Positions 1 to 64,000 of a stretch of 64,000 nucleotides of DNA are shown here, piece by piece (positions within the stretch are counted from its first letter, which is position 1; each line of letters opens with the position of its first letter). The notes beneath the pieces were generated by a model that saw only the letters and a program-made list of their open reading frames with translations, did no database searches and had not been told where the DNA came from. The translations under genes were made by a program, and so were the position numbers. Source of the DNA: Flavobacterium defluvii (GTDB taxonomy: Bacteria; Bacteroidota; Bacteroidia; Flavobacteriales; Flavobacteriaceae); NCBI RefSeq assembly GCF_900129555.1, contig NZ_FQWC01000009.1, positions 62,001 through 126,000 of the forward strand. Direction: 5' to 3'.

Positions 1-221
1 CTTTTTTTAATTTACGCTTTAGGTTTAAATTTATAATTTTGCATAAAGTTCGATTGTATTTTAAGTCAATTAGTGTAAAAAAACATGACTACCGAAAATC
101 AAAAGAAAAAGAAAATGAATGTTCGGCAGAAAGACTTTTCAAGCTGGAAAATGGAAATAATTGGAATTTTTTTCTGAGAAATAAGATTAAAATCGATATG
201 TCTATTAAAAAAATAAAAACT

Positions 222-620
222 ATGAAAAAGCTGTTTTTAATTTTAGTGTTGTTATTACAAATTTCTGCTGTTTTTGCTCAAAATCAGACCGAAGAACCTT
301 CATCAAAGAAAATTATTGGAAACTGGTATTCTGATGCTAACCGAAATATAAAATGGGTATTTAACCCAGACGGAAAAGTTTATAATTATAACAACGATGC
401 TTTTAAAGTAATGTATCGCTACACCATTTCGCACAGCTGCCAGAATAATTCAGATGATAATGCTGAATTTATAACCTTAATGGACAAAGACGGAGATGAA
501 TTTTGTTTTAAAATAAATGCTGTAAACGAAAATAAAAGCGGAATTTTATCTTTAATTAACATGAACACCATGCAGCCTTTGTTGTTTGTAAATAACCTAA
601 ACATACAGATTCCGAAGTAG
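222..620 (+). CDS. small secreted lipocalin-like protein, unknown function
   Basis: The reading frame is open from position 39, but I place the start at the ATG at 222. It gives a 132-residue protein beginning with a clean Sec signal (MKKLFLILVLLLQISAVFAQ, cleavage near residue 20). The mature part has a 'IIGNWYSD...KWVFNPDGKVYNY' beginning that recalls lipocalin-like/DUF4488-type small beta barrels of Bacteroidota, with two cysteines that could pair. It is probably periplasmic or surface exposed. No catalytic motif is visible. It stands alone, about 140 bp upstream of the thioredoxin pair. The family assignment is inference from the GNW and DG.V.. pattern only. Confidence 0.6.
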   Translation: MKKLFLILVLLLQISAVFAQNQTEEPSSKKIIGNWYSDANRNIKWVFNPDGKVYNYNNDAFKVMYRYTISHSCQNNSDDNAEFITLMDKDGDEFCFKINAVNENKSGILSLINMNTMQPLLFVNNLNIQIPK

Positions 621-717
621 CAAGCTATAAAACCTTTGTATCTTTGTAACTCTGCGTCTTTGCATCTTAAAAAAGACCATTAAACTTTCATTAACAAAAA
701 GTAAGATTTCATTCGTT

Positions 718-725
718 TATATTTG
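718..725 (+). promoter_or_regulatory. candidate Bacteroidota -7 element for the thioredoxin pair
   Basis: TATATTTG fits the flavobacterial -7 consensus TAnnTTTG and ends 33 nt before the ATG at 759. No convincing TTG at -33 is seen, so support is moderate. Confidence 0.4.
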
Positions 726-758
726 TAAGGCACAAATTAATTCTAAAGCGTTGTCCTT

Positions 759-1235
759 ATGAAAATCAAATCTTTTTTATATCTGTTTCTGTTTTGTGTT
801 TTTTCAGTTTCGGCTTACAGCCAGAATGTGAAACTGTTGAATATTAATCAGCTTAATGAGAGAATTAAAAACGGAAAAGACAGTACTTATGTAGTCAATT
901 TTTGGGCAACCTGGTGCGCGCCGTGTATAAAAGAATTACCTCATTTCGAAAAACTAAGCGCTGAACATAAATCAGAAAAACTGGCTGTTTTGTTAGTAAG
1001 TTTAGATTTTAAATCGAAACTGGCTTCGAATGTTGTTCCGTTTGTAAAAAGAAAGAATCTTAAAAATCAAGTCTTTCTTTTAAACGAAAGCAGCCCGCAG
1101 GAATTTATCGACAGAATCGATCCAAACTGGTCAGGAAGTATTCCCGCAACGCTTTTCATAAAAGACGACAAACGAAAATTTGTTGAAAGCGAATTTACTT
1201 ATGAACAATTATTAACTGAATATAAAAAACTGTAA
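759..1235 (+). CDS. TlpA-like thioredoxin-fold protein
   Basis: 158 residues with an N-terminal Sec signal (residues 1-22, ending SAYSQ) and a thioredoxin active site W52-C-A-P-C56 in the context 'VVNFWATWCAPC'. The downstream cis-proline region 'GSIPATLFI' is also present. It is expected to be a periplasmic disulfide reductase/oxidoreductase of the TlpA/ResA group. It ends 3 bp before the next thioredoxin-fold gene, so the two are surely co-transcribed. Members of this family in Bacteroidota often keep periplasmic thiols reduced or serve cytochrome maturation. The specific partner cannot be told here. Confidence 0.85.
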   Translation: MKIKSFLYLFLFCVFSVSAYSQNVKLLNINQLNERIKNGKDSTYVVNFWATWCAPCIKELPHFEKLSAEHKSEKLAVLLVSLDFKSKLASNVVPFVKRKNLKNQVFLLNESSPQEFIDRIDPNWSGSIPATLFIKDDKRKFVESEFTYEQLLTEYKKL

Positions 1236-1238
1236 ACC

Positions 1239-1853
1239 ATGAAAAAAATAATCTTATTACTGATGCTGGCATTTTCTGCCTTTTTATCTCAGGCACAATC
1301 TGGGACAACTCTAAAAGCTGGCGACACAGCACCCGATTTTAAACTGAAAAATGTAGATAACAAAGAAGTTTCTTTTGGAAGTTTTCCAAATGCAAAAGGT
1401 TATATCGTTGTTTTTACCTGCAATACTTGTCCTTATGCAGTAGGTTATGAGCAGAGAATTATCGATTTAGATAAAAAATTCAAACCGCAGGGATATCCTG
1501 TAATTGCCATTAATCCAAATGATCCTGAAGCTTCTACAGCAGATACTTTTAATAAAATGCAGGATTTGGCAAAAGAGAAAAAATATCCTTTTCCTTATTT
1601 ATTTGATGCAGGACAAAAAATTACAGATGAATACGGCGCAAAACGCACTCCGCATGTTTTCATTGTTTCTAAAACATCAAAAGGAAATGTAGTAGAATAT
1701 GTTGGGGCAATCGATAACGATCCGGAAGGAAGTAAAGCTGATAAAGTGAAATATGCCGAAGATGTAATTGCTTCATTACAAAGAGGCCAGAAACCGGCTA
1801 TAACACAGACTAAAGAAATTGGCTGTACAGTAAAAAGAAAAGCAAAAGCTTAA
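1239..1853 (+). CDS. periplasmic peroxiredoxin/thioredoxin-like protein (AhpC/TSA family)
   Basis: 204 residues with a signal peptide (1-19/20, ending SQAQ). It has a redoxin fold with the motif T60-C61-N-T-C64-P-Y and a conserved 'AINPNDP' and 'YGAKRTPHVFIV' segment. This matches the 'thioredoxin family protein' group of AhpC/TSA-like proteins with a CNTCP site rather than the canonical PxxxTxxC peroxidatic site. Start is 3 bp after the preceding TlpA-like gene, so they form an operon and probably a functional redox pair in the periplasm. The gene is closed by a strong hairpin terminator. Confidence 0.82.
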   Translation: MKKIILLLMLAFSAFLSQAQSGTTLKAGDTAPDFKLKNVDNKEVSFGSFPNAKGYIVVFTCNTCPYAVGYEQRIIDLDKKFKPQGYPVIAINPNDPEASTADTFNKMQDLAKEKKYPFPYLFDAGQKITDEYGAKRTPHVFIVSKTSKGNVVEYVGAIDNDPEGSKADKVKYAEDVIASLQRGQKPAITQTKEIGCTVKRKAKA

Positions 1854-1874
1854 TTACCAGAATTTAATTTGTTA

Positions 1875-1904
1875 AAAACGCCTCATATTATGAGGCGTTT
1901 TTTT
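1875..1904 (+). terminator. rho-independent terminator (cgcctca/tgaggcg stem)
   Basis: AAAACGCCTCA-tatta-TGAGGCGTTTTTTT hairpin directly after the thioredoxin operon. It lies at the 3' end of the convergent AAA gene and can work in both directions. The same stem recurs at 12294 and 12944. Confidence 0.85.
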
Positions 1905-2631
1905 ATATATCTGCGTTAATTTTCTGCTCGTTAAATTCTAATTCTGCAATAATTTGTCTTTTCATTGTCGTATGAATATAATCTTTTGCTTCGGCATACG
2001 AGATATTATATTTATGTGGAATATCTTGTAAATGAACAGGAAAACCGGCCAGCAATTTATGGTAATATGTGTTTAGTTGTATTTCGTCGGGCATTTCAAA
2101 TTTTAGTTTAATTTGAAATCTTCGAAGTAAAGCCGTATCGATGCTGTTGTAAAAATTAGTAGCGCAAATCAGCAGACTTTCTGTTGGGAAATAATCAATT
2201 AACTGAATAATCGTATTGACCAAACGTCGCATTTCGGCAACATCTTTATCATCACTTTCGCGGCTTTTTCCGATTTGATCAAATTCATCCAGAAATAAAA
2301 CCGCTTTCTCGCGAATTGCTTTGTCGAAAATAGCTTTTACATTTTTAGAAGTTTCGCCAATTTTGGCATTGATTAAAGTACTGAGATTGATAATAACAAT
2401 ATTTTTATTTAAAGCCGTTGCAATCGCTTTTGCTGTTGTAGTTTTCCCGCAGCCCGAATGTCCGTGAAGCAGAATTTTATTATCAACTTTTAAATTGTAC
2501 TTTTTTAATTCCTCAATGTATTTGTGCTCTTTTATGGTCTGAACCAGAGCCTTTTTATTCTCTTCGCTGAAAAGCAGATCATCCAGCGCAATTTTTTCAG
2601 TATCGGTTACAACAAGTTCGTACAAATTCAT
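1903..2631 (-). CDS. AAA+ ATPase, short single-domain
   Basis: 242 residues, essentially one AAA module. Walker A is G57-H-S-G-C-G-K-T64, Walker B is 'VLFLDEFD' (111-118), sensor 1 is in 'ICATN' (N159), and arginine residues follow at 'ALLRRF' (R170-R171). This is the SpoVK/CDC48-like group of solo bacterial AAA ATPases. No transmembrane segment or substrate-binding domain is seen, so it is cytosolic. Relatives are sometimes encoded beside subtilases or in defence loci, but here both neighbours are housekeeping-like, so a partner is not evident. The start ATG at 2631 is the only good one. Confidence 0.8.
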   Translation of the reverse strand: MNLYELVVTDTEKIALDDLLFSEENKKALVQTIKEHKYIEELKKYNLKVDNKILLHGHSGCGKTTTAKAIATALNKNIVIINLSTLINAKIGETSKNVKAIFDKAIREKAVLFLDEFDQIGKSRESDDKDVAEMRRLVNTIIQLIDYFPTESLLICATNFYNSIDTALLRRFQIKLKFEMPDEIQLNTYYHKLLAGFPVHLQDIPHKYNISYAEAKDYIHTTMKRQIIAELEFNEQKINADI

Positions 2632-2931
2632 TTCAGATTTATTTGAAGCAAAATTAGGTTTTATTCTGCAATATTTTCATTCCCGGCATTTATTCTCAAA
2701 AAATGGCGCATGTAAGGCAATGCATTTTTGCTGGTTCATTTTCCAGATTTTATAGGCACAACAATAGCAGTGGCAATTTGCAGTGAAATGCTTTGTCTGA
2801 TTTTTTTATCTAAATAAATTTCAACTTACAAAGTCGTATATCTGGACTATCTTATTTTGTTTAAGGAACATTTGATAGCCCAGATTTATAAATATTTATT
2901 TGATAAAATTTGAAATGGAGATTTTGAAAAC
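2632..2931. other. intergenic region with one imperfect hairpin
   Basis: AT-rich gap upstream of the AAA gene and downstream of the GH130 gene. An imperfect inverted repeat ATCTGGacTATC / GATAgcCCAGAT spans 2840-2885 (loop about 22 nt). No coding potential is seen. It could be the 3' hairpin of the GH130 transcript, but lacks a clear T-run. Confidence 0.35.
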
Positions 2932-3930
2932 CTAAATTTTATTAGCCAAAAGTTCTGTCAAAAGAATATTTATATTGATTGAAGCACAGGCAATTCCTTC
3001 ATCGGCGGCACCGTAATAAATATAAAGTTCTTCGTCGTCTAAAACTGTTCCGGTTGGAAAACAAACATAATTGACATAACCTTTTAATTCCCAAGGCTGA
3101 TCCGGAATAAACAAAGGATAAGGCAGTCTGGCGATTTCTTTTGTCGGATCGTCTATATCCAAAAGAGCGGCACACGCTACATACATATATCCATTTATAG
3201 TATCATGCACACCATGATAAATTAAAAGCCAGCCATGTTCGGTTTCGATTGGCGGAGCACCATTTCCTAAATAACTTAATTCGTGCGTAAATTTCGGATC
3301 GAGAACAATGTGATTTTTAAATTCAAGCATATAATTTTTCCAATATTCCTGATTTAATTCGTCAAGATTATTGACAGAAGCAATCTGAATTCCGGGACGA
3401 ATTCTGTGTAGAAAATGCAATTTTCCGTTTATTTTTCGCGGAAAAAAAACCACATTTTTATCCCAAACATAACTGCTTCCGGTACTTGGCTGAAAGTATT
3501 TAATATTTAAATCCTGCTGGTGTTTTATTAATGAACGTAATTCATCGCCTGATAATTGCGGAACCACTATTCCGTGTTTGGTAAAATTTTTTAAATCGGT
3601 AGAAGTAGCGACACATCCAAATGCATTTTCGCCGTCATATCCACAATAAGACAGATAATACAAATCGTCAATTTTTACAATTCTGGGATCTTCGACTCCG
3701 TATTTTTCATTGGGAGTTTCCGGAACAATAACCGGATATTGGTATCTTTCTTCGATTGTGAGTGGGTCTGAAAGTCTGCAGTAGCCAATTGTGGAATGGT
3801 TTCCTAAAGCTACGGCTCTGTAAAAAATATGAATTTTTCCGTCTGCAGCAATCACGGCTGGATTTAGAACGCCTTCAAATTCAAAATCCAATTCGGTTTT
3901 AGTGATTATTAATCCATGTTTATGTATCAT
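2932..3930 (-). CDS. glycoside hydrolase family 130 protein (beta-mannoside phosphorylase-like)
   Basis: 332 residues with the five-bladed beta-propeller signature of GH130: an N-terminal 'NPAVIAADGKIHIFYRAV', the G78-V-E-D-P-R-I84 motif and 'YYLSYCGYDG', then 'LHRIRPGIQI', 'ELSYLGNGAPPIETEHGWLL' and 'IYYGAADEGIACA' near the C-terminus. Family members phosphorolyse beta-1,2- or beta-1,4-linked mannosides. No signal peptide, so cytosolic. Some databases label close relatives with unhelpful names such as 'pesticidal protein'. The exact linkage cannot be predicted from sequence. It is isolated, with no sugar transporter or SusCD genes nearby. Confidence 0.8.
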   Translation of the reverse strand: MIHKHGLIITKTELDFEFEGVLNPAVIAADGKIHIFYRAVALGNHSTIGYCRLSDPLTIEERYQYPVIVPETPNEKYGVEDPRIVKIDDLYYLSYCGYDGENAFGCVATSTDLKNFTKHGIVVPQLSGDELRSLIKHQQDLNIKYFQPSTGSSYVWDKNVVFFPRKINGKLHFLHRIRPGIQIASVNNLDELNQEYWKNYMLEFKNHIVLDPKFTHELSYLGNGAPPIETEHGWLLIYHGVHDTINGYMYVACAALLDIDDPTKEIARLPYPLFIPDQPWELKGYVNYVCFPTGTVLDDEELYIYYGAADEGIACASININILLTELLANKI

Positions 3931-4023
3931 AAGGCTGTATTTTTTAGATCATTCTCATAAAATTAATAAATTGGCCATCACCTCATTTACATAACATTTT
4001 GATTTTCTTTCATAATTAAAACA

Positions 4024-4055
4024 AAAAAAGCTTGTAGTAAATTACAAGCTTTTTA
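4024..4055 (-). terminator. terminator overlapping the 3' end of the DUF3861 gene
   Basis: A 12-bp stem (AAAAAGCTTGTA / TACAAGCTTTTT) with a T-run on the minus strand. One arm contains the last codons and the TAA stop of the DUF3861 gene, so the terminator is partly embedded in coding sequence and closes the LytSR operon. A-run and T-run symmetry makes it bidirectional. Confidence 0.75.
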
Positions 4056-4335
4056 ATTTTTTCATGAAGATTGGAAACACTTCATTTAATTCATTAAACA
4101 AAGGATTATTACGATGTTTAAGCTTAATCTCGCTGAACAATTTTAAACCTATTGCAAATTGTGTGGCTTCGGATGCATTTTCAAAAATGTTTTTATCTTT
4201 TATCCTTTGAATAATTCCGAAAATTTCATCGTGATTATCAAATTCAATTCCAAGTTCTTTTGCGGGCTGCGTATCGCCGTTTGCGTATTCTTTTAAACTT
4301 AAAGTGAGATAGTATTTGTTTGATCTTTTTTCCAT
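4042..4335 (-). CDS. DUF3861 domain protein
   Basis: I choose the ATG at 4335 (MEKRSNKYYLTL...), giving 97 residues. An upstream in-frame ATG at 4365 would overlap the response regulator by 13 bp and add ten residues not typical of the family. The pattern 'LEFDNHDEIFGIIQRIKDKN...ATQFAIGLKLFSEI...NPLFNELNEVFPIFMKKLK' matches the DUF3861 family (about 90-95 residues, unknown function). It is the last gene of the kinase-regulator operon, which suggests a role in or control by that signalling pair, though this is inference. Confidence 0.7.
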   Translation of the reverse strand: MEKRSNKYYLTLSLKEYANGDTQPAKELGIEFDNHDEIFGIIQRIKDKNIFENASEATQFAIGLKLFSEIKLKHRNNPLFNELNEVFPIFMKKLKSL

Positions 4336-4352
4336 AATATTAAAATTTCTAT

Positions 4353-5087
4353 TTATTTCAACCATTTGTCTACAATGGTTTTAAACGCTTCTTTGTATTG
4401 TTCGCCAACTGTAATTTCTGTTTTTCCAATGAAAATTGAATTTTTGGTAATGGCACTTATTTTATCAAGCGAAACAATAAAAGAACGGTGAATTCTCATA
4501 AATTTAGATGCCGGCATTTTTTCTTCTAAAGCTTTTAAAGAAATTAAAGAAAGAAGTGCCTTTTGCGAATCATCTAAATGAACTTTTACATAATCTTTTA
4601 AACTTTCTATGTATAAAATATCTTTGAAAGAAATTCTAACCCATTGATATTCTACTTTTAAGAAAATAAATTCTTCGTCTGCACTAACAGAATGATGGTT
4701 ATTGTTTGAAGCTTCTTCCGTTAACTGCATTACTTTATTGGCGGCACGCAAAAATTCTTCGTAGCTAAAAGGTTTTAAAAGATAATCTACGGCATTAACC
4801 TTATAACCTTCAATTGCATAATGATTGTAAGCTGTTGTAAAAACAATTTTTGGAACCTGTCCGGGCTGTTCCTGCAAAAGCCTTGCAAGTTCCATTCCGG
4901 TTAAATTGGGCATATTGATATCCAGAAAAACCAAATCGGGCTGTTTTTCCCTAATTAAACTCATGGCTTCGACCGCATTATCGCAGCTTGCCGTGAGCTG
5001 TAAAAAAGGTGTCTGCTCAATAAAGGTTTCGACCAGTTTTAATGCGAGAGGTTCATCGTCTACTGCTATACATCTTAATTGTGTCAT
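4353..5087 (-). CDS. LytTR-family response regulator
   Basis: 244 residues. An N-terminal receiver domain has acidic pocket D10-D11, phospho-acceptor D56 in 'LVFLDINMP', 'TTAYNHYAIEGYKVNAVDYLLKPF' with the T and K switch residues, then a C-terminal LytTR DNA-binding domain (about 136-244: 'ILYIESLKDYVKVHL', 'KFMRIHRSFIVSLDKI'). It overlaps the upstream sensor kinase by one base (ATG/TAA shared at 5087), a classic translationally coupled pair. It would bind direct-repeat DNA sites. The RND efflux operon starting at 6397 is divergently adjacent to the kinase and is the obvious candidate target, by position only. Confidence 0.92.
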   Translation of the reverse strand: MTQLRCIAVDDEPLALKLVETFIEQTPFLQLTASCDNAVEAMSLIREKQPDLVFLDINMPNLTGMELARLLQEQPGQVPKIVFTTAYNHYAIEGYKVNAVDYLLKPFSYEEFLRAANKVMQLTEEASNNNHHSVSADEEFIFLKVEYQWVRISFKDILYIESLKDYVKVHLDDSQKALLSLISLKALEEKMPASKFMRIHRSFIVSLDKISAITKNSIFIGKTEITVGEQYKEAFKTIVDKWLK

Positions 5088-6130
5088 TATTCTAAGTTTA
5101 TTTGCAGTTTTACATTATACATTCCGTTATCGGCAATTCCGGCTTTTAGCGAATGTTTGTTGGGATAAATTAAATGCAGTCTGCGTTTGGTATTTGTTAA
5201 GCCAATGCCGCCTTCATCTGTAGCTGATGTTTTTTCGAAATACGTATTTTCAACTTCAAATTCGAGACTGCTTCCGTCTTGTCTCAATTTAATATGAATT
5301 TCGCTTTTGTCTGTAGCATGAATTCCGTGTTTAAAAGCATTTTCTACTAAAGGTAGTAATAACATCGGAACAATTGGGTAATCGTGTATTTTTTCGGGTA
5401 TGTCAGTTGTAATGGTCAGTTTTTTATTGGCACGAAGTTTCATCAAAGCGATAAAATCCCTCATAAATTCGGCTTCTTTGATTAATGTCGTTGTTTCTTC
5501 TGTGCTGTACAGTAAGTAACGCATCATTCTGCTTAGCGTATGCAGTGCATTTCTCGAATCTTCAATATTAGTGTAGGTTAAAGAATAAATACTGTTTAAA
5601 GAATTAAAGAAGAAATGCGGATTAATCTGTGCTTTCAGCATCGCTAATTCTGCAACGGTTTTATCCTGTTCCAGTTTCTGTTTGTGCTGTGCGGCTTTCT
5701 GCCAATATTGTAACATCGCCCAGCTCGTGCTGATTCCTAAAACCAGTAAAGTGAGCATTAAAACATAATTGTCAAAATACGGATTTCGGTATTTTTTAAA
5801 TCCTAAAACCAAGCTGACTTTTGTATGAAGATCGGTTTGCGAAGTATAAAAATACGCAATAAGCTGCATCACAAAAGCGATTATAAATACCCAGATTAAA
5901 AACGGAGAAGTATTGTCTTTAAAGATGGTTCTTGGAACTATAATTTTAGCATTAGAATAAAAAATAATAATAAGCAGAAACAAAATAATCATCTGCCAAA
6001 GCCAAAACACGCCCGGCAGAACCACATTCCATGTTATTGGGATGTAAAACAGCATAATAAAGCCCAATAATAACCAGCTTAAAATGTGCAGTCCGGTAAA
6101 TAAATAAGGTCTGTTTAGGTAAGATGCCAT
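5087..6130 (-). CDS. LytS/YehU-type sensor histidine kinase
   Basis: 347 residues. Four predicted membrane segments (about 11-31, 40-58, 77-93, 121-140) and no large extracellular domain. A short coiled coil (about 145-165) is followed by the His_kinase (PF06580-type) motif 'QINPHFFFNSLNS' with H172, and a HATPase domain with N-box 'LVENAFKHG' (N264) and G-box 'GGIGLTNTKRRL'. The sensor is therefore the membrane bundle itself. It is translationally coupled to the LytTR regulator downstream and divergent from the RND efflux genes. Confidence 0.92.
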   Translation of the reverse strand: MASYLNRPYLFTGLHILSWLLLGFIMLFYIPITWNVVLPGVFWLWQMIILFLLIIIFYSNAKIIVPRTIFKDNTSPFLIWVFIIAFVMQLIAYFYTSQTDLHTKVSLVLGFKKYRNPYFDNYVLMLTLLVLGISTSWAMLQYWQKAAQHKQKLEQDKTVAELAMLKAQINPHFFFNSLNSIYSLTYTNIEDSRNALHTLSRMMRYLLYSTEETTTLIKEAEFMRDFIALMKLRANKKLTITTDIPEKIHDYPIVPMLLLPLVENAFKHGIHATDKSEIHIKLRQDGSSLEFEVENTYFEKTSATDEGGIGLTNTKRRLHLIYPNKHSLKAGIADNGMYNVKLQINLE

Positions 6131-6396
6131 TGAATTTTTTAGTTTTTACAGGCAATATTACAGTTTATTTGCATGCAATTTTTAAGCAATCGCTAAAAAT
6201 AGAATTACACTCCCTAAAAACCATTTTAGAACCGATGAGTGAGAAATTAAACACTTGTTTAATTTTAATAGAAAACCCGTCGTGTCTAAGATTATCTTTG
6301 TCGATTCTCTTTCGGTCTTCGTCTATTTGAAAATTTTTGCTTGCGATATTTTATTTCTTTTGTCTGCATATAATCGATAATTACATATTATTTCAA

Positions 6397-7551
6397 ATGA
6401 ATAAGCAATCATTTTTAAGCATTCTCGCAGCATCAGTTATTATCGCATCTTGCGGTAAAAATGATAAATCGGCTCAGGCCGGAGGTGCACCGCAGGTTAA
6501 AGAATATAAAACACTGACTTTACAGCCAGAATCGGCTACTTTAAACAGCGATTATCCGGCGAGTATTCAGGGACAGCAAAACATAGAAATCCGACCAAGA
6601 GTCGAAGGATATATCGATAAAATTTTTGTAGATGAAGGAGCGGTTGTAAAAGCCGGACAGCCTTTGTTTAAAATCAGCGCTCCGGAATACGAGCAGCAAG
6701 TAAGAACAGCAACAGCAAGCATTAAAAGTGCACAGGCAGATGTAAGTTCAGCAAAACTGGCAGTGAATAAAGTAAAACCTTTGGTTGAAAAAGGAATTAT
6801 CAGCAAATACGATTTAGAATCGGCACAATATACTTATGAATCTGCTTTAGCTTCTCTGGCTCAGGCAAATGCAGCTTTGGTAAACGCTAAAACTAATTTG
6901 GGTTATACAACCGTTACAAGTCCGGTTAGCGGAGTTGTGGGATCGATTCCGTTTCGTTTAGGAAGTTTGGTAAGTTCGAATACAGCCGAACCTTTAACGA
7001 CCGTTTCGAGCATAGGAAATGTATATGCTTATTTTGCTTTAAATGAAAAAGCACTTTTGAATTTTACAAAAGATGCTGGAGCTTCATTAAACCAAAAAGT
7101 TAAAAGTATGCCGGCAGTTTCTTTAGTACTTTCTGATGGTACAACGTATGACGAAAAAGGGCACATCGAAACCGTAAACGGATTAATTAACACTGAAACC
7201 GGTACGGTAAATGTGAGAGCCCGTTTCCCGAATTCAAAAGGAATTATTAGAAGCGGAAGCAGTACAACCGTACGTATTCCAAAAGAAGTTAAAGACGGAA
7301 TAATTATTCCGCAAAGTGCCACATTCGAACTTCAGGATAAAATTTTTGCTGTAGTTGTAGGGAAAGACGGTAAAACGAAAAATGTTAACATCACAGTACT
7401 TGAAAATACTACTAATAATTTTTATGTGGTAACAAGCGGTTTAAATGCTGGAGATGAAATAGTATTAGAAGGTGTTGCTTCTTTAAAAGAAGGAAGTGAG
7501 ATTAAGGCTAAAAATCAAAAAGCAGAAACTATATACGCCGATTTAAAATAA
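6397..7551 (+). CDS. RND efflux periplasmic adaptor (membrane fusion lipoprotein)
   Basis: I start at ATG 6397 because it produces a lipoprotein signal (MNKQSFLSILAASVIIASC, lipobox IASC). The frame is open further upstream but without a signal. 384 residues of the AcrA/MexA type: barrel-sandwich lipoyl halves 'EIRPRVEGYIDKIFVDEGAVVKAGQPLF' and 'YTTVTSPVSGVVGSIPFRLGSLV', an alpha-helical hairpin between them (about 100-165), and a C-terminal membrane-proximal domain. It links the inner-membrane pump to the outer-membrane factor. First gene of a three-gene operon, 6 bp before the pump gene. Confidence 0.92.
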   Translation: MNKQSFLSILAASVIIASCGKNDKSAQAGGAPQVKEYKTLTLQPESATLNSDYPASIQGQQNIEIRPRVEGYIDKIFVDEGAVVKAGQPLFKISAPEYEQQVRTATASIKSAQADVSSAKLAVNKVKPLVEKGIISKYDLESAQYTYESALASLAQANAALVNAKTNLGYTTVTSPVSGVVGSIPFRLGSLVSSNTAEPLTTVSSIGNVYAYFALNEKALLNFTKDAGASLNQKVKSMPAVSLVLSDGTTYDEKGHIETVNGLINTETGTVNVRARFPNSKGIIRSGSSTTVRIPKEVKDGIIIPQSATFELQDKIFAVVVGKDGKTKNVNITVLENTTNNFYVVTSGLNAGDEIVLEGVASLKEGSEIKAKNQKAETIYADLK

Positions 7552-7557
7552 AAGCCA

Positions 7558-10500
7558 ATGTTTAAAAAATTTATACAAAGACCCGTACTCTCAACGGTAA
7601 TATCTGTTATTATCGTTATTTTAGGTGTTTTAGGCCTAATTGAGTTACCGATTTCTCAATATCCGGATATTGCGCCGCCAACGGTAAACGTTTCGGCAAG
7701 TTATACCGGAGCGAATGCCGATGTAGTACTTAAAAGTATCGTAATTCCGCTTGAAGAGCAAATTAATGGTGTAGAAAACATGACTTACATGACTTCTACA
7801 GCAACCAATGACGGAAATGCTTCAATCAAAATTTTCTTTAAAGTAGGGACAAATCCTGATTTAGCAGCGGTAAACGTTCAAAACAGAGTTTCGAGAGCAA
7901 CAAGTTTACTACCGGTAGAGGTAACTCAGGCAGGGGTTACAGTTACGAAAAGCCAAAGTAGTAACCTATTGATTTTCTCTTTATATAGTGAAGATAAAGC
8001 CTACGATCAGACATTTCTTCAAAATTATGCAAAGATCAACCTTGTGCCGCAAATCCAGCGTGTAGTTGGGGTGGGAGATGTAACCGTTTTTGGTGCCAAA
8101 GATTATTCGATGAGGATCTGGCTGAAACCAGACGTAATGCAGCAATACAAACTGATTCCGAGTGATATTTCAGCAGCTTTGGCAGAACAGAATATCGAAG
8201 CTGCGCCGGGTAAATTTGGTGAAAACGGAAATCAGGCATTTCAATATGTAATTAAATACAAAGGGCGTTTAACAAGCGCTCAGGAATTTGAGAATATTGT
8301 TATAAAATCAGTTGGAAACGGGCAGATGCTTCGCCTTAAAGATGTGGCTAAAGTTGAATTAGGATCTTTAAGTTATGCTTCAACCATTAAAACAAACGGT
8401 GTAGAATCTGCAGCAATGGCGATCAGCCAGACTCCGGGATCAAATGCACGTGATGTAATTATCAATTCTAAAAAACTGGTTGAAGAAGCTGCAAAAAGTT
8501 TTCCAAAAGGAGTAAAATATACGATTCTGGTTGACGTTAACGAAAACTTAGATGCCTCAATTGAAAAAGTAATCCATACTTTGATCGAAGCTTTTATTTT
8601 GGTTTTCATCGTAGTATTTATTTTTCTTCAGGATTTTAGATCTACATTAATTCCGGCTATTGCGGTTCCGGTTGCGATTGTGGGAACATTTTTCTTCCTG
8701 AGTTTGTTCGGATTTACGATTAACTTATTGACACTTTTTGCAATGGTACTCGCCATTGGTATTGTGGTCGATGATGCGATTGTGGTTGTTGAGGCCGTTC
8801 ATGCCAAACTCGATCACGGATATAAATCGGCCAAGAAAGCCACGATTCATGCCATGGATGAAATTTCGGGAGCGATTATTTCGATTACTTTGGTAATGGC
8901 CGCGGTATTTATTCCGGTAACATTTATCAACGGTTCGACTGGGGTTTTCTACAAGCAATTTGGAATTACACTCGCTGTTGCGATTATTCTTTCGGCAGTA
9001 AACGCCTTGACATTGAGTCCGGCTTTATGTGCTCTTTTATTGAAACCGCATGCAGACGATCATAAACATAAAAGTTATTTACAGCGTTTTTATACATCAT
9101 TTAACGTTGCGTTTGATAATGTAACTGAAAGGTACAAACGTTCGGTTAAGTTTCTGTCTGTAAAAAAATGGATTGCTTTAGCTTCAATTATAATTGCTGG
9201 AACAGCTTTAGTTTATATGATGAAAACAACGCCTTCAGCTTTCGTACCTGCTGAAGATCAGGGAACTGTTTTTGCTAATATAAGTTTACCGCCATCAGCT
9301 TCTATGGAGCGTTCGGACGTTATTGCAAAACGAGTAGACAGTATTGCGAAAACCATTCCGGGGGTTAAAAATACACTTCGTATCGTTGGACAAAACTTTA
9401 CAGCGGGTGCGGGAAGTGCGTACAGTATGGTTATTGTAAAATTAAAACCATGGGATGAACGTGATTTAAGTGTTGATGATGTAATAGGCCAGCTTTTTGC
9501 TAAAACAAGCGGCATTCGCGAAGCAAGTATTTTCTTTATTTCACCTCCAACCATTCAGGGATTTGGGCAAAGTGGTGGATTCGAATTCCAATTGCAGGAT
9601 AAAGGTGGACATACAACGGCTGAATTCTATAAAGTAAATAATGAATTCCTTGCAAAACTGGCAGAACGTCCGGAAATTCAATACGCAACAACGCCGTTTA
9701 ATCCCGGATTCCCTCAGTATATGATGGATATTAATTTAGCGAAAGCAAAAGATGCCGGAGTTTCTGTAAATACGATTTTATCAACAATGCAGGGATATTA
9801 CGGCGGATTGTACGCATCAAATTTCAACAAATTCGGAAAACAATATCGTGTAATGGTTCAGGCTTCTCCGGAGTTTAGAGCAAATACAGAAGGATTAAAT
9901 AAAATTTTCGTTCGTAATAGTGCAGGAAATATGGCACCAATTACTGAGTTTGTAAAAATGACGAGAGTTTTTGGACCAGAATCTATTTCGAGATTTAACT
10001 TATTTAGGTCAATTTCGATTACAGGAGCGCCAAAACCGGGTTATAGTTCCGGAGATGCCATTAAAGCAATTCAGGAAGTGGCAGCAGAAAATCTTCCTGC
10101 GGGTTATGGCTATGAATTTTCAGGTTTAACACGTGAGGAATTAGCTTCAGGAAGTGAGACAATTTTCATTTTCATCTTGTGTTTGGTATTCGTTTATTTC
10201 TTGTTAAGTGCGCAGTACGAAAGTTATATTTTGCCATTCGCAGTATTATTTTCAATTCCGTTTGGATTAGCCGGAGCATATTTGTTCTCGATTATTTTTA
10301 AACTGAACAGTAATATTTACCTGCAGATTTCCTTAATCATGCTTATCGGACTTTTAGCAAAGAATGGTATTTTGATTGTCGAATTTGCTTTGGACAGAAG
10401 ACGAAAAGGCTTGCCGGTTGTACAAGCTGCAATTGAAGGAGCAGTAGCACGTTTACGACCAATTTTGATGACTTCGTTTGCTTTTATTCTAGGATTGGTT

Positions 10501-10728
10501 CCGCTGATGTTCGCGTCTGGAGCCGGTGCAGTTGGTAACAAATCGATTGGTACAGGTGCTGTAGGAGGTATGTTAATCGGAACTATTTTAGGAGTATTTG
10601 TAATTCCGGTTCTGTTTATCATCTTCCAGAATTTACAGGAAAAAATAAGCGGTCCGGCAAAAGATGGTTATAATGACGAAGATGATGATGACGAGGAAAT
10701 TCAGTTAATAGAAGCTCACAAAGAGTAA
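7558..10728 (+). CDS. RND multidrug efflux transporter, HAE-1 family (AcrB-like)
   Basis: 1056 residues, full length for AcrB/MexB homologues. The proton-relay aspartates lie in 'IGIVVDDAIVVVEAV' (D405-D406) and the relay lysine in 'LIGLLAKNGILIVEF' (K935). Porter and docking domains are complete and twelve transmembrane helices are expected. The N-terminus 'MFKKFIQRPVLSTVISVIIVILG' is typical of the family. The C-terminus ends in an acidic tail (DDDDEE). It exports hydrophobic drugs, dyes or bile-like compounds using the proton gradient. It sits between its adaptor and outer-membrane factor. Confidence 0.95.
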   Translation: MFKKFIQRPVLSTVISVIIVILGVLGLIELPISQYPDIAPPTVNVSASYTGANADVVLKSIVIPLEEQINGVENMTYMTSTATNDGNASIKIFFKVGTNPDLAAVNVQNRVSRATSLLPVEVTQAGVTVTKSQSSNLLIFSLYSEDKAYDQTFLQNYAKINLVPQIQRVVGVGDVTVFGAKDYSMRIWLKPDVMQQYKLIPSDISAALAEQNIEAAPGKFGENGNQAFQYVIKYKGRLTSAQEFENIVIKSVGNGQMLRLKDVAKVELGSLSYASTIKTNGVESAAMAISQTPGSNARDVIINSKKLVEEAAKSFPKGVKYTILVDVNENLDASIEKVIHTLIEAFILVFIVVFIFLQDFRSTLIPAIAVPVAIVGTFFFLSLFGFTINLLTLFAMVLAIGIVVDDAIVVVEAVHAKLDHGYKSAKKATIHAMDEISGAIISITLVMAAVFIPVTFINGSTGVFYKQFGITLAVAIILSAVNALTLSPALCALLLKPHADDHKHKSYLQRFYTSFNVAFDNVTERYKRSVKFLSVKKWIALASIIIAGTALVYMMKTTPSAFVPAEDQGTVFANISLPPSASMERSDVIAKRVDSIAKTIPGVKNTLRIVGQNFTAGAGSAYSMVIVKLKPWDERDLSVDDVIGQLFAKTSGIREASIFFISPPTIQGFGQSGGFEFQLQDKGGHTTAEFYKVNNEFLAKLAERPEIQYATTPFNPGFPQYMMDINLAKAKDAGVSVNTILSTMQGYYGGLYASNFNKFGKQYRVMVQASPEFRANTEGLNKIFVRNSAGNMAPITEFVKMTRVFGPESISRFNLFRSISITGAPKPGYSSGDAIKAIQEVAAENLPAGYGYEFSGLTREELASGSETIFIFILCLVFVYFLLSAQYESYILPFAVLFSIPFGLAGAYLFSIIFKLNSNIYLQISLIMLIGLLAKNGILIVEFALDRRRKGLPVVQAAIEGAVARLRPILMTSFAFILGLVPLMFASGAGAVGNKSIGTGAVGGMLIGTILGVFVIPVLFIIFQNLQEKISGPAKDGYNDEDDDDEEIQLIEAHKE

Positions 10729-10746
10729 ATTTTAATTAAGACAGAG

Positions 10747-12153
10747 ATGACTAATAGTTCAAATAAATATATTTTACTGGTAATGATGGCCGTACTTTTG
10801 AGTGCTTGCTCTGTTACCAAAAAATACGAACGTCCCACAACATTAAAAACAGATCAGCTGTATCGCGATCAGTCTTCGACAGATACGACTACGATTGCTG
10901 ATATGCCCTGGCAGAGCGTTTTTAAAGATGAAAAGCTAAATGCATTAATTCAGAAAGGATTACAAAATAATCTTAATTTGAAAAATGCCATTGAAAATAT
11001 CATACAAGCGCAAGCTTCACTTCGCCAAAGTAAATTAGCGTATTACCCAACTTTACAGCTGGATGCCAGTGCAACGCATACGAAACAATCAGAAGCGGGA
11101 CTTAACTTTCCGGCAGGAATCAATATCAATACCCTAACGACTACTTATAAATTAGGTTTAAGTACTTCGTGGGAAGCGGATATCTGGGGAAAACTGAGCA
11201 GTTCTAAAAGAGCAGCTTTAGCTTCTTATTTAGCGACTGATGCTGCTAAACAAGCCATTCAGACACAATTAATTTCGGATATAGCCAATAATTATTTTGC
11301 TCTGCTGGCTTATGATAAATCTTTGCAAATCACTCAAAAAACATTAGAAAGCCGTATTAAAAATGTTGAAACAATAAAGGCTTTAAAAGAAGGCGCAATT
11401 GTAACAGGTGCAGCGGTTGTACAAAGTGAAGCCAATCAGCATGCGGCAGAAGTTTTGATTCCGGATTTAAAACAAAGCATTCGCGAAACAGAAAATGCTT
11501 TGAATATTTTATTAGGACAAGCTCCGGGGCCAATTGACAGAGGTGAATTAGGAACGCAGACTATTCCTGAAAATATTGCCGTTGGTATACCTTCGCAATT
11601 GCTTGAAAACCGTCCGGATGTTCGTCAGGCTGAATTCAATTTCAGAGTTGCTTTTGAATCTACCAATCTGGCTAAGACTTATTTTTATCCAAGTTTAACG
11701 CTTACAGCAAGCGGCGGATTTTCGAATTTAGAATTAAAAGATTTCTTTAGTAATTCTATTTTTTATTCGATTATTGGAGGATTAACACAGCCTATTTTTA
11801 ATCAGGGAAAAAACAAACTTCGATTAACAACAGCGCAGTCGCAGCAATTACAGGCTTATAATAATTTTCAGCAAAGTCTTTTAACGGCGGGTCAGGAAGT
11901 TTCGAATGCTTTGTATTCGTACCAAATGGCAGTAGAAAAAGAAGATTCGAGAGCCAAACAAATTGAAGCTTTAGAAAAAGCAGTCGATTTTACTCAGCAG
12001 CTTTTAGAATACAGTTCAGCTACGAATTACACTGATGTATTAACTTCTGAGCAAAATCTTTTATCTGCACAATTAAGCGGGATTAATGATAATCTTCAAA
12101 AGCTGCAGGCTCTTGTAAATTTATACAGAGCATTAGGCGGAGGATGGAAATAA
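10747..12153 (+). CDS. outer-membrane efflux lipoprotein, OprM/NodT family
   Basis: 468 residues with lipobox 'LLSAC' (acylated C21). Two TolC/OEP repeats are visible: 'LQASLRQSKLAYYPTLQLDASATH' type helices, 'ENRPDVRQAEFNFRVAFESTNLAKTYFYPSLTL', and the C-terminal 'VNLYRALGGGWK' that is nearly diagnostic of NodT/OprM proteins. Starts 18 bp after the pump gene, so it is the third gene of the operon and supplies the exit duct. A strong terminator follows at 12294. Confidence 0.94.
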   Translation: MTNSSNKYILLVMMAVLLSACSVTKKYERPTTLKTDQLYRDQSSTDTTTIADMPWQSVFKDEKLNALIQKGLQNNLNLKNAIENIIQAQASLRQSKLAYYPTLQLDASATHTKQSEAGLNFPAGININTLTTTYKLGLSTSWEADIWGKLSSSKRAALASYLATDAAKQAIQTQLISDIANNYFALLAYDKSLQITQKTLESRIKNVETIKALKEGAIVTGAAVVQSEANQHAAEVLIPDLKQSIRETENALNILLGQAPGPIDRGELGTQTIPENIAVGIPSQLLENRPDVRQAEFNFRVAFESTNLAKTYFYPSLTLTASGGFSNLELKDFFSNSIFYSIIGGLTQPIFNQGKNKLRLTTAQSQQLQAYNNFQQSLLTAGQEVSNALYSYQMAVEKEDSRAKQIEALEKAVDFTQQLLEYSSATNYTDVLTSEQNLLSAQLSGINDNLQKLQALVNLYRALGGGWK

Positions 12154-12455
12154 ATGTTTTTCGTTCAATAATTTACGCTGGTCGTCTGAAATACGACTTT
12201 GGTCTAAAAAATGATTTAGTGTAAAAAAAAGAGTATATTTTTGATTGGTTAAAAATATTAGTACACGCCTTATAATTAAATGTAAACATGACGAAAACGC
12301 CTCAGCAATGAGGCGTTTTTTATTTCAATGTACATCGTTTAAAAAGTACTCTTTGTCGATTTTTTTTATATTTCCGTATAATGAATTCGATAAATAAAAA
12401 TTTTGGCATTACTTTAGATAAATATCTATTAAATTAATATTTAAAATTAAAAATC
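12154..12455. other. gap between RND operon and small secreted gene
   Basis: Contains the RND terminator (12294-12321) and a short GTCGT/ACGAC hairpin near 12182. The rest is AT-rich leader of the next gene with no coding signal that I can support. Confidence 0.5.
12294..12321 (+). terminator. rho-independent terminator of the RND operon
   Basis: AAAACGCCTCA-gca-a-TGAGGCGTTTTTT. Preceded by TAAACATGACG, the same 11 bases that precede the terminator at 12944, so the two look like copies of one element. Confidence 0.85.
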
Positions 12456-12926
12456 ATGAAAAAAATAATATTTGCCTCAGTACTCTTTATGAGTGTATTT
12501 TTTGCCAAAGCACAGGTTTCAGTGAATGTAAATATTGGAACGCCTCCAAGCTGGGGACCAGTAGGTTATGATAACAGCAGATATTATTATCTGCCAGATA
12601 TCGATGTATACTACGATATAAATCAAAGTGTTTTTATTTATGACAACAGCGGAAAATGGGTTCGTGTTAAAAGACTTCCATCAAGATACAGACAATATGA
12701 TTTATATTCAGGTTATAAGGTTGTTTTAACAGATTACAGAGGAGATGCTCCGTATGCGTATCATACTAAACACAGAGCTAATTATCCAAAAGGTTATCAC
12801 GGAAAACCTCAAAAAAACAGAGGAGAAAAACCGGAAAAAAACAAAAAGCCTAAAGGGTACGATAAGCACGATAACAAAAACAAATCACATAAAGATAAAG
12901 GTCACTCTCACGATGATCGCCATTAA
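12456..12926 (+). CDS. secreted protein with basic Lys/His-rich tail
   Basis: 156 residues, signal peptide 1-19 (ending FAKAQ). The mature N-terminal half is Tyr/Asp-rich ('YYYLPDIDVYYDINQSVFIYDNSGKW', split here by design of the repeat-like strand pattern) and ends 'YKVVLTDYRGDAPYAYH', a pattern I recognise from many uncharacterised flavobacterial and sphingobacterial exported proteins. From about residue 105 on it is disordered, rich in K, G, H, N and D, and ends in a His/Asp cluster that could bind metal or anionic polymer. Function unknown. Monocistronic, with its own terminator. Confidence 0.75.
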   Translation: MKKIIFASVLFMSVFFAKAQVSVNVNIGTPPSWGPVGYDNSRYYYLPDIDVYYDINQSVFIYDNSGKWVRVKRLPSRYRQYDLYSGYKVVLTDYRGDAPYAYHTKHRANYPKGYHGKPQKNRGEKPEKNKKPKGYDKHDNKNKSHKDKGHSHDDRH

Positions 12927-12943
12927 TTAGATTAAACATGACG

Positions 12944-12973
12944 AAAAAACGCCTCAGAAATGAGGCGTTTTTT
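12944..12973 (+). terminator. rho-independent terminator
   Basis: AAAAAACGCCTCA-gaaa-TGAGGCGTTTTTT after the secreted-protein gene. Near-identical in stem and 5' flank to the terminator at 12294. Confidence 0.85.
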
Positions 12974-13161
12974 AATTATAAAACAAACAATAAATAATCA
13001 TAAAATGCAAAAGCGAAATAATATAAATATTTGAGTTAAGCTGACCAATGCTGGTTTGCTAGCTTCAACAATTGAAGTTAAAGTGAATTAATATCGCAGA
13101 GAAGTAAAGATTTATTTTTGAAATAAAATTTTTAATTTAGTAATCTGACACTAAGTAAAAT

Positions 13162-13803
13162 ATGGAAAAAGCAAATACCACAAAAAAACAAATTTTGCCC
13201 GCTATTATTTTTGTTTTAGAATTGTATGCCCTGCCCATACAGTTTTATTTATTATTACAAGGATCTGAATTTACATTTTTTAGTGCTGCAGTCCGCTTCT
13301 TTAGTTTTTTTACGATCCTGACAAATACTATAGTTTTTCTTTGTTGTGCAGCAATTTTATTTGGAGGAAAAAACAGAGTCCATTCTTTTTTCTCAAAATC
13401 TACAACCCTTACAGCAATCACAGTTTATATTTTGATTGTTGGTATTGTTTTTAATTTGCTCTTGCGTTCTATTGTAAATCTGGAAGGTCAGCATCGTATT
13501 GTAAGCGAAATTTTTCATACCGTTGTGCCTGTTTTATTTTTTGTTTACTGGCTGTTTTTTATAAGTCCTGAAAAAATCTCTTATAAAGCGATTCTGCTTT
13601 GGCTGCTTTATCCGGTTATTTATATGATTTATACTCTATTTCATGGAGTTATGACCAATTTTTATCCATATCCTTTTATTGACGTCACAAAATTAGGTTT
13701 TCAAACAGCCATTAGAAATGGACTGTTTGTTTTAATAGCATTTGTGATTTTATCCATTATCCTGATTTTGATTTCGAAAATGAGAGTTAAAAGTCAGAAT
13801 TAA
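13162..13803 (+). CDS. Pr6Pr family membrane protein
   Basis: 213 residues with six predicted membrane helices (about 11-32, 40-65, 77-97, 113-133, 142-163, 184-207). The conserved stretches 'RFFSFFTILTNTIVF', 'FHTVVPVLFFVYWLFF' and 'WLLYPVIYMIYTLFHG...YPYPFIDV' are those of the bacterial Pr6Pr (FAR-17a/AIG1-like) family. In eukaryotes relatives are membrane threonine-type hydrolases of fatty-acid esters; bacterial function is not established. Monocistronic and lying between two unrelated units. Confidence 0.75.
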   Translation: MEKANTTKKQILPAIIFVLELYALPIQFYLLLQGSEFTFFSAAVRFFSFFTILTNTIVFLCCAAILFGGKNRVHSFFSKSTTLTAITVYILIVGIVFNLLLRSIVNLEGQHRIVSEIFHTVVPVLFFVYWLFFISPEKISYKAILLWLLYPVIYMIYTLFHGVMTNFYPYPFIDVTKLGFQTAIRNGLFVLIAFVILSIILILISKMRVKSQN

Positions 13804-13840
13804 AGTATTCAATAAATAAGGATTCAAAGAAATCCATTGC

Positions 13841-13858
13841 CTCCAGCATTAGCTGGAG
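13841..13858. repeat. REP-like hairpin CTCCAGC/GCTGGAG
   Basis: Perfect 7-bp stem with a 4-nt loop (CTCCAGCattaGCTGGAG) between two convergent genes. I recall similar short GC-rich hairpins as dispersed repeats in Flavobacterium genomes, but only one copy is in this window. Confidence 0.5.
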
Positions 13859-13949
13859 ACAATTAAACTTAAACTTTGCGGCTTAGCATCTATCTTTGTG
13901 AAATTAAAAACATAAAGCTTAATTCATAACTTATAACTCCTAATTACAC

Positions 13950-14945
13950 TCACAAGTTATAAGCAAAATTCTTAGATTTAATCATTTTTCCATTATCTGT
14001 AATCATCAAACAGCTGTATTCAGGAAATTTTTGAAGTAAAAGTAGACCTTGTGTTTTACCTAAAACCATTAACGAAGTACTTAAGCCATTGGCAGTTTCG
14101 GCATTGGGACCAAAAACAGTAACGCTGCATAAACCGGTTGCAGGATATCCGGTTGCAGGATTTATAATGTGCGAATATCTTTTTCCATTAAAAACAACGA
14201 ATTTTTCATAACTACCGGATGTTGTTACAGCACCTTGATTTAAAGGTACAACGGCTAAAACTTTTTCTGGCTTAAAGGGATTTGTAATTCCTATTTTCCA
14301 AGGTTGTCCGTTGGGCTGCTTTCCCCAGGTACTCATATCGCCCGATCCGTTAATAATTCCGGCTTTGATGCCCTTTGCAATCATCATGGCGCGGCATTTG
14401 TCGGTTGCGTAACCTTCGCCAAGTGCGCCAAAACCAATTTTCATTCCTTTTAATTTTAGAAAAATAGTCGATTTAACGCTATCGAGAATTATATTTTGGT
14501 AACCTACTTTTTCAACTGATTTTTTTATGGCTTCCGCCGAAGGCATTTCGGTCATCGAACCGTCGAATTTCCATATTCTGTCCATAGCCGCAAAACTCAC
14601 GTCAAATCCGCCGTTTGTAATTTTTGATAATTTAATGGCTCGTTGTGTAAGTTCAAAAACTTCCCGATCAACTTTTACAGGCTCAATTCCTGCATTTTGA
14701 TTTATTTGTGAAACCTGCGAATCCGGTTTCCAGTCTGAGATTAGGTTTTCAATTCGTGTAATTTCTGCAATTACTTCATCAATATTTTGTTCGGCTGTTA
14801 AAGAATCTTTTGCAGCAATACTAATATCAAAACGTCCGCCCATAAGCAAAGTCGTTCTTTTTCTTACTATTTGCGAATGTGCTGAAAAACAACAAACAAA
14901 AAGAAAAAGAGATAAAATTTTATATAAGAACAGTTGTTTTGGCAT
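13950..14945 (-). CDS. apbE: ApbE-family FAD:protein FMN transferase
   Basis: 331 residues, signal peptide (1-25, ending SAHSQ). Conserved ApbE features: 'MGGRFDIS', 'DVSFAAMDRIWKFDG', 'KIGFGALGEGYATDKC', 'GSGDMSTWG', and the Mg/FAD-binding 'YSHIINPATGYPA', then 'TANGLSTSLMVLG'. It transfers FMN from FAD to a Ser/Thr of extracytosolic redox proteins. It is the last gene of the cluster, 8 bp downstream of the PepSY-flavoreductase gene. The likely acceptors are neighbours such as the DUF2271 protein. Numerous family members in Bacteroidota sit in this context. Confidence 0.9.
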   Translation of the reverse strand: MPKQLFLYKILSLFLFVCCFSAHSQIVRKRTTLLMGGRFDISIAAKDSLTAEQNIDEVIAEITRIENLISDWKPDSQVSQINQNAGIEPVKVDREVFELTQRAIKLSKITNGGFDVSFAAMDRIWKFDGSMTEMPSAEAIKKSVEKVGYQNIILDSVKSTIFLKLKGMKIGFGALGEGYATDKCRAMMIAKGIKAGIINGSGDMSTWGKQPNGQPWKIGITNPFKPEKVLAVVPLNQGAVTTSGSYEKFVVFNGKRYSHIINPATGYPATGLCSVTVFGPNAETANGLSTSLMVLGKTQGLLLLQKFPEYSCLMITDNGKMIKSKNFAYNL

Positions 14946-14953
14946 AATTATCT

Positions 14954-17137
14954 TTAATAACAGTCGGTTAATATCTGTCCATTATTTTTATAATCCAAAA
15001 GAGTTTTATTACCCTTTGAAAGACACAATTCATTAAAAATGGTTTCGACATCTTTTTGCATAGCAAGAGATCCGCAAATCATAATAACACCGCCATGCTG
15101 TAATAAATCTATAAAAAAGTCCGTATCTCTTTTTATTAAATCCATTACATAAATATGTTCTGCTTCGCGCGATAAAGCAATATGAAAATTGTCCAGATGT
15201 TCTTTTTGCATCATAATTCCGGCAAACTTTTTATAAGCTAAAAGCGTTGGCGTTATCATTCTAAACCCGCTGTAAAGATGTAATTCTTTCTTTGCTTTAT
15301 TTTGTTCAATCATTCCTAAGAAAGGGGCAATTCCGGTTCCATTTGATATAAACGCAACTTTTGATGCTTTTTTAGGAAAATGAAATGCATGATTGTTGAT
15401 AATCCTGGCTTTGATTGTATCTCCCGGTTCAAGATTATTTAAAAAAGAAGAACCTAATCCGTTTGGATGGAGTTTTACCACAAGCTGCACATTTCCCGAA
15501 TGGTTTCCGATAGAGTAGAGACGTTCTCTGGAATCATTGGCCGGATAAACAGCTAGTAAATCGCCAGAGGCAAATTTGGTTCTGCTATTAGCACGTAAAG
15601 TCAATATAAAAGTATGCTCAGTATCAGAAATTGGCGTTTTATCTAAAACCATTAATTTCTGTAAACCTTTCGGTACGTGGTTGTATAATGATGGCGTTAC
15701 TGCTAATGGAATGTCGGTTTTCCCGCTCCATAATTTTACCCATTCAACAAATTCCAAAGCCGATTTATCATTAACAGTCTGAACATCTAAAAAGCGTTCT
15801 GCCCAATTTTGACTGGCCAAAAGCTGATCGATTTCGAAGGCAAATCTGCAGAAATCCGGATATGATTTTGAACCAAAACCAACAACTGAAAATTTGATTT
15901 TTTGTTTTTGATTTTGTTTTTGTAAAAGTGCTTTAAATTTAGTTCCGTTAGAAGGCGCATCTCCTAAGCCATGTGTTGATGTAAAAACAATAATATGTTT
16001 TGCTTTTGGATATACCGAAAAATTATTTAATTCGGCAATAAAAGCTTTTTTTCCATAACTTATTAATTGTTTTAAAATAGCATTGGCAAATCGAAAAGAA
16101 CTTCCATTCTCAGAACCAACTAAAAGAATATAACTGCTTTCGTCGGCCTTATATTTATTTTTAATTCGGCTTGATCTCCTTTTTAAAGTAATTGCAAAAC
16201 CAGAGTAAATAAAGAAAAGTATATTAATACAAGCAATGGCTAAAATTACAGCCCATATTCCGTTAATTCTTCCTGTATGAATATCAAGGCTCAAAGCAGA
16301 TAACTGAACGGTAAATGGCGAACGTTTTTCTGAAATTACAGTTCCATCAACCTGATTTACTTCAACTTCTCGATCTTTTAATTCAATGATATAATATTCT
16401 TCCGGATCATCTGTAAAAGGAAATTCGATTTTTTTTACATCAGAAAGAAGTGTAGTTTTAAATATAGATGTTTTTTTGGCTTCTGCCGAAAGTTCTGTTT
16501 TTATCGGTTTTGCTTTTTCTTCGCCCATAAAAAAGTTGAATCTTTCCAGCGATAAATAGGTTCCGGTAAGCGCAATAATAAATATCGGAATTAAAGCCAG
16601 ACGTCCTAAAACAACGTGATAATATTGGGCAAAATATTCTTTTATAACTTTTGAAAAGAAATTACGAATGCCTCTTTGTCTTTTTAAAACAAGTGCAAAA
16701 CCCGAAATAGAAATAAGCAGCAAACAAAAAGAAATTATACCCACAAAAAAGCGTCCGGTTTCATGGAGAAATAATGAACGATGAAAACCGGTAACCCAAT
16801 TGATAAATTCAGTCTTTTTTTCTGGTTTTCCTAAAATTTTTCCTGTTTTTGGATCGATATAAGCATTGATGTCATTTCCATCTTTGTCAATTGCCTGAAG
16901 TGTTACAAACTGATTGTAATCGACACTTAATTCTGTGATTTCAGAATACTCTTTTTTTATTATTGGCAGTGTTTCTCCTAACGTGATTTTATCAAAACCT
17001 GGTGTTGTATACGGAAGTGTTTTTTCCTGTGCCGCATCGACTGCAAGAATAATTCCGGTAACAGAAGCAAGAATTAAAAATATCGAAGAAAATAAGGCTA
17101 AGGCCAAATGAGCGTAACGCCAGAAAGAAAGAGTCAT
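14954..17137 (-). CDS. PepSY membrane domain fused to flavodoxin and FAD/NADPH reductase
   Basis: 727 residues in three parts. Residues about 1-330 form a PepSY-TM module: helices near 10-30, 130-150, 180-200 and 298-318 flanking periplasmic PepSY segments ('YIDPKTGKILGKPEKK', 'HETGRFFVG', 'DIHTGRINGIWAV'). Residues about 335-470 form a flavodoxin domain ('LLVGSENGSSFRFA', 'IIVFTSTHGLGDAPSNG'). Residues about 495-727 form a ferredoxin-NADP reductase-like domain ('RLYSIGNHSG' for FAD, 'ISNGTGIAPFLGM' and 'IMICGSLAMQKDV' for NADPH). It should carry electrons from cytosolic NADPH across the inner membrane to periplasmic acceptors. Adjacent ApbE and DUF2271 support a flavinylated electron path, perhaps for ferric reduction. 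Confidence 0.88.
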   Translation of the reverse strand: MTLSFWRYAHLALALFSSIFLILASVTGIILAVDAAQEKTLPYTTPGFDKITLGETLPIIKKEYSEITELSVDYNQFVTLQAIDKDGNDINAYIDPKTGKILGKPEKKTEFINWVTGFHRSLFLHETGRFFVGIISFCLLLISISGFALVLKRQRGIRNFFSKVIKEYFAQYYHVVLGRLALIPIFIIALTGTYLSLERFNFFMGEEKAKPIKTELSAEAKKTSIFKTTLLSDVKKIEFPFTDDPEEYYIIELKDREVEVNQVDGTVISEKRSPFTVQLSALSLDIHTGRINGIWAVILAIACINILFFIYSGFAITLKRRSSRIKNKYKADESSYILLVGSENGSSFRFANAILKQLISYGKKAFIAELNNFSVYPKAKHIIVFTSTHGLGDAPSNGTKFKALLQKQNQKQKIKFSVVGFGSKSYPDFCRFAFEIDQLLASQNWAERFLDVQTVNDKSALEFVEWVKLWSGKTDIPLAVTPSLYNHVPKGLQKLMVLDKTPISDTEHTFILTLRANSRTKFASGDLLAVYPANDSRERLYSIGNHSGNVQLVVKLHPNGLGSSFLNNLEPGDTIKARIINNHAFHFPKKASKVAFISNGTGIAPFLGMIEQNKAKKELHLYSGFRMITPTLLAYKKFAGIMMQKEHLDNFHIALSREAEHIYVMDLIKRDTDFFIDLLQHGGVIMICGSLAMQKDVETIFNELCLSKGNKTLLDYKNNGQILTDCY

Positions 17138-17171
17138 TGATCGTATTCTAGAAATGTATTAAATGTTTAAA

Positions 17172-17199
17172 GCTTTGTCAAATTAAACTTTGACAAAGC
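17172..17199. repeat. 11-bp inverted repeat between PepSY and DUF2271 genes
   Basis: GCTTTGTCAAA - ttaaac - TTTGACAAAGC, a perfect 28-bp hairpin in the 132-bp gap, 35 bp upstream of the PepSY gene start. There is no T-run on the minus strand, so it looks more like an operator or RNA-stability hairpin than a terminator. Confidence 0.55.
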
Positions 17200-17269
17200 C
17201 TGATTTCAAGTTTAAGCAGAAAAAATAAAATTTATGCTCATAATTAGGTTAAGAAATAATTATCAAAAA

Positions 17270-17740
17270 TTATATCTTATTTAATCGAACATATTTAATG
17301 TAACCTTTACCATCTGTTTTATCTGCAAGGCCTTCTGTTGTAAGCGGAACTTCCAGATCGCTCACATAATATTTCTGGTCTTCAACTGCAGATTCAAAAC
17401 GCAGTTTGTAACCTTTGTTTATTTTAGAATCTTCAATTTCTATTGTTGTTACACTGCGGTCGCCTCCTGTTACTGATGCTCCGGTTTTTGCGCTGATATC
17501 ATCATTTTTCTGGGCATGGAATTTATTCCATTCTTTCAGCGATTTGTACCATTTTTTATCATCACCCATTACATAAAGCGTTTTTTCGTATGCACCAGCT
17601 GGGTTAATAAGCGAAACAACGATATATGCACCTTCTCCCATATAATTTGACATTTGAAGCATGCATTTGTATTTGCTCGATTGTGCGTTTACCTGAAAAG
17701 AAGCAAAAAGTATAAAAGCGATTTTGAATATTGATTTCAT
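17270..17740 (-). CDS. DUF2271 periplasmic protein, candidate flavinylated carrier
   Basis: 156 residues with a signal peptide (1-20, ending VNAQ). The sequence 'LQMSNYMGEGAYIVVSLINPAGAYEKTLYVMGDDKKWY' and the C-terminal 'KYVRLNKI' fit DUF2271. A 'D-I-S-A-K-T-G-A-S-V-T' segment (81-91) contains T86-G-A-S89-x-T, close to the [S/T]GA[T/S]x[S/T] acceptor sites flavinylated by ApbE; S89 (or T86) would carry FMN. DUF2271 proteins have been proposed as flavinylated extracytosolic electron carriers encoded with PepSY and ApbE genes, which is exactly this context. The acceptor residue is inference. Confidence 0.8.
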   Translation of the reverse strand: MKSIFKIAFILFASFQVNAQSSKYKCMLQMSNYMGEGAYIVVSLINPAGAYEKTLYVMGDDKKWYKSLKEWNKFHAQKNDDISAKTGASVTGGDRSVTTIEIEDSKINKGYKLRFESAVEDQKYYVSDLEVPLTTEGLADKTDGKGYIKYVRLNKI

Positions 17741-18025
17741 TTTTTATAATTGTGAATTGTGAGTTTTGGGTTATGAGTTTTTAGTTTTTAGTTTTAAGTT
17801 ATGGGTTATAAATTTATTATTGATTTTTAATATAAATATGCCGTTAGGCATTCAATATCGGTAGCCAATAAATTTAGAATTCGTCAGCGTGCCGTAGGTA
17901 CGCTATCTTATTTTTTGTCTGGCAAATATTTAAATTTCTGAAATAACTTTATGAGCTAAAAAAATAAAATTTGAGTAAGCCAACAACTTATAATTTATAA
18001 TTCAAAACTCATAACTTTATAAAGG
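17741..18025. repeat. intergenic repeat patch with small palindromes
   Basis: Holds imperfect direct repeats around 'ttatgagtttt/ttttgggttatgag' near the DUF2271 start and two hairpins: TGCCgttaGGCA (17839-17850) and GCGTGCCgtaGGTACGC (17887-17903, one mismatch). The linking sequence 'atatcggtagccaat' resembles dispersed intergenic repeats known to me from flavobacteria. No gene seen. Confidence 0.45.
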
Positions 18026-19513
18026 CTATTTTAAGAATTCGATTGATACATTGTTTTTTGTCAGCAATTCGTTCTCTTTTGCTAAAGCATAAGCACTTTC
18101 GTCAAACTCAGTGTTAATGTCTTTTTTTGCTCCGGCAGAAATAAGATATTTTAAAATTGAATCATCTTTGGCAGTCATTGCAGCTCTGTGTAAAGCGGTT
18201 AATCCGTCTTTGTTTTTAGCATTAATATCTACTTTTAAATCTGTGATTTTTTTAAGAAGTGAAACATCATTTTTTGTAATTGCTAAATGGTATAAAGTGT
18301 TTCCGTCTTTTTGTGCCGTTGCTAAATTTAATCCTTTTTCCTGAAGAAGTTTTGCTTTTGCATCAAACGGATCAGCGGCATTGTCTTTTCCGGCCGGGCG
18401 GTAAGACTGAACTAAATAAACGCCTAAATTGTTTCCGTCTTTATCTTTTACATTAACATCGGCACCTTTGTTTAAAAGTAAATTTACAGATTCCGGAGTT
18501 CCAGATTTTACCGCATACGTTAAAGCCGATTCACCTTTAGCATTTTGCACATTCATGTTTTTGGCAGCAGGAAGTAAAATTTCTAAAACTGCTGTTTCTT
18601 TTGCCGATGCTGCTGCCATCAAAGGAGTATTTCCTTCTTTATCAGCTTTATTAGCATCTGTACCTTTGCTTAAAAAGTATTTTACAATTTCTGCCTGATT
18701 TGGTTTTCCGGCTAAAATATGAAGCACGTTTTGACCCGCTTTATTCTGCGCATTAGGTTTTAGTTTAACTTCTTCGACTAAATATTTATAAGTTTCAATA
18801 GTATTGGTTTCTCTTCGGCTTCCTTGTGCCGCTGTAAAAAGGGCATTATCGTTTGGTTTAATGCCTTTTTCAAGCAGTTTTTTCAAAAAAGAAATATTTC
18901 CTGATCTTGCTGCATAAGTAAAAGCTGTATTTCCATCATTGTCAACATCTTTAAGAGACAATCCTTTTGTTGCAAAATATTCAGCAGCTTTTAAATCTTT
19001 ATCTGCAGGAATTACTAAAAGTAACAGGTTGGCACCGTTTGTATATTTTTTCTTCGGATCAATACCAGCTTTAAAAAAAGCTTCATACAATGCAGGATTT
19101 ACCTGTCCGTTTGACGCAGCAAAATCTGCCGGAGCAGTGCCGTGACTATCTTCAAAATTTACATCAGAACCTTTACTGATAAGATACTCTGCCAATTCGG
19201 TATTTCCTCTGTAAGCCGCCCAGTGTAAATAAATACGATTATCATGCGTTAATTTTGTAACAGAGTTACCTGGCTGATCCAGTAAAAATTTGATTGTTTC
19301 ATTTGGAGCATCATTATTGATTGCCAGTGTAGTAACATCAAAAGCATTTATATTTGCTTCTGATGGATTATTTCCTTTTGCAATTTCAGCTTTTACCGTT
19401 TCTACATTTGGTGTGGTTTTCCAGAAAGAAGCTTCTAAAAGTGTATTTTTTTGCTGTGCGCTGACAAATAAAACTGCCGCTAATGCTAAAGAAGTAAAAA
19501 GATTCTTTTTCAT
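18026..19513 (-). CDS. exported ankyrin-repeat protein
   Basis: 495 residues, signal peptide (1-19, ending VSAQ), then about a dozen ankyrin repeats of about 33 residues: 'NRIYLHWAAYRGNTELAEYLISKGSDVN', 'GNTAFTYAARSGNISFLKKLLEKG', 'GNTPLMAAASAKETAVLEILLPA', 'GLTALHRAAMTAKDDSILKYLISAGAKKD' (each shown in part). Expected periplasmic protein-protein scaffold with no enzymatic domain. It is the first gene of the leftward DUF2271/PepSY/ApbE group, separated by 285 bp. I recall an ankyrin gene as a common companion of this module in flavobacteria. Its partner is not known. Confidence 0.85.
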   Translation of the reverse strand: MKKNLFTSLALAAVLFVSAQQKNTLLEASFWKTTPNVETVKAEIAKGNNPSEANINAFDVTTLAINNDAPNETIKFLLDQPGNSVTKLTHDNRIYLHWAAYRGNTELAEYLISKGSDVNFEDSHGTAPADFAASNGQVNPALYEAFFKAGIDPKKKYTNGANLLLLVIPADKDLKAAEYFATKGLSLKDVDNDGNTAFTYAARSGNISFLKKLLEKGIKPNDNALFTAAQGSRRETNTIETYKYLVEEVKLKPNAQNKAGQNVLHILAGKPNQAEIVKYFLSKGTDANKADKEGNTPLMAAASAKETAVLEILLPAAKNMNVQNAKGESALTYAVKSGTPESVNLLLNKGADVNVKDKDGNNLGVYLVQSYRPAGKDNAADPFDAKAKLLQEKGLNLATAQKDGNTLYHLAITKNDVSLLKKITDLKVDINAKNKDGLTALHRAAMTAKDDSILKYLISAGAKKDINTEFDESAYALAKENELLTKNNVSIEFLK

Positions 19514-20232
19514 ATTTTATTATGTTGTTTATGGTAATTTCAATTTCTAAAAATGATAGAAACACAAATATCTATTTAGAATAAATCAAAATAATGGCAA
19601 ATGTAGAAATTAAAATTTTTATATCAAGTTTTATTAGGTTTAAAAGTTAATTCTAAGCAAATTTTAATTTTCCTGATAACCTTTTTATACGACATATTTT
19701 TTAAAAATCATAAGACCTTAGTTTTTTTATTCTGGTTTAATAATTGTTTAACTTTTTTTATTCTTTATAAATTTAAAATGCTGATATTTAGTAATTTGAT
19801 GTTTTGTTTGCTATAACATTTTGTAAGTTTTTAATTTTAGTTTTTATAAGAATAGAAACAATTTTCGGCAGAAATTTGACGTTTTTTAATGCTCATTTTT
19901 TAGTCAAAAAAATAGAAATTGAATTTTCTCTGTTAATAACTGTTTTTTTATTTCTAGTCATTTTTTCATTTTTTTTGTTGACAAATCTATTTAGATTCAG
20001 TTTAAATAACTGATAATTGGGGAAGTAAGGAAAATTATGTACCTGTTAATAAAATATTTTTTACTGCTTTTTGGCATCAATTTTTTCTGTTGATAATTGA
20101 TATGATTTTTAACATCAAAACCTGGACAAAAGAAGATACGTGGGTTAATTTTGTATATAACGAAAACACAGTCCCCCACCTCAAATCCTGTTAGTTTTCA
20201 ATCTTGCTTAGTCACCGTTAAATACTATATAT
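19514..20232. other. long AT-rich divergent intergenic region upstream of nrdB and the ankyrin gene
   Basis: 719 bp with very low GC. A TAATTTTG (-7-like, 20146-20153) lies 80 nt before the nrdB start, and the stretch 'cagtcccccacctc' near 20168 is locally GC-rich. The phase-open frames here encode only F/I/K-rich strings and look non-coding. I see no riboswitch that I recognise. A nucleotide-pool-responsive promoter would be expected, but I cannot identify its operator. Confidence 0.4.
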
Positions 20233-21207
20233 ATGTCTATATTTGATAAAAGAGTCAATTATAAACCTTTTGAATACCCGGAGGTTTTACAATTTACAGA
20301 AGCGATAAATAAAGCGTATTGGGTTCATACAGAAGTTGATTTTACTGCTGATACTCAGGATTTTCATGCTCATTTAACACTGGCGGAAAAAACAGCAGTA
20401 AAAAATAGTTTACTGGCAATTGCACAGATTGAGGTAGCTGTAAAAAGTTTTTGGGGAAATATTTACGAACATTTTCCAAAACCAGAATTTAATGGTTTGG
20501 GAACCACCTTTGCAGAATGCGAATTCAGGCATTCTGAAGCTTATTCACGTCTTCTTGAGGTATTGGGATATAACGACGAATTTGAAAAACTTCTTGATGT
20601 TCCCGTAATCCGCAGACGTGTAGATTATCTTTCGGATGTTTTAAAAGATACACGTTCACAGGATAACCGTAAATATATGGTTTCACTAATTTTATTCAGT
20701 ATCCTTATAGAAAACGTTTCACTTTTCAGTCAGTTTGCTATTCTGCTTTCTTTTACAAGATTTAAAGGTTACATGAAAAATGTAAGCAACATTATTGCGT
20801 GGACTTCTATCGATGAGCAGATTCATGCTAATGGCGGAATTTACATTATCAATAAAATCAGAGAAGAATTCCCGGATTATTTTGATGCCGATACTTTAGA
20901 ACTGGTTAGAGAGACGGTTAAGCATTCTATCGCTGTCGAATCTGACATATTAGACTGGATATTTGAAGAAGGTGAAATCGAAAGTATTAAAAAAGGTGAT
21001 TTGGTGAATTTCATGAAATTTAGAATTGACGAAAGCCTTAAACAAATCGGTATTCCAACCATATTCAATGTTAATATTGAAGATTACAAAGCTCTGGCCT
21101 GGTTTGAAGAAGAAGTTTTTGCCAACAGTCTGGATGATTTCTTTGCAAAACGTCCTGTAGAATATACAAAACACGATAAAAGTATTACGGCAAACGATCT
21201 CTTCTAA
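20233..21207 (+). CDS. nrdB: class I ribonucleotide reductase, small (radical) subunit
   Basis: 324 residues. All six metal ligands and the radical tyrosine can be placed: E67 ('QIEVAVKSFWG'), E97, H100 and Y104 in 'CEFRHSEAYSR', E160 ('LIENVS'), and E195/H198 in 'DEQIHANGG'. The canonical Y-radical dimetal site is therefore intact. There is no N-terminal ATP-cone, unlike some flavobacterial NrdB proteins. It generates the radical needed for ribonucleoside diphosphate reduction. It is followed 11 bp later by the large subunit gene, and the order nrdB-nrdA is usual in this phylum. Confidence 0.95.
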   Translation: MSIFDKRVNYKPFEYPEVLQFTEAINKAYWVHTEVDFTADTQDFHAHLTLAEKTAVKNSLLAIAQIEVAVKSFWGNIYEHFPKPEFNGLGTTFAECEFRHSEAYSRLLEVLGYNDEFEKLLDVPVIRRRVDYLSDVLKDTRSQDNRKYMVSLILFSILIENVSLFSQFAILLSFTRFKGYMKNVSNIIAWTSIDEQIHANGGIYIINKIREEFPDYFDADTLELVRETVKHSIAVESDILDWIFEEGEIESIKKGDLVNFMKFRIDESLKQIGIPTIFNVNIEDYKALAWFEEEVFANSLDDFFAKRPVEYTKHDKSITANDLF

Positions 21208-21218
21208 AGCATAACAAA

Positions 21219-22916
21219 ATGAGTACAATAGATATAAATGAAGTAAATAGTCTTCCATATAATGAAGCTGGAACCAAAATGTGGTGGAAGAACTCTGAGA
21301 GTGAACAAATTTTAAATCGCGGTTATCTTTTAAAGGGTGAAACTGTTGAAGGTGCAATTGACAGAATTTGTACGGCAGCTGCAAGAAGATTATACAAACC
21401 CGAGTTAAAAGAATCTTTTGTAGAAATGATCGAGCGCGGCTGGATGAGCATCAGTTCTCCGGTTTGGGCTAATATGGGAACCGAAAGAGGTTTACCAATT
21501 TCTTGCTTTAACGTTCACGTTCCGGATAAAATTGAAGGAATTACACATAAATTAGGCGAAGTGATTATGCAGACTAAAATAGGCGGAGGAACGTCTGGTT
21601 ATTTTGGTGAACTTCGTGAACGCGGAAGCGCTGTAACCGATAACGGAAAGAGTAGTGGTGCGGTAAGTTTCATGAAACTTTTTGATACGGCTATGGATAC
21701 GATTTCACAAGGTGGAGTTCGCCGTGGTGCATTTGCCGCATATTTGGATATCGATCACCCGGATATCGAAGAATTTTTGAAAATTAAAAGTATTGGAAAT
21801 CCTATTCAGAATTTGTTTACCGGAATCTGTGTACCTGATTACTGGATGCAGGAAATGATTGATGGCGATATTGATAAAAGACAAATTTGGGCAAAGGTTC
21901 TGGAAAGCCGCCAGCAGAAAGGACTTCCGTATATCTTTTTCAGCGATAACGTAAACAAAAGCAAGCCACAAGTTTATAAAGATCAAAACTTAAGAATAAA
22001 CGCTAGTAATTTATGTAGTGAGATTATGCTTCCGTCTAGTCAGGATGAATCGTTTATCTGCTGCTTATCGTCTATGAATCTTGAGCTTTATGATGAATGG
22101 AAAGATACAGAAGCTGTAAAACTGGCAATCTTTTTTCTTGATGCTGTTTTACAGGAATTTATTGAAAAAACAGAAGGCAACTATTATCTTTCGGCAGCGA
22201 ATAAATTTGCCAAAAGACACCGTGCACTTGGACTTGGAGTTTTAGGATGGCATTCTTATCTGCAAAAAAATATGATTCCGTTTGAAGGAATGGAAGCAAA
22301 AATGAAAACCACAGAGATTTTTAAACACATAAGTGATAAAGCAGATAAAGCAACGCAGGATTTGGCGAGAATTTATGGCGAACCAGAATTGTTAAAAGGT
22401 TACGGAAGACGTAATACCACAACAATGGCAATTGCGCCAACTACTTCTTCATCGGCAATTTTAGGTCAGACTTCTCCAGGAATTGAGCCTTTTAGCAGTA
22501 ATTACTATAAAGCAGGTTTGAGTAAAGGTAATTTTATGCGTAAAAATAAATACCTGACAAAGCTGCTTGAAGAAAAAGGTCTTGATAACGAAGAAGTTTG
22601 GAGAGGGATTATGCTAAATGGCGGGAGTGTTCAGCATATGTCACAGCTTTCGCAGACTGAAAAAGACGTTTTTAAAACCTTCAAAGAAATCAGCCAGCTT
22701 GAGATTGTACAGCAGGCGGCTATTCGCCAGAAGTTTGTAGATCAGGGACAGAGTTTAAATCTTAATATTCCGGCAGAACTGCCAATTAAAGAAGTAAACC
22801 GTTTAATGATCGAAGCATGGCAATTGGGTGTAAAAAGTTTGTATTACCAAAGAAGCCAAAGTGTTTCTAAAGAATTGGTTACAAGTTTAGTTACCTGCAG
22901 CAGCTGCGAATCATAA
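21219..22916 (+). CDS. nrdA: class I ribonucleotide reductase, large (catalytic) subunit
   Basis: 565 residues, much shorter than the ~760 of E. coli NrdA because the N-terminal ATP-cone is missing; the protein begins directly with the core. Active-site cysteines: C96 ('PISCFN'), the thiyl C266 in 'NLCSEI' with E268, and a C-terminal redox pair C560-S-S-C563. 'IAPTTSSSAILGQTSPGIEPF' is the conserved substrate-phosphate region. With no cone in either subunit, the dATP overall-activity switch appears absent. A terminator hairpin lies 8 bp downstream. Confidence 0.95.
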   Translation: MSTIDINEVNSLPYNEAGTKMWWKNSESEQILNRGYLLKGETVEGAIDRICTAAARRLYKPELKESFVEMIERGWMSISSPVWANMGTERGLPISCFNVHVPDKIEGITHKLGEVIMQTKIGGGTSGYFGELRERGSAVTDNGKSSGAVSFMKLFDTAMDTISQGGVRRGAFAAYLDIDHPDIEEFLKIKSIGNPIQNLFTGICVPDYWMQEMIDGDIDKRQIWAKVLESRQQKGLPYIFFSDNVNKSKPQVYKDQNLRINASNLCSEIMLPSSQDESFICCLSSMNLELYDEWKDTEAVKLAIFFLDAVLQEFIEKTEGNYYLSAANKFAKRHRALGLGVLGWHSYLQKNMIPFEGMEAKMKTTEIFKHISDKADKATQDLARIYGEPELLKGYGRRNTTTMAIAPTTSSSAILGQTSPGIEPFSSNYYKAGLSKGNFMRKNKYLTKLLEEKGLDNEEVWRGIMLNGGSVQHMSQLSQTEKDVFKTFKEISQLEIVQQAAIRQKFVDQGQSLNLNIPAELPIKEVNRLMIEAWQLGVKSLYYQRSQSVSKELVTSLVTCSSCES

Positions 22917-22923
22917 TAAATTT

Positions 22924-22957
22924 AAAAAAAGCCGAATCATAAGATTCGGTTTTTTTA
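22924..22957 (+). terminator. rho-independent terminator of nrdBA
   Basis: AAAAAAGCCGAATC-ataa-GATTCGGTTTTTTT hairpin right after nrdA. Confidence 0.9.
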
Positions 22958-23203
22958 TGAATTTTAAACACATAAAAGCATAAATTTATTTATTATATAG
23001 ATTCAAAAAAAGCATCCTTTTATACTGTTAATATAAGCGAAACGTCTTTTTTAAGTTCGAAAACTATGTTTCTATGTGTTTAAGTTCCTGATGTATGTTA
23101 CTAAAATCAATATTCTTTTTATTGACAATTTAATTTATTCTCATAAAATCTTAATTTAGTACCCAGAAATTATCATCCCAAATAAATAAATACCCGCAGT
23201 AGA

Positions 23204-24805
23204 ATGGAAAATATCACAGTAATTATAATGTTACTTTTTGGCGTAGCTTTTCTTAGTTTAGTAAGTAAAAGATATAATTTTCCTATACCAATTGTGTTGG
23301 TAATGTGCGGTGTAATTATCAGCGTTATTCCGGGACTACCGGTTATTGCACTAAGTCCGGAAGTCGTTTTTATTATTTTCCTGCCACCGCTTTTGTATCA
23401 TGCAGCGTGGCATACAAGCTGGTCTGAGTTTAAACAAACCATCCGGCCGATAACTTTGGCGGCTGTTGGTTTGGTCTTTTTTACTACCGGACTGGTTGCC
23501 GTTGTGGCACATTGGCTTATAGATGATATTTCCTGGCCGTTAGCATTTTTGCTTGGCGCAATTGTTTCGCCTCCGGATGCAGTTTCGGCAACTGCGATTA
23601 CAAAAGGTTTAGGATTGCACCCAAGATTGATAGCGATACTTGAAGGAGAAAGTCTGGTGAATGATGCCAGCGGTCTTGTGGCTTATAAATATGCTTTAAC
23701 GGCGATTACAGCAGGGAACTTTGTTTTGTGGCAGGCAGGGTTAAACTTTGTTTTGATGTCGGTTTTAGGTATTGCAATTGGCTTAGCTGTTGGATATATA
23801 ATGTATTATATTCATAAAAGATTTGTATGCGATGATATTATTGAAGTAACTCTTACGTTATTAACGCCATTTTCATCGTATCTGATTGCAGAGCATTTTC
23901 ATGGTTCAGGAGTTTTGGCAGTAGTTACTACCGGTCTTTTTCTGGCAGCGAGATCGGGAACAATTTTTTCTCATGAAAGCCGGATTATGAGTAATACAAT
24001 ATGGGATGTTTTAAATAATATCCTTAACGGCTTAATTTTTATTTTAATTGGATTACAGCTTAGACAGATTATTGAAGGAATCAGTAATTATTCCGGAGAT
24101 TTGTTATTTATATGGGGAGCAGTGATTAGTATTGTTGTAATTATTGTTAGGTTTTTATGGGTTGTTCCGGCAACAATAATCCCTAGATTAATCAGCAAAA
24201 AAATTAGAATGAAAGAAGAATTTGATTATCGCAATATGATCATTTTCGGATGGTCGGGAATGCGTGGTGTGGTTTCTATGGCTGCAGCTTTAGCACTTCC
24301 GTTAATGTTAAATAAAACCGAAGAATTTCCGCTTCGTAACCTGATTATTTATCTTGTTTTTTGTGTTATTCTTTCTACTTTGGTTATTCAGGGACTAACG
24401 CTTCCCTGGCTGATTAAAAAGCTTAAAATTGAACGTTATTCTATTTTGGCAGAAGAATATAATATTCGTAATTTAATTGTTTCTGAAACAATTGCGCATA
24501 TTGAGGATAATTTTTCATTATTAGATGATGAACTGCTTCACAACATTAAAAGTAAATATGAAGTAAAATTTAATCGTTTACAAAAAACTGAACTTCCGGC
24601 TAACTTTTTTGGTAATGGAAAAGTGTTTGGAAATGAGATTTTTAATGATTTTACAAAAATTCAAATTGATCTTTTAAATGTAGAACGCAGTAAACTCGAA
24701 AATATGCACAAAGCGGGTTCAGTCAACGAAGAGATTTTTCGTAAAATAGAAAAAGAACTCGACCTTGAAGAAACCCGACTTTGGATGGAAATGTATGAAG
24801 AATAA
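23204..24805 (+). CDS. CPA1-family Na+/H+ antiporter
   Basis: 533 residues with 12 or more membrane helices in the first ~405 residues and a charged cytoplasmic tail (~410-533). Diagnostic motifs: 'FLPPLLYHAAW' (inhibitor-binding-like FLPPLL), 'IVSPPDAVSATAI' and 'LEGESLVNDASGL' with the ND pair at the ion site, and 'GWSGMRGVVSMAAALALP'. It exchanges Na+ (or K+/Li+) for H+ across the inner membrane for pH and salt homeostasis. Monocistronic, convergent with the SDR gene whose stop is only 4 bp away. Confidence 0.92.
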   Translation: MENITVIIMLLFGVAFLSLVSKRYNFPIPIVLVMCGVIISVIPGLPVIALSPEVVFIIFLPPLLYHAAWHTSWSEFKQTIRPITLAAVGLVFFTTGLVAVVAHWLIDDISWPLAFLLGAIVSPPDAVSATAITKGLGLHPRLIAILEGESLVNDASGLVAYKYALTAITAGNFVLWQAGLNFVLMSVLGIAIGLAVGYIMYYIHKRFVCDDIIEVTLTLLTPFSSYLIAEHFHGSGVLAVVTTGLFLAARSGTIFSHESRIMSNTIWDVLNNILNGLIFILIGLQLRQIIEGISNYSGDLLFIWGAVISIVVIIVRFLWVVPATIIPRLISKKIRMKEEFDYRNMIIFGWSGMRGVVSMAAALALPLMLNKTEEFPLRNLIIYLVFCVILSTLVIQGLTLPWLIKKLKIERYSILAEEYNIRNLIVSETIAHIEDNFSLLDDELLHNIKSKYEVKFNRLQKTELPANFFGNGKVFGNEIFNDFTKIQIDLLNVERSKLENMHKAGSVNEEIFRKIEKELDLEETRLWMEMYEE

Positions 24806-24809
24806 CGTT

Positions 24810-25568
24810 TTAAATAACCTGCAGATGTGGTCGAATCTGCATGCTTACAATATCACAGCGTTTTGGCTGTGAAAGACAGAATAATACACTCATAGCGATA
24901 TCTTCTGCCTCGAGCATTTCCATTTTTTTAATTTTTTCTTCTTGTACTTCTTTTGGGTCTTTCTGCATATCGCTGGTTACTGCGCCGGGCTCAATGTGCG
25001 AAACTTTAATTCCGAGCGGATTAATTTCTTTTCTGAGTGATGTGCTAAAACCTCTTATGGCAGTTTTGGTCGCAACATAAATTACGCTTTCTTTATTTTG
25101 TGTTTCGGCACTCATTGAACCAATATTTATAATATGTCCTGATTTTTGATCTTTCATTCTTGTAACCGCTTCTTTTGCAAATGCCATATAGCCCCAAATG
25201 TTGGTATCTAAAATATATCTCCATTCGTCTGTATTGCCTTCGACAATTCCTCCTGCAGCAAGGGCAGCGTTGTTAATAAGAATATCAATTCCGCCCAGCA
25301 TATTATCGATTCTTTCCCAAATCATCTGGACGTCTTCTTTTTTTGTTATATCAGCCGGAACACCATATATTTCTCCTGCCGATGCTTTTGTTTTAATATC
25401 ATCCATTGCTTCATTGAAATCGTTTACGTCTCTTCCAAAAATGAATACACGTCCGCCAAGAGATACTAAAAGCTCGGCAATTGCTTTTCCAATTCCGGTT
25501 GTTCCGCCCGTAATTACGATACGTTTTTGAATGATATTTTGACCGAAGTAATTTGATAATTTTTCCAT
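24810..25568 (-). CDS. SDR family NAD(P)-dependent oxidoreductase
   Basis: 252 residues, classical short-chain dehydrogenase. The cofactor-binding loop is TGGTTGIG near residues 20-27; further motifs are 'NNAALAAGG', the catalytic S in 'IGSMSAE', and Y-V-A-T-K. 'IEPGAVTSDM' follows as in other YdfG-like SDRs. Cytosolic, substrate unknown. Downstream on the same strand as the FAD-Rieske and flavodoxin genes but 213 bp apart, so only possibly the same unit. The C-terminal 'RCDIVSMQIRPHLQVI' is the YdfG-type ending. Confidence 0.88.
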   Translation of the reverse strand: MEKLSNYFGQNIIQKRIVITGGTTGIGKAIAELLVSLGGRVFIFGRDVNDFNEAMDDIKTKASAGEIYGVPADITKKEDVQMIWERIDNMLGGIDILINNAALAAGGIVEGNTDEWRYILDTNIWGYMAFAKEAVTRMKDQKSGHIINIGSMSAETQNKESVIYVATKTAIRGFSTSLRKEINPLGIKVSHIEPGAVTSDMQKDPKEVQEEKIKKMEMLEAEDIAMSVLFCLSQPKRCDIVSMQIRPHLQVI

Positions 25569-25781
25569 AATCGTGTTTTTATTTTTTGATTTATTTATAA
25601 AGCGGGTTCTTCAATATATTTTATAGGTTTTTTGAATTGAAATGTGGTTAAGATTGTTCGAATGTTGGTTGTTTGTGATACTAAGGCTTCATGCATAGCG
25701 AAATCCATAAATGAAGAAAAAAACTGCATTTAAAACCCTGTTTTACATTGTATTGAATTGTCAGTTTCGCTCGTGTCTGAT

Positions 25782-26360
25782 TTATTTTGTGGCTTTTTTT
25801 AAAGATTCAGCCATTGCAGAGGCATCTTTATGATAAAATCTTTTATAATATTTTTGAAGTTGTGTTTTTGTTTTTTTCGAATCTTTTGAATGTCCTTCCC
25901 AAATAACTCCAAGAGAAGTATAAGGCGGAACGGTTACACCTATAGAACAAAAGAAATTTGCAATATTTGCGGTAATATGCTCAACACCGTCTGAATCTCC
26001 TGTAACGATTACACCTCCAATTTTTCCGTCAAGCGGAGAATCTTTTCCGGAAAGAATAATATCATATACTTCGTCCAGGCGTTCGATACAACGCTGTAAT
26101 TCAGATGAATGATTGTTCCACCAAATAGGGGTTGCAAAAAGAATAATTTTGGCATCAAGGATTTTTTGGTAAATCTCCGGCCAGTCATCTTTTTCATTCA
26201 TGTGTGTATAAGTTCCGGGAACAATATGCTGATTAGCAAGTTTTATAACTTCGTAATCAATTTTTTGTTCTGAAAGATATTCTCCAAAAAAATCAACAAG
26301 AGTTTCGGTATTAGAACGACCTTTGTTTTTTAAAGTCGCTAAAAGTATAATCGCTTTCAT
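25782..26360 (-). CDS. flavodoxin-like NAD(P)H-dependent oxidoreductase
   Basis: 192 residues of flavodoxin fold: an N-terminal phosphate loop 'LLATLKNKGRSNTETLVDFF', then 'DAKIILFATPIWWNNHSSELQRCIERLDE' and 'GGVIVTGDSDGVEHITANIANFF'. This is the NADPH-dependent FMN reductase/flavodoxin family. FMN binding and NAD(P)H:acceptor reduction are expected; substrate unknown. Starts 6 bp after the FAD-Rieske gene, so co-transcribed; the two could share electron-transfer chemistry. Confidence 0.8.
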   Translation of the reverse strand: MKAIILLATLKNKGRSNTETLVDFFGEYLSEQKIDYEVIKLANQHIVPGTYTHMNEKDDWPEIYQKILDAKIILFATPIWWNNHSSELQRCIERLDEVYDIILSGKDSPLDGKIGGVIVTGDSDGVEHITANIANFFCSIGVTVPPYTSLGVIWEGHSKDSKKTKTQLQKYYKRFYHKDASAMAESLKKATK

Positions 26361-26366
26361 GTCGAA

Positions 26367-27947
26367 TTATTTTACCTGAATTTTATTTAAATTTTTTTTT
26401 GCCGGACCATTTAGAACAGTTCCGTCTGTAGCAAATCTCGAACCGTGGCAAGGACAATCGAATGATTTTTCATCGGGATTCCATTGTACAATACAGCCTA
26501 AGTGCGGACAAACAGCTGAAAAAGCCTGTAGTGTATTGTCGTAATCACGGTAAACAGCGACTCTTTTTAATCCAAAAGAAAGTATTCCGCCTTCGCCTGA
26601 TTTTAAATCTGCTGTATTATCTAAATCCGATGCTGTAATCCAGTCGAGATACTGTGAAGCCATATTTCCTGCTTCTTTCATAAAATCTCCCAGTGCCTTA
26701 AAAGTGATTCGTGATGGGTTGTACAAATCCTCCCATTTATTTTTTATACCTAAAATTTGATCAGTAATTATCATGGCGCCAATGGTTGCGTGTGTCATAC
26801 CATTTCCTGAATCTCCTGTTATAACATAAATGTTTTTATCTCCGGGATTTTTTCCCATAAACCCTAAGGAATCAAAAGGTTCCATAACTTGTCCAGACCA
26901 TTTATAACTTATTTCATCAAGCATTGGAAAAAACTTGCGAGTCCAGATTTCGAGTTTTTCATATCGCGCCATTGCTGAAACTCCTTCTTCGTCTTCTTGT
27001 CCGGTTTTATGATCTTCTCCGCCAGAAATCAATAAATCGAACTCGTCATCAAAGTTTTCTAAACGCACATAATGATAAGGCTGCGAGACCCATTTAGAGT
27101 CTGCATCTCCAGTATCCCACCACAAAGAATAGGGCAGGGTTCCTTTTGGAATTTTTCCGGCAATTACGTATGTTCTGTAAGCATGCTGTTTGGTATGCAT
27201 GGTTAAAACATCATTAATAGGGGTGTTGGTTGCTACAACTATTTGCTGTGCAGAAAAATTGAAACCATTCACTGAAGCTCCTTCTTTGGAAATGTCATCT
27301 GCATGTGCTTCAGTAAAAATGGTTCCACCCAGAGCTGTAACAGCTTCGGCAAGTCCTTTTAAGTAATGTAAAATATGAAACTGAGCCTGATTTTTAAATT
27401 CAATTGATCTTTGGCTTTCAGCTTCGGCTAAATAAGGCGTATAGTTTAATAATGAAGTTTGAAGTCCGGCATCTTTAGTTGCCTGAAATTCTTTATCTAG
27501 ATTTTTTTCTTTGTCGCTCGGGTGTAAAAATAAGTAACCATTAACTCTTTTAAAGGAACAGTTAATGTTTAGTGTCGTAACAATTTTTTCGATTTCATCA
27601 ATTGCAGCCGAATGACTTTCGGCGGCCAAACGCGCGCTTTCTTTTCCAAATGTATTTTCAAGATAATAATATCGGTCATCAAGAGCGCAGGTTAAATGTG
27701 CTGTTGTTCTTCCTGTTTCTCCGCTTCCTATGAATCCGTCTTCAACTAGAACTACTTTTTTTCCTGCTTTTAAAAGTTTATAAGCTGTGGTTAAACCAGC
27801 AATTCCCCCGCCAATAATTAAGACTTCTGTCGAAATATCCTTATTTGGTTTTTCGAAAGATAATAGCGGGGTTGTATCAATCCAAAATGAAACATTGTCT
27901 CCAGATGTTATGCTTCCTTCGTTTATATTTTCAGCTGCATTATTCAT
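26367..27947 (-). CDS. FAD-dependent oxidoreductase with C-terminal Rieske [2Fe-2S] domain
   Basis: 526 residues. Residues about 35-410 are a DAO/glycine-oxidase-like flavoprotein with 'VLIIGGGIAGLTTAYKLL' (dinucleotide fold) and 'GSGETGRTTAHL'. The last ~80 residues are a Rieske domain with C480-P-H482 and C498-P-C500-H501, the ligands being C480, H482, C498 and H501. This FAD + Rieske architecture is common in soil bacteria, but the substrate is not established. No signal peptide. First gene of an operon with the flavodoxin-like protein. Confidence 0.88.
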   Translation of the reverse strand: MNNAAENINEGSITSGDNVSFWIDTTPLLSFEKPNKDISTEVLIIGGGIAGLTTAYKLLKAGKKVVLVEDGFIGSGETGRTTAHLTCALDDRYYYLENTFGKESARLAAESHSAAIDEIEKIVTTLNINCSFKRVNGYLFLHPSDKEKNLDKEFQATKDAGLQTSLLNYTPYLAEAESQRSIEFKNQAQFHILHYLKGLAEAVTALGGTIFTEAHADDISKEGASVNGFNFSAQQIVVATNTPINDVLTMHTKQHAYRTYVIAGKIPKGTLPYSLWWDTGDADSKWVSQPYHYVRLENFDDEFDLLISGGEDHKTGQEDEEGVSAMARYEKLEIWTRKFFPMLDEISYKWSGQVMEPFDSLGFMGKNPGDKNIYVITGDSGNGMTHATIGAMIITDQILGIKNKWEDLYNPSRITFKALGDFMKEAGNMASQYLDWITASDLDNTADLKSGEGGILSFGLKRVAVYRDYDNTLQAFSAVCPHLGCIVQWNPDEKSFDCPCHGSRFATDGTVLNGPAKKNLNKIQVK

Positions 27948-28255
27948 ACTTAATAATATTTAAAAAATTGACGATTGATTTCGCAAATCATTCATATCAA
28001 AGCTACTAACAACAATATCCTTTGGGTTACAACTTTAATTTTCAAACTTATAGGATTGCCAGTATTATTTTATATAAGAATGAAGCAGAATAATGTAATC
28101 TTGTTTTTGAGTTTACATGATTTTTTAAAGAATTATACTTTTATGGAGTTTCTTTGATTTTTGTAAAGGATTACTGTAATTATGTAATTGCATTAGAATT
28201 AAGTAACTTAAATTTGAAAATATTAAAATGAATACAAACAGTAAAAAATATAATT
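27948..28255. other. divergent intergenic region
   Basis: AT-rich spacer between the FAD-Rieske gene (leftward) and a small lipoprotein gene (rightward). It carries the promoter listed at 28188-28216. No other structure or gene is supported. Confidence 0.5.
28188..28216 (+). promoter_or_regulatory. candidate Bacteroidota promoter for the small lipoprotein gene
   Basis: TTG (28188-28190), an 18-nt spacer and TAAATTTG (28209-28216) fit the TTG-N17-23-TAnnTTTG consensus of Flavobacterium. It ends 39 nt before the ATG at 28256. The best promoter match that I found in the window. Confidence 0.55.
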
Positions 28256-28459
28256 ATGAAAACGATATTAAAAACCAAAATTGCATTGTTGATTCTGTTA
28301 ACGGGATTGGCATTTTCATGCAAGAAGAATGATACAACTACAGAAACTCCATCTTCTATTGATTCTACAGAAGCAATTATTGATACTGTAGGGCCAGATG
28401 TAGATACAACTGTAACAGATACTGCCAGAACTATTACGACAGATACTGTTAAAAAATAA
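28256..28459 (+). CDS. small lipoprotein with Thr/Asp-rich tail
   Basis: 67 residues. Residues 1-22 are a lipoprotein signal with lipobox 'LAFSC' (acylated C22) followed by KKND. The mature 45 residues are almost entirely T, D, S, E and V and presumably disordered. A promoter match upstream and a terminator downstream argue that it is a real expressed gene. Role unknown; small acidic lipoproteins like this are frequent in flavobacteria. Confidence 0.7.
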   Translation: MKTILKTKIALLILLTGLAFSCKKNDTTTETPSSIDSTEAIIDTVGPDVDTTVTDTARTITTDTVKK

Positions 28460-28476
28460 GAAATATAATTTATAAG

Positions 28477-28513
28477 CAAAAACCCTGTAATGATATTTAT
28501 TACAGGGTTTTTT
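28477..28513. terminator. bidirectional terminator
   Basis: AAAAACCCTGTAA-tgatattta-TTACAGGGTTTTTT between the small lipoprotein gene (plus) and the outer-membrane barrel gene (minus). It serves both convergent genes. Confidence 0.85.
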
Positions 28514-28537
28514 ATTTAAATAAGTATGATTGTTAAA

Positions 28538-29389
28538 TTATCGTAATGCAAATCTTAGTTTAAGACCATACGAAACAAGCCTTACATTACTGCTTACTGT
28601 AGTATTAAGTAAAGTATTATATCCTAATTCTACTGGTAATTTTGAATTGTATTGCACAAGATTCCCGTTTCCTGTTTTATCATAAATATTATTTAACCCG
28701 TACTCAAAATAAGCTCCAATATAGAGGGAATTTCGGTATCCTAATTCTTGTTTTAAACCGGTTTCAAAAGTTGCTGAATACGAAACTTCTGTATCAAGAT
28801 CCTGTTCGTTGGTTTTTAAATTATTAGTGCTTGCAAAACCTGCAAAAGCCGGACTAAATAATTCTACATTGTATTGCGGGTAATAACCGCTTGTTGTTAG
28901 ATTTTGAAAAGTGGTCTGATAACTTCCGCTTGAAGCGAAACCAATTTTAGCTCCGGCTGATACATAAAGCTTTGAAGTACCCCGAGTTTCAAACTGAACA
29001 TTAATTGGCACATTAATATAAGCCAGTTTTTGCTCTTCTCTTACATTAGTACCTTTGTATCGAAATTGAAAATTTTCATTTTCGGCATCGGTTGCAGCGT
29101 ATGAACCTGCAAATAAATTATATTTTAAATCTGAATTATAGGTTTGGTATTCGACTCCAATTCCTAAACTTAAATTTTCACATACGTAGTAAGAATAACG
29201 AAGCCCGGCACTAACACCAATTCCTGGAACAGTTTTTCCTGGCGAATCAGAATCTACATACGAAAAAGGTCCTCCCAATGAAATCGAAAATTCCTGCTTT
29301 TTATCCTGGCTGTAACCATTAATGCACGTCGCAAAAATGGCCGTAAAAATGGCAAGCGACGTAATATAGCTGTTAATATTTTTTTTCAT
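28538..29389 (-). CDS. outer-membrane beta-barrel protein next to the giant adhesin
   Basis: 283 residues, signal peptide (1-27, ending NGYSQ), then alternating hydrophobic/hydrophilic strands with aromatic girdles ('LSLGIGVEYQTY', 'LYVSAGAKIGFAS', 'SLYIGAYFEYGL') and a final strand 'VRLVSYGLKLRFALR'. It fits an 8-stranded OmpA/PorT-like outer-membrane barrel with no OmpA peptidoglycan domain. It is downstream of the giant adhesin by 52 bp in the same direction. In F. johnsoniae an outer-membrane protein (SprF, PorP family) is needed for SprB display; this one is shorter and not an obvious PorP/SprF, so a similar role is only a hypothesis. Confidence 0.78.
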   Translation of the reverse strand: MKKNINSYITSLAIFTAIFATCINGYSQDKKQEFSISLGGPFSYVDSDSPGKTVPGIGVSAGLRYSYYVCENLSLGIGVEYQTYNSDLKYNLFAGSYAATDAENENFQFRYKGTNVREEQKLAYINVPINVQFETRGTSKLYVSAGAKIGFASSGSYQTTFQNLTTSGYYPQYNVELFSPAFAGFASTNNLKTNEQDLDTEVSYSATFETGLKQELGYRNSLYIGAYFEYGLNNIYDKTGNGNLVQYNSKLPVELGYNTLLNTTVSSNVRLVSYGLKLRFALR

Positions 29390-29404
29390 CTTATGTTATA
29401 TTAT

Positions 29405-29432
29405 GCCAGTACTATTTTTATCTAGTACTGGC
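29405..29432. repeat. 10-bp inverted repeat between adhesin and barrel genes
   Basis: GCCAGTACTA - tttttatc - TAGTACTGGC. No T-run on the minus strand, so it is probably not a full terminator of the adhesin; perhaps an mRNA-processing or stabilising hairpin for the downstream barrel gene. Confidence 0.6.
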
Positions 29433-29441
29433 AGGTTTTAT

Positions 29442-32400
29442 TTATTTTACAATTACTTTGAAAGATTTTTTGATGTTTGGAGTTTCCAGAACTACCAGGT
29501 ACATATTGCTCTCAGTTGTTTGAGGTAATTGTATTTCGGTTTTAGCTGTAGATGACTGTACAGTTTTTACCAATTGGCCAGTTACAGAGTAAAGACTAAT
29601 TTGCATTTTCTCTAATTCTTCTGTAGGGAAATCTGCTTCAACAGTAATTACTTTTCCAATTTCAATTGGGTTTGGATAAAGTTTAGCCGCAAGTGTATTT
29701 GTCAATGTGATTTTTGATGGACATGTTTGCAGTACTTTTCCGTCTCGTGTTGTCATTTTTACGCTATAATCAGCTGTTGGATCTAATAAATCAGTAATGC
29801 TGTTTCCTACAGAATAATACTGACCAGTTCCTATTGATTGTCCGTTTTTAAACCATTCATAAGAAACAAAATCGTAACCTCCATTTGTTTGTGGATTGTT
29901 GTTTACAAGAAGTACGTTATTGAATTTCTGTTTAACAATATCAAAGAAATTGAATGGTTTTTCAACTGTAATTGAATATGTTGCAGATAATGTTCCGTCT
30001 TGTGAAGTTATAGTTACATTTTGATTGTAAATTCCAGGTTTAGGAGTTTGTATTGTAAAATTAGCTGATGGTGTGATAATCGCTCCAGATTCATTTACAA
30101 CAGAAACACTTGGATTTGTTTCGCCGCAAGGCAGTACATAATTAATTACTTTTCCAGGGTTTTCAAAAACTTTAGTTCCTAACACGATTCTCTTAACATC
30201 AATATTGTTGTTTAAGATTACTAGTGTCTGCGTAACATCGGCAGCAGGAAGATAATTATTGTCTCCCGCCTGATGTGCCGTAATATGCATTTCGCCCGCT
30301 CTTAACATGTTTACTGTACCACTTGCCGAAACTGTAGCCGGTGCTAATGGAGTAGTGTAAGTTGAGGTATACGTTACCGCTAAATTTGAACTTGAAGCCG
30401 CTGTTAAATTGAAGCTGTTATTTGCTCCAAGAGTTTTAACCGGAATTGCATTGAATGTAATTTGCTGTGGTGCTTTGTTAATAACAAGATTTGCTGTAAG
30501 TGTAATTCCTGCACAATGTGATCCGGCAGGAGGTGTAACTGTAGCTGTAACTACATAAGTTCCTGCATTTGTTGATGCATTGTTTGCAGAATAGGTTACA
30601 CTTGCTCCGGAAGGAAGATTAGCAACTTGCAGCGAATGTGTGTTTCCATCGTATGTAAACTGAGCATCGGCAAAAGTTACAGCGTTTAATGGAGAAGCAG
30701 CCACCTTAACCGTTTGAGGTTGTGTAGTAATGTTTCCATTTCCGTCATTATAGCTCCATGTAATTACATAAGTTCCTACTGTGTTATAATTTAAAGGATC
30801 AGTTGTAGTTCCGTTTATAGTTCCCGCACAATTATCTGTTGCGGTTGGAATAGCAATTTCTGATGCTGAAACTGAGCAGTAGTTTGTAATTTCCGGCAGA
30901 CTTGCTACAGTTGGTACTGGAGCTGTTACATCTGGAGTTGTTATGATATTGATTGTTTCAGTAATAAAACATCCGTTTGAATCTGTAATAGTTACTGTAT
31001 AAGTATTTGGACTCAAACCTGTCGCTGTTGCCGCATTTCCTCCAGATGGAGACCAAGCATATGTATATGTTCCAGTTCCTCCAGTTACAGTTACAGATGC
31101 AGTTCCGTCATTTACGCCGCTGCATGTAACATCTGTTTTAGATGTTGTTGCAGCAAGAACAGCAGGTTCGGTAATTGTAACAGATTGAGTAGTCTGACAG
31201 TTATTAGCATCGGTTACTATAACAGTATATGTTCCCGCTGTAAGGCCGGTTGCCGTTGCCGCAGTTCCTCCAGAAGGTGACCATAAATAAGTATAAGCAC
31301 CAGTTCCTCCAACAGCTGTTACAGCTGCAGTTCCGTTAGATCCTCCATTACAAGATACATTTGTGCTGGCAGTTGTTGCAGTTAGGGCATTTGGTTCAGC
31401 AATTACAATTGACTCAGTTGCGGTACAACCGTTTGCATCTGTAATTATTACAGTATAAGTTCCTGCAGTCAATCCAGTTGCTGTTGCGGCAGTTCCTCCA
31501 AACGGCGCCCAAGAATAAGTATAAGTTCCAGTTCCGCCAGTTACAGCTACTGTAGCAGTTCCGTTTGCTCCTCCATTACAAGAAACATCTAAATGAGATG
31601 CAGTTACAGAAAGAGCGATAGGCTGAGTAATGGTTACTGTTTGTGTTGTAGAACAGCTATTAGCATCAGTAACAGTAACAGTATAAGTTCCAGCACCTAA
31701 TCCAGATGCAGTTGCAGCGTTTCCTCCAGCAGGAGACCAGGCATAAGTATAAGCACCGGTTCCGCCAGCTGCTGTTACAGTTGCAGTTCCATCATTTCCT
31801 CCATTACAAGAAACATTTGTTGCAGAAGTTGTTGCAGAAAGAATAACTGGTTCAGTAATAGTAACAGATTCTGTTGCTGTACAAGCATTAGCATCGGTAA
31901 CAGTTACTGTGTAAGTTCCTGCAGTAAGACCTGATGCAGTCGCAGCAGTTCCACCAAATGGAGACCAAGAATATGTATAAGGCGCAGTTCCTCCAGCTGC
32001 TGTTACAGTTGCAGTTCCGTTTGCTCCTGCATTACAAGAAACATTAGTTTGAGTAGATGTTAAAGAAAGAACAGAAGGCTCTAGAATTGTATACGATTGT
32101 GTTATCTGACAGTTGTTAGCATCTGTAATTGTTACTGTGTATGTTCCAGCTGAAAGTCCAGTTGCTGTTGCAGCAGTTCCTCCAAATGGAGCCCAAGAAT
32201 AAGTATAAGCAGGTGTTCCGCCAATTACTGTTACAGTAGCTGTTCCATTTGCGCCTCCATTACAAGAAACATCAGTTTGTGATGCTGTTGTAGAAAGAGC
32301 TGTTGGTTCAGTAATAATAAATGTTTCAGTAGCAATACATCCGTTTGCATCAGTGATTGTAGCAGTATAAGTTCCTGCAGTCAATCCAGTTGCTGTTGCA

Positions 32401-35400
32401 GAAGTTCCTCCGTATGGAGCCCAAGAATACGTATATCCAGGAGTTCCGCCAGATACAGATACCGTTGCAGTACCATTTGCCCCTGAGTTACAAGAAACAT
32501 TTGTATGAGATGGAGTTACAGCAAGAGCAGATGGTTCAGTAATTGTTGTTGTTTGAGTTGTTGTACATCCATTAGCATCGGTAATTGTTGCTGTGTAAGT
32601 TCCAGGACTTAAACCTGATGCCGTTGCAGTAGTTCCGCCTGATGGAGACCAGGAATATGTGTAAGGTGCAGTGCCTCCTGAAGTAGTTACAGTCGCTGTC
32701 CCGTTATTTAATCCATTACAAGTAACATTCGTTTGCGCTACTGTTGCAGAAAGAATTGCAGGTTCAGTAATTGTAACATTAACAACTGTCTGACATGAAT
32801 TAGCGTCTGTAATTGTAACTGCAAAATTTCCAGCTGCGAGACCAGTTGCAGTAGCAGCAGTTCCGCCATAAGGCGCCCATGAATACGTGTATGCACCTGT
32901 TCCTCCATTTACATTTGCAGTCGCAGTTCCGTTTGCTCCTCCATTGCATGAAACATCCGTTTGAGATGTAGTGGCAACAAGTGCATTAGGCTCTGTAATA
33001 GTAAAACTTTGTGCTTGCGTACAACCATTTGCATCTGTAACTGTTACAGTGTATGTTCCTGCAGATAAACCACTTGCAGTTGCAGCAGTTCCACCAGATG
33101 GAGACCAGGAATAAGTGTAACCTCCAGTTCCTCCAGTAACTGTAACACTAGCACTTCCGTTTGATCCTCCATAACAAGAAACATTTGTTTGAGAGTTTGG
33201 AGTAACAACAAGTGCTGATGGCTCATTAATTGTAAAGTTTTTTACAATAGAACATCCGTTAGACGCTGTAATTGTAACTGAATAATTACCAGCCGTAAGA
33301 TTAGTAGCTGTATCAGCATTTCCTCCGAAAGGAGACCATACGTATGCAAATGGTCCAGGTGCACCGCTAGGAATTACGGTTGCAGATCCTGTTGTACCGC
33401 CATTACATAATACATCAGTTTGGAATGTTGAGGCAACTAAAGTATTTGTTGTTGAGATAGTAAACGTTCTGCCTAAATTACATCCATTAGCATCAGTAAC
33501 TAAAACACTATTAGTTCCGGCTGCTAATCCTGTTGCTGTTGCAGTTGTAGCTCCAGATGGAGACCAAAGATATGTATAAGGAGGTGTACCACCGCTTACG
33601 TTAACTGTAGCTTGTCCACCAGTTGAGCATGTTGCATTAATCTGATTTTGTGTAGCTGTTAAAACAGTTGGCTCCAGAATTATGAAATTTTGTGTAATTG
33701 TACATCCATTAGCATCAGTAACTAAAACACTATAATTTCCTACTGTTAAACCTGTAGCTGTAGCTGCAGTTCCTCCAGATGGAGACCATAAATATGTATA
33801 ACCCGGCGTTCCTCCAGAAACAGTAACCGTAGCTGTACCTGTCGCTGAACCATTACAAAGAACATCTGTATGTGATGGTGTTGCAGATAAAACTGCTGGT
33901 TCAGTAATTGTAAAACTTTGTGTAGTTTGACAAGTATTAGCATCAGAAACAGTAACCGTATATGTACCAGCTGTTAAACCAGAAGCGGTTGCCGAAGTTC
34001 CACCATACGGAGACCAAGAATAAGTGTAGGCTCCAGTACCTCCAGTTACATTTACAGTAGCAGATCCATTTGATCCTCCATTACAAGAAACATTGGTTTG
34101 AGCACCAAAACTAGCAGTAAGAGCAGTTGGTTCTGTAATAGTAAAAGTTTGAGTTGCCTGACATCCATTAGCATCAGTAACTGTAACAGTAAATGTTCCT
34201 GCTGCTAACCCAAATGCAGTTGCAGAAGTACCTCCGTAAGGAGCCCAAGAATAAGTATAACCTGGTGTACCTCCAGAAATATTTACAGTTGCAAATCCGT
34301 TAGCTCCTCCATTACAAGATGTATTGCTTTGTGCGCCTGCGGTAGCAGTAAGTGGAGCAGCAGGTTCTGTAATTGTAAAACTTTGAGTAGCCTGACAACC
34401 ATTCGCATCTGTAATAGTGACTGTATATGTTCCAGCTGTTAATCCTGTTGCAGTTGCAGCTGTACCTCCGGAAGGAGCCCATGAATAGGTATATGCGCCA
34501 GTTCCGCCAGTTGCAGTTACAGTAGCAGATCCTGTATTACCACCAAAACAAGCAATATTAGTCTGTGCTACTGGTAAAGCAGTTAAAACTGTAGGTTCTG
34601 TAATGGTAAATGATTGGGTGATCTGACAGTTATTAGCGTCAGTTGCCGTTACAGTATATGTACCTGCTGCTAAACCGCTTGCAGTTGCAGCAGTTCCTCC
34701 AGATGGTGACCAGAAATAAGTATATCCTCCAGCTCCTCCGGTTATAACAACACTTGCAGATCCATTAGTTCCACCGTTACACGAAACATCAGTTTGAGAA
34801 GCTGCAGCAGAAAGTATAGTAGGTTCTGTAATTGTAAAACTTTGAGTAGTCTGGCATCCATTTGCATCGGTAACTGTAACAGTATATGTTCCTGCAGATA
34901 AACCACTTGCAGTTGCAGCTGTTCCTCCAGATGGTGACCATGAATAAGTATAACCAGGAGTTCCTCCAGTTACTGATACTGTGGCAGTTCCATTAGCTCC
35001 AGAGTTACAGCTTACATTGTTTACAGTTCCCTGAGAAGCTACTAGAACAGGTGGTTCATTTATTGTAAAATTTAATATCTTTTCACATAGAATAGCATCT
35101 TTCACACTAACAGAATAATTTCCAGGTGCTAAATTGTTAATTGAAGATGATGTAGCGTTATTTGACCATAAATAAGTATAAGATCCAATTCCTCCGGTTG
35201 GTACAACTGATAATGAGCCATTTGCATCTCCATTACAAGCAATATCTACTTTACTTGAAACAACAGAAATATTAGATACTTGCAATGTAACTGAATTTGT
35301 AACTGCAACAGGCGTGCAATTTCCAGATGCTACTAAACGATATTGATAATTATTTATAGCAGCGGTTGCTCCTGTTATAGTAAGAGTAGCTGTTGTTTCA

Positions 35401-38294
35401 CCAGAATAGGGAGCGCCAGCTGTAATGTTATTAAAACCCGAACCTGTGTTTACCTGCCATTGGTAGCTTACAGCATTAGCTGCTGAAGCGCTAAATGTGG
35501 TACTAGAACCAGAACAAATAGAACTATCTGTTGGTTGTGCGGTAATAGATGGAGCTTGATTTACAGTAAGGAGAGCAGTATTTGAAGTTGCATCAGGAGT
35601 ACATAAACCTGTTGCAACTACTCTATAAAGATATCCGCTTAATCCTGCAGTTGCTCCGGTTATAGTTAATGTAGCTGAAGTAGCACCCGAATAAACTCCT
35701 CCATTTGTAATGCTGGAAAAACCAGCACCCTGATCTACCTGCCACTGATATCCGGTAGCATTTGCTGCAGTAGCAGTGAAAGTAGTATTTGCTCCTGCAC
35801 AAATTATACTAGCAGATGGCTGAGCAGTAATTGCCGGCGCCATGTTAACCGTTAAGGCAGCACTGTTTGAAGTAGCATTAGGTGTACATGAACCTGTTAC
35901 AACAACTCTATATATATATCCATTTAATCCTGCAGTTGCTCCAGTTATAGTTAATGTTGCAGTATTAGCTCCAGAATATGTGGCATTGTTTGCAATATTA
36001 TTGAAACCAGCACCCTGATCTACCTGCCACTGATATCCTGTAGCATTTGCAGCAGTAGCGGTGAAAATAGTATTTGCTCCTGCACAAATTGTACTTGCAG
36101 ATGGCTGAGCTGTAATTGCCGGCGCCATGTTAACCGTTAAGGCAGCACTGTTTGAAGTCGCATTAGGAGTACAAGAACCTGTAGCCACAACTCTATATAT
36201 ATATCCATTTAATCCTGCAGTTGCGCCAGTTATAGTTAATGTTGCAGTATTAGCCCCAGAATATGTGGCATTGTTTGAAATATTATTGAAACCAGCACCT
36301 TGATCTACCTGCCATTGATATCCAGTTGCATTTGCAGCAGTAGCAGTGAAAGTAGTAGCTGCCCCTGCACAAATTGTACTTGCAGATGGCTGAGCAGTAA
36401 TTGCCGGCGCCATGTTAACCGTTAAGGCAGCACTGTTTGAAGTAGCAGACGGACATGTACCTGTTGCAATAACTCTGTATATGTATCCACTTAATCCTGC
36501 AGTTGCTCCAGTTATAGTTAATGTTGCAGTATTAGCTCCAGAATATGTGGCATTGTTTGAAATATTATTGAAACCAGCGCCCTGATCTACCTGCCACTGA
36601 TACCCGGTAGCATTGGAAGCTGTTGCAGAGAAAGTAGTATTGGCCCCTGCACAGATTGTACTTGCAGTAGGCTGAGCTGTTATAGCTATAGAATTCATAC
36701 TTCCTGTAACCGCAACATTTTTAGTTGTTATACCTGTTGAAGAAACAGTAATATTACCAGAAGGCGTTCCAGTTGCTGAAGCTGCTAAACGAGCATATAT
36801 AGTTTTAGTTGTTACAACACCGCCTACATTAGGAAAAGAAATATTGTTTGTGTAAGTACCACCAGCCGATGTAGAAATTTCAAAACCAGTTGGAGCAAAT
36901 ACATCTAATGATGAGGTTAAACCACCTCCACTTATTGTAAAACTTTGTTCAGTTGAAGCTCCGCCACAGCTTGTAAAAGCAGTCAATGATGTTGTTGATA
37001 CAATAGATCCTGCAGGTTCTGTAATTGTTACAGTTTGAGTTTTATTACAACCACCGATACCATTTGGAGTGCTGTCTGTAATAGTTACGGTATAAGTACC
37101 AGCAGAAAGACCAGAAGCTGTAGCTGCAGTTCCTCCAGATGGAGACCAAGAATAGAAATAAGGAGTAGTTCCTCCAGAAACACTAATTGTAGCCGAACCA
37201 TTGTTTGCGCCGTATGTGCTTACATTACTTTGTGATGTAATTGTACTGCCAAGTGTCGTTGGAACAGTTAATATTGCAGAATTCGAATTTACAGAAGAAG
37301 CTCCTGTAGCCACACATCGATATGTATAACCATTCATTGCAGAAGTTGCCCCGGTTATAGTTAGGGTAGTTGTAGTTACTCCTGAATATGGTGCAGTATT
37401 GGTCAGATTATTAAAACCCGCACCTTGATCTATCTGCCATTGATATCCTGTAGCATTCGTAGCCACTACTGAAAACGAAGTATTAGTACCAGAGCAGATT
37501 GTTTTGCTTGCAGGCTGTAAAGTAAAAACAGGAGGTGTTGTAGAAATACTTGGAGTAGGATAATTGGCTGCTGTAATAGCAAAGTTAGTTGGACTGCCCG
37601 TATTAGTATCTATCAACCAATTTGACGGATTATTAATAAGACCCAATAAAGTAGCAACATTGCCTGTCAAGGTTCCATTATATTTAGCATTTGGATATTC
37701 CGGACCAGGTGCAGGAAATAAAGAAATACAGTTTGTACCATTAGTTAATCCTAATGGTAATGCACTTGAGTTTCCACCTGTTGTGCCATTTAAGTTCCAT
37801 TTAGTTGTAGTGTCATAGTCAGCTGAGTTATAATCTCCATGAACTCCTGCAATAAAAGTAGGAAGGTCTGGTAAAACTGGCTGAACTCCAGTTGCTGATT
37901 GGTAAGCTAACATCTGATCTCCACCACTGAGATTAAACCCCGTAGTAAAGCCAGGTGCATAACCAATACCAGTTGTGCCTGTAATTGTAAATGTATCAGC
38001 AGATGTTTCCATTACAGAAATAATAGTTCCTACTGGAGTTAAGGAAGGGACTGTCCATTGAAGATGTGGTTCAGTACTGCCTGTTACCCAAGTTGTACCA
38101 TTCCATCCGCGTTCCGTAAAATAAACAATTGTTCCACTTGGTATATCTTTTAAAACAATAAAAGAAAAGCCGTCTAATGGACTGGTATTATAACCAATAA
38201 AGGCTATATCTCCCGGGCTCAGTTGAGCATTTGCTTTTTGCTGTACCAAAAAGGTGCACAAAAGCATAATAAATAAGAGTAATTTTTTTTTCAT
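29442..38294 (-). CDS. giant SprB-repeat surface adhesin with T9SS type A sorting domain
   Basis: I start at ATG 38294 (MKKKLLLFIMLLCTFL..., signal ending KANAQ); an upstream in-frame start would overlap the preceding gene. About 2950 residues. Order: an N-terminal ~260-residue domain ('LSPGDIAFIGYNTSPLDGF'); one Ig-like repeat; one SprB repeat; a ~110-residue beta domain; five Ig-like repeats of ~95 residues ('TICAGANTTFTATAANATGY'); 19 SprB repeats of ~74 residues ('SCNGGANGTATV', 'GTYTVTVTDANGC', 'TITEP'); an HYR-like and an MBG-like domain; and a C-terminal T9SS type A domain ('LYPNPIEIGK...SFKVIVK'). It is secreted and anchored by the type IX system. F. johnsoniae SprB is the motility adhesin that defines the repeat family. 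Here the role could be adhesion or gliding on a surface. Confidence 0.92.
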   Translation of the reverse strand: MKKKLLLFIMLLCTFLVQQKANAQLSPGDIAFIGYNTSPLDGFSFIVLKDIPSGTIVYFTERGWNGTTWVTGSTEPHLQWTVPSLTPVGTIISVMETSADTFTITGTTGIGYAPGFTTGFNLSGGDQMLAYQSATGVQPVLPDLPTFIAGVHGDYNSADYDTTTKWNLNGTTGGNSSALPLGLTNGTNCISLFPAPGPEYPNAKYNGTLTGNVATLLGLINNPSNWLIDTNTGSPTNFAITAANYPTPSISTTPPVFTLQPASKTICSGTNTSFSVVATNATGYQWQIDQGAGFNNLTNTAPYSGVTTTTLTITGATSAMNGYTYRCVATGASSVNSNSAILTVPTTLGSTITSQSNVSTYGANNGSATISVSGGTTPYFYSWSPSGGTAATASGLSAGTYTVTITDSTPNGIGGCNKTQTVTITEPAGSIVSTTSLTAFTSCGGASTEQSFTISGGGLTSSLDVFAPTGFEISTSAGGTYTNNISFPNVGGVVTTKTIYARLAASATGTPSGNITVSSTGITTKNVAVTGSMNSIAITAQPTASTICAGANTTFSATASNATGYQWQVDQGAGFNNISNNATYSGANTATLTITGATAGLSGYIYRVIATGTCPSATSNSAALTVNMAPAITAQPSASTICAGAATTFTATAANATGYQWQVDQGAGFNNISNNATYSGANTATLTITGATAGLNGYIYRVVATGSCTPNATSNSAALTVNMAPAITAQPSASTICAGANTIFTATAANATGYQWQVDQGAGFNNIANNATYSGANTATLTITGATAGLNGYIYRVVVTGSCTPNATSNSAALTVNMAPAITAQPSASIICAGANTTFTATAANATGYQWQVDQGAGFSSITNGGVYSGATSATLTITGATAGLSGYLYRVVATGLCTPDATSNTALLTVNQAPSITAQPTDSSICSGSSTTFSASAANAVSYQWQVNTGSGFNNITAGAPYSGETTATLTITGATAAINNYQYRLVASGNCTPVAVTNSVTLQVSNISVVSSKVDIACNGDANGSLSVVPTGGIGSYTYLWSNNATSSSINNLAPGNYSVSVKDAILCEKILNFTINEPPVLVASQGTVNNVSCNSGANGTATVSVTGGTPGYTYSWSPSGGTAATASGLSAGTYTVTVTDANGCQTTQSFTITEPTILSAAASQTDVSCNGGTNGSASVVITGGAGGYTYFWSPSGGTAATASGLAAGTYTVTATDANNCQITQSFTITEPTVLTALPVAQTNIACFGGNTGSATVTATGGTGAYTYSWAPSGGTAATATGLTAGTYTVTITDANGCQATQSFTITEPAAPLTATAGAQSNTSCNGGANGFATVNISGGTPGYTYSWAPYGGTSATAFGLAAGTFTVTVTDANGCQATQTFTITEPTALTASFGAQTNVSCNGGSNGSATVNVTGGTGAYTYSWSPYGGTSATASGLTAGTYTVTVSDANTCQTTQSFTITEPAVLSATPSHTDVLCNGSATGTATVTVSGGTPGYTYLWSPSGGTAATATGLTVGNYSVLVTDANGCTITQNFIILEPTVLTATQNQINATCSTGGQATVNVSGGTPPYTYLWSPSGATTATATGLAAGTNSVLVTDANGCNLGRTFTISTTNTLVASTFQTDVLCNGGTTGSATVIPSGAPGPFAYVWSPFGGNADTATNLTAGNYSVTITASNGCSIVKNFTINEPSALVVTPNSQTNVSCYGGSNGSASVTVTGGTGGYTYSWSPSGGTAATASGLSAGTYTVTVTDANGCTQAQSFTITEPNALVATTSQTDVSCNGGANGTATANVNGGTGAYTYSWAPYGGTAATATGLAAGNFAVTITDANSCQTVVNVTITEPAILSATVAQTNVTCNGLNNGTATVTTSGGTAPYTYSWSPSGGTTATASGLSPGTYTATITDANGCTTTQTTTITEPSALAVTPSHTNVSCNSGANGTATVSVSGGTPGYTYSWAPYGGTSATATGLTAGTYTATITDANGCIATETFIITEPTALSTTASQTDVSCNGGANGTATVTVIGGTPAYTYSWAPFGGTAATATGLSAGTYTVTITDANNCQITQSYTILEPSVLSLTSTQTNVSCNAGANGTATVTAAGGTAPYTYSWSPFGGTAATASGLTAGTYTVTVTDANACTATESVTITEPVILSATTSATNVSCNGGNDGTATVTAAGGTGAYTYAWSPAGGNAATASGLGAGTYTVTVTDANSCSTTQTVTITQPIALSVTASHLDVSCNGGANGTATVAVTGGTGTYTYSWAPFGGTAATATGLTAGTYTVIITDANGCTATESIVIAEPNALTATTASTNVSCNGGSNGTAAVTAVGGTGAYTYLWSPSGGTAATATGLTAGTYTVIVTDANNCQTTQSVTITEPAVLAATTSKTDVTCSGVNDGTASVTVTGGTGTYTYAWSPSGGNAATATGLSPNTYTVTITDSNGCFITETINIITTPDVTAPVPTVASLPEITNYCSVSASEIAIPTATDNCAGTINGTTTDPLNYNTVGTYVITWSYNDGNGNITTQPQTVKVAASPLNAVTFADAQFTYDGNTHSLQVANLPSGASVTYSANNASTNAGTYVVTATVTPPAGSHCAGITLTANLVINKAPQQITFNAIPVKTLGANNSFNLTAASSSNLAVTYTSTYTTPLAPATVSASGTVNMLRAGEMHITAHQAGDNNYLPAADVTQTLVILNNNIDVKRIVLGTKVFENPGKVINYVLPCGETNPSVSVVNESGAIITPSANFTIQTPKPGIYNQNVTITSQDGTLSATYSITVEKPFNFFDIVKQKFNNVLLVNNNPQTNGGYDFVSYEWFKNGQSIGTGQYYSVGNSITDLLDPTADYSVKMTTRDGKVLQTCPSKITLTNTLAAKLYPNPIEIGKVITVEADFPTEELEKMQISLYSVTGQLVKTVQSSTAKTEIQLPQTTESNMYLVVLETPNIKKSFKVIVK
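30945..35290 (-). repeat. 19 tandem SprB-coding repeats, ~222 bp each
   Basis: Tandem units of 72-76 codons inside the adhesin gene. Recurrent protein phrases are SCNGGANGTATV near the start and TVTDANGC then TITEP near the end. At the DNA level 'ctccattacaagaaacat' style blocks recur about every 225 bp. Unit 8 is shortened and units 1 and 9 are most diverged. Repeat copy number here is likely to vary between strains. Confidence 0.9.
35290..36690 (-). repeat. five tandem Ig-like repeats, 285-bp period
   Basis: Blocks starting GCCGGCGCCATGTTAACCGT at about 35833, 36118 and 36403 are nearly identical over more than 40 bp and spaced exactly 285 bp. This indicates recent duplication or gene conversion of the central three units; the outermost two are more diverged. 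Confidence 0.85.
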
Positions 38295-38308
38295 AACATA
38301 CGTTTTAG

Positions 38309-39442
38309 TTAATGACATAGATAAGCGTTCTGCCAACCGCCAAGTTTATCAGGTTTTGTAAACGAAGTGAAAGCCTTAATAAAATTTCCGTCATTTATCA
38401 ATGTCTCAATTTTTCTAAAGCTTATATTATTAAGTGAATCTAAATTTAATTCGTAGATATGATGATTAAATACTGTTCTGTTTGTTTCCTGGTCAAAGCG
38501 AATAGTTCCTCTTGGACCATCAATATTTAATTTGTTTATCTCTTCAATTAAAGAATTCAAACTAAAGTCTTTTGCGTTTAGAAGAATGTTCTTTAATATC
38601 AGTCCATTTTCATATCCTAAAATTGAAAACACAGATGGACTTTCTGAATAAGTATTTAGATATTCGGAGGTGAAATCTAATGTTTCAGTATCATTTTGCA
38701 TCCATGAACTTACTACATATAGATTATGCGGATTGTTTTTGTAGTCTTCTAAAATTTTATCATTGATAAAAAATGGCGTTACATAAAAGGGATACTTCTG
38801 TGTAATTTTATTTTGACTTACAAAACTGGCATTTTCTTCGGCATATAAACCGCTGTAAAATGCAAAAACGGCATCAGGTTCCTGATTATTGATGAACTGA
38901 TCCATATATAAGGCTTCATCTTCTCTCGGCACAAAAGGAGTAATATAATGTCCGGAAAAATTACTTTCTTCATTAAATGCATATTCGATAGCTTCCAGCA
39001 TACCATAACCAGAATCGTAAAATGAAGTCGAAGTAGCAATTTTTTTATAATTTTTGCTTGTAAGATAATTTCCTAAATGATAACAGGATTCAGTTAATCC
39101 GAATGAATTAATATAAACTCCTTTTGGAGTTATGGTTTCATAAGGCAATGTTGCCCCTAGATCTGCAGTAAGTAATAAAATATCATTGTTTGAAGCATAT
39201 TTATAAACTTCGTCTACATTATAATGACCAAAAAAACCTATAATAATAGATACATCTTCCTGAAAATTTAATTTCTGAATTTTTTCAATTATTATTTTTT
39301 CATTTGCACCAATACCTATACTTTCAACTAAAAATTTTGCTTTGAGATTGTTAAGTTTTAATCCTCGCATAAAATCTTTATCAAGAGCTTTATATTGCTG
39401 AGACTTTGGAATTAATATTCCTATCTTGATGTCGTTATCCAT
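38309..39442 (-). CDS. periplasmic-binding-protein-fold (Leu/amide-binding-like) protein lacking a signal peptide
   Basis: 377 residues beginning 'MDNDIKIGILIPKSQQYKALD', i.e. directly with the first strand of a type I periplasmic-binding fold (Peripla_BP_6 / ABC amino-acid receptor group). Later 'VSIIIGFFGHYNVDEVYKYA', 'LTADLGATLPYE', 'SYGYG...EAIEYAF' and 'PDAVFAFYSGLYAEENASFV' follow the two-lobe pattern. No hydrophobic N-terminus, no upstream alternative start that adds one, and no ABC transporter genes nearby. It starts 54 bp after the tail-collar gene and ends 14 bp before the adhesin ATG. Hence it may be a cytosolic sensor or be exported by an unusual route. Function unknown. Confidence 0.8.
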   Translation of the reverse strand: MDNDIKIGILIPKSQQYKALDKDFMRGLKLNNLKAKFLVESIGIGANEKIIIEKIQKLNFQEDVSIIIGFFGHYNVDEVYKYASNNDILLLTADLGATLPYETITPKGVYINSFGLTESCYHLGNYLTSKNYKKIATSTSFYDSGYGMLEAIEYAFNEESNFSGHYITPFVPREDEALYMDQFINNQEPDAVFAFYSGLYAEENASFVSQNKITQKYPFYVTPFFINDKILEDYKNNPHNLYVVSSWMQNDTETLDFTSEYLNTYSESPSVFSILGYENGLILKNILLNAKDFSLNSLIEEINKLNIDGPRGTIRFDQETNRTVFNHHIYELNLDSLNNISFRKIETLINDGNFIKAFTSFTKPDKLGGWQNAYLCH

Positions 39443-39453
39443 AAAATGAGATT

Positions 39454-39486
39454 AAAAAAAACAGAGGCAGAACACCTCTGTTTTTA
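39454..39486 (-). terminator. strong hairpin terminator/attenuator between tail-collar and PBP-like genes
   Basis: AAAAACAGAGG - tgttctg - CCTCTGTTTTTTTT when read on the minus strand. It lies entirely within the 54-bp gap, only about 11 bp before the ATG of the PBP-like gene. It would terminate or attenuate transcription into the PBP-adhesin genes. Confidence 0.8.
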
Positions 39487-39496
39487 TAATTTGACA

Positions 39497-40090
39497 TTAG
39501 TTTCGGGAAGGGTAAATTCCTTCCATAGCAATACATAAATTAATACCTAAATATGGATCTCTAATACTAAAAGCCTGAGAACCTCCTGCAATAGTTGTAG
39601 AACCAGATATACTTGAAGTTATACCTCCAATTTTAGTTGTATTTGTTGTTGGTTCACTGTAAATAGAAGGCGTAGCTCCACCAGATGCTAAAAAGTTATT
39701 ACCATTGTCAGCTTCATTAGAATTTGTCCCACCAGTATAAGCAACAGCATTAGTAGCTAAATTTACCTGACCGGCACCAGTTCCAGGAATAAGCTGGTGA
39801 TTGTGCTGCGGCATATTGTTTATAGTTAATGTAGTGTTTTCAGTTCCACCAACTTGTCCCCAAACAATAGGGCTTAAGCCAGGTCCCTGACCAACACCAA
39901 TCATGCTTCGGCCTCTTAAATCCGGCAAAGCAAAAGTAGTTTGTCCATTTCCTCCGTAAGTAGTACCAAGTAATGAAAAAAGTGCAGTGTTTTGTGCAAT
40001 TGATAAAATCTGCCCGCTGCAAGTTTGCCAGCCTCTTGGGTTAAAGTTAAATCCAAAAGCCATAATTGATCCTAAAAAAATGTCATTCAT
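39497..40090 (-). CDS. phage tail collar domain protein (microcystin-dependent-protein-like)
   Basis: 197 residues. N-terminal collar domain (about 5-65): 'GSIMAFGFNFNPRGWQTCSG', 'LSIAQNTALFSLLGTTYGG', 'TFALPDLRGR'. Then a conserved 'NNMPQHNHQL' with the paired His motif, a Gly/Thr/Asn-rich linker and the C-terminal 'LGINLCIAMEGIYPSRN'. This is the MdpB/tail-collar family widespread in Bacteroidota outside phages. No signal peptide. No other phage structural gene is near, so it is not prophage debris. It is the first gene of the adhesin unit; role unknown. Confidence 0.88.
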   Translation of the reverse strand: MNDIFLGSIMAFGFNFNPRGWQTCSGQILSIAQNTALFSLLGTTYGGNGQTTFALPDLRGRSMIGVGQGPGLSPIVWGQVGGTENTTLTINNMPQHNHQLIPGTGAGQVNLATNAVAYTGGTNSNEADNGNNFLASGGATPSIYSEPTTNTTKIGGITSSISGSTTIAGGSQAFSIRDPYLGINLCIAMEGIYPSRN

Positions 40091-40679
40091 AATTTTTTAA
40101 TTAATAGTTAGTATTAGTTTTTTTGATTTGTAAATAATTAGTTAGATATAATGGTTGTCTAACCTTTTTGTTGTTGTGCTAAATTACTGTAAGCAAGTAT
40201 TTTAAAAACAGGTGTTTCTACCTGTTTTTTTAGTAAACATTTTAAATCGCTTTCAAATTCAATAAGTTTTAAAGCTTTAATTCTAGGTTTAAAATTAAAT
40301 CTCTAGTGAGTTAACAAGGAAAAATATGTCATAGAACAGGTTTTTCTTGTCATGAAATTACTTTTATTAAAAGGCGTGTAAGGTAAATTTTATAAGGTTT
40401 TTTTGCGTAATATAAGTTAAAGCAAAATAGACGTAACGGGTATTCTTTTAGTTTCTAAGTTACTTCCTGATAGAAGATTATATTAAAGATAAATAAAAAC
40501 TTACAAGTAAAAAATGTTTTTTATAGGAAAATTTTTAGTAAATAGGATACTAAGATTGAAGAGATAAAAAAATAACTGTCGAGAACTATCTCTAAGACAA
40601 GAGCAGTTTGTGACAGTTATTTTTAAATGTTATAAAGTGTATTTAGGAGTAATAATTTACAAAATAGCTTAGGATAAGT
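40091..40679. other. 589-bp intergenic region upstream of the tail-collar gene
   Basis: AT-rich, without a supported reading frame. It contains the hairpin listed at 40567-40625, a short 'aaaacaggtgtttctacctgttttttt' hairpin near 40206-40232 (AACAGGTgtttcTACCTGTT, likely a terminator-like element) and little else that I can interpret. The promoter of the tail-collar/adhesin unit must lie here, but no clear TTG/TAnnTTTG pair is seen. Confidence 0.45.
40567..40625 (-). terminator. hairpin downstream of the 84-residue gene
   Basis: AAAAATAACTGTC / GACAGTTATTTTT arms (13 bp) with a 31-nt loop that itself holds a small GAGA...TCTC hairpin. About 55 bp downstream of the minus-strand gene ending at 40680. 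A/T-run symmetry makes it bidirectional. Confidence 0.6.
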
Positions 40680-40934
40680 TTAAATTGAGCAGCATAAACG
40701 CTCGTCTATAATATTTTTAACACTGCGAATAAAAAGTTCAGTATCCCTTATTTCTTCTTTAATGTAGATATCATAATCGGCTAAATTAAACTGTTCCATC
40801 ATATCTTTTTTTAGATATTTAATCATCGATTCAATACTTCTTGTATCGCCTTCTTTTTGTCTTTTTAACTCACGTTGTTTACTCTCCAGATATGTCAAAG
40901 TCTTTTTTAATCTTTGAATGCTTAATTTATCCAA
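40680..40934 (-). CDS. small helical hypothetical protein with TTG start
   Basis: 84 residues if translation starts at the TTG at 40934 (MDKLSIQRLKKTL...). The only ATG inside would leave 47 residues. The protein is rich in K, E, R, I and L with heptad-like spacing (about 1-40 coiled coil), ends in C-C-S-I and has no signal peptide. I do not recognise a family. A hairpin terminator follows. Coding status rests on length and amphipathic composition, so confidence is modest. Confidence 0.45.
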   Translation of the reverse strand: MDKLSIQRLKKTLTYLESKQRELKRQKEGDTRSIESMIKYLKKDMMEQFNLADYDIYIKEEIRDTELFIRSVKNIIDERLCCSI

Positions 40935-41186
40935 GTTTCAAATTTTTTAAATTAATAAAAATAAATGATATCTAATTTTTCGTATTTACGATTAAATTGA
41001 CAATTCAGTTTTAATAATTTTCCAGAATTTTAATGTTTTTTCTTTGAATTGGATTAACGTTTTGAAAATCTTTTGTTTACGAAAAAAATAAATGCAGATT
41101 TTTTATTTTTTATAAACTATATAGGTAAATAACTAACAAAAGAAAAATGCAGCTGAAAATAAAAATTTCAAGAGCATGAAACAGAT

Positions 41187-41531
41187 TTAAACTTTTGCTT
41201 CTCTGTTTTTAATATGATTTCGATGAGAAATTCCCCATTTTATCATTTCAGAAATTATAGGGCCAAATGATTGGCAATATGAAGTAGATTCATAAAGAAT
41301 AGGCACTTTTGCATCGCGATCTTCAGTTCTTTTTACAAGATTATTCAGTTCCATATCTTTTAATTCTTTCGATAACATTCTCGACGTTATACCCGGAATG
41401 CTATCCTTGATTTCCTTAAAACGATTATTTCCGTTGCATATAGAATTAATAATAGGCAGTTTCCATTTTCCGCCCAAAACATATATAGTATCCTGAAGTG
41501 CCTGAAATTCTTCTTTTTGATTTCTTTCCAT
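41187..41531 (-). CDS. HxlR-family transcriptional regulator
   Basis: 114 residues with the HxlR winged-helix pattern 'VLGGKWKLPIINSICNGNNRFKEIKDSIPGITSRMLSKELKDMELNNLVKR' (given in parts: 'GGKWKLPII', 'RFKEIKDSIPGITSRMLS') and 'YYESTSYCQSFGPII'-like C-terminal dimer helix. Such regulators respond to aldehydes, quinones or thiol stress. Divergent from the GNAT-MarR operon across 184 bp, so it may regulate that or itself. Confidence 0.9.
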   Translation of the reverse strand: MERNQKEEFQALQDTIYVLGGKWKLPIINSICNGNNRFKEIKDSIPGITSRMLSKELKDMELNNLVKRTEDRDAKVPILYESTSYCQSFGPIISEMIKWGISHRNHIKNREAKV

Positions 41532-41679
41532 AATATTTAAAACATATAAGAGATAGAAGAAATTTTAAGTTTTTAATTTCTTATAAATCCTGTAACATCA
41601 TTTTGATTATTTGATCATGTTATAACAAAAGTATTAAAAGAAATGATAAAGTTAAATAAATGTTTTTATTTATGTATTT

Positions 41680-41694
41680 AACTACGTAGTTTTG
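41680..41694 (+). promoter_or_regulatory. palindrome AACTACGTAGTT overlapping a -7 element upstream of the GNAT-MarR operon
   Basis: A perfect 12-bp palindrome (41680-41691) overlaps TAGTTTTG (41687-41694), a TAnnTTTG match ending 21 nt before the GNAT start. An operator at this place would repress the operon; the MarR protein encoded by the operon, or the divergent HxlR protein, is the natural candidate ligand. Confidence 0.45.
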
Positions 41695-41715
41695 TAAAAT
41701 AAATTTTTAATATCT

Positions 41716-42207
41716 ATGAAACTACTTATTAAACCTATCGAAAACCAATATTCAAATGCCATTGTTGATTTAATATTAAACATTCAGCAAAAAGAGTTTA
41801 ATGTGCCAATTACAATCGAAGATCAGCCGGATTTGTTCAATATTCAAAATTTTTATTATGCAGGCGGAGGCGGATTCTGGGGAGCTTTTATTAATGATGA
41901 ACTAGTAGGCACAATTGCATTAATAAAATTTGCAGATCATGCGGCCGCAATTCGAAAAATGTTTGTAAAGAAAGAATTTCGTGGAAAAGAATTTTCGGTT
42001 GCACAAAATTTATTAAACACATTAATATCGTATTGCCTAGAAAATGAAATCGATAACTTATATTTGGGAACAATTTCAAAACTAGAAGCAGCCCTGCGTT
42101 TTTATGAAAAGAATGATTTTGTCCGAATTGAAAAAGAAGAACTTCCCAAAGAATTTCCTTTAATGAAACCGGATAACACATTCTGTCATTTAACCTTAAA
42201 AAATTAA
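41716..42207 (+). CDS. GNAT-family N-acetyltransferase
   Basis: 163 residues with the acetyl-CoA-binding motif A 'IRKMFVKKEFRGKEFSVAQNL' (shown here as R-G-K-E-F-S-V-A at the loop) and 'LYLGTISKLEAALRFYEKNDFVRI', the standard GNAT strand-4/helix pattern. Cytosolic, substrate unknown. The MarR gene starts 2 bp after its stop, so the enzyme is co-expressed with its likely regulator. Such GNAT-MarR pairs are common and may modify a toxic amine. Confidence 0.85.
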   Translation: MKLLIKPIENQYSNAIVDLILNIQQKEFNVPITIEDQPDLFNIQNFYYAGGGGFWGAFINDELVGTIALIKFADHAAAIRKMFVKKEFRGKEFSVAQNLLNTLISYCLENEIDNLYLGTISKLEAALRFYEKNDFVRIEKEELPKEFPLMKPDNTFCHLTLKN

Positions 42208-42209
42208 AG

Positions 42210-42695
42210 ATGAATATTATAGACGAATCAGGAATATTAGCCATTTCGACACGATTGCAGCGATTAAGTGAGCAATTGCGAAAAGACGGTGCGTTGTTTT
42301 ATAAGTCATACGGAATTGATTTTGAACCAAAATGGTTTCCGGTAATTTATACATTACATCATAAAGAAGTTTTAAGTGTTGTTGAAATTGCCAACGAAAT
42401 TGGTTATACACATCCCTCAACCATAAGTCTGCTAAAAGAACTTGAAAAACAAAAACTGATTCGGTCCAAAAAAGATAAAATCGATGAGCGTAAAAGACTA
42501 ATTCAGCTTACCGCAAAAGGGCAGGAATTAATCGAACAAATGAAACCCGTTTGGGACGTTATGAAAAAGGTCCTTGGCGATATAGCCGATAACCAAAATA
42601 ATTTGCTTCAGGCAATTAATGAAGCCGAAAATAAAATTTTGCATCAGAGTTTTTTGCAGAGAGCATTGCAGTTGAAGAGTGAAGAAATAAAATAA
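42210..42695 (+). CDS. MarR-family transcriptional regulator
   Basis: 161 residues with a winged-helix domain: 'VVEIANEIGYTHPSTISLLKELEKQKLI' recognition region and 'KIDERKRLIQLTAKGQELI' wing, typical of MarR. It is the second gene of the GNAT operon and probably controls its own promoter via the palindrome at 41680. A terminator follows directly. Confidence 0.9.
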   Translation: MNIIDESGILAISTRLQRLSEQLRKDGALFYKSYGIDFEPKWFPVIYTLHHKEVLSVVEIANEIGYTHPSTISLLKELEKQKLIRSKKDKIDERKRLIQLTAKGQELIEQMKPVWDVMKKVLGDIADNQNNLLQAINEAENKILHQSFLQRALQLKSEEIK

Positions 42696-42730
42696 AAAAG
42701 AAAAGCGATCTTATTAAGATCGCTTTTTTG
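42695..42730 (+). terminator. rho-independent terminator of the GNAT-MarR operon
   Basis: AAAAAAGAAAAGCGATCTT-att-AAGATCGCTTTTTTG, an 11-bp stem with a T-run (arms AAAGCGATCTT / AAGATCGCTTT). Confidence 0.9.
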
Positions 42731-43001
42731 TTTAAAATATTAAGTGGAACATCAAACAATATTTTAAAAATGATAAACTCAATATGCTCCAAAAACAATT
42801 ACCATTTGAATTTACTCCATTCCCAAATATCATTTTAAAGATGTACGATAAATTGTATATTTTTGGTTTTGAAAAACAGATACTTTTATAAAACTTTAAC
42901 ACAAGGTTTGAATTTTAGCAAGTTAATCTAAACGACATTAAGCTTAGAAATATTAAAGAAATCTTAGTATCTTAGCATCTCAGTACCTTAGAAATTCACA
43001 A
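42731..43001. other. leader region of the OxyR gene
   Basis: AT-rich spacer with tandem 'cttagtatcttagcatctcagtaccttag' wording (imperfect CTTAG repeats, 42962-42992) just before the oxyR start. This is a low-complexity leader of the kind seen in front of several genes here. No promoter is clear. Confidence 0.35.
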
Positions 43002-43973
43002 ATGACTATTCAGCAGTTAAAATATATTGTTGCCTTAGATGATGAACGCCATTTTGCAAGAGCGGCCGAAGTCTGTATGGTAACTCAGCCCGGATTGACA
43101 ATTCAGTTAAAAAATTTAGAAGAAGAAATCGGAATCAAGATTTTCGACCGAAATAAAGTGCCTTTAACACCAACAATTCTCGGAACAGAAATCATTAACA
43201 AAGCCAGAAAAATTCTTCGTGAAGCCGATGAAATTAGGGATTTTGTCGTAAATGAAAAAAATCTATTAGAAGGCGAATTGAAGTTAGGAATAATTTCAAC
43301 GCTATCTCCGTATCTTATTCCGCTTTTTATCAATGCAATGAAAGAAGCTGCGCCAAATGTGCATTTCATTATTAAAGAAGGTTACACAGGGCATTTAATG
43401 CGGGATTTAGAAATTGGTGCGATTGATGTTGCCATTATGGCGACGCCAACCGGAAATCCAAATTTAATTGAGCATGTTATTTTTAAAGAACCATTTGTAG
43501 CATATTTAAATGAATCGCATCCAATGGCAAATCAGGACTTTTACGAACTTCAGCCCGGTGATAAAACCGAACTGCTGCTGCTTCATCACGAATATTGCTA
43601 CAATGCACAGCTTCTCGATATTTGCGGATTAAAATCATCAGATAAAATAAAAGAACAGTTTACATATGATATAAACTCAATAGAAACCTTAAAAAACCTC
43701 GTTCGCGCGCATTTAGGGTTTGCAATAATTCCGCAGCTTTCTATTTTAAACGAAGCAAAATCAGAACTTTTTAAACCTTTTAAAGAACCAATTCCGGTAA
43801 GGGAAATAAGTTTAGTAGTTTCAGATTCTTTTTCGAAAAAACTTTTACTCGAAAAAATGAACGAAGCCATCTGGAACTGTCTTCCAGAATCACTCAAAAA
43901 AGATTTCGCATATAAAAAAATACGCTGGAACGATTCGCCGTATTTTGTCAAAGCAATTAGTAAGGTTTCTTAA
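43002..43973 (+). CDS. oxyR: hydrogen-peroxide-sensing LysR-type regulator OxyR
   Basis: 323 residues. LysR N-terminal HTH 'LKYIVALDDERHFARAAEVCMVTQPGLT' (in parts) and a substrate-binding domain. The peroxide-sensing cysteines align exactly with E. coli numbering: C199 and C208 in 'HHEYCYNAQLLDICGL'. It should activate catalase/peroxidase and other antioxidant genes on oxidation. No ahpC or katG is adjacent. Convergent with the alpha/beta-hydrolase gene; an OsmC peroxide-resistance gene lies just beyond, a fitting neighbour. Confidence 0.93.
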   Translation: MTIQQLKYIVALDDERHFARAAEVCMVTQPGLTIQLKNLEEEIGIKIFDRNKVPLTPTILGTEIINKARKILREADEIRDFVVNEKNLLEGELKLGIISTLSPYLIPLFINAMKEAAPNVHFIIKEGYTGHLMRDLEIGAIDVAIMATPTGNPNLIEHVIFKEPFVAYLNESHPMANQDFYELQPGDKTELLLLHHEYCYNAQLLDICGLKSSDKIKEQFTYDINSIETLKNLVRAHLGFAIIPQLSILNEAKSELFKPFKEPIPVREISLVVSDSFSKKLLLEKMNEAIWNCLPESLKKDFAYKKIRWNDSPYFVKAISKVS

Positions 43974-43996
43974 AAGTATAAATTCCAAAAAAAAAA

Positions 43997-44032
43997 TCCA
44001 AATTCCAACTCAGTAAAGACTTGGAATTTGGA
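43997..44032. terminator. inverted repeat between convergent oxyR and hydrolase genes
   Basis: TCCAAATTCCAA - 12 nt - TTGGAATTTGGA, a perfect 12-bp stem with a preceding A10 run (strong T-run on the minus strand). Likely terminates the hydrolase transcript and, less strongly, oxyR. Confidence 0.6.
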
Positions 44033-44057
44033 ATTTCAATATTGGATTTTCTTTAAT

Positions 44058-44828
44058 TTATTTTTTCGAAGCTTCAATAATTACATCGGCAACTTTTGCA
44101 GGTTGAGAAATAAACACCACATGGCTTCCTTTTATTTCAGTAATCTTAGTATTTGAACGTTTGTACATAGCATGCTGAATACTTGGTACAATACTTTTAT
44201 CTTCTGTTGCAATGATTCCATAAGAAGGTTTAGTTCTCCATGCAGCTTTAGTAATTGGTGTTCCAAAACCATTTGCATAGAAAGCACCTTGCGAAGCAAA
44301 CATAAAATCAGCATCTTCTTTGCTTAAATCACCTGCAAAACCAGCATGAAATTTAGCTTTGTCATAGTATGCAATTCCTTTATCATCTGGAGGCAGTACA
44401 CCATTTTCTGGAGCAGGAGGAGCAGTTTGTAACCATTGAACAGAGTTTTCGCCACTGTCAGGCTGTAAAGCTGCTACATAAACCAAAGCTGCAACTTTTG
44501 GATGATTTCCAGCTTCTGTAATTACAGTTCCACCCCATGAATGTCCCACTAAAATAGTTGGTCCGTCTTGTTTATCAAGAGCTAAGTTTGTTGCTCTAAC
44601 ATCATCTTCTAATGAGCTTAACGGATTTTGAACAATAGTTACATTATATCCTTTTTTAGTCAAAATCTGGTATAAACCTTTCCATCCGGAACCATCGGCA
44701 AAAGCACCGTGTACCAATACTACGTTTTTAATTTTTGGTGTAGTTTGCGCGTTTACGTTTGCAGTTGTAAATACCAAACTAAAGATTATTGCTGCGAATG
44801 CTAAATAGCTTTTAAATATTGTTTTCAT
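44058..44828 (-). CDS. secreted alpha/beta-hydrolase
   Basis: 256 residues, signal peptide (1-28, ending NVNAQ). Oxyanion 'VLVHGAFADGSGW', nucleophile elbow G-H-S97-W-G in 'ILVGHSWGGT', acid presumably near 'IIATEDKSIVPS', and catalytic histidine in 'IKGSHVVFISQP'. It belongs to the salicylate-esterase/EstC-like hydrolase family. Substrate unknown, acting in the periplasm. Upstream of it by 57 bp in the same direction is an OsmC gene, so they are likely co-transcribed as a stress unit. Confidence 0.88.
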   Translation of the reverse strand: MKTIFKSYLAFAAIIFSLVFTTANVNAQTTPKIKNVVLVHGAFADGSGWKGLYQILTKKGYNVTIVQNPLSSLEDDVRATNLALDKQDGPTILVGHSWGGTVITEAGNHPKVAALVYVAALQPDSGENSVQWLQTAPPAPENGVLPPDDKGIAYYDKAKFHAGFAGDLSKEDADFMFASQGAFYANGFGTPITKAAWRTKPSYGIIATEDKSIVPSIQHAMYKRSNTKITEIKGSHVVFISQPAKVADVIIEASKK

Positions 44829-44885
44829 TTTATATAGATTTTAGATTGTTAAAAATTGTTATTGATTTTTGTATTGAGATTAAAA

Positions 44886-45302
44886 TTAATTCAACGTAAC
44901 AGTCAAAGTAATTTCAGTATTTAATAATTTCGAAATCGGACAAATTTCTTTTGCTTTTAGAGCAGTTTTTTCAAAGTCTTCTGCTGAGATTCCAGGAACT
45001 TTTCCAGTAAGTTCTAACTGAATTAAAGTAATTGTTCCGTCTTCAAAAGTTACTTTAGCAGTTGTGTCTAAATCTTCTGGTACAAATCCTTGTTCAGAAA
45101 GTAAAAAGCTTAACTGCATTGTAAAACATCCAGAATGTGCAGCTGCGATTAATTCTTCCGGGTTTGTTCCAACACCTTGCTCAAAACGTGTTTTAAAAGA
45201 TAATTGTGCATTATCTAAAGTTGTGCTTTGTGTACTAATGGTTCCTTTTCCTTCCATTCCTGTACCTTTCCAGTTTGCGTTTGCTCTTCTTGTAAATTTC
45301 AT
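44886..45302 (-). CDS. OsmC-family peroxiredoxin
   Basis: 138 residues, complete OsmC fold: 'TNPEELIAAAHSGCFTMQLS' with peroxidatic C59 and 'AKEICPISKLL' with resolving C121, start 'MKFTRRANANWKGTGMEGKG'. It reduces organic hydroperoxides with thiol reductants in the cytosol. First gene of a probable two-gene unit with the secreted hydrolase. The nearby OxyR gene makes peroxide induction plausible. Confidence 0.92.
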   Translation of the reverse strand: MKFTRRANANWKGTGMEGKGTISTQSTTLDNAQLSFKTRFEQGVGTNPEELIAAAHSGCFTMQLSFLLSEQGFVPEDLDTTAKVTFEDGTITLIQLELTGKVPGISAEDFEKTALKAKEICPISKLLNTEITLTVTLN

Positions 45303-45670
45303 GATTTCTATTTTTTAAAGTTATTTTTTAAGATGATCAAATCATTTCTTTGATTTTGATGAGACAAAGTTATGCCGATGATGTTTATTAATCAAATTAA
45401 TAATTTTTTAAGTTTATAAAAATAATTTATAATAATAGATTTTACTGGGGCTGGATGAAAACTTGAGGTTATATTTTTTTTCTTAAAAAATTTAAAGCTA
45501 AGGATAAAGGATGGTAATTAATTGTTTTTTTGGTTTCAAGTTAGAATTTGAAACCAACTAAATGATTGATTTTTAGTTTTATAATTTCTCCTAATTTAAT
45601 TTTATCAGAACAATTTTACAGGAATACACCATAGTCTAAATTTTTAATGAATAATCTAACTTTTAAATTT
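45303..45670. other. intergenic region upstream of the large lipoprotein gene
   Basis: AT-rich, 368 bp, divergent promoters expected for the OsmC gene and the lipoprotein. Nothing beyond poly-A/T tracts and a possible -10-like 'tctaaattttt' near 45634 is seen. Confidence 0.35.
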
Positions 45671-48130
45671 ATGAAAAAAGCCTTTCTAATAATTGTAGTT
45701 TGTTTGAGTACAGTTTTGTTCTCCTGCAAGAAAGATAAAAACACAAATCAATCCTCAAGTCCTGAAGCCGTAAAATCAGATACTGCCGATGCTGCATTTG
45801 CCGATAACGGCTGGCCTCGCGAAGCTGAAAACAACGGAACTAAACTCGTTTATTATCAGCCCCAGGTCGATGACTGGAAAGATTTTAAAGAAATCACAGC
45901 CCGACTGGCATTTTCTCTAACGCCAAAAGATGGAAAACAGGTTTTGGGTGTAGCTTCTTTAAAAGCAGAAACATTGGTAGATAAAGACAACCGAAGCGCT
46001 TTTATTAAGAATCTTCAGGTTACCGATATACGATTTCCTGCTCTCGACGAAAAGAAAGTTCCGGAAATGGAAAAGTTATTTAAAGAAACATTGCCTCAAA
46101 GTGGAGATCCTATTTCTGTAGATCGTATTCTGGCAGATTTAACCCAGACCAAAAGCCCTCCAAAAGGAATTACGGCTAAAAATGATCCTCCGGTAATTTT
46201 TTACAGCACAAATCCTGCAGTTTTATTGATAGTGCAGGGAGAACCCGTTTTAGTACCTGTAGAAAAAACCGACATACAATATGTAGTAAATACAAATTGG
46301 GATCTGTTTTTTGATAAAACATCAAAAGAGTATTATCTATTGGCAGAAAATGTCTGGCTGACTTCCAAATCCTTAGATGGAAAATGGACCAAAACTGCCA
46401 AACTGCCTTCGGGATTAATAAATCTTCCTTCGGGTCAAAATTTTGATGATGTCAAAAAAATGATTCCGCCGCCGTCAACCGGAGCAGCGCCTGAAGTTTT
46501 CTACAGTAATAAACCAGCAGAATTAATAGCCGTAAATGGAAATCCAAAATTTATTAAAATAGACGGAACCAAATTGTTATACATCGACAATACCGAAAAT
46601 GATGTTTTTGCCGATGAAACCAACGGACAATATTATGTATTATTATCCGGAAGATGGTTTAGTTCTAAAGAATTAACCGGACCGTGGAAATATGCCGGAA
46701 ATAGTCTTCCTGCCGATTTTGCCAAAATTCCTAAAAATTCACCGCGTGCTAATGTATTATCATCCGTACCCGGAACACAGGAAGCCAAAGATGCTGTAAT
46801 GTTATCGCAGGTGCCAACAACAGCCATTTTAAAGAAATCCGATGCCGAAGCCAAAGTAAAAGTAAACTACGACGGACCACCTCAGTTTAAACCTATTGAA
46901 GGTACAAAAATGCAGTATGCAAGCAATACGCAGGAAAAGATTATAAAAGTTGGCGATTTGTATTATTTATGCTTTCAGGCTGTTTGGTTTATGTCGACTA
47001 GCCCAAATGGACCCTGGAAAACATGCGATTCCGTGCCCAAAGAAATTTATACCATTCCGCCAAGTTCTCCGGTTTATAATGTTACGTACGTTACACAAAC
47101 CACAACCGATACCACTGTCGAAAGCAGTACAACAGCAGGTTATTTTGGTGCTTTTATTATTGGTGCTACGGTAGGCGCTATATTAACGTATGGTACGGGT
47201 TGGTATTACCCGCCTTATGTGTATTATGGCGGATTATATCCAATTTATCGTCCGTGGCCGTATGCATACGGAGGCGGAGCCGTTTACAATCCGTGGACGG
47301 GAGGTTATGCTGTCGGAAGACGGGTTTACGGACCTTATGGAGCTGCAGGAACATCGGCCTGGTACAATCCGGCAACAGGAAGATACGGACGTTCTGCAAG
47401 TGTACAGGGTTGGTATGGCGGTCGTACTGCCGCAAGTACTTATAATCCGTGGACAGGAAATTACGCAAGAACCAATCAAGGACATAATGCGTATGCACAA
47501 TGGGGACATTCGGCTGCTACAAATGGTAATCAGTGGGTTCAGACTGGACACATAACAACCCGACGAGGAACTGCAGTTGCTTATCAAACTTCGGGAGGTA
47601 AGGAAGGTGTAATTACACATCGTCGTGGTGGAGGAACAACTATACATACCAATAATAATGTATATGCCGGACACGACGGACATGTTTATAAAAGAGACGC
47701 TAACGGAAACTGGAGTCATTATAATAATGGAAACGGCGGCTGGACTCAGGCAGGAACTTTAGGTTCGTCGAAAAAATCGGGCGAAGCCATTCAGCGTAAC
47801 AAACCGAATCAGGGATTGGGTGCGAATGGAGCAGGAGAGAGGATTCAGCGAGATAACCTTCAGAAACCGGAACAAAACTTAGGCGGCGAAACGCGATTAG
47901 GCGACAGAACCCAACACGATAATTTCCCAAAAGCAGATCAAACCCTAGGACAACCGAATAAACCGCTTGGCGAAGCAGGTCGTCCTGATATTACAAACGA
48001 TCTCGACCGTTCTGCTTTTTCAAGAGACAGAGGCGAAACCCAAACCCGAAACTTTCAAAACTTCCAGCATCAGGGCGGTTTTGGCGGTGGCGGCTTTAGA
48101 GGCGGCGGAGGCTTTAGAGGTAGGAGATAG
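45671..48130 (+). CDS. large repeat lipoprotein with Gly/Tyr-rich C-terminal half
   Basis: I choose ATG 45671 because it gives a lipoprotein signal (lipobox 'VLFSC', acylated C19) rather than the upstream ATG at 45647. 819 residues. After ~180 residues there are three related ~95-residue units ('PVIFYSTNPAVLLIVQGEP', 'PEVFYSNKPAELIAVNGNP', 'PPQFKPIEGTKMQY', each followed by a W-x-x-S/T...GPW or GKW phrase). Next come one hydrophobic segment 'GYFGAFIIGATVGAILTYG', a Tyr/Gly/Pro repeat region (YNPWTG, YNPATG, YGPYGAAG), and a low-complexity RGGGGFRGRR tail. The W-x-GPW motif suggests surface repeat domains that bind ligand or polymer. Not recognised as a characterised protein. Confidence 0.75.
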   Translation: MKKAFLIIVVCLSTVLFSCKKDKNTNQSSSPEAVKSDTADAAFADNGWPREAENNGTKLVYYQPQVDDWKDFKEITARLAFSLTPKDGKQVLGVASLKAETLVDKDNRSAFIKNLQVTDIRFPALDEKKVPEMEKLFKETLPQSGDPISVDRILADLTQTKSPPKGITAKNDPPVIFYSTNPAVLLIVQGEPVLVPVEKTDIQYVVNTNWDLFFDKTSKEYYLLAENVWLTSKSLDGKWTKTAKLPSGLINLPSGQNFDDVKKMIPPPSTGAAPEVFYSNKPAELIAVNGNPKFIKIDGTKLLYIDNTENDVFADETNGQYYVLLSGRWFSSKELTGPWKYAGNSLPADFAKIPKNSPRANVLSSVPGTQEAKDAVMLSQVPTTAILKKSDAEAKVKVNYDGPPQFKPIEGTKMQYASNTQEKIIKVGDLYYLCFQAVWFMSTSPNGPWKTCDSVPKEIYTIPPSSPVYNVTYVTQTTTDTTVESSTTAGYFGAFIIGATVGAILTYGTGWYYPPYVYYGGLYPIYRPWPYAYGGGAVYNPWTGGYAVGRRVYGPYGAAGTSAWYNPATGRYGRSASVQGWYGGRTAASTYNPWTGNYARTNQGHNAYAQWGHSAATNGNQWVQTGHITTRRGTAVAYQTSGGKEGVITHRRGGGTTIHTNNNVYAGHDGHVYKRDANGNWSHYNNGNGGWTQAGTLGSSKKSGEAIQRNKPNQGLGANGAGERIQRDNLQKPEQNLGGETRLGDRTQHDNFPKADQTLGQPNKPLGEAGRPDITNDLDRSAFSRDRGETQTRNFQNFQHQGGFGGGGFRGGGGFRGRR

Positions 48131-48158
48131 ATTTAGAGTAAAAGGTTGATTATAATAG

Positions 48159-48201
48159 GAAAATCAGGAATGGTAATGATATTGCCAGACCTGATTTTTT
48201 T
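48159..48201 (+). terminator. rho-independent terminator of the lipoprotein gene
   Basis: AAATCAGG ... CCTGATTTTTTT with an inner TGG/CCA stem. Confidence 0.7.
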
Positions 48202-48344
48202 ATTGAAATTCCAATTAGATTATGGTGTTTATGGCGAAGTAAATTTTGGAAATATTGGGCAAGGTATATTAGGTAAATTTGAAAAGATGATGATTAGTTT
48301 TGATGGGAATTGTTTGAGGTTGGAGAATTTATTATTATAGTTTA

Positions 48345-49193
48345 TTATCCATATATTTCTGAATATTCGTTTATATTAATTAATTCTACGTTTAGGTTTT
48401 GCATGAGATTACTCACAGATGGCAATAAAAATCCTTTTGAAATGTAGTAAACTTGCATTGGTTTATTAGAAAAGTTATAATACCTCTTTCGTTCAATTAA
48501 AAGCCATCTTAGAAACACTTCATCAATTCCATATGATAAACCAAAAATAACAATAGGTAAATTGAACCAAATGTGAAGCCATGTTTGATGTCCTGCCCAA
48601 AATTCTTGACGTTTACCATGAAACAATCTGTCTTCACCATTATGAATTAACTTTCTCGCTCTTTCACTACTTCCCATATAATCGGTCAAACCGAGACGTA
48701 TGCTGTCAGTATATCTAACATCTCCATGTATTTTCCAAATTCCAAATCCTTCTGTTGGTAGTGTTAATTGATTTAGGCCATAATAAGATTTCCATGGATA
48801 AAAACGAGTAAATGTTTTAGATTCTATATGAAATAATTCTGCATTTATGGATTTTTCAAACGCTTCATCAAAATTGGTTGTTAAAACAGGAGAACCGTTT
48901 AAAATGGCTAAATTCATTAATCTTTGGTGTATGCCAATATCATAAGAGGGTTTTAATTCCAGTTTGTCTTTTATTCGATTTTTAATATTTGCAGGATCGT
49001 CAGAATTTATTTCTACCAAATCATAAACCTCTGTATTAGAAAGACCATCAACTTGAAATCTAATAGGATTGTTAGAGGCCGATTTTAATAGATCTTTCCA
49101 TGATGGCATTATATTCGCTGATAAATTTGGCCCATTACCAATTAGAAAAGCAACTTTTTTATGTTTCTTTATTATATCTTCTAATACTTTCAT
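48345..49193 (-). CDS. second SIR2-like (NAD-binding-fold) protein of the defence island
   Basis: Start chosen at ATG 49193 (MKVLEDIIKKHKKVAFLIGNG); the frame extends to a TTG at 49223. 282 residues with SIR2-like sites: G19-N-G-P-N23 where the usual motif is GAG, 'LTTNFDEAFEKS' (N107, D109), 'WKIHGDV' (H156) and 'FGLSYGIDEVFLRWLL' (216-232). It is likely an NAD-degrading effector or nucleotide sensor. It is downstream of the KTSC gene by 174 bp. The gap is short enough for co-transcription, but the substituted GNG is unusual. It may be a second toxin or a regulator of the SIR2-HerA pair. Confidence 0.75.
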   Translation of the reverse strand: MKVLEDIIKKHKKVAFLIGNGPNLSANIMPSWKDLLKSASNNPIRFQVDGLSNTEVYDLVEINSDDPANIKNRIKDKLELKPSYDIGIHQRLMNLAILNGSPVLTTNFDEAFEKSINAELFHIESKTFTRFYPWKSYYGLNQLTLPTEGFGIWKIHGDVRYTDSIRLGLTDYMGSSERARKLIHNGEDRLFHGKRQEFWAGHQTWLHIWFNLPIVIFGLSYGIDEVFLRWLLIERKRYYNFSNKPMQVYYISKGFLLPSVSNLMQNLNVELININEYSEIYG

Positions 49194-49367
49194 CGAGTTA
49201 TTTTCGTATCTAGTGTTGTTCAAAAACTTTTAATAAACTTTATCTTTAAGTAAAAAAAATCATTTGCCAACGAGATCATTCATCCCGCCAATAAGCCTCT
49301 AATTAATACCAAAACTCTCTGTTCAGGAGTATAACGCTGGCATTAGTAGGGGATTGAATAACTCTTT
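49194..49367. other. 174-bp gap inside the defence island
   Basis: Separates KTSC from the second SIR2-like gene. Contains no ORF that I can support and no terminator. Its base composition (with GC-richer 'ggcgggatgaat' and 'ccagcgttatactcctgaac' pieces on the minus strand) differs a little from flanking gaps and could be remnant sequence from a recombination event. Confidence 0.35.
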
Positions 49368-49580
49368 TTATCCTACTTGTGATTCTGAGTGTTGTCCTTT
49401 TATATTTGCATTAAAAAACTTTCCGATTGAAGATGCTGATCTCATTTCATAATAGGTACTTTCTAGTACTTCATAATATTGCCATATTGCTCCACTATTA
49501 AATTCAATCTCTAATGTTGAAGTGTTTGAATCATACCCTACGCTTCGGATGTTTGATGATTGTACATATTCTCTTTCCAT
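49368..49580 (-). CDS. KTSC-domain small protein
   Basis: 70 residues, almost entirely one KTSC domain ('VQSSNIRSVGYDSNTSTLEIEF', 'GAIWQYYEVLESTYYEM', 'SIGKFFNANIKGQ'). KTSC domains (named after lysyl-tRNA synthetase C-termini) are small and of unknown function, perhaps RNA binding. Starts 3 bp after the HerA stop and so is in the same operon. Its regular place next to a SIR2-HerA pair is not something I know as established, which makes it a candidate accessory. Confidence 0.85.
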   Translation of the reverse strand: MEREYVQSSNIRSVGYDSNTSTLEIEFNSGAIWQYYEVLESTYYEMRSASSIGKFFNANIKGQHSESQVG

Positions 49581-49583
49581 ATT

Positions 49584-51347
49584 TTAAAATTTTTGTTGTC
49601 TAATTCTTGTTACTATTGTTTTATAATTATCGTCATTTTCAGGATGAGCCTCTAACCATTTTTCAACTAATTTTGGATCATCACTGGTTGGTCTAGGTAT
49701 ATTAAGATTTAACCTTACTCTAGATGGTATTTTAATAGCTTCTCCAACTATTATAGCTTCTCCAGTTCTTAAAGATGGCAACAGGTCAATTAAACTATTT
49801 AAATTGTCGGGAGCTGAATTTTTTACAATTGATTGATCGCCAGAATTTGTTAATCTTAAAGCAATAAATGTCCCAACTTGTGCTAGTATTGTTTCTGAAA
49901 TTTCTGATGGTCTTTGGGAAATAACTAATGCTCCTAAACCAAACTTTCGACCTTCTTTGAAAACTTTTTCAACTGCTTCTTTAGAATAACTATTATTATC
50001 ACTTTTACTTAAATAATTATGTGCTTCTTCATACGCAAGTAATAAGGGTCTATTTTTCCCTGTATATGTTTCATGTCTACCCCAAAACATACTATCGTAA
50101 ACAAAGCGAGTTATAAGTCCAACTGTAATATCTAGTACTTCAAAAGGAACACCGCTTAAATCAAGAATGGCTAATTTTTTATTACTACCTATCCAATCAT
50201 TTAAAAGATTATGTAAATCTTTTGTCGAATTAGCATCTTTATAATCTCCAGGATTAAAAAGAAAGTCAAATCTAGAGTCTCTTAATCTTGACAATATTTT
50301 TTTTTCATAGGAATAAAATTCTTGATGTTTAGATTTAAACGGAGCAGTATTATTAGGTGGATATGGTATGAATTGAGCAGGTTGTAAATTTTCGGCATTA
50401 CCAATATTTATAATAGATGCCGTTGCTTTAGTTTGATCATCTTTATTGCTAGTACTAAAAGTTGCATTTAGCCAGTAATTCATTTCATGCCATAATTGTC
50501 GTGCACTAAATGGAATGGGAGAATCCGCTGTAACAAAATCCGGATTAACAACACCTGACTTTAAAGTACAATTTGATTTTTTAAGATTTGTTACTAACTC
50601 TCTAAATAATCTATAATCGGGTTTTTGATCATCTGTCGGTTTTGCGCCTATTAGAAAATAAGATAGTTCATCAAAGCTCATTAGCCAAAATGGAATAAAT
50701 AAGGGGTTAGCTGGTTCATTTATTTTGAGGACTTTTGCATCAGGAAATGCACTTGCATATTCACCATGTGGATCAACTAAAATAATTCTAGAACCACGAT
50801 AATCGTTTAAAATTGCTTTTAAAATACTCACCGTTGTGTTAGATTTCCCACTTCCAGTAGAGCCTAATATTGCGCAATGTCTTAAGATAAGTTTATGTAA
50901 GTCAGTATAAACACTTAGATTTTCGGACGATGAATGTTTTCCAATTTCAATTGATCCGTTATCTTTTTTGCCATAAATATCCAATAAATCTTTCTCTATT
51001 ACTATATGAACTTCGTCATTAATCGTTGGATAAGTTCCTACACCTTTTTCAAAATCATCATCACCGATTTTCTCTCCAACAAGTTGAATAGTTAAAAATC
51101 GAGATCCAAAAGAATATTTTAAATTATATTCGTCTGATTTACTAGGTGTATTACTGACAGATGAAACTATACCATAAATTGTAATATTACCAATTGGAAT
51201 TTTTATAAATGTTCCAATTTGACCAATTTTATATAACCTCCCATTTATTATTGGTGCAGCTGATGGAATTTCATTTGAAACTTCAACCTCTACTGTGCCT
51301 GAATCTACACGAATTATGTTTCCTAGGTATGTTATTTCACTTTTCAT
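49584..51347 (-). CDS. HerA-like (DUF87) hexameric ATPase of SIR2-HerA system
   Basis: 587 residues from ATG 51347 (a TTG two codons upstream is also possible). An N-terminal HAS-barrel-like domain (1-130) precedes Walker A 'GSTGSGKSN' (162-170), 'ILVDPHGEYASAFPD' (189-203), Walker B 'LLLAYEEAHNYL' (435-446) and 'LGALVISQRPSEI' with an arginine finger. It is an AAA-type translocase/helicase forming hexamers, and in SIR2-HerA anti-phage systems it works with the SIR2 NADase. The start nearly overlaps the preceding SIR2 stop, strong evidence of one operon. Confidence 0.92.
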   Translation of the reverse strand: MKSEITYLGNIIRVDSGTVEVEVSNEIPSAAPIINGRLYKIGQIGTFIKIPIGNITIYGIVSSVSNTPSKSDEYNLKYSFGSRFLTIQLVGEKIGDDDFEKGVGTYPTINDEVHIVIEKDLLDIYGKKDNGSIEIGKHSSSENLSVYTDLHKLILRHCAILGSTGSGKSNTTVSILKAILNDYRGSRIILVDPHGEYASAFPDAKVLKINEPANPLFIPFWLMSFDELSYFLIGAKPTDDQKPDYRLFRELVTNLKKSNCTLKSGVVNPDFVTADSPIPFSARQLWHEMNYWLNATFSTSNKDDQTKATASIINIGNAENLQPAQFIPYPPNNTAPFKSKHQEFYSYEKKILSRLRDSRFDFLFNPGDYKDANSTKDLHNLLNDWIGSNKKLAILDLSGVPFEVLDITVGLITRFVYDSMFWGRHETYTGKNRPLLLAYEEAHNYLSKSDNNSYSKEAVEKVFKEGRKFGLGALVISQRPSEISETILAQVGTFIALRLTNSGDQSIVKNSAPDNLNSLIDLLPSLRTGEAIIVGEAIKIPSRVRLNLNIPRPTSDDPKLVEKWLEAHPENDDNYKTIVTRIRQQKF

Positions 51348-51349
51348 TT

Positions 51350-52540
51350 TCAAACTGATTCTAGTATATCTTTTTTTCCTGAATTCGTAATGAAAAAGTT
51401 AACGAGTTGATTAAAATCACCAAGGGTAAATTTATTATCCGTCACATTCCAGTACGAATCAGTATTCTCATTAGGTTTTAAATAAGTTGGAATGTATTCC
51501 CATTCGCCAAGATTTCCGTTAATTATTGCTTTTGTTGGACCAAAAACATTAAGATTCAAATATGATGAAGTTTGTTTGTATAGATTTTCAACTTCTGCAT
51601 CTTGAAAGAAAAAGACTAAGGCGGTAAGTCTATTATTTTGCCTTAAACAATTAAAAATTATTTCATTAATATGTTGATCTGAAAATGAATATCCTGTAAA
51701 AACAAATAATAATTCACCACTTAATAAATAATTTTTAAGTCTATCAAAATAAGCAATAAATGGTTGTTTTTTTGATGAATCATATTTTTCTTTTGAAGGA
51801 TATATTACTAATTCATTATCTTCATCTTTTATGTTATCAATTTTCCCTATTCTAATAATTTTTTGAGATTTTGTCTTTGGGTCTTCTTTCCAGAACCAAC
51901 TTAGTGACCCATGTATTTTCCATAACCTGATCCAATTCTGAGTTAGATCATTTTTTGAAACAAATTTATCAATACTTTCCTGCCAAAAGAAGGGTTCATA
52001 GGAACCTACAAATCCATCAAAATAAGGAATCTGACTAGCTTCTAATGATTTTTCAATAATTAAATCATAATTTGTTGTAAAAACTTCCTTAGAATAATCT
52101 CTATTTAATAAGCTCAACCAGGCAAAGAATTTTTTTGAATTATCAATGTTAGCAACACTTTCTTTTTCAGCAATTATATCATAGATAACAGTGCAAATTT
52201 CTTGATCCAAAAGTTTTGCATCTTCCCCGCTAACTCCTTCATAAACTTTCTTAGTTTCTCCGGTTAGCTCTCTAATCCTACGAATTTGATTTAGGATATC
52301 TTCAATATTAACTTTTCTTGTTGTTATATTTGTTTCTAAATCTGCCTTAATGAGTTTAAAATTAGCTAAGTGACTTCCGTTTAGTTTTGATTCAATACCC
52401 TTTGTTAATATTTCAACATTTGGAACTCCTAATGCACAAGATGTACCGGCTCCAAAAAAGAATCCAATATTCTTCGAATATGACAAATGTGTTTTTAATT
52501 CTCTAATTTCTCTAATTAAGTTTATCTTATCCATTGCCAT
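51350..52540 (-). CDS. SIR2-family NADase effector of SIR2-HerA system
   Basis: 396 residues. SIR2 NAD-binding elements: G30-A-G-T-S34 in 'FFFGAGTSCALGVPN', 'FTTNYDLIIEKS' (N157, D159), catalytic H210 in 'LWKIHGSLSWFW', and 'VFTGYSFSDQHINEI' (280-294). This agrees with the Nezha-type SIR2 protein that depletes NAD(+) on phage infection. Directly followed by HerA with a 4-bp-type junction (TGA overlapping the TTG/ATG region). It is the first intact gene of the island; its promoter is presumably upstream of the small broken gene. Confidence 0.92.
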   Translation of the reverse strand: MAMDKINLIREIRELKTHLSYSKNIGFFFGAGTSCALGVPNVEILTKGIESKLNGSHLANFKLIKADLETNITTRKVNIEDILNQIRRIRELTGETKKVYEGVSGEDAKLLDQEICTVIYDIIAEKESVANIDNSKKFFAWLSLLNRDYSKEVFTTNYDLIIEKSLEASQIPYFDGFVGSYEPFFWQESIDKFVSKNDLTQNWIRLWKIHGSLSWFWKEDPKTKSQKIIRIGKIDNIKDEDNELVIYPSKEKYDSSKKQPFIAYFDRLKNYLLSGELLFVFTGYSFSDQHINEIIFNCLRQNNRLTALVFFFQDAEVENLYKQTSSYLNLNVFGPTKAIINGNLGEWEYIPTYLKPNENTDSYWNVTDNKFTLGDFNQLVNFFITNSGKKDILESV

Positions 52541-52607
52541 TCATTTAATTTTTATTTTTTATCAAGAAGTTTATATTTTTATAATTGTTATCATCCTAGT
52601 TTAGTAG

Positions 52608-52896
52608 TTAAATTAGATCATCTACGATGTCCGCAAAATCAAATTCGTAAATTAACATAATAGTATGTCCTTCCTTTCTCATTGATAAAGCTTTTTCTAC
52701 TTTTCTTCCATAACAAGAAAATGCCCAAGCAGGATTTCCATTATCCCCTATAATTAGATAATCTGTTTTTTCTTTTTCGTTTACATTATCATCTAAATTT
52801 ATTCCAAGTAAAATACCTTTAAGTGTACTTATAGCTTTATCTGCTTGTGCTTTTGAAGTGAAAATTTTTAAAGATTGATCGTCTATGTTTATTCAT
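52608..52896 (-). pseudogene. small (~95 aa) frameshifted gene preceding SIR2
   Basis: The minus strand between 52890 and 52608 encodes an uninterrupted 92-codon frame ('DDQSLKIFTSKAQADKAIS', 'DYLIIGDNGNPAWAFSC', 'GHTIMLIYEFDFADIVDDLI') that ends in TAA, but has no usable start: the ATG at 52896 is in the +1 frame. Removing one A from the AATAAAC run right after ATG would restore MNNIDDQS.... So either a single-base insertion has broken it, or the assembly has a homopolymer error. Too short and startless for ordinary gene callers. 67 bp upstream of the SIR2 gene; not recognised. Confidence 0.55.
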
Positions 52897-53167
52897 AAGT
52901 TTTATTTTTTAATGATATAATATTAATTTTGAGAATTATTACTATTTCAAAGTGATTGTATTTTTAATAAGATCAAAGATTACTCTTTAATTATTCACAA
53001 CTTTACGGTAAACCGTAACTAACTAAAAAATATACTTAACAAGTATATCAATAATCCAAATCCAAAACAACGCGTACTTATACGGTATTTTATACCCAAT
53101 AAAAAAACAAAACCCTCAATCATAAAAAATGATCAAGGGTTTATAAAACTTTAAAAACAAAATAATT
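52897..53167. promoter_or_regulatory. upstream region of the defence operon with two inverted repeats
   Basis: Contains TTACGGT-aa-ACCGTAA (53003-53018) and ATATACTT-aac-AAGTATAT (53030-53048), two perfect palindromes 12 bp apart, about 110 and 135 bp upstream of the broken gene start. They are candidate operator sites for the island. The gene to the right (53168-53401) ends with the terminator at 53100-53143. Confidence 0.4.
53100..53143 (-). terminator. terminator of the 77-residue gene
   Basis: On the minus strand AAACCCTtgATCAT-ttttt-ATGATtgAGGGTTT followed by TGTTTTTTTATT. Symmetric tg/tg internal loop. Placed between the defence operon and this gene. Confidence 0.75.
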
Positions 53168-53401
53168 TTACTCCAAATCCAAATAAGGATTCAAAATCTC
53201 AGCAAGTTCATTCAACCAATAAAAACTATTTTCAAGTTTATCGATTTCTTGTTGGATGGTTTCGTTCTCTCTTATTAAGCTTAGCGAAAGAACAAAATTT
53301 ACCTGCCTTAAGGCTTTTGCCATTTGTTCTGGCGCTACGGTTTGATTGAAGAAATTGGTAAGCCTGATTTCGGTTTCTTTAGAAAGGGTTTTGGTACTCA
53401 T
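53168..53401 (-). CDS. small conserved-looking hypothetical protein with structured leader
   Basis: 77 residues, helical, no signal peptide: 'MSTKTLSKETEIRLTNFFNQ', 'QMAKALRQVNFVLSLSLIRE' and a final helix 'WLNELAEILNPYLDLE'. Not recognised. It has its own terminator and starts 22 nt after a 74-bp palindromic, GC-richer element with a U-run (see 53423-53496). The leader-and-gene arrangement suggests regulated expression or a mobile/dispersed unit. Upstream frame on the plus strand is a shadow and is not called. Confidence 0.55.
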   Translation of the reverse strand: MSTKTLSKETEIRLTNFFNQTVAPEQMAKALRQVNFVLSLSLIRENETIQQEIDKLENSFYWLNELAEILNPYLDLE

Positions 53402-53422
53402 AATCTGTGTATTAGGAAAAAA

Positions 53423-53496
53423 CCCGTATGGCTAAGGTGTCCTACGCCACAGAGTGCGTTACGGTTGTTTCCAATACCGTCACCATACCATACGGG
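53423..53496 (-). ncRNA. candidate structured leader RNA (three-way junction) upstream of the 77-residue gene
   Basis: Read on the minus strand: P1 CCCGTATGG / CCATACGGG (9 bp), inner helix GGTG / CACC, then two hairpins: ACGG-ta-TTG-GAAA-CAA-CCGT with a GNRA-type GAAA loop, and ACG-CAC-TCT-GTG-g-CGT. A run of six U follows P1 immediately and the gene ATG is 16 nt later. About 50 per cent GC against roughly a third around it. Fits a riboswitch/attenuator or autonomous RNA; I do not recognise a known Rfam family. A T-rich run on the plus side means the opposite orientation cannot be excluded. Confidence 0.45.
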
Positions 53497-53793
53497 CAAA
53501 AGTTTTTTTTTGATATCATTTTTCTCTGAATTTAGGACAGTAAAGATATCAAAAATGTTTTAATTGTAAGAAAAATATTTCTTTTTAGATTTTGTTTCTA
53601 AATCAAATTTCCACAAAATATTCTTATGAAAAGAAGGTATTATCTCCTAAAAAATCAAATACGAATATATGAAATGGAAGTTTAAGCTTCAAGACTATTT
53701 AATTTTTTTAAAAAGGTATACTTAATGATACCATCAAAAAACCAACCCCATTTCCAATCTAACTTTGTCCCATTAATTTAAAAACATAAAATA
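53497..53793. other. spacer between structured element and SDR gene
   Basis: A second hairpin TTTTTGATATC / GATATCAAAAA (53507-53517 / 53545-53555) could hold the promoter of the leader RNA (a TTTTTG then TAAATTCAG pattern on the minus strand). The rest is AT-rich leader of the SDR gene, with TAACTTTG at 53760. No gene. Confidence 0.4.
53760..53767 (+). promoter_or_regulatory. candidate -7 element for the SDR gene
   Basis: TAACTTTG fits TAnnTTTG and ends 26 nt before the ATG at 53794. The following 'TCCCATTAATTT' resembles the start region of the cupin and hydrolase leaders. Confidence 0.4.
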
Positions 53794-54537
53794 ATGGACA
53801 ATTTAAAAGATAAAGTAGCCGTAATCACAGGCGGAAACAGCGGTATAGGTTACGCAACAGCAAAACAATTAAAAGAGCAAGGCGCTCAGGTTATTATTAC
53901 CGGAAGACGAAAAGAAGCAATTGAAAAAGCAGCACAAGAATTAGGCGTAACAGCCGTTACGGCAGATCAAGCGAGTGTGTCGGATATTGAGAATCTGGTT
54001 GCTAAAGTAAAAGAAGATTTCGGTGCGGTTGATATTCTTTTTATCAATGCCGGAATCGCGGGTTTGGGAACAATTGAACAAACTTCGGAGGAATTGTACG
54101 ACAGCATTATGAATGTCAATTTGAAAGGCGCTTATTTTACGCTGAGCAAATTTATCCCAATTTTAAAAGATGGTGCTTCAGTAGTATTTCTTTCTTCGAA
54201 TACTGCGAGTATGCCCGGGCCGGGATCTTCGGTTTATTCGGCGAGCAAAACGGCTTTGAATTCGGTTATGAAATCGGCGGCGTTGGAATTAGCGCCACGA
54301 AAAATCAGAGTGAATTCTGTTAGTCCGGGACCAACAGAAACTGAGGTTATGAAAAAAGTTGGTTTAGACGAAGCAACCGTAAATGGTATTATGGATGTTG
54401 TTGTCGAAAAAGTACCGTTAAAACAAATGGGAAAATCTGAAGACGTTGCCAAAATGGTTGCCTATGTAAGCAGCGAAGCAGCAAAATTTATCACCGGATC
54501 TGATTTTATTATGGATGGTGGAATGGTGCTTGCTTAA
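53794..54537 (+). CDS. SDR family oxidoreductase (FabG-like)
   Basis: 247 residues, classical SDR: TGGNSGIG nucleotide loop (residues 13-20), 'INAGIAG', S in 'FLSSNTAS' and Y-S-A-S-K, then 'SPGPTET' and 'ITGSDFIMDGGMVLA' at the C-terminus. Cytosolic NAD(P)H-dependent reductase; substrate unknown. First of a series of stress-type genes on this strand and probably monocistronic. It resembles glucose/3-oxoacyl dehydrogenase-like SDRs often induced by HxlR-type regulators, which is inference. Confidence 0.9.
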   Translation: MDNLKDKVAVITGGNSGIGYATAKQLKEQGAQVIITGRRKEAIEKAAQELGVTAVTADQASVSDIENLVAKVKEDFGAVDILFINAGIAGLGTIEQTSEELYDSIMNVNLKGAYFTLSKFIPILKDGASVVFLSSNTASMPGPGSSVYSASKTALNSVMKSAALELAPRKIRVNSVSPGPTETEVMKKVGLDEATVNGIMDVVVEKVPLKQMGKSEDVAKMVAYVSSEAAKFITGSDFIMDGGMVLA

Positions 54538-55154
54538 TTGTTAATTCTGATGATAATTTAACCGCAATCCCGATAGCTATCGGGAGCTAAAGCTTACGCA
54601 AAGATTTTTTTTTAATCTCGCAAAGTCGCAAAGTTTTTTGTTTCACGCAGATTCTACAGATTTAGGCAGATTTTAATTGATTATTTATTCAAAAATTTAA
54701 AAAAATGATCTGCTCAAATCTGCGAAATCTGCGTGAAAAAATCATTTTAATCTGTGGCAAAAAAATATCACACGAAGGTCACAAAGTTATTACCCAAATA
54801 GCTTTGTGACCTTTGCATTTTTATAAAACCAAACGAGCCCAAAAACCTTAGTTCCCGATAGCTATCGAGATTGCTGTTAAATCACCAGCATTCAAAACTC
54901 ATAATTCAAAATTCCTAACTTCTAACTCCTAACTCCAAGACTGTCCGTTTCACCTTAAACTTTGCCCGCTTGGGCTTTTTTTTGATTTCGTAAGAAGCGT
55001 TACCGTTCTACTTTTGATACAGAAATTAACTGAAAAACAATAATTTGAATTTAGTCGCAAAGTCTTAATGTCTAAAATTATAAAATCAATTTCAAAATAA
55101 AAAAAAACAGAAGTAGAAGACTTTAAGACTTTCGACTTTTAAACTTATAAAATT
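54538..55154. repeat. 617-bp intergenic block of inverted repeats
   Basis: No gene. Contains a 16-bp perfect palindrome CCCGATAGCTATCGGG (54569-54584), a partial copy (CGATAGCTATCG, 54856-54867), a large inverted repeat with arms TTTCACGCAGATT (54641-54653) and AATCTGCGTGAAA (54726-54738), an AATCTCGCAAAG half (54614-54625), and a GGTCACAAAG / CTTTGTGACC pair (about 54777 / 54804). These belong to families that recur elsewhere in this window. Confidence 0.75.
54941..54982 (+). promoter_or_regulatory. shared upstream element 1 (CTGTCCGTTTCACCTT...)
   Basis: CTGTCCGTTTCACC at 54941 is followed by AAACTTTG (-7-like) and a GCCC-gctt-GGGC-TTTTTTTT hairpin. It lies upstream of the cupin gene. The same 16 bases recur at 55821 before the hydrolase gene, and TGTCCGTTTCA recurs at 63160-63170 (minus). 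Likely a regulator-binding promoter element with an early terminator. Confidence 0.5.
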
Positions 55155-55568
55155 ATGGAAACTAAAAAACAAAAAACATGGGTAATTATCGTGATAATCA
55201 TTTTAGGTATTATCGCATTTTTAATTCCAAATCAAATCGCAGCCCAAACCGGAATCAAACGTACTGACTTACAAAAACACGATTTAAGCATTCCGGGAAG
55301 AGAAACCGTTCAGGCCAGAATCGATTTTGACGGACATACCGCTTTCGGTAAACATTCACATCCGGGTGAAGAAATCATTTACGTACTCGAAGGTTCACTT
55401 GAATATGAATATGAAGGTCAGGCGCCGATAACTTTAAAAGCCGGAGAAGTACTTTTTATTCCTGCTGGAGTTATTCACTCCGCTAAAAACAATACCAACA
55501 CAAAAGCATCAGAACTGGCAACTTATATAGTAGAAAAAGGAAAACCAGTTTTGGTTATGGTGAAGTAG
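55155..55568 (+). CDS. membrane-anchored or secreted cupin-domain protein
   Basis: 137 residues. A hydrophobic segment (about 9-27, 'WVIIVIIILGIIAFLIP') acts as signal anchor, followed by QIAAQ that could be cleaved. The rest is one cupin barrel: 'GKHSHPGEEIIYVLEGSLEYEYEG' gives the HxH...E metal-binding motif 1 and 'FIPAGVIHSAKN' gives motif 2 His. Probably metal-binding, periplasmic, role unknown (possibly quercetinase-like or a redox stress protein). Monocistronic with the shared element upstream. Confidence 0.85.
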   Translation: METKKQKTWVIIVIIILGIIAFLIPNQIAAQTGIKRTDLQKHDLSIPGRETVQARIDFDGHTAFGKHSHPGEEIIYVLEGSLEYEYEGQAPITLKAGEVLFIPAGVIHSAKNNTNTKASELATYIVEKGKPVLVMVK

Positions 55569-55941
55569 TTTCAGGTTTAAAGTTTCAAGTTGAAATGCGA
55601 ATAGTTTAGCCGCAAAGCTTTGTGCAGATTTTAACCGCAAAGCACGCAAAGTTTTTTGTGCTCTTAGTTTCTGTTGAAAAGGCAAAGTTCGCAAAGCTTT
55701 GTGAACTTACAATCAACTCAAAAATACCTAAAAAATAACTTTGCGCACTTTGCGTAAACCCTAGCGTGCTTTGCGGTTAAATTACTCATAACTCATAATT
55801 CAAAACTCAAAACTCAACAACTGTCCGTTTCACCTTTTACTTTGTCCACTTCGGCTTTTTTCTCCTTTTAAAACGGAGATTGCCGGGATACCTTTGACGA
55901 AGAAATTAACTGATAATCAAATAATAAAAACATCAAATATT
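55569..55941. repeat. intergenic inverted-repeat block and second copy of the shared promoter element
   Basis: A large inverted repeat with perfect 17-bp arms TTAACCGCAAAGCACGC (55631-55647) and GCGTGCTTTGCGGTTAA (55764-55780), and inner GCAAAG/CTTTGC pieces. Then 55821-55866 repeats CTGTCCGTTTCACC...ACTTTG and a decayed hairpin before the hydrolase. 'GAAATTAACTGA' near the end of each leader is also shared. No gene. Confidence 0.7.
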
Positions 55942-56961
55942 ATGAAAGCACTATCAAACATCACAAACAGTATTACATCAAAATTAAGTTTAATTGTCGT
56001 TCTTTTTATGAATGCAGCTTTAACTTTTGCACAAGCTCCAAAAGAAACTATTGAAGTAAAAAACACATTAGGGACTTTAAAACAAATCAATGCAGGTTTA
56101 TTAAATGTAGGCTATACAGAAGCCGGCCCATCAAACGGAACTCCGGTAATTTTGCTTCACGGATGGCCATATGATATTCACAGTTATAATGAAGTAGTGC
56201 CAATTTTAACTGCAAAAGGCTATCATGTATTTACACCTTATTTAAGAGGTTTCGGAACTACAACTTTCCTTTCAAAAGATACTTTCAGAAACGGACAGCA
56301 GGCAGCATTAGCAAGTGATATTATTGCTTTTATGGATGCTTTAAAAATCGATAAAGCTGTAATTGGCGGCTTCGATTGGGGAGCGAGAACAGCGGTGGTT
56401 ACTGCTGCACTTTGGCCGGAGCGTGTAAAAGGTTTGGTTTCAGTAAGTGGTTATTTAGTTGTGAATTTGGAAGCTAATTTAAAACCATTGTCTCCAAAAG
56501 CTGAATTAGGCTGGTGGTATCAATACTACTTCGCAACCGAAAGAGGAAAATTAGGCTACAGCCAAAACACATACGATTTTAATAAACAAATCTGGCAAAT
56601 CGCTTCTCCATTATGGAATTTCGACAAAGCAACTTACGACCAAACCGCTCAGTCTTTTGATAATCCGGATCACGTGGCAATTGTAATTCACAATTACAGA
56701 TGGAGACAATCTCTTGAAGCGGGAGAAGCTAAATACGATAATCTTGAAAAACGTTTAGCAGCGAAACCGGAAATTAAAGTTCCAACAATCACAATAGGAA
56801 GCGATTTCGACGGCGCTTTCGCGGATGGAAAAGCATACGCTAACAAATTTACCGGAAAATACGAACACAGAATTTTAAAAGGAATCGGACACAACGTTCC
56901 GCAGGAAGATCCAAAAGCATTTGCACAAGCGATAATTGACGTAGATGGCTTTAAAAATTAA
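55942..56961 (+). CDS. secreted epoxide-hydrolase-like alpha/beta-hydrolase
   Basis: 339 residues from ATG 55942 (a TTG-initiated frame to 55894 adds 16 residues; the ATG gives the better signal peptide, ending ALTFAQ). Oxyanion H-G-W-P (73-76), nucleophile elbow G-G-F-D145-W-G (aspartate nucleophile as in epoxide hydrolases and haloalkane dehalogenases) and terminal histidine in 'GIGHNVPQEDP'. It hydrolyses epoxides or related small esters/halides in the periplasm. Next to the Ohr and DUF1223 genes on the same strand, suggesting a detoxification set. Confidence 0.9.
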   Translation: MKALSNITNSITSKLSLIVVLFMNAALTFAQAPKETIEVKNTLGTLKQINAGLLNVGYTEAGPSNGTPVILLHGWPYDIHSYNEVVPILTAKGYHVFTPYLRGFGTTTFLSKDTFRNGQQAALASDIIAFMDALKIDKAVIGGFDWGARTAVVTAALWPERVKGLVSVSGYLVVNLEANLKPLSPKAELGWWYQYYFATERGKLGYSQNTYDFNKQIWQIASPLWNFDKATYDQTAQSFDNPDHVAIVIHNYRWRQSLEAGEAKYDNLEKRLAAKPEIKVPTITIGSDFDGAFADGKAYANKFTGKYEHRILKGIGHNVPQEDPKAFAQAIIDVDGFKN

Positions 56962-57025
56962 AAATTGAGAATTAAAAATCAGAAATAATCTAAAATCTAA
57001 AATCAACAATCTAAAATTAAAAATC

Positions 57026-57436
57026 ATGAACACAAAAGTATTATACACAGGAAAAACACACACAACAGGCGGTAGAGAAGGAGCTTCTCAAAGTTCAGAC
57101 GAACAATTGAATATCAAATTAAGCGCACCGGGATCATCACGTCCGGGAACAAATCCGGAGCAGTTATTCGCGGCAGGCTGGTCGGCTTGTTTTATTGGAG
57201 CTTTAGGAATCGCAGCTTCTAAATTAGGAGTTAAACTTCCGGCAGAAACTGCTGTAGACGCAGAAGTAGATTTGTGCGTAACCGAAGGAGAATATTCTTT
57301 GCAAGCACGCTTAAACATCAGTCTTCCGGGAATTGACATTCAAACAGCAGAAGCTTTAGCAGCACAGGCTCATCAAACTTGTCCTTATTCTAAAGCAACA
57401 AGAGGAAATATAAACGTTGAGATTAATATTTTGTAA
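57026..57436 (+). CDS. ohr: organic hydroperoxide resistance protein (Ohr)
   Basis: 136 residues, Ohr subfamily of OsmC: 'LYTGKTHTTGGREG', peroxidatic C55 in 'AAGWSACFIGAL' and C119 in 'AHQTCPYSKATRGN'. It reduces organic hydroperoxides using lipoylated thiols. Begins 64 bp after the hydrolase gene, in the same direction, and may be co-transcribed; a terminator-like hairpin follows before the DUF1223 gene. Confidence 0.95.
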   Translation: MNTKVLYTGKTHTTGGREGASQSSDEQLNIKLSAPGSSRPGTNPEQLFAAGWSACFIGALGIAASKLGVKLPAETAVDAEVDLCVTEGEYSLQARLNISLPGIDIQTAEALAAQAHQTCPYSKATRGNINVEINIL

Positions 57437-57448
57437 TTAGTAATATGT

Positions 57449-57492
57449 AAAAAGTGAGATGTAAATATTTTGAAGTTTAGCATCTCACTTTT
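57449..57492 (+). terminator. hairpin between ohr and DUF1223 genes
   Basis: AAAAGTGAGATG / CATCTCACTTTT arms of 12 bp with a 20-nt loop. A short T4 run follows, so termination would be partial. Confidence 0.55.
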
Positions 57493-57519
57493 CACTATTT
57501 ACATTTCATATAAAAAACG

Positions 57520-58260
57520 ATGAAAAATATAAAAATAATATGCGCTTTTACAATGTTGTTCCTTTTAGTTGGAAACACCATTTTCAGCCAAAGCAATCAG
57601 GATAAAAAAGGTTTTGCACTTCTGGAATTATACACTTCCGAAGGCTGTTCGAGCTGTCCGCCGGCAGATGAATTGCTGGGTAAAATTCAAAATGAATTAA
57701 AAGATAAAAATGTTTACGTTCTTTCATATCACGTAGATTACTGGGATAAACAAGGCTGGAAAGATATTTTTAGCAATGCCGATTTCACTAAAAGACAATA
57801 TGATTATGCAAAATACATGGAGAAAGATCCAATTTACACGCCGCAGGTAATCATTAACGGAAAAATAGATTATGTGGGTTCGCAGGAAACCAGTCTTCGA
57901 AACGGAATTAAATCAGCACTTTCTAAACCAGTTTCGGCGAGTTTAAATTTAGAAACCAATCAAAATGCGAATTCTCTTGCTTTAAATTACAGTGTTGAAG
58001 GCACTTCAAAAAACAGCCGTTTATTAATAGCAGTGGTTCAAAAAGAAGCCAAAAGCAATGTAAAAAGAGGAGAGAATGCACATAGAGTTTTATCGCATTA
58101 TCAAATCGTTCGCAATCTGCAGTCGGTAGATTTAAATAAAGCCAAAAAAGGAACAACATCGGTTCATCTTCCTAAAAATTATAATGCACAGGATTTTGAA
58201 ATTATTGGATTTATTCAGGATATGAATTCGGGGGCAATTTTGGGTGTAAAACGAGTGTGA
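57520..58260 (+). CDS. DUF1223 secreted thioredoxin-like protein
   Basis: 246 residues, signal peptide (1-24, ending IFSQ). DUF1223 start 'FALLELYTSEGCSSCPPADELL' with the CxxC pair C43-S-S-C46, then 'VYVLSYHVDYWDKQGWKDIF' and 'YTPQVIINGKIDYVG'. The family has a thioredoxin-like fold and unknown function, with a role in thiol/disulfide or peroxide handling proposed. Fourth in the SDR-cupin-hydrolase-ohr series on this strand. Confidence 0.88.
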   Translation: MKNIKIICAFTMLFLLVGNTIFSQSNQDKKGFALLELYTSEGCSSCPPADELLGKIQNELKDKNVYVLSYHVDYWDKQGWKDIFSNADFTKRQYDYAKYMEKDPIYTPQVIINGKIDYVGSQETSLRNGIKSALSKPVSASLNLETNQNANSLALNYSVEGTSKNSRLLIAVVQKEAKSNVKRGENAHRVLSHYQIVRNLQSVDLNKAKKGTTSVHLPKNYNAQDFEIIGFIQDMNSGAILGVKRV

Positions 58261-58506
58261 TTTTTTTGTTTCTCGCAGATTCAGCAGATTAGCAGATTTT
58301 TTTCCTTTCTTATCTGCTGAATCTGCGGGAGAATTAAAAATATATTCACGCAGATTTTTTGCAGATTCTATTATCACACAATTGCGAATAAAAACTTTGC
58401 GACTCTGTGACTTTGCGAGATTAAAAACAAACTTAAATCTGCGTGAAATCTTTTTTCAAAATAAACCTATCTTTGACCAACAGGATAACAAAAAAACACT
58501 AGTATT
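58261..58506. repeat. nested inverted repeats in the leader of the LytS gene
   Basis: Inner hairpin CGCAGATTCAGCAGA (58274-58288) / TCTGCTGAATCTGCG (58313-58327), perfect 15 bp. Outer arms TTCACGCAGATTT (58345-58357) / AAATCTGCGTGAA (58435-58447). The outer arms recur at 54641/54726 and 61367/61439. No gene. Confidence 0.75.
58468..58475 (+). promoter_or_regulatory. candidate -7 element for the kinase-regulator operon
   Basis: TATCTTTG (TAnnTTTG) ends 31 nt before the ATG at 58507. Confidence 0.4.
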
Positions 58507-59523
58507 ATGGAAAAAGCAAAACGTTTTCAGGTTTCGCTCAAAGTAATTTGGGGAAGTTCGATTGCGCTGGCAGTTATGGCTTCAATACCTAAATTATTTG
58601 ATGCCGATTCTACTCCTGGAGATCTTCTTATAAATTCTTCTATTACACTGCTGTTTTCCCTTTTTATATGGTATTACAACATTTACAGTTTGCCGAAATT
58701 TTCTTCACAACGAACTAATAAAAGTTTGTTTAACTGGAAACTTTTACTGAGTGTTGTTATGGGAATTTTACTGATGGTAATTCTTGTAATTGCGCATCAG
58801 GAACTTTTTCAGGTTTCGAAAATGGACGCGCCGATTATGTTCGAACTTCGAGGTGTTTTAATCAATCTGATTGTGTATATGTTTCTGCATTTACTTTTTC
58901 AGAATTACCAAACCCAGCAAATGGGAGTTGAACTGGAACGTACTAAAGCCGTACACTTGGGAGCACAATACGAACTTTTGAAACAGCAGGTCAATCCGCA
59001 TTTTTTGTTCAACAGCTTGAATACTTTAAAATCCATGGTCGATATGCAGGATCCGCAGAGTTCTGATTTTATTCTGAAATTATCTGATTTTTATCGTTTT
59101 ACTCTCGAAAGCAGAAAAATGGATTTGATTCCGCTAAAAGAAGAATTACAAATCATAGATTCATTTGTTTATTTGCTAAAAGCCCGTTTTGAAGATGGTT
59201 TTGAGTTGATAAAAGAAATTGATGAAAAACAATACGATTGCGCAATTCCGCCATTTTCTCTGCAGTTATTAATCGAAAATTGTATCAAACACAATGTAGT
59301 TTCGTTAGATAAACCTTTGAGAATTAAGTTATATACCGAAAATGATTTTCTGGTAATTGAAAATCCGATTCAGCTGAAACGAGGCACTTTGTCAACTGGA
59401 GTCGGGCTCAATAATATTAATCAACGATTTCTTCATTTAGTAAATAGAGAAATAGAAATTGACAAAACCGAAACCCATTTTAAAGTTAAAATACCACTAA
59501 TTTATGACTATCATAATAATTGA
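58507..59523 (+). CDS. LytS/YehU-type sensor histidine kinase
   Basis: 338 residues. Four membrane helices (about 15-30, 38-60, 78-98, 113-133). His_kinase motif 'QQVNPHFLFNSLNTL' (H165) after a coiled segment and a degraded-looking but complete HATPase: 'LIENCIKHNV' N-box and 'STGVGLNNINQRF' G-box. Overlaps the LytTR regulator by 20 bp, so translationally coupled. A second copy of the architecture of the pair at 4353-6130, with different loop sequences; the signal is unknown. Confidence 0.92.
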   Translation: MEKAKRFQVSLKVIWGSSIALAVMASIPKLFDADSTPGDLLINSSITLLFSLFIWYYNIYSLPKFSSQRTNKSLFNWKLLLSVVMGILLMVILVIAHQELFQVSKMDAPIMFELRGVLINLIVYMFLHLLFQNYQTQQMGVELERTKAVHLGAQYELLKQQVNPHFLFNSLNTLKSMVDMQDPQSSDFILKLSDFYRFTLESRKMDLIPLKEELQIIDSFVYLLKARFEDGFELIKEIDEKQYDCAIPPFSLQLLIENCIKHNVVSLDKPLRIKLYTENDFLVIENPIQLKRGTLSTGVGLNNINQRFLHLVNREIEIDKTETHFKVKIPLIYDYHNN

Positions 59524-60271
59524 AGATGAAGTAAAAACGGCCAAAGCACTTGGTCAGCTTATTTTGAGTATCAGACCCGATGCCCAAATTTTGTCGTATA
59601 TACAAAGTATCGACGGCGCTGTGAGTTATCTTTTAGAAAATGATCAGCCCGATTTGATTTTTATGGATATTCAGCTGGCGGATGGTTTAAGCTTTGAAAT
59701 TTTTAAAAATGTAGAGGTTTTGTCGCCTGTAATTTTCTGTACAGCTTTTGATGATTATGCGATTGAAGCTTTTAAATCAAACGGAATCGATTATGTTTTA
59801 AAACCTTTTTCAAGAGAAAGCATTTCGCAGGCGATTAAAAAAGCGGGAGAACTGAAAAACTTTTTCCAAAGAAATAAAAAAATGATGCCCGATTTCGATT
59901 ATCTCTTAACAAGAACGGGAGAAAATAAAGGGAAAAGTAGTTTTTTGGTTTTCAAAAACAATAAATACCAAACGATCCAAACGGAGAATATTGCTTTTTT
60001 CTATATCAAAAATGAAACACCAACGATCGTAACTTTCGATAAAACCGAATATCAAATTACACAATCTCTGGATGAGGTTCATAAGCTTTTATCGCCAATT
60101 CAATTTTTTAGAATAAACCGACAATATTTAGTAAACTTTTCAGCCATTAGAGAAGCGGAACATTATTTTTCAAGAAAATTAATTCTGAAACTTACAATTC
60201 CAACAGAGGAGAAGTTATTGGTAGGGAAAGAGAAAGCAACGGCTTTTTTGAGCTGGTTGGAAAACCGCTGA
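59504..60271 (+). CDS. LytTR-family response regulator
   Basis: 255 residues. Receiver domain with E7-D8 acidic pair, phospho-acceptor D55 ('LIFMDIQLADG'), 'FCTAFDDYAIEAFKSNGIDYVLKPF', and a LytTR DNA-binding domain ('FLVFKNNKYQTIQTENIAFF', 'FFRINRQYLVNFSAI'). Begins 20 bp inside the kinase gene. It may control neighbouring stress genes. Confidence 0.93.
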   Translation: MTIIIIEDEVKTAKALGQLILSIRPDAQILSYIQSIDGAVSYLLENDQPDLIFMDIQLADGLSFEIFKNVEVLSPVIFCTAFDDYAIEAFKSNGIDYVLKPFSRESISQAIKKAGELKNFFQRNKKMMPDFDYLLTRTGENKGKSSFLVFKNNKYQTIQTENIAFFYIKNETPTIVTFDKTEYQITQSLDEVHKLLSPIQFFRINRQYLVNFSAIREAEHYFSRKLILKLTIPTEEKLLVGKEKATAFLSWLENR

Positions 60272-60432
60272 GTTTTTTTAACCGCAAAGCACGCAAAGTT
60301 TTTTTAAACTAATTCTATAAAACCGCAAAGGTCGCAAAGCTATATAGATAAATAACTTTGCGACCTTTGCGTATACCTTTGCGATCTTTGCGGTTAAAAA
60401 AACTTGCAACCTGAAACAAAGAAAACCTGAAA
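60272..60432. repeat. inverted repeat TTAACCGCAAAG family
   Basis: Arms TTAACCGCAAAG (60278-60289) and CTTTGCGGTTAA (60386-60397), with a second inner GGTCGCAAAG / CTTTGCGACC pair. Same family as 55631/55764. Between the convergent LytTR and AraC genes, where it could act as a bidirectional terminator. Confidence 0.75.
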
Positions 60433-61245
60433 CTAAATTTTAGAAGGCGGCATTCCAAACTGCTTTTTAAAAGCAAATGAAAAATGTGACAAATCCTCAA
60501 AACCTACTTCTAAATAAACTTCTGAAGGCGTTTTACCTTTTTCTTTAATTTGATAATAGGCTTCCTGTAATCTTTTTTGAATGAGCCAACGACTTGGAGA
60601 TATCTCAAAAATACGCTGAAAATCCCTTTTAAAAGTGGCAAGACTTCTTCCTGTTAAATAAGCAAACCGATCTAATTGTACGTTAAAATGGAAATTCTTT
60701 TTCATAAAAGCTTCCAGATCGATTTTTCCGGGTTCATTAAAATCAAATAAAATATCTTTTAATTCCGGATGGCATTGTAGTAAAATTGTAATAGCTTCAT
60801 TTACTTTTAAAGCCTGAAGTTCTTCGGTTATTAGTTGATCTTCATTGATATACGGAATTAGCGAATTCATAAAGCTTTTTAATAACGGAACTTCTTTTAG
60901 CTGAAAAACCATTTCTGTTTCCGGAGTTTTAATTACACTCGTTTTCTGATTGTATTGTATAGAATAATCGCGAAGCGCTTCCTGATTCAGATAAATAGAA
61001 ATAGACTGAAAAGCCGTATTGGGATCCGGTTGTTTGATGAATTTGATCAGCTGATTTCTTCTAATAAATCGAAAATCGCCCGGATTAAAAATATATTCCT
61101 TAGTTCCGTTATTAAGAGTCAATACGCCCGAAATTTGAAAACTCAAAACATGCTGAGCCGCAAATTGTTCGCCTTCTCTGTTTTGAGTATAATAACAAGA
61201 ATAGGCAATAGGCGAGGTTTTCTGATTTATTTTAGAATCGTTCAT
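60433..61245 (-). CDS. AraC-family transcriptional regulator
   Basis: 270 residues. N-terminal cupin-like sensing domain ('NPGDFRFIRRNQLIKF') and two C-terminal HTH motifs: 'LDRFAYLTGRSLATFKRDFQ' and 'TPSEVYLEVGFEDLSHFSFAFKKQFGMPPSKI' (given in part). Divergent from the downstream SDR gene region; plausible regulator of the SDR/DoxX genes next to it. Ligand unknown. Confidence 0.9.
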   Translation of the reverse strand: MNDSKINQKTSPIAYSCYYTQNREGEQFAAQHVLSFQISGVLTLNNGTKEYIFNPGDFRFIRRNQLIKFIKQPDPNTAFQSISIYLNQEALRDYSIQYNQKTSVIKTPETEMVFQLKEVPLLKSFMNSLIPYINEDQLITEELQALKVNEAITILLQCHPELKDILFDFNEPGKIDLEAFMKKNFHFNVQLDRFAYLTGRSLATFKRDFQRIFEISPSRWLIQKRLQEAYYQIKEKGKTPSEVYLEVGFEDLSHFSFAFKKQFGMPPSKI

Positions 61246-61578
61246 ATCACAAATTTATAAAAATTAAAGTTGGAGATTATTTTAAACACATAGAAACATA
61301 GATTATATTCTAAATAAAACAAGTTTAAAAAATCTAGATTTTTACACATAGCTTTGTGTTAAATTATTTCACGCAGATTTTAAATAATTTAAGCAGATAA
61401 ACGCAGATTTTTAATTTTAAATCTGCATAAATCTGCCGAATCTGCGTGAAAAAACAACAGGCTATGTTTGTTCAAACAAGTGAAACGCCTTTGTAGACAA
61501 AGAAAAACTATGTTTCTATGTGTTTAAAAACTACACATTAAATGATCACATTGTCATTGATATTGCACTTTGTAATTG
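61246..61578. repeat. intergenic inverted repeat TTTCACGCAGATT family
   Basis: Arms TTTCACGCAGATT (61367-61379) / AATCTGCGTGAAA (61439-61451) with inner cagataaacgcagattttt repeats. A GGCGTTTCACTTG segment on the minus strand near 61481-61493 recalls the shared promoter element weakly. Otherwise nothing. Confidence 0.65.
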
Positions 61579-62457
61579 TTATTTTTTTCCGGCAAACCAT
61601 TTTGCTTTTTCTGAATCAAGAAAACTTTCAGAATCTTCATGGTCTGTAGATAAACTTATATCCATCCATTTTTCCATTTCTTCAGTTCTGGCTTGATCTG
61701 CATTTTTTAAAATCCCAATAGCTTCACTTCCTAAAACAAGATGCATAGGAGGATTTGGGTGCGAAGCCAGATCTACCATAACTTTAGCAGCTTTTTCAGG
61801 ATCCCCAACCGGAACAAAATTTCCTGCTTTAAAGAAATCAGTACGTTGTTTTACAGCGTCGTAACCTTCAATTTCTTCGGCATAAGTCATTGATGCTCCA
61901 GCCCAGTCAGTTCTAAATCCTCCTGGCTCAACGCTGGTTACTAAAATTCCAAGTGGCGCTACTTCTTTGGCTAAAGCCTCAGTAAATCCGCCAAGACCAA
62001 ATTTGGCTGCCTGATACATGGTTAATCCCGGATTTCCAACACGTCCGCCTACAGAACTGATTTGTAAAATACGTCCTGATCTTTGTTTACGCATAAAAGG
62101 CAATACCGAACGTGTAACTTCAATAGGAGCCAGTAAATTTGTTTCTAACTGACTGCGAACTTGTTCTTGCGTATAAGCTTCTGCAGCGCCAATGATTCCA
62201 AATCCGGCATTATTAACTAATACATCAATACGGCCGAAATGGTCAACTGCTTTTTGAACTGCTTCATGAACCTGATCGTAATTGTTTACATCTAAAGGTA
62301 AAGGCAAAATTTGATCCTGAAATTTTTCTTTTAAATCATTTAACTGATTAATGTCTCGGGCAGTTGCGGCTACTTTGTCGCCATTGTTTAATACTGCTTC
62401 GGTAAGATTACGTCCTAATCCTCGAGAACTACCTGTGATAAACCATATTTTATTCAT
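61579..62457 (-). CDS. SDR family oxidoreductase
   Basis: Start at ATG 62457 (MNKIWFITGSSRGLG), since the extra eight residues from the ATG at 62481 are not SDR-like. 292 residues: TGSSRGLG cofactor loop, 'NNAGFGI', S in 'QISSVGG', Y-Q-A-A-K and a typical 'EPGGFRTDWAG'. It belongs to the group of ~290-residue SDRs with an extended C-terminus. Substrate unknown. A -7-like element (TAACTTTG) lies 26 nt upstream on the minus strand. Confidence 0.9.
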   Translation of the reverse strand: MNKIWFITGSSRGLGRNLTEAVLNNGDKVAATARDINQLNDLKEKFQDQILPLPLDVNNYDQVHEAVQKAVDHFGRIDVLVNNAGFGIIGAAEAYTQEQVRSQLETNLLAPIEVTRSVLPFMRKQRSGRILQISSVGGRVGNPGLTMYQAAKFGLGGFTEALAKEVAPLGILVTSVEPGGFRTDWAGASMTYAEEIEGYDAVKQRTDFFKAGNFVPVGDPEKAAKVMVDLASHPNPPMHLVLGSEAIGILKNADQARTEEMEKWMDISLSTDHEDSESFLDSEKAKWFAGKK

Positions 62458-62483
62458 AATAATTGTGTGTTTTAAATTCATTA

Positions 62484-62491
62484 CAAAGTTA
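62484..62491 (-). promoter_or_regulatory. candidate -7 element for the SDR gene
   Basis: On the minus strand TAACTTTG ends 26 nt before the ATG at 62457. TTTCAACAAAATA lies 19 nt further upstream and is shared with the DoxX gene leader. Confidence 0.4.
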
Positions 62492-62688
62492 CGTTGAGAG
62501 TATATGTTGTTATTTTGTTGAAAAGCTCATTTTTATTTGTTTAAAGGTTCAAGGTTGCTTTACTGCGAAGGCACTAAGTTTTTATTTTATAATGAAAAAA
62601 GAATCTCGCAAAGCCGCGAAGTCGCTAAGAAAATAAAACTTAGCGCCTCAGCAACTTTGCGAGATTGTTATATACAGTAGTTAGAATC
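62492..62688. repeat. spacer with the AATCTCGCAAAG inverted repeat
   Basis: Arms AATCTCGCAAAG (62602-62613) / CTTTGCGAGATT (62655-62666). A 3' hairpin of the DoxX transcript is likely. No gene. Confidence 0.65.
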
Positions 62689-63087
62689 TTAATTTTCAGA
62701 AACTCTTACGGCATAATTTGCACTATATAATTTTCTAAACATTGCATAAGTAACACTTACCATTACAAAAGCAATAATAGCATCTGTTGTAGCTCCAAAA
62801 CCCAGAACGGCCAGTTTAGAAAAGAAAGCGAAAATTATATCGAAAAATACTCCGGCAAATACCCATTCTTTTAATCGTAATAACTTATTCGGAATTAATA
62901 AGGTGATAACTCCTGAAATTTTAAATACTCCTAAGATGTAAATAAAATGTGCCGGATAACCTAATAGCTGCGTGATTTCCCAAACCAGTTTGTTTGTTGT
63001 AAGTTCAAAAAATCCGCTGGCACCAAACCATAAAGAAGTTAAAATAATTCCTGTCCAATAAATAATTTTTGTTGTTTTTGCATTCAT
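62689..63087 (-). CDS. DoxX-like membrane protein
   Basis: 132 residues, four predicted membrane helices ('IIYWTGIILTSLWFGASG', 'LVWEITQLLGYPAHFIYILG', 'GVITLLIPNKLLRLKEWVFA', 'DAIIAFVMVSVTYAMF'), typical of the DoxX family (DoxX-like PF13564 type). Family roles include thiosulfate:quinone and membrane redox stress. Divergent from the Crp/Fnr gene across a short leader. The SDR gene 230 bp downstream on the same strand shares an upstream sequence block. Confidence 0.85.
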   Translation of the reverse strand: MNAKTTKIIYWTGIILTSLWFGASGFFELTTNKLVWEITQLLGYPAHFIYILGVFKISGVITLLIPNKLLRLKEWVFAGVFFDIIFAFFSKLAVLGFGATTDAIIAFVMVSVTYAMFRKLYSANYAVRVSEN

Positions 63088-63148
63088 GATTTTAAATTTT
63101 AAGTTGTTAAACAGGACAAAATTGCGTCAACGGCAGCCGATTTCATAT

Positions 63149-63174
63149 TGGTATTTTGTTGAAACGGACAAATT
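63149..63174 (-). promoter_or_regulatory. shared upstream element 3 (TGTCCGTTTCA, minus)
   Basis: On the minus strand TGTCCGTTTCAACAAAATAC at 63170-63151. The first 11 bases equal the element at 54942 and 55822 and the last 13 recur upstream of the SDR gene (about 62509-62521). It lies between the divergent DoxX and Crp/Fnr genes, so a Crp/Fnr operator is one option. Confidence 0.45.
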
Positions 63175-63259
63175 GAAATGCGAAATAGACAATCGATAAG
63201 TTCATTTGATTTTATAACTTTACAGAAGACTTTTCAAACCCAAATAGTCACCATTTAAA

Positions 63260-63832
63260 ATGGAAGCCAAAACACTTTTACAGGAACATATTGCCAAAAC
63301 TGCTTCGCTTACACAGGAAGAATTTGATTATTTCTTTTCGCATTTTAAGCCTTTGTCTTTTAAAAAAGGACAAACGATTATCAGTGAAGGCGATAAAGTA
63401 GATTGTGAATATTTTGTGGTTTCAGGCTGTTTAAAAGCTTTCTTTATAAATGATGAAATCAAAATGTACATTCTGCAATTTGCCATGCCAACCTGGTGGA
63501 CATCTGATTATAACGCTCTTTATAACCAAACTCCTGCACAAATCAATGTTGACTGTATTACAGATGCAGAAGTATTGTGTTTATCCAGTTCTGATCGCGA
63601 AAAACTCTGTGCCGAGTTTCACCAAATAGAACATTTCTTCCGATGGAGAACCAATAAAGGATATATCGCTTCTCAAAAGCGTCTTTTATCTTTCATGAAT
63701 AATAATGTAAAAACTCGTTATGAAGAACTTTTAGCTTTATATCCGCAGTTATATAATTTAGTTCCGAAGCATTTAATTGCTGCTTATTTAGGTGTTTCCA
63801 GAGAAACTCTCAGCCGACTTCATAATTCTTAG
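63260..63832 (+). CDS. Crp/Fnr-family transcriptional regulator
   Basis: 190 residues: a cyclic-nucleotide-binding-type barrel ('FKKGQTIISEGDKVDCEYFVVSGCLKAFF', in parts, and 'LQFAMPTWWTSDYNALYNQTPA') and a short C-terminal HTH ('HLIAAYLGVSRETLSRLHNS'). No FNR-type cysteine cluster at the N-terminus, so not an O2 sensor of the FNR kind. Sits last in the window, divergent from DoxX and likely to regulate it and itself. Confidence 0.9.
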   Translation: MEAKTLLQEHIAKTASLTQEEFDYFFSHFKPLSFKKGQTIISEGDKVDCEYFVVSGCLKAFFINDEIKMYILQFAMPTWWTSDYNALYNQTPAQINVDCITDAEVLCLSSSDREKLCAEFHQIEHFFRWRTNKGYIASQKRLLSFMNNNVKTRYEELLALYPQLYNLVPKHLIAAYLGVSRETLSRLHNS

Positions 63833-64000
63833 TTTTTTATAGCCCACTGATTTTACGGATTGATTTTTTGTTTTGCGTTGGTTTTGTTTCCCGCAGATTT
63901 TGCTGATTTGGCAGATTATTCTATTTGATTACTGTATATAAACATAACCCGTGGTTTTAACCACGGGAATTTAGAATGTGATAATGCATTCTGTCAATAT
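63833..64000. repeat. intergenic palindrome and repeat at the window edge
   Basis: Perfect inverted repeat CCCGTGGTT-tt-AACCACGGG (63948-63967), followed by AGAATG...CATTCT. A CGCAGATTTTGC fragment of the 'cgcagatt' family is at 63894. No gene start is visible before the edge. Confidence 0.6.

Follow-up and report, generated by a model that had tools for sequence, protein, structure and literature searches.

The window analysed here is a stretch of 64,000 nucleotides of Flavobacterium defluvii, in which a structured leader on the minus strand precedes the gene of a 77-residue orphan protein (Table 1). Read along this strand, the module consists of a promoter-like box, the segments a1b1, a c4-2 RNA, the segments a2b2, and the start codon of the 77-residue gene, whose ATG (53399-53401) lies 15 nt past the run of six T. 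A terminator-like hairpin past the small gene, the sole terminator-like site within 53100-53800 (0.4 expected in shuffles), suggests that a one-gene transcript would be made. Downstream on the same strand, positions 49584-52540 hold a SIR2-like gene (Pfam SIR2_2) and then a HerA-type helicase gene (Pfam DUF87/HerA), a pair that resembles a SIR2-HerA defence pair.

Table 1. Features of the leader and small gene, in order along the minus strand.
Feature	Position in window	Strand	Basis or remark
Promoter-like box TATCTTTA	53541..53548	-	7/8 letters of the Bacteroidota TAnnTTTG consensus
a1, upstream copy of a target, TCCTAAA	53531..53537	-	Sequence comparison
b1, upstream copy of b target, TTCAGAG	53524..53530	-	Only CAGAG (5 nt) fits the guide in the window
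c4-2 RNA, three-way junction P1/P2/P3	53420..53497	-	Rfam match and covariation
P2 hairpin, GAAA tetraloop (TTG-GAAA-CAA)	53461..53480	-	Rfam model, fold
P3 hairpin bearing the b' guide loop	53445..53458	-	Rfam model, fold
b' guide TCTGTG, P3 loop	53448..53453	-	Complementary to b2
a' guide TAGGA, P3/P1 junction	53440..53444	-	Complementary to a2 TCCTA
Six T directly after P1	53417..53422	-	Sequence; the largest group of copies has three
a2 target TCCTA	53413..53417	-	Sequence comparison
b2 target CACAGA, ending 2 nt before ATG	53404..53409	-	Complementary to b'
77-residue orphan protein gene, presumed regulated gene	53168..53401	-	Reading frame, family comparison
Terminator-like hairpin after the small gene	53110..53142	-	Consensus match only

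The element had initially been annotated as a possible new structured RNA fitting no known riboswitch consensus. The Rfam scan instead matched it to c4-2 (RF02944) with 74.5 bits against a gathering threshold of 41, and it thus belongs to an established Rfam family and is no new RNA class. RF02944 is united with C4 (RF01695) and c4-a1b1 (RF03163) in clan CL00128; as to membership of RF01695, RF02944 alone was listed at the element in a scan that displays just the best overlapping match per clan. The c4-2 RNA was reportedly first described by Weinberg et al. in 2017. Within the parts of the open-access literature covered by our search, whose scope did not extend to that original description, RF02944 was named only in the structure-update table of the Rfam 15 paper. 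The RF02944 model is typed as sRNA and ends at P1, and a1b1, a2b2, and the families of small genes lie outside it.

The structural part of the initial annotation held up well: the three-way junction, the GAAA tetraloop in P2, and the six T after P1 are all present on the minus strand, where the P1 helix is formed by GCCCGTATGG pairing with CCATACGGG. Folding of the minus strand was better than that of 200 out of 200 dinucleotide shuffles (z -2.77). The plus strand folded equally well (z -3.40, with 1 of 200 shuffles matching it), and the fold by itself therefore cannot pick the strand; the minus strand was chosen because both the Rfam c4-2 model and the covariation favour it. After merging of identical copies, which reduced 105 rows to 96, two-sided changes were observed at 24 of 26 pairs across P1, P2, and P3, and 95.6% of the pairing cells were compatible with the structure (shuffled mean 77.9%). 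For these 96 rows, the covariation score was 0.550, compared to 0.223 for shuffled alignments (none of the 500 reaching the observed value) and no more than 0.136 for slid ones; their alignment (A2) had been made with our own model R1, which biases it towards the R1 structure. The covariation is strong, and a conserved structured RNA leader is confirmed.

The assignment of the leader to the 77-residue gene was likewise borne out, as small reading frames of 48-109 residues follow the element in 88 of the 96 distinct rows (three truncated frames counted). With a single exception, the distance between the P1 end and the start of the frame is 20-30 nt; the truncated frame of L073 was located only at an inner start. 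Among the remaining rows, six have no frame and two (L021 and L094) carry only an unrelated one. The family of the window gene shows 21 invariant columns in 20 sequences. Its members occur in 27 of the 150 Flavobacterium genomes, some of them at places without an RF02944 hit. The 77-residue protein had no match in Pfam or NCBIfam and no significant match among PHROGs, and no relative was retrieved at E 0.01 from the phage and plasmid collections. AlphaFold predicted its structure with modest confidence (mean pLDDT 73.1), and no fold match to this model was obtained at E <=0.001.

We then compared the parts of the element with its flanks in a set of 129 distinct elements; 33 R1 matches, several of which are the same loci from named genomes, entered neither these counts nor those on the 96 rows. 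The figures given are those for all rows, given that the division into classes used a rough pattern that placed eight class-1 rows in 'class 3' and the class-3-like L094 in 'class 1'. The longest match between the P3 loop and the downstream tail averaged 5.58 nt, against 3.77 nt for swapped partners and a maximum of 4.09 nt in 2000 permutations, and was at least 6 nt long in 66% of elements compared to 5.6% of swaps. With P3 and the junction taken together, the mean rose to 6.95 nt for the tail before the start codon (swapped 4.72, permutation maximum 5.05), where 114 of the 129 elements had a match of at least 6 nt, and to 7.49 nt for the upstream flank (swapped 5.33, permutation maximum 5.61). 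The junction (a') alone reached 4.40 nt against the tail, above the permutation maximum of 3.83, and all 2000 permutations were exceeded, both downstream and upstream, by the P3 loop, the junction, and their combination. No such signal was obtained for P2 (tail 4.60 vs 4.55, upstream flank 5.02 vs 5.00) or for the 5' strand of P1 (3.94 vs 3.93 and 4.27 vs 4.34).

Variants of the junction covary with a2. The junction variant UAAGA is accompanied by an a2 segment UCUUA in 9 out of 9 rows, and UAGAG by CUCUA in its single row; of the 86 rows with the common junction UAGGA, only 45 have the full 5-nt partner UCCUA downstream. Ten different guides occur among the 24 elements located at the hpf-like site; a match of at least 6 nt is present for b2 in 23 of these elements and for b1 in all 24. 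At the site of the window, three genomes carry three different guides, each matched by b2, and the b1 match of the window copy extends over just 5 nt. Of 127 genome-labelled copies, 31 show no b match that reaches 6 nt, some of these copies being degenerate. Within genomes, guides cross-matched at 6 nt in 7.8% of 218 ordered pairs; separate specificities (92% of pairs) are thus the rule, but to no greater extent than random draws give. The frequency of cross-matches is not significantly below the 9.8% seen between genomes (permutation P 0.24), and this comparison lends no significant support to selection for separate guide specificities within genomes.

These patterns bear directly on the function proposed in the initial annotation, namely a ligand-binding riboswitch or a transcription attenuator. 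Such a function would be in line with the three-way junction and with the six U that follow P1 in the window copy, but the run of T after the last P1 pair measures three in 64 of 129 copies and at least five in only 16, and an attenuator ending in a U run is unlikely because in most copies this run is short. As for a riboswitch, nothing was found that points to one: outside the helices, the segments that covary with other portions of the leader are the loop of P3 and the junction between P3 and P1, with the translation start region and its upstream copy as partners, a pattern expected of an antisense guide and not of a ligand pocket. Moreover, the gene downstream is not a metabolic one and codes for a small protein without a family match. 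Taken together, we consider a riboswitch or attenuator extremely improbable.

In a second group of elements (class 3), the guide combines the junction with the 3' strand of P3, and its pairing partner is the start codon together with codons 2-3 of the small gene, as exemplified by AUGCAAAA, AUGACUAAA, AUGACAAAA, and AUGCUAAAA. Here, the guide covaries with codon 2. Matches of at least 6 nt between this guide and the start codon with codons 2-3 were present in 19 of the 20 rows caught by the pattern, the exception (5 nt) being L037 from the genome of the window; inclusion of the class-3-like L094, which the pattern missed and which has neither a small gene nor a start-region match, brings this to 19 of 21. 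Over 21 parsed rows, one of which belongs to class 1, the start-region match averaged 7.0 nt and was higher than in all 5000 permutations (maximum 6.10). The class-3-like protein of L030 is related to PHROG 33690 (E 7.7e-20), and a relative of this protein occurs in eight Flavobacterium phage records. In the four phage records examined, the gene lies upstream of a tape-measure or 'structural protein' gene, from which it is separated by one annotated gene in three phages and by two in L164. In each of the four, the match between leader and start region spans 8 nt. Only phage 1H (L164) among the phage records examined yielded an RF02944 match, with 49.4 bits. Of the c4-2 copies from other genera, three (L135, L136, and L140) adjoin a phage-integrase-family gene, as tested for L135, the others being of the same cluster. 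Two weak matches below the cut-off (L137 and L138) are found, as judged by eye, in prophage-like tail modules, and those of the neighbouring proteins that were tested had no Pfam match.

The genome of the window contains four c4-2 copies. Counting this genome in each case, whole-genome sampling gave a match at E 0.001 in 28 genomes out of a Flavobacterium sample of 150 (26 above the cut-off), 8 out of a family sample of 299, and 11 out of a phylum sample of 395; these larger scans used stricter filters, by which weak matches are lost. A search for the core with a strict DNA pattern recovered 21 stretches from genome_contigs and none from viral_contigs. Copies were found repeatedly at the same sites, beside an S30AE-family (hpf-like) gene (24 elements), an EamA-like gene (10), a methionyl-tRNA synthetase gene (9), a DJ-1/PfpI gene (8), and, as in the window, an SDR gene (3); the neighbours were each confirmed by Pfam in one example, except for the EamA-like gene, which was named by eye. 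Since these sites recur across genomes, many copies were probably inherited in place.

This distribution also has to be weighed against the notion of a DNA-level element, that is, a dispersed repeat or recombination site in which the repeated segments merely look like targets. One could cite for it that matching genomes of the Flavobacterium sample hold one to eight copies, at times two or three close together, that some members are linked to phages, and that an integrase-family gene stands beside the copies of three loci in other genera. Yet different species share recurrent sites, the pairing is of the RNA type with G-U changes, the guide tracks codons of the regulated gene, and, apart from that integrase, inspection of the recurrent neighbour clusters by eye revealed no recombinase or transposase. 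The copies are indeed dispersed, but a repeat unrelated to the gene, which would have contradicted the initial annotation, does not agree with a small frame in 88 of 96 rows. A DNA-level element thus appears very improbable, hardly less so than a riboswitch. A guide RNA of a mobile element was rejected as well, as no transposase was seen by eye in the recurrent neighbour clusters; a phage-integrase-family gene stands beside the three loci of other genera.

The closest known parallel is the C4 RNA of the phages P1 and P7 (RF01695, with c4-a1b1 RF03163). The P1 record shows the order a1, b1, C4, a2, b2, icd (73 aa), and ant, i.e., the same succession of a1b1, RNA, a2b2, and small gene as described here. 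On the one hand, the guides occupy the same places in both, with a' in the junction between P3 and P1 and b' in the loop of P3, and b2 likewise lies shortly before the start codon. On the other hand, c4-2 is another sequence family, its P2 has GAAA where C4 has UUCG, and it occurs in many chromosomal copies with different specificities. No antirepressor gene stands behind c4-2, the next genes on the same strand being the SIR2-like and HerA-like ones, and no alignment was obtained between the Icd protein of P1 and the 77-residue protein. According to the portions of the literature consulted, RNase P processes C4, whose b' loop occludes part of ribosome-binding sites (PMC5320573), and C4 is described as a block to translation around the ribosome-binding site (PMC12197685). 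The first of these sources, as far as consulted, describes a many-copy C4-like group in Acinetobacter baumannii, the Group 1 sRNAs, which comprise many chromosomal C4-type RNAs with variable guides that are apparently processed from larger transcripts (PMC5320573). In contrast to the Flavobacterium copies, where the matching target and the gene follow directly, the consulted part of that source names no target gene beside the RNA (PMC5320573).

Considering its Rfam family and clan, its layout, and its complementarity, it is likely that the leader represents a C4-type antisense module guarding the small gene. A transcript would begin just upstream of a1b1, carry these segments, fold into c4-2, and run through a2b2 into the start of the 77-residue gene. 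The b' loop of P3 would then pair with b2, whose end lies 2 nt short of the start codon, and a' with a2. By analogy with C4 of P1 and P7, this observed complementarity would bar the entry of ribosomes and keep the protein off, with a1b1 as a putative second, competing partner of the same guide. The leader thus probably holds the translation of the small gene off. As the sets of guides and targets mostly differ between the copies of one genome, each copy would mostly regulate only itself. A start of transcription near the promoter-like box is assumed in this scheme. In Bacteroidota, the promoter consensus is TAnnTTTG. Of the 129 copies, 94 contain the pattern TAnnTT[TC]G in their upstream stretch, compared to a mean of 10.8 and a maximum of 18 in shuffles, and in 66 copies it sits 3-4 nt before a1; the window copy is among the 35 without a match to this pattern.

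A purely cis-acting leader has to be considered alongside this module. Guide and target would then pair within one molecule as a pseudoknot and gate translation with no free antisense RNA, perhaps in response to a ligand or to the small protein itself. Guide and target do lie in the same leader and change together in evolution, and the collapsed copies described below pair their 5' end with the start region within one leader that has no intact C4 core. However, C4 of P1 has the same layout and is, according to the part of the source consulted, processed from a larger transcript to act on target mRNAs (PMC5320573), and the duplicate target a1b1 would be hard to fit into one static fold. We regard the cis-acting leader as a possibility of some substance, and the C4-type antisense module as the better description of the locus. 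The latter would provide a concrete mechanism, with the target located beside the guide, for an Rfam family typed only as 'sRNA', and it extends the C4-type layout to Flavobacteriaceae and their phages. In addition, matched pairs of guides and targets at one shared genomic site constitute a natural series for the evolution of antisense specificity.

The protein family does not depend on c4-2, as 45 of its members come from places without an RF02944 hit; cmscan detected RF02944 at none of these 45 loci, and our own model R1 picked up c4-2 remnants at several of them. L172 is a fragment that contains a stop and was omitted, which left 44 of the loci for examination. In 16 of the 44 (L171, L182-L185, L187, L189, L196, L197, L199, L201, L202, L204, L205, L207, and L213), a divergent Cro/C1-type HTH gene lies upstream (Pfam HTH_3, E 4.7e-14 in the one example tested), and at several of these a palindrome was noticed by eye between the small gene and the HTH gene. 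Another 13 loci, picked by eye, have retained the 5' a1b1 while their c4-2 core has decayed (L170, L173-L178, L180, L188, L190, L193, L194, and L198). For these decayed copies, the mean duplex energy between the 5' segment and the sequence before the ATG was -7.87 kcal/mol, against a permuted mean of -5.23 and minimum of -7.4 (0 of 5000 permutations reaching the observed value), in a small, post hoc set that keeps L188 and L193, anchored at the wrong motif, and L190, with a doubtful start codon. This result offers a lead that pairing at the start site is the feature under selection.

On these grounds, we tentatively propose, as a scenario that may well need revision, a Flavobacterium family of stand-alone, phage-related, antisense-guarded genes. 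Each would have its own C4-type guide and two targets, the guides would drift to separate specificities, and the module might collapse to a pairing between the 5' target and the start or be swapped for a divergent repressor of the Cro/C1 type. The small proteins would act as phage-type effectors that the cell has to keep off, and their antirepressor- or toxin-like role is a guess from context.

Two minor observations concern the leaders themselves. In the window, a short frame runs from an ATG just after b1 through c4-2 (53517-53440, minus strand), ending, as seen by eye in this copy, at the TAG of a'; other copies vary. Finally, matches to the Flavo-1 RNA (RF01705) were found near L173, L175, L177, L179, and L188, four of them above the cut-off and that of L173 just below.
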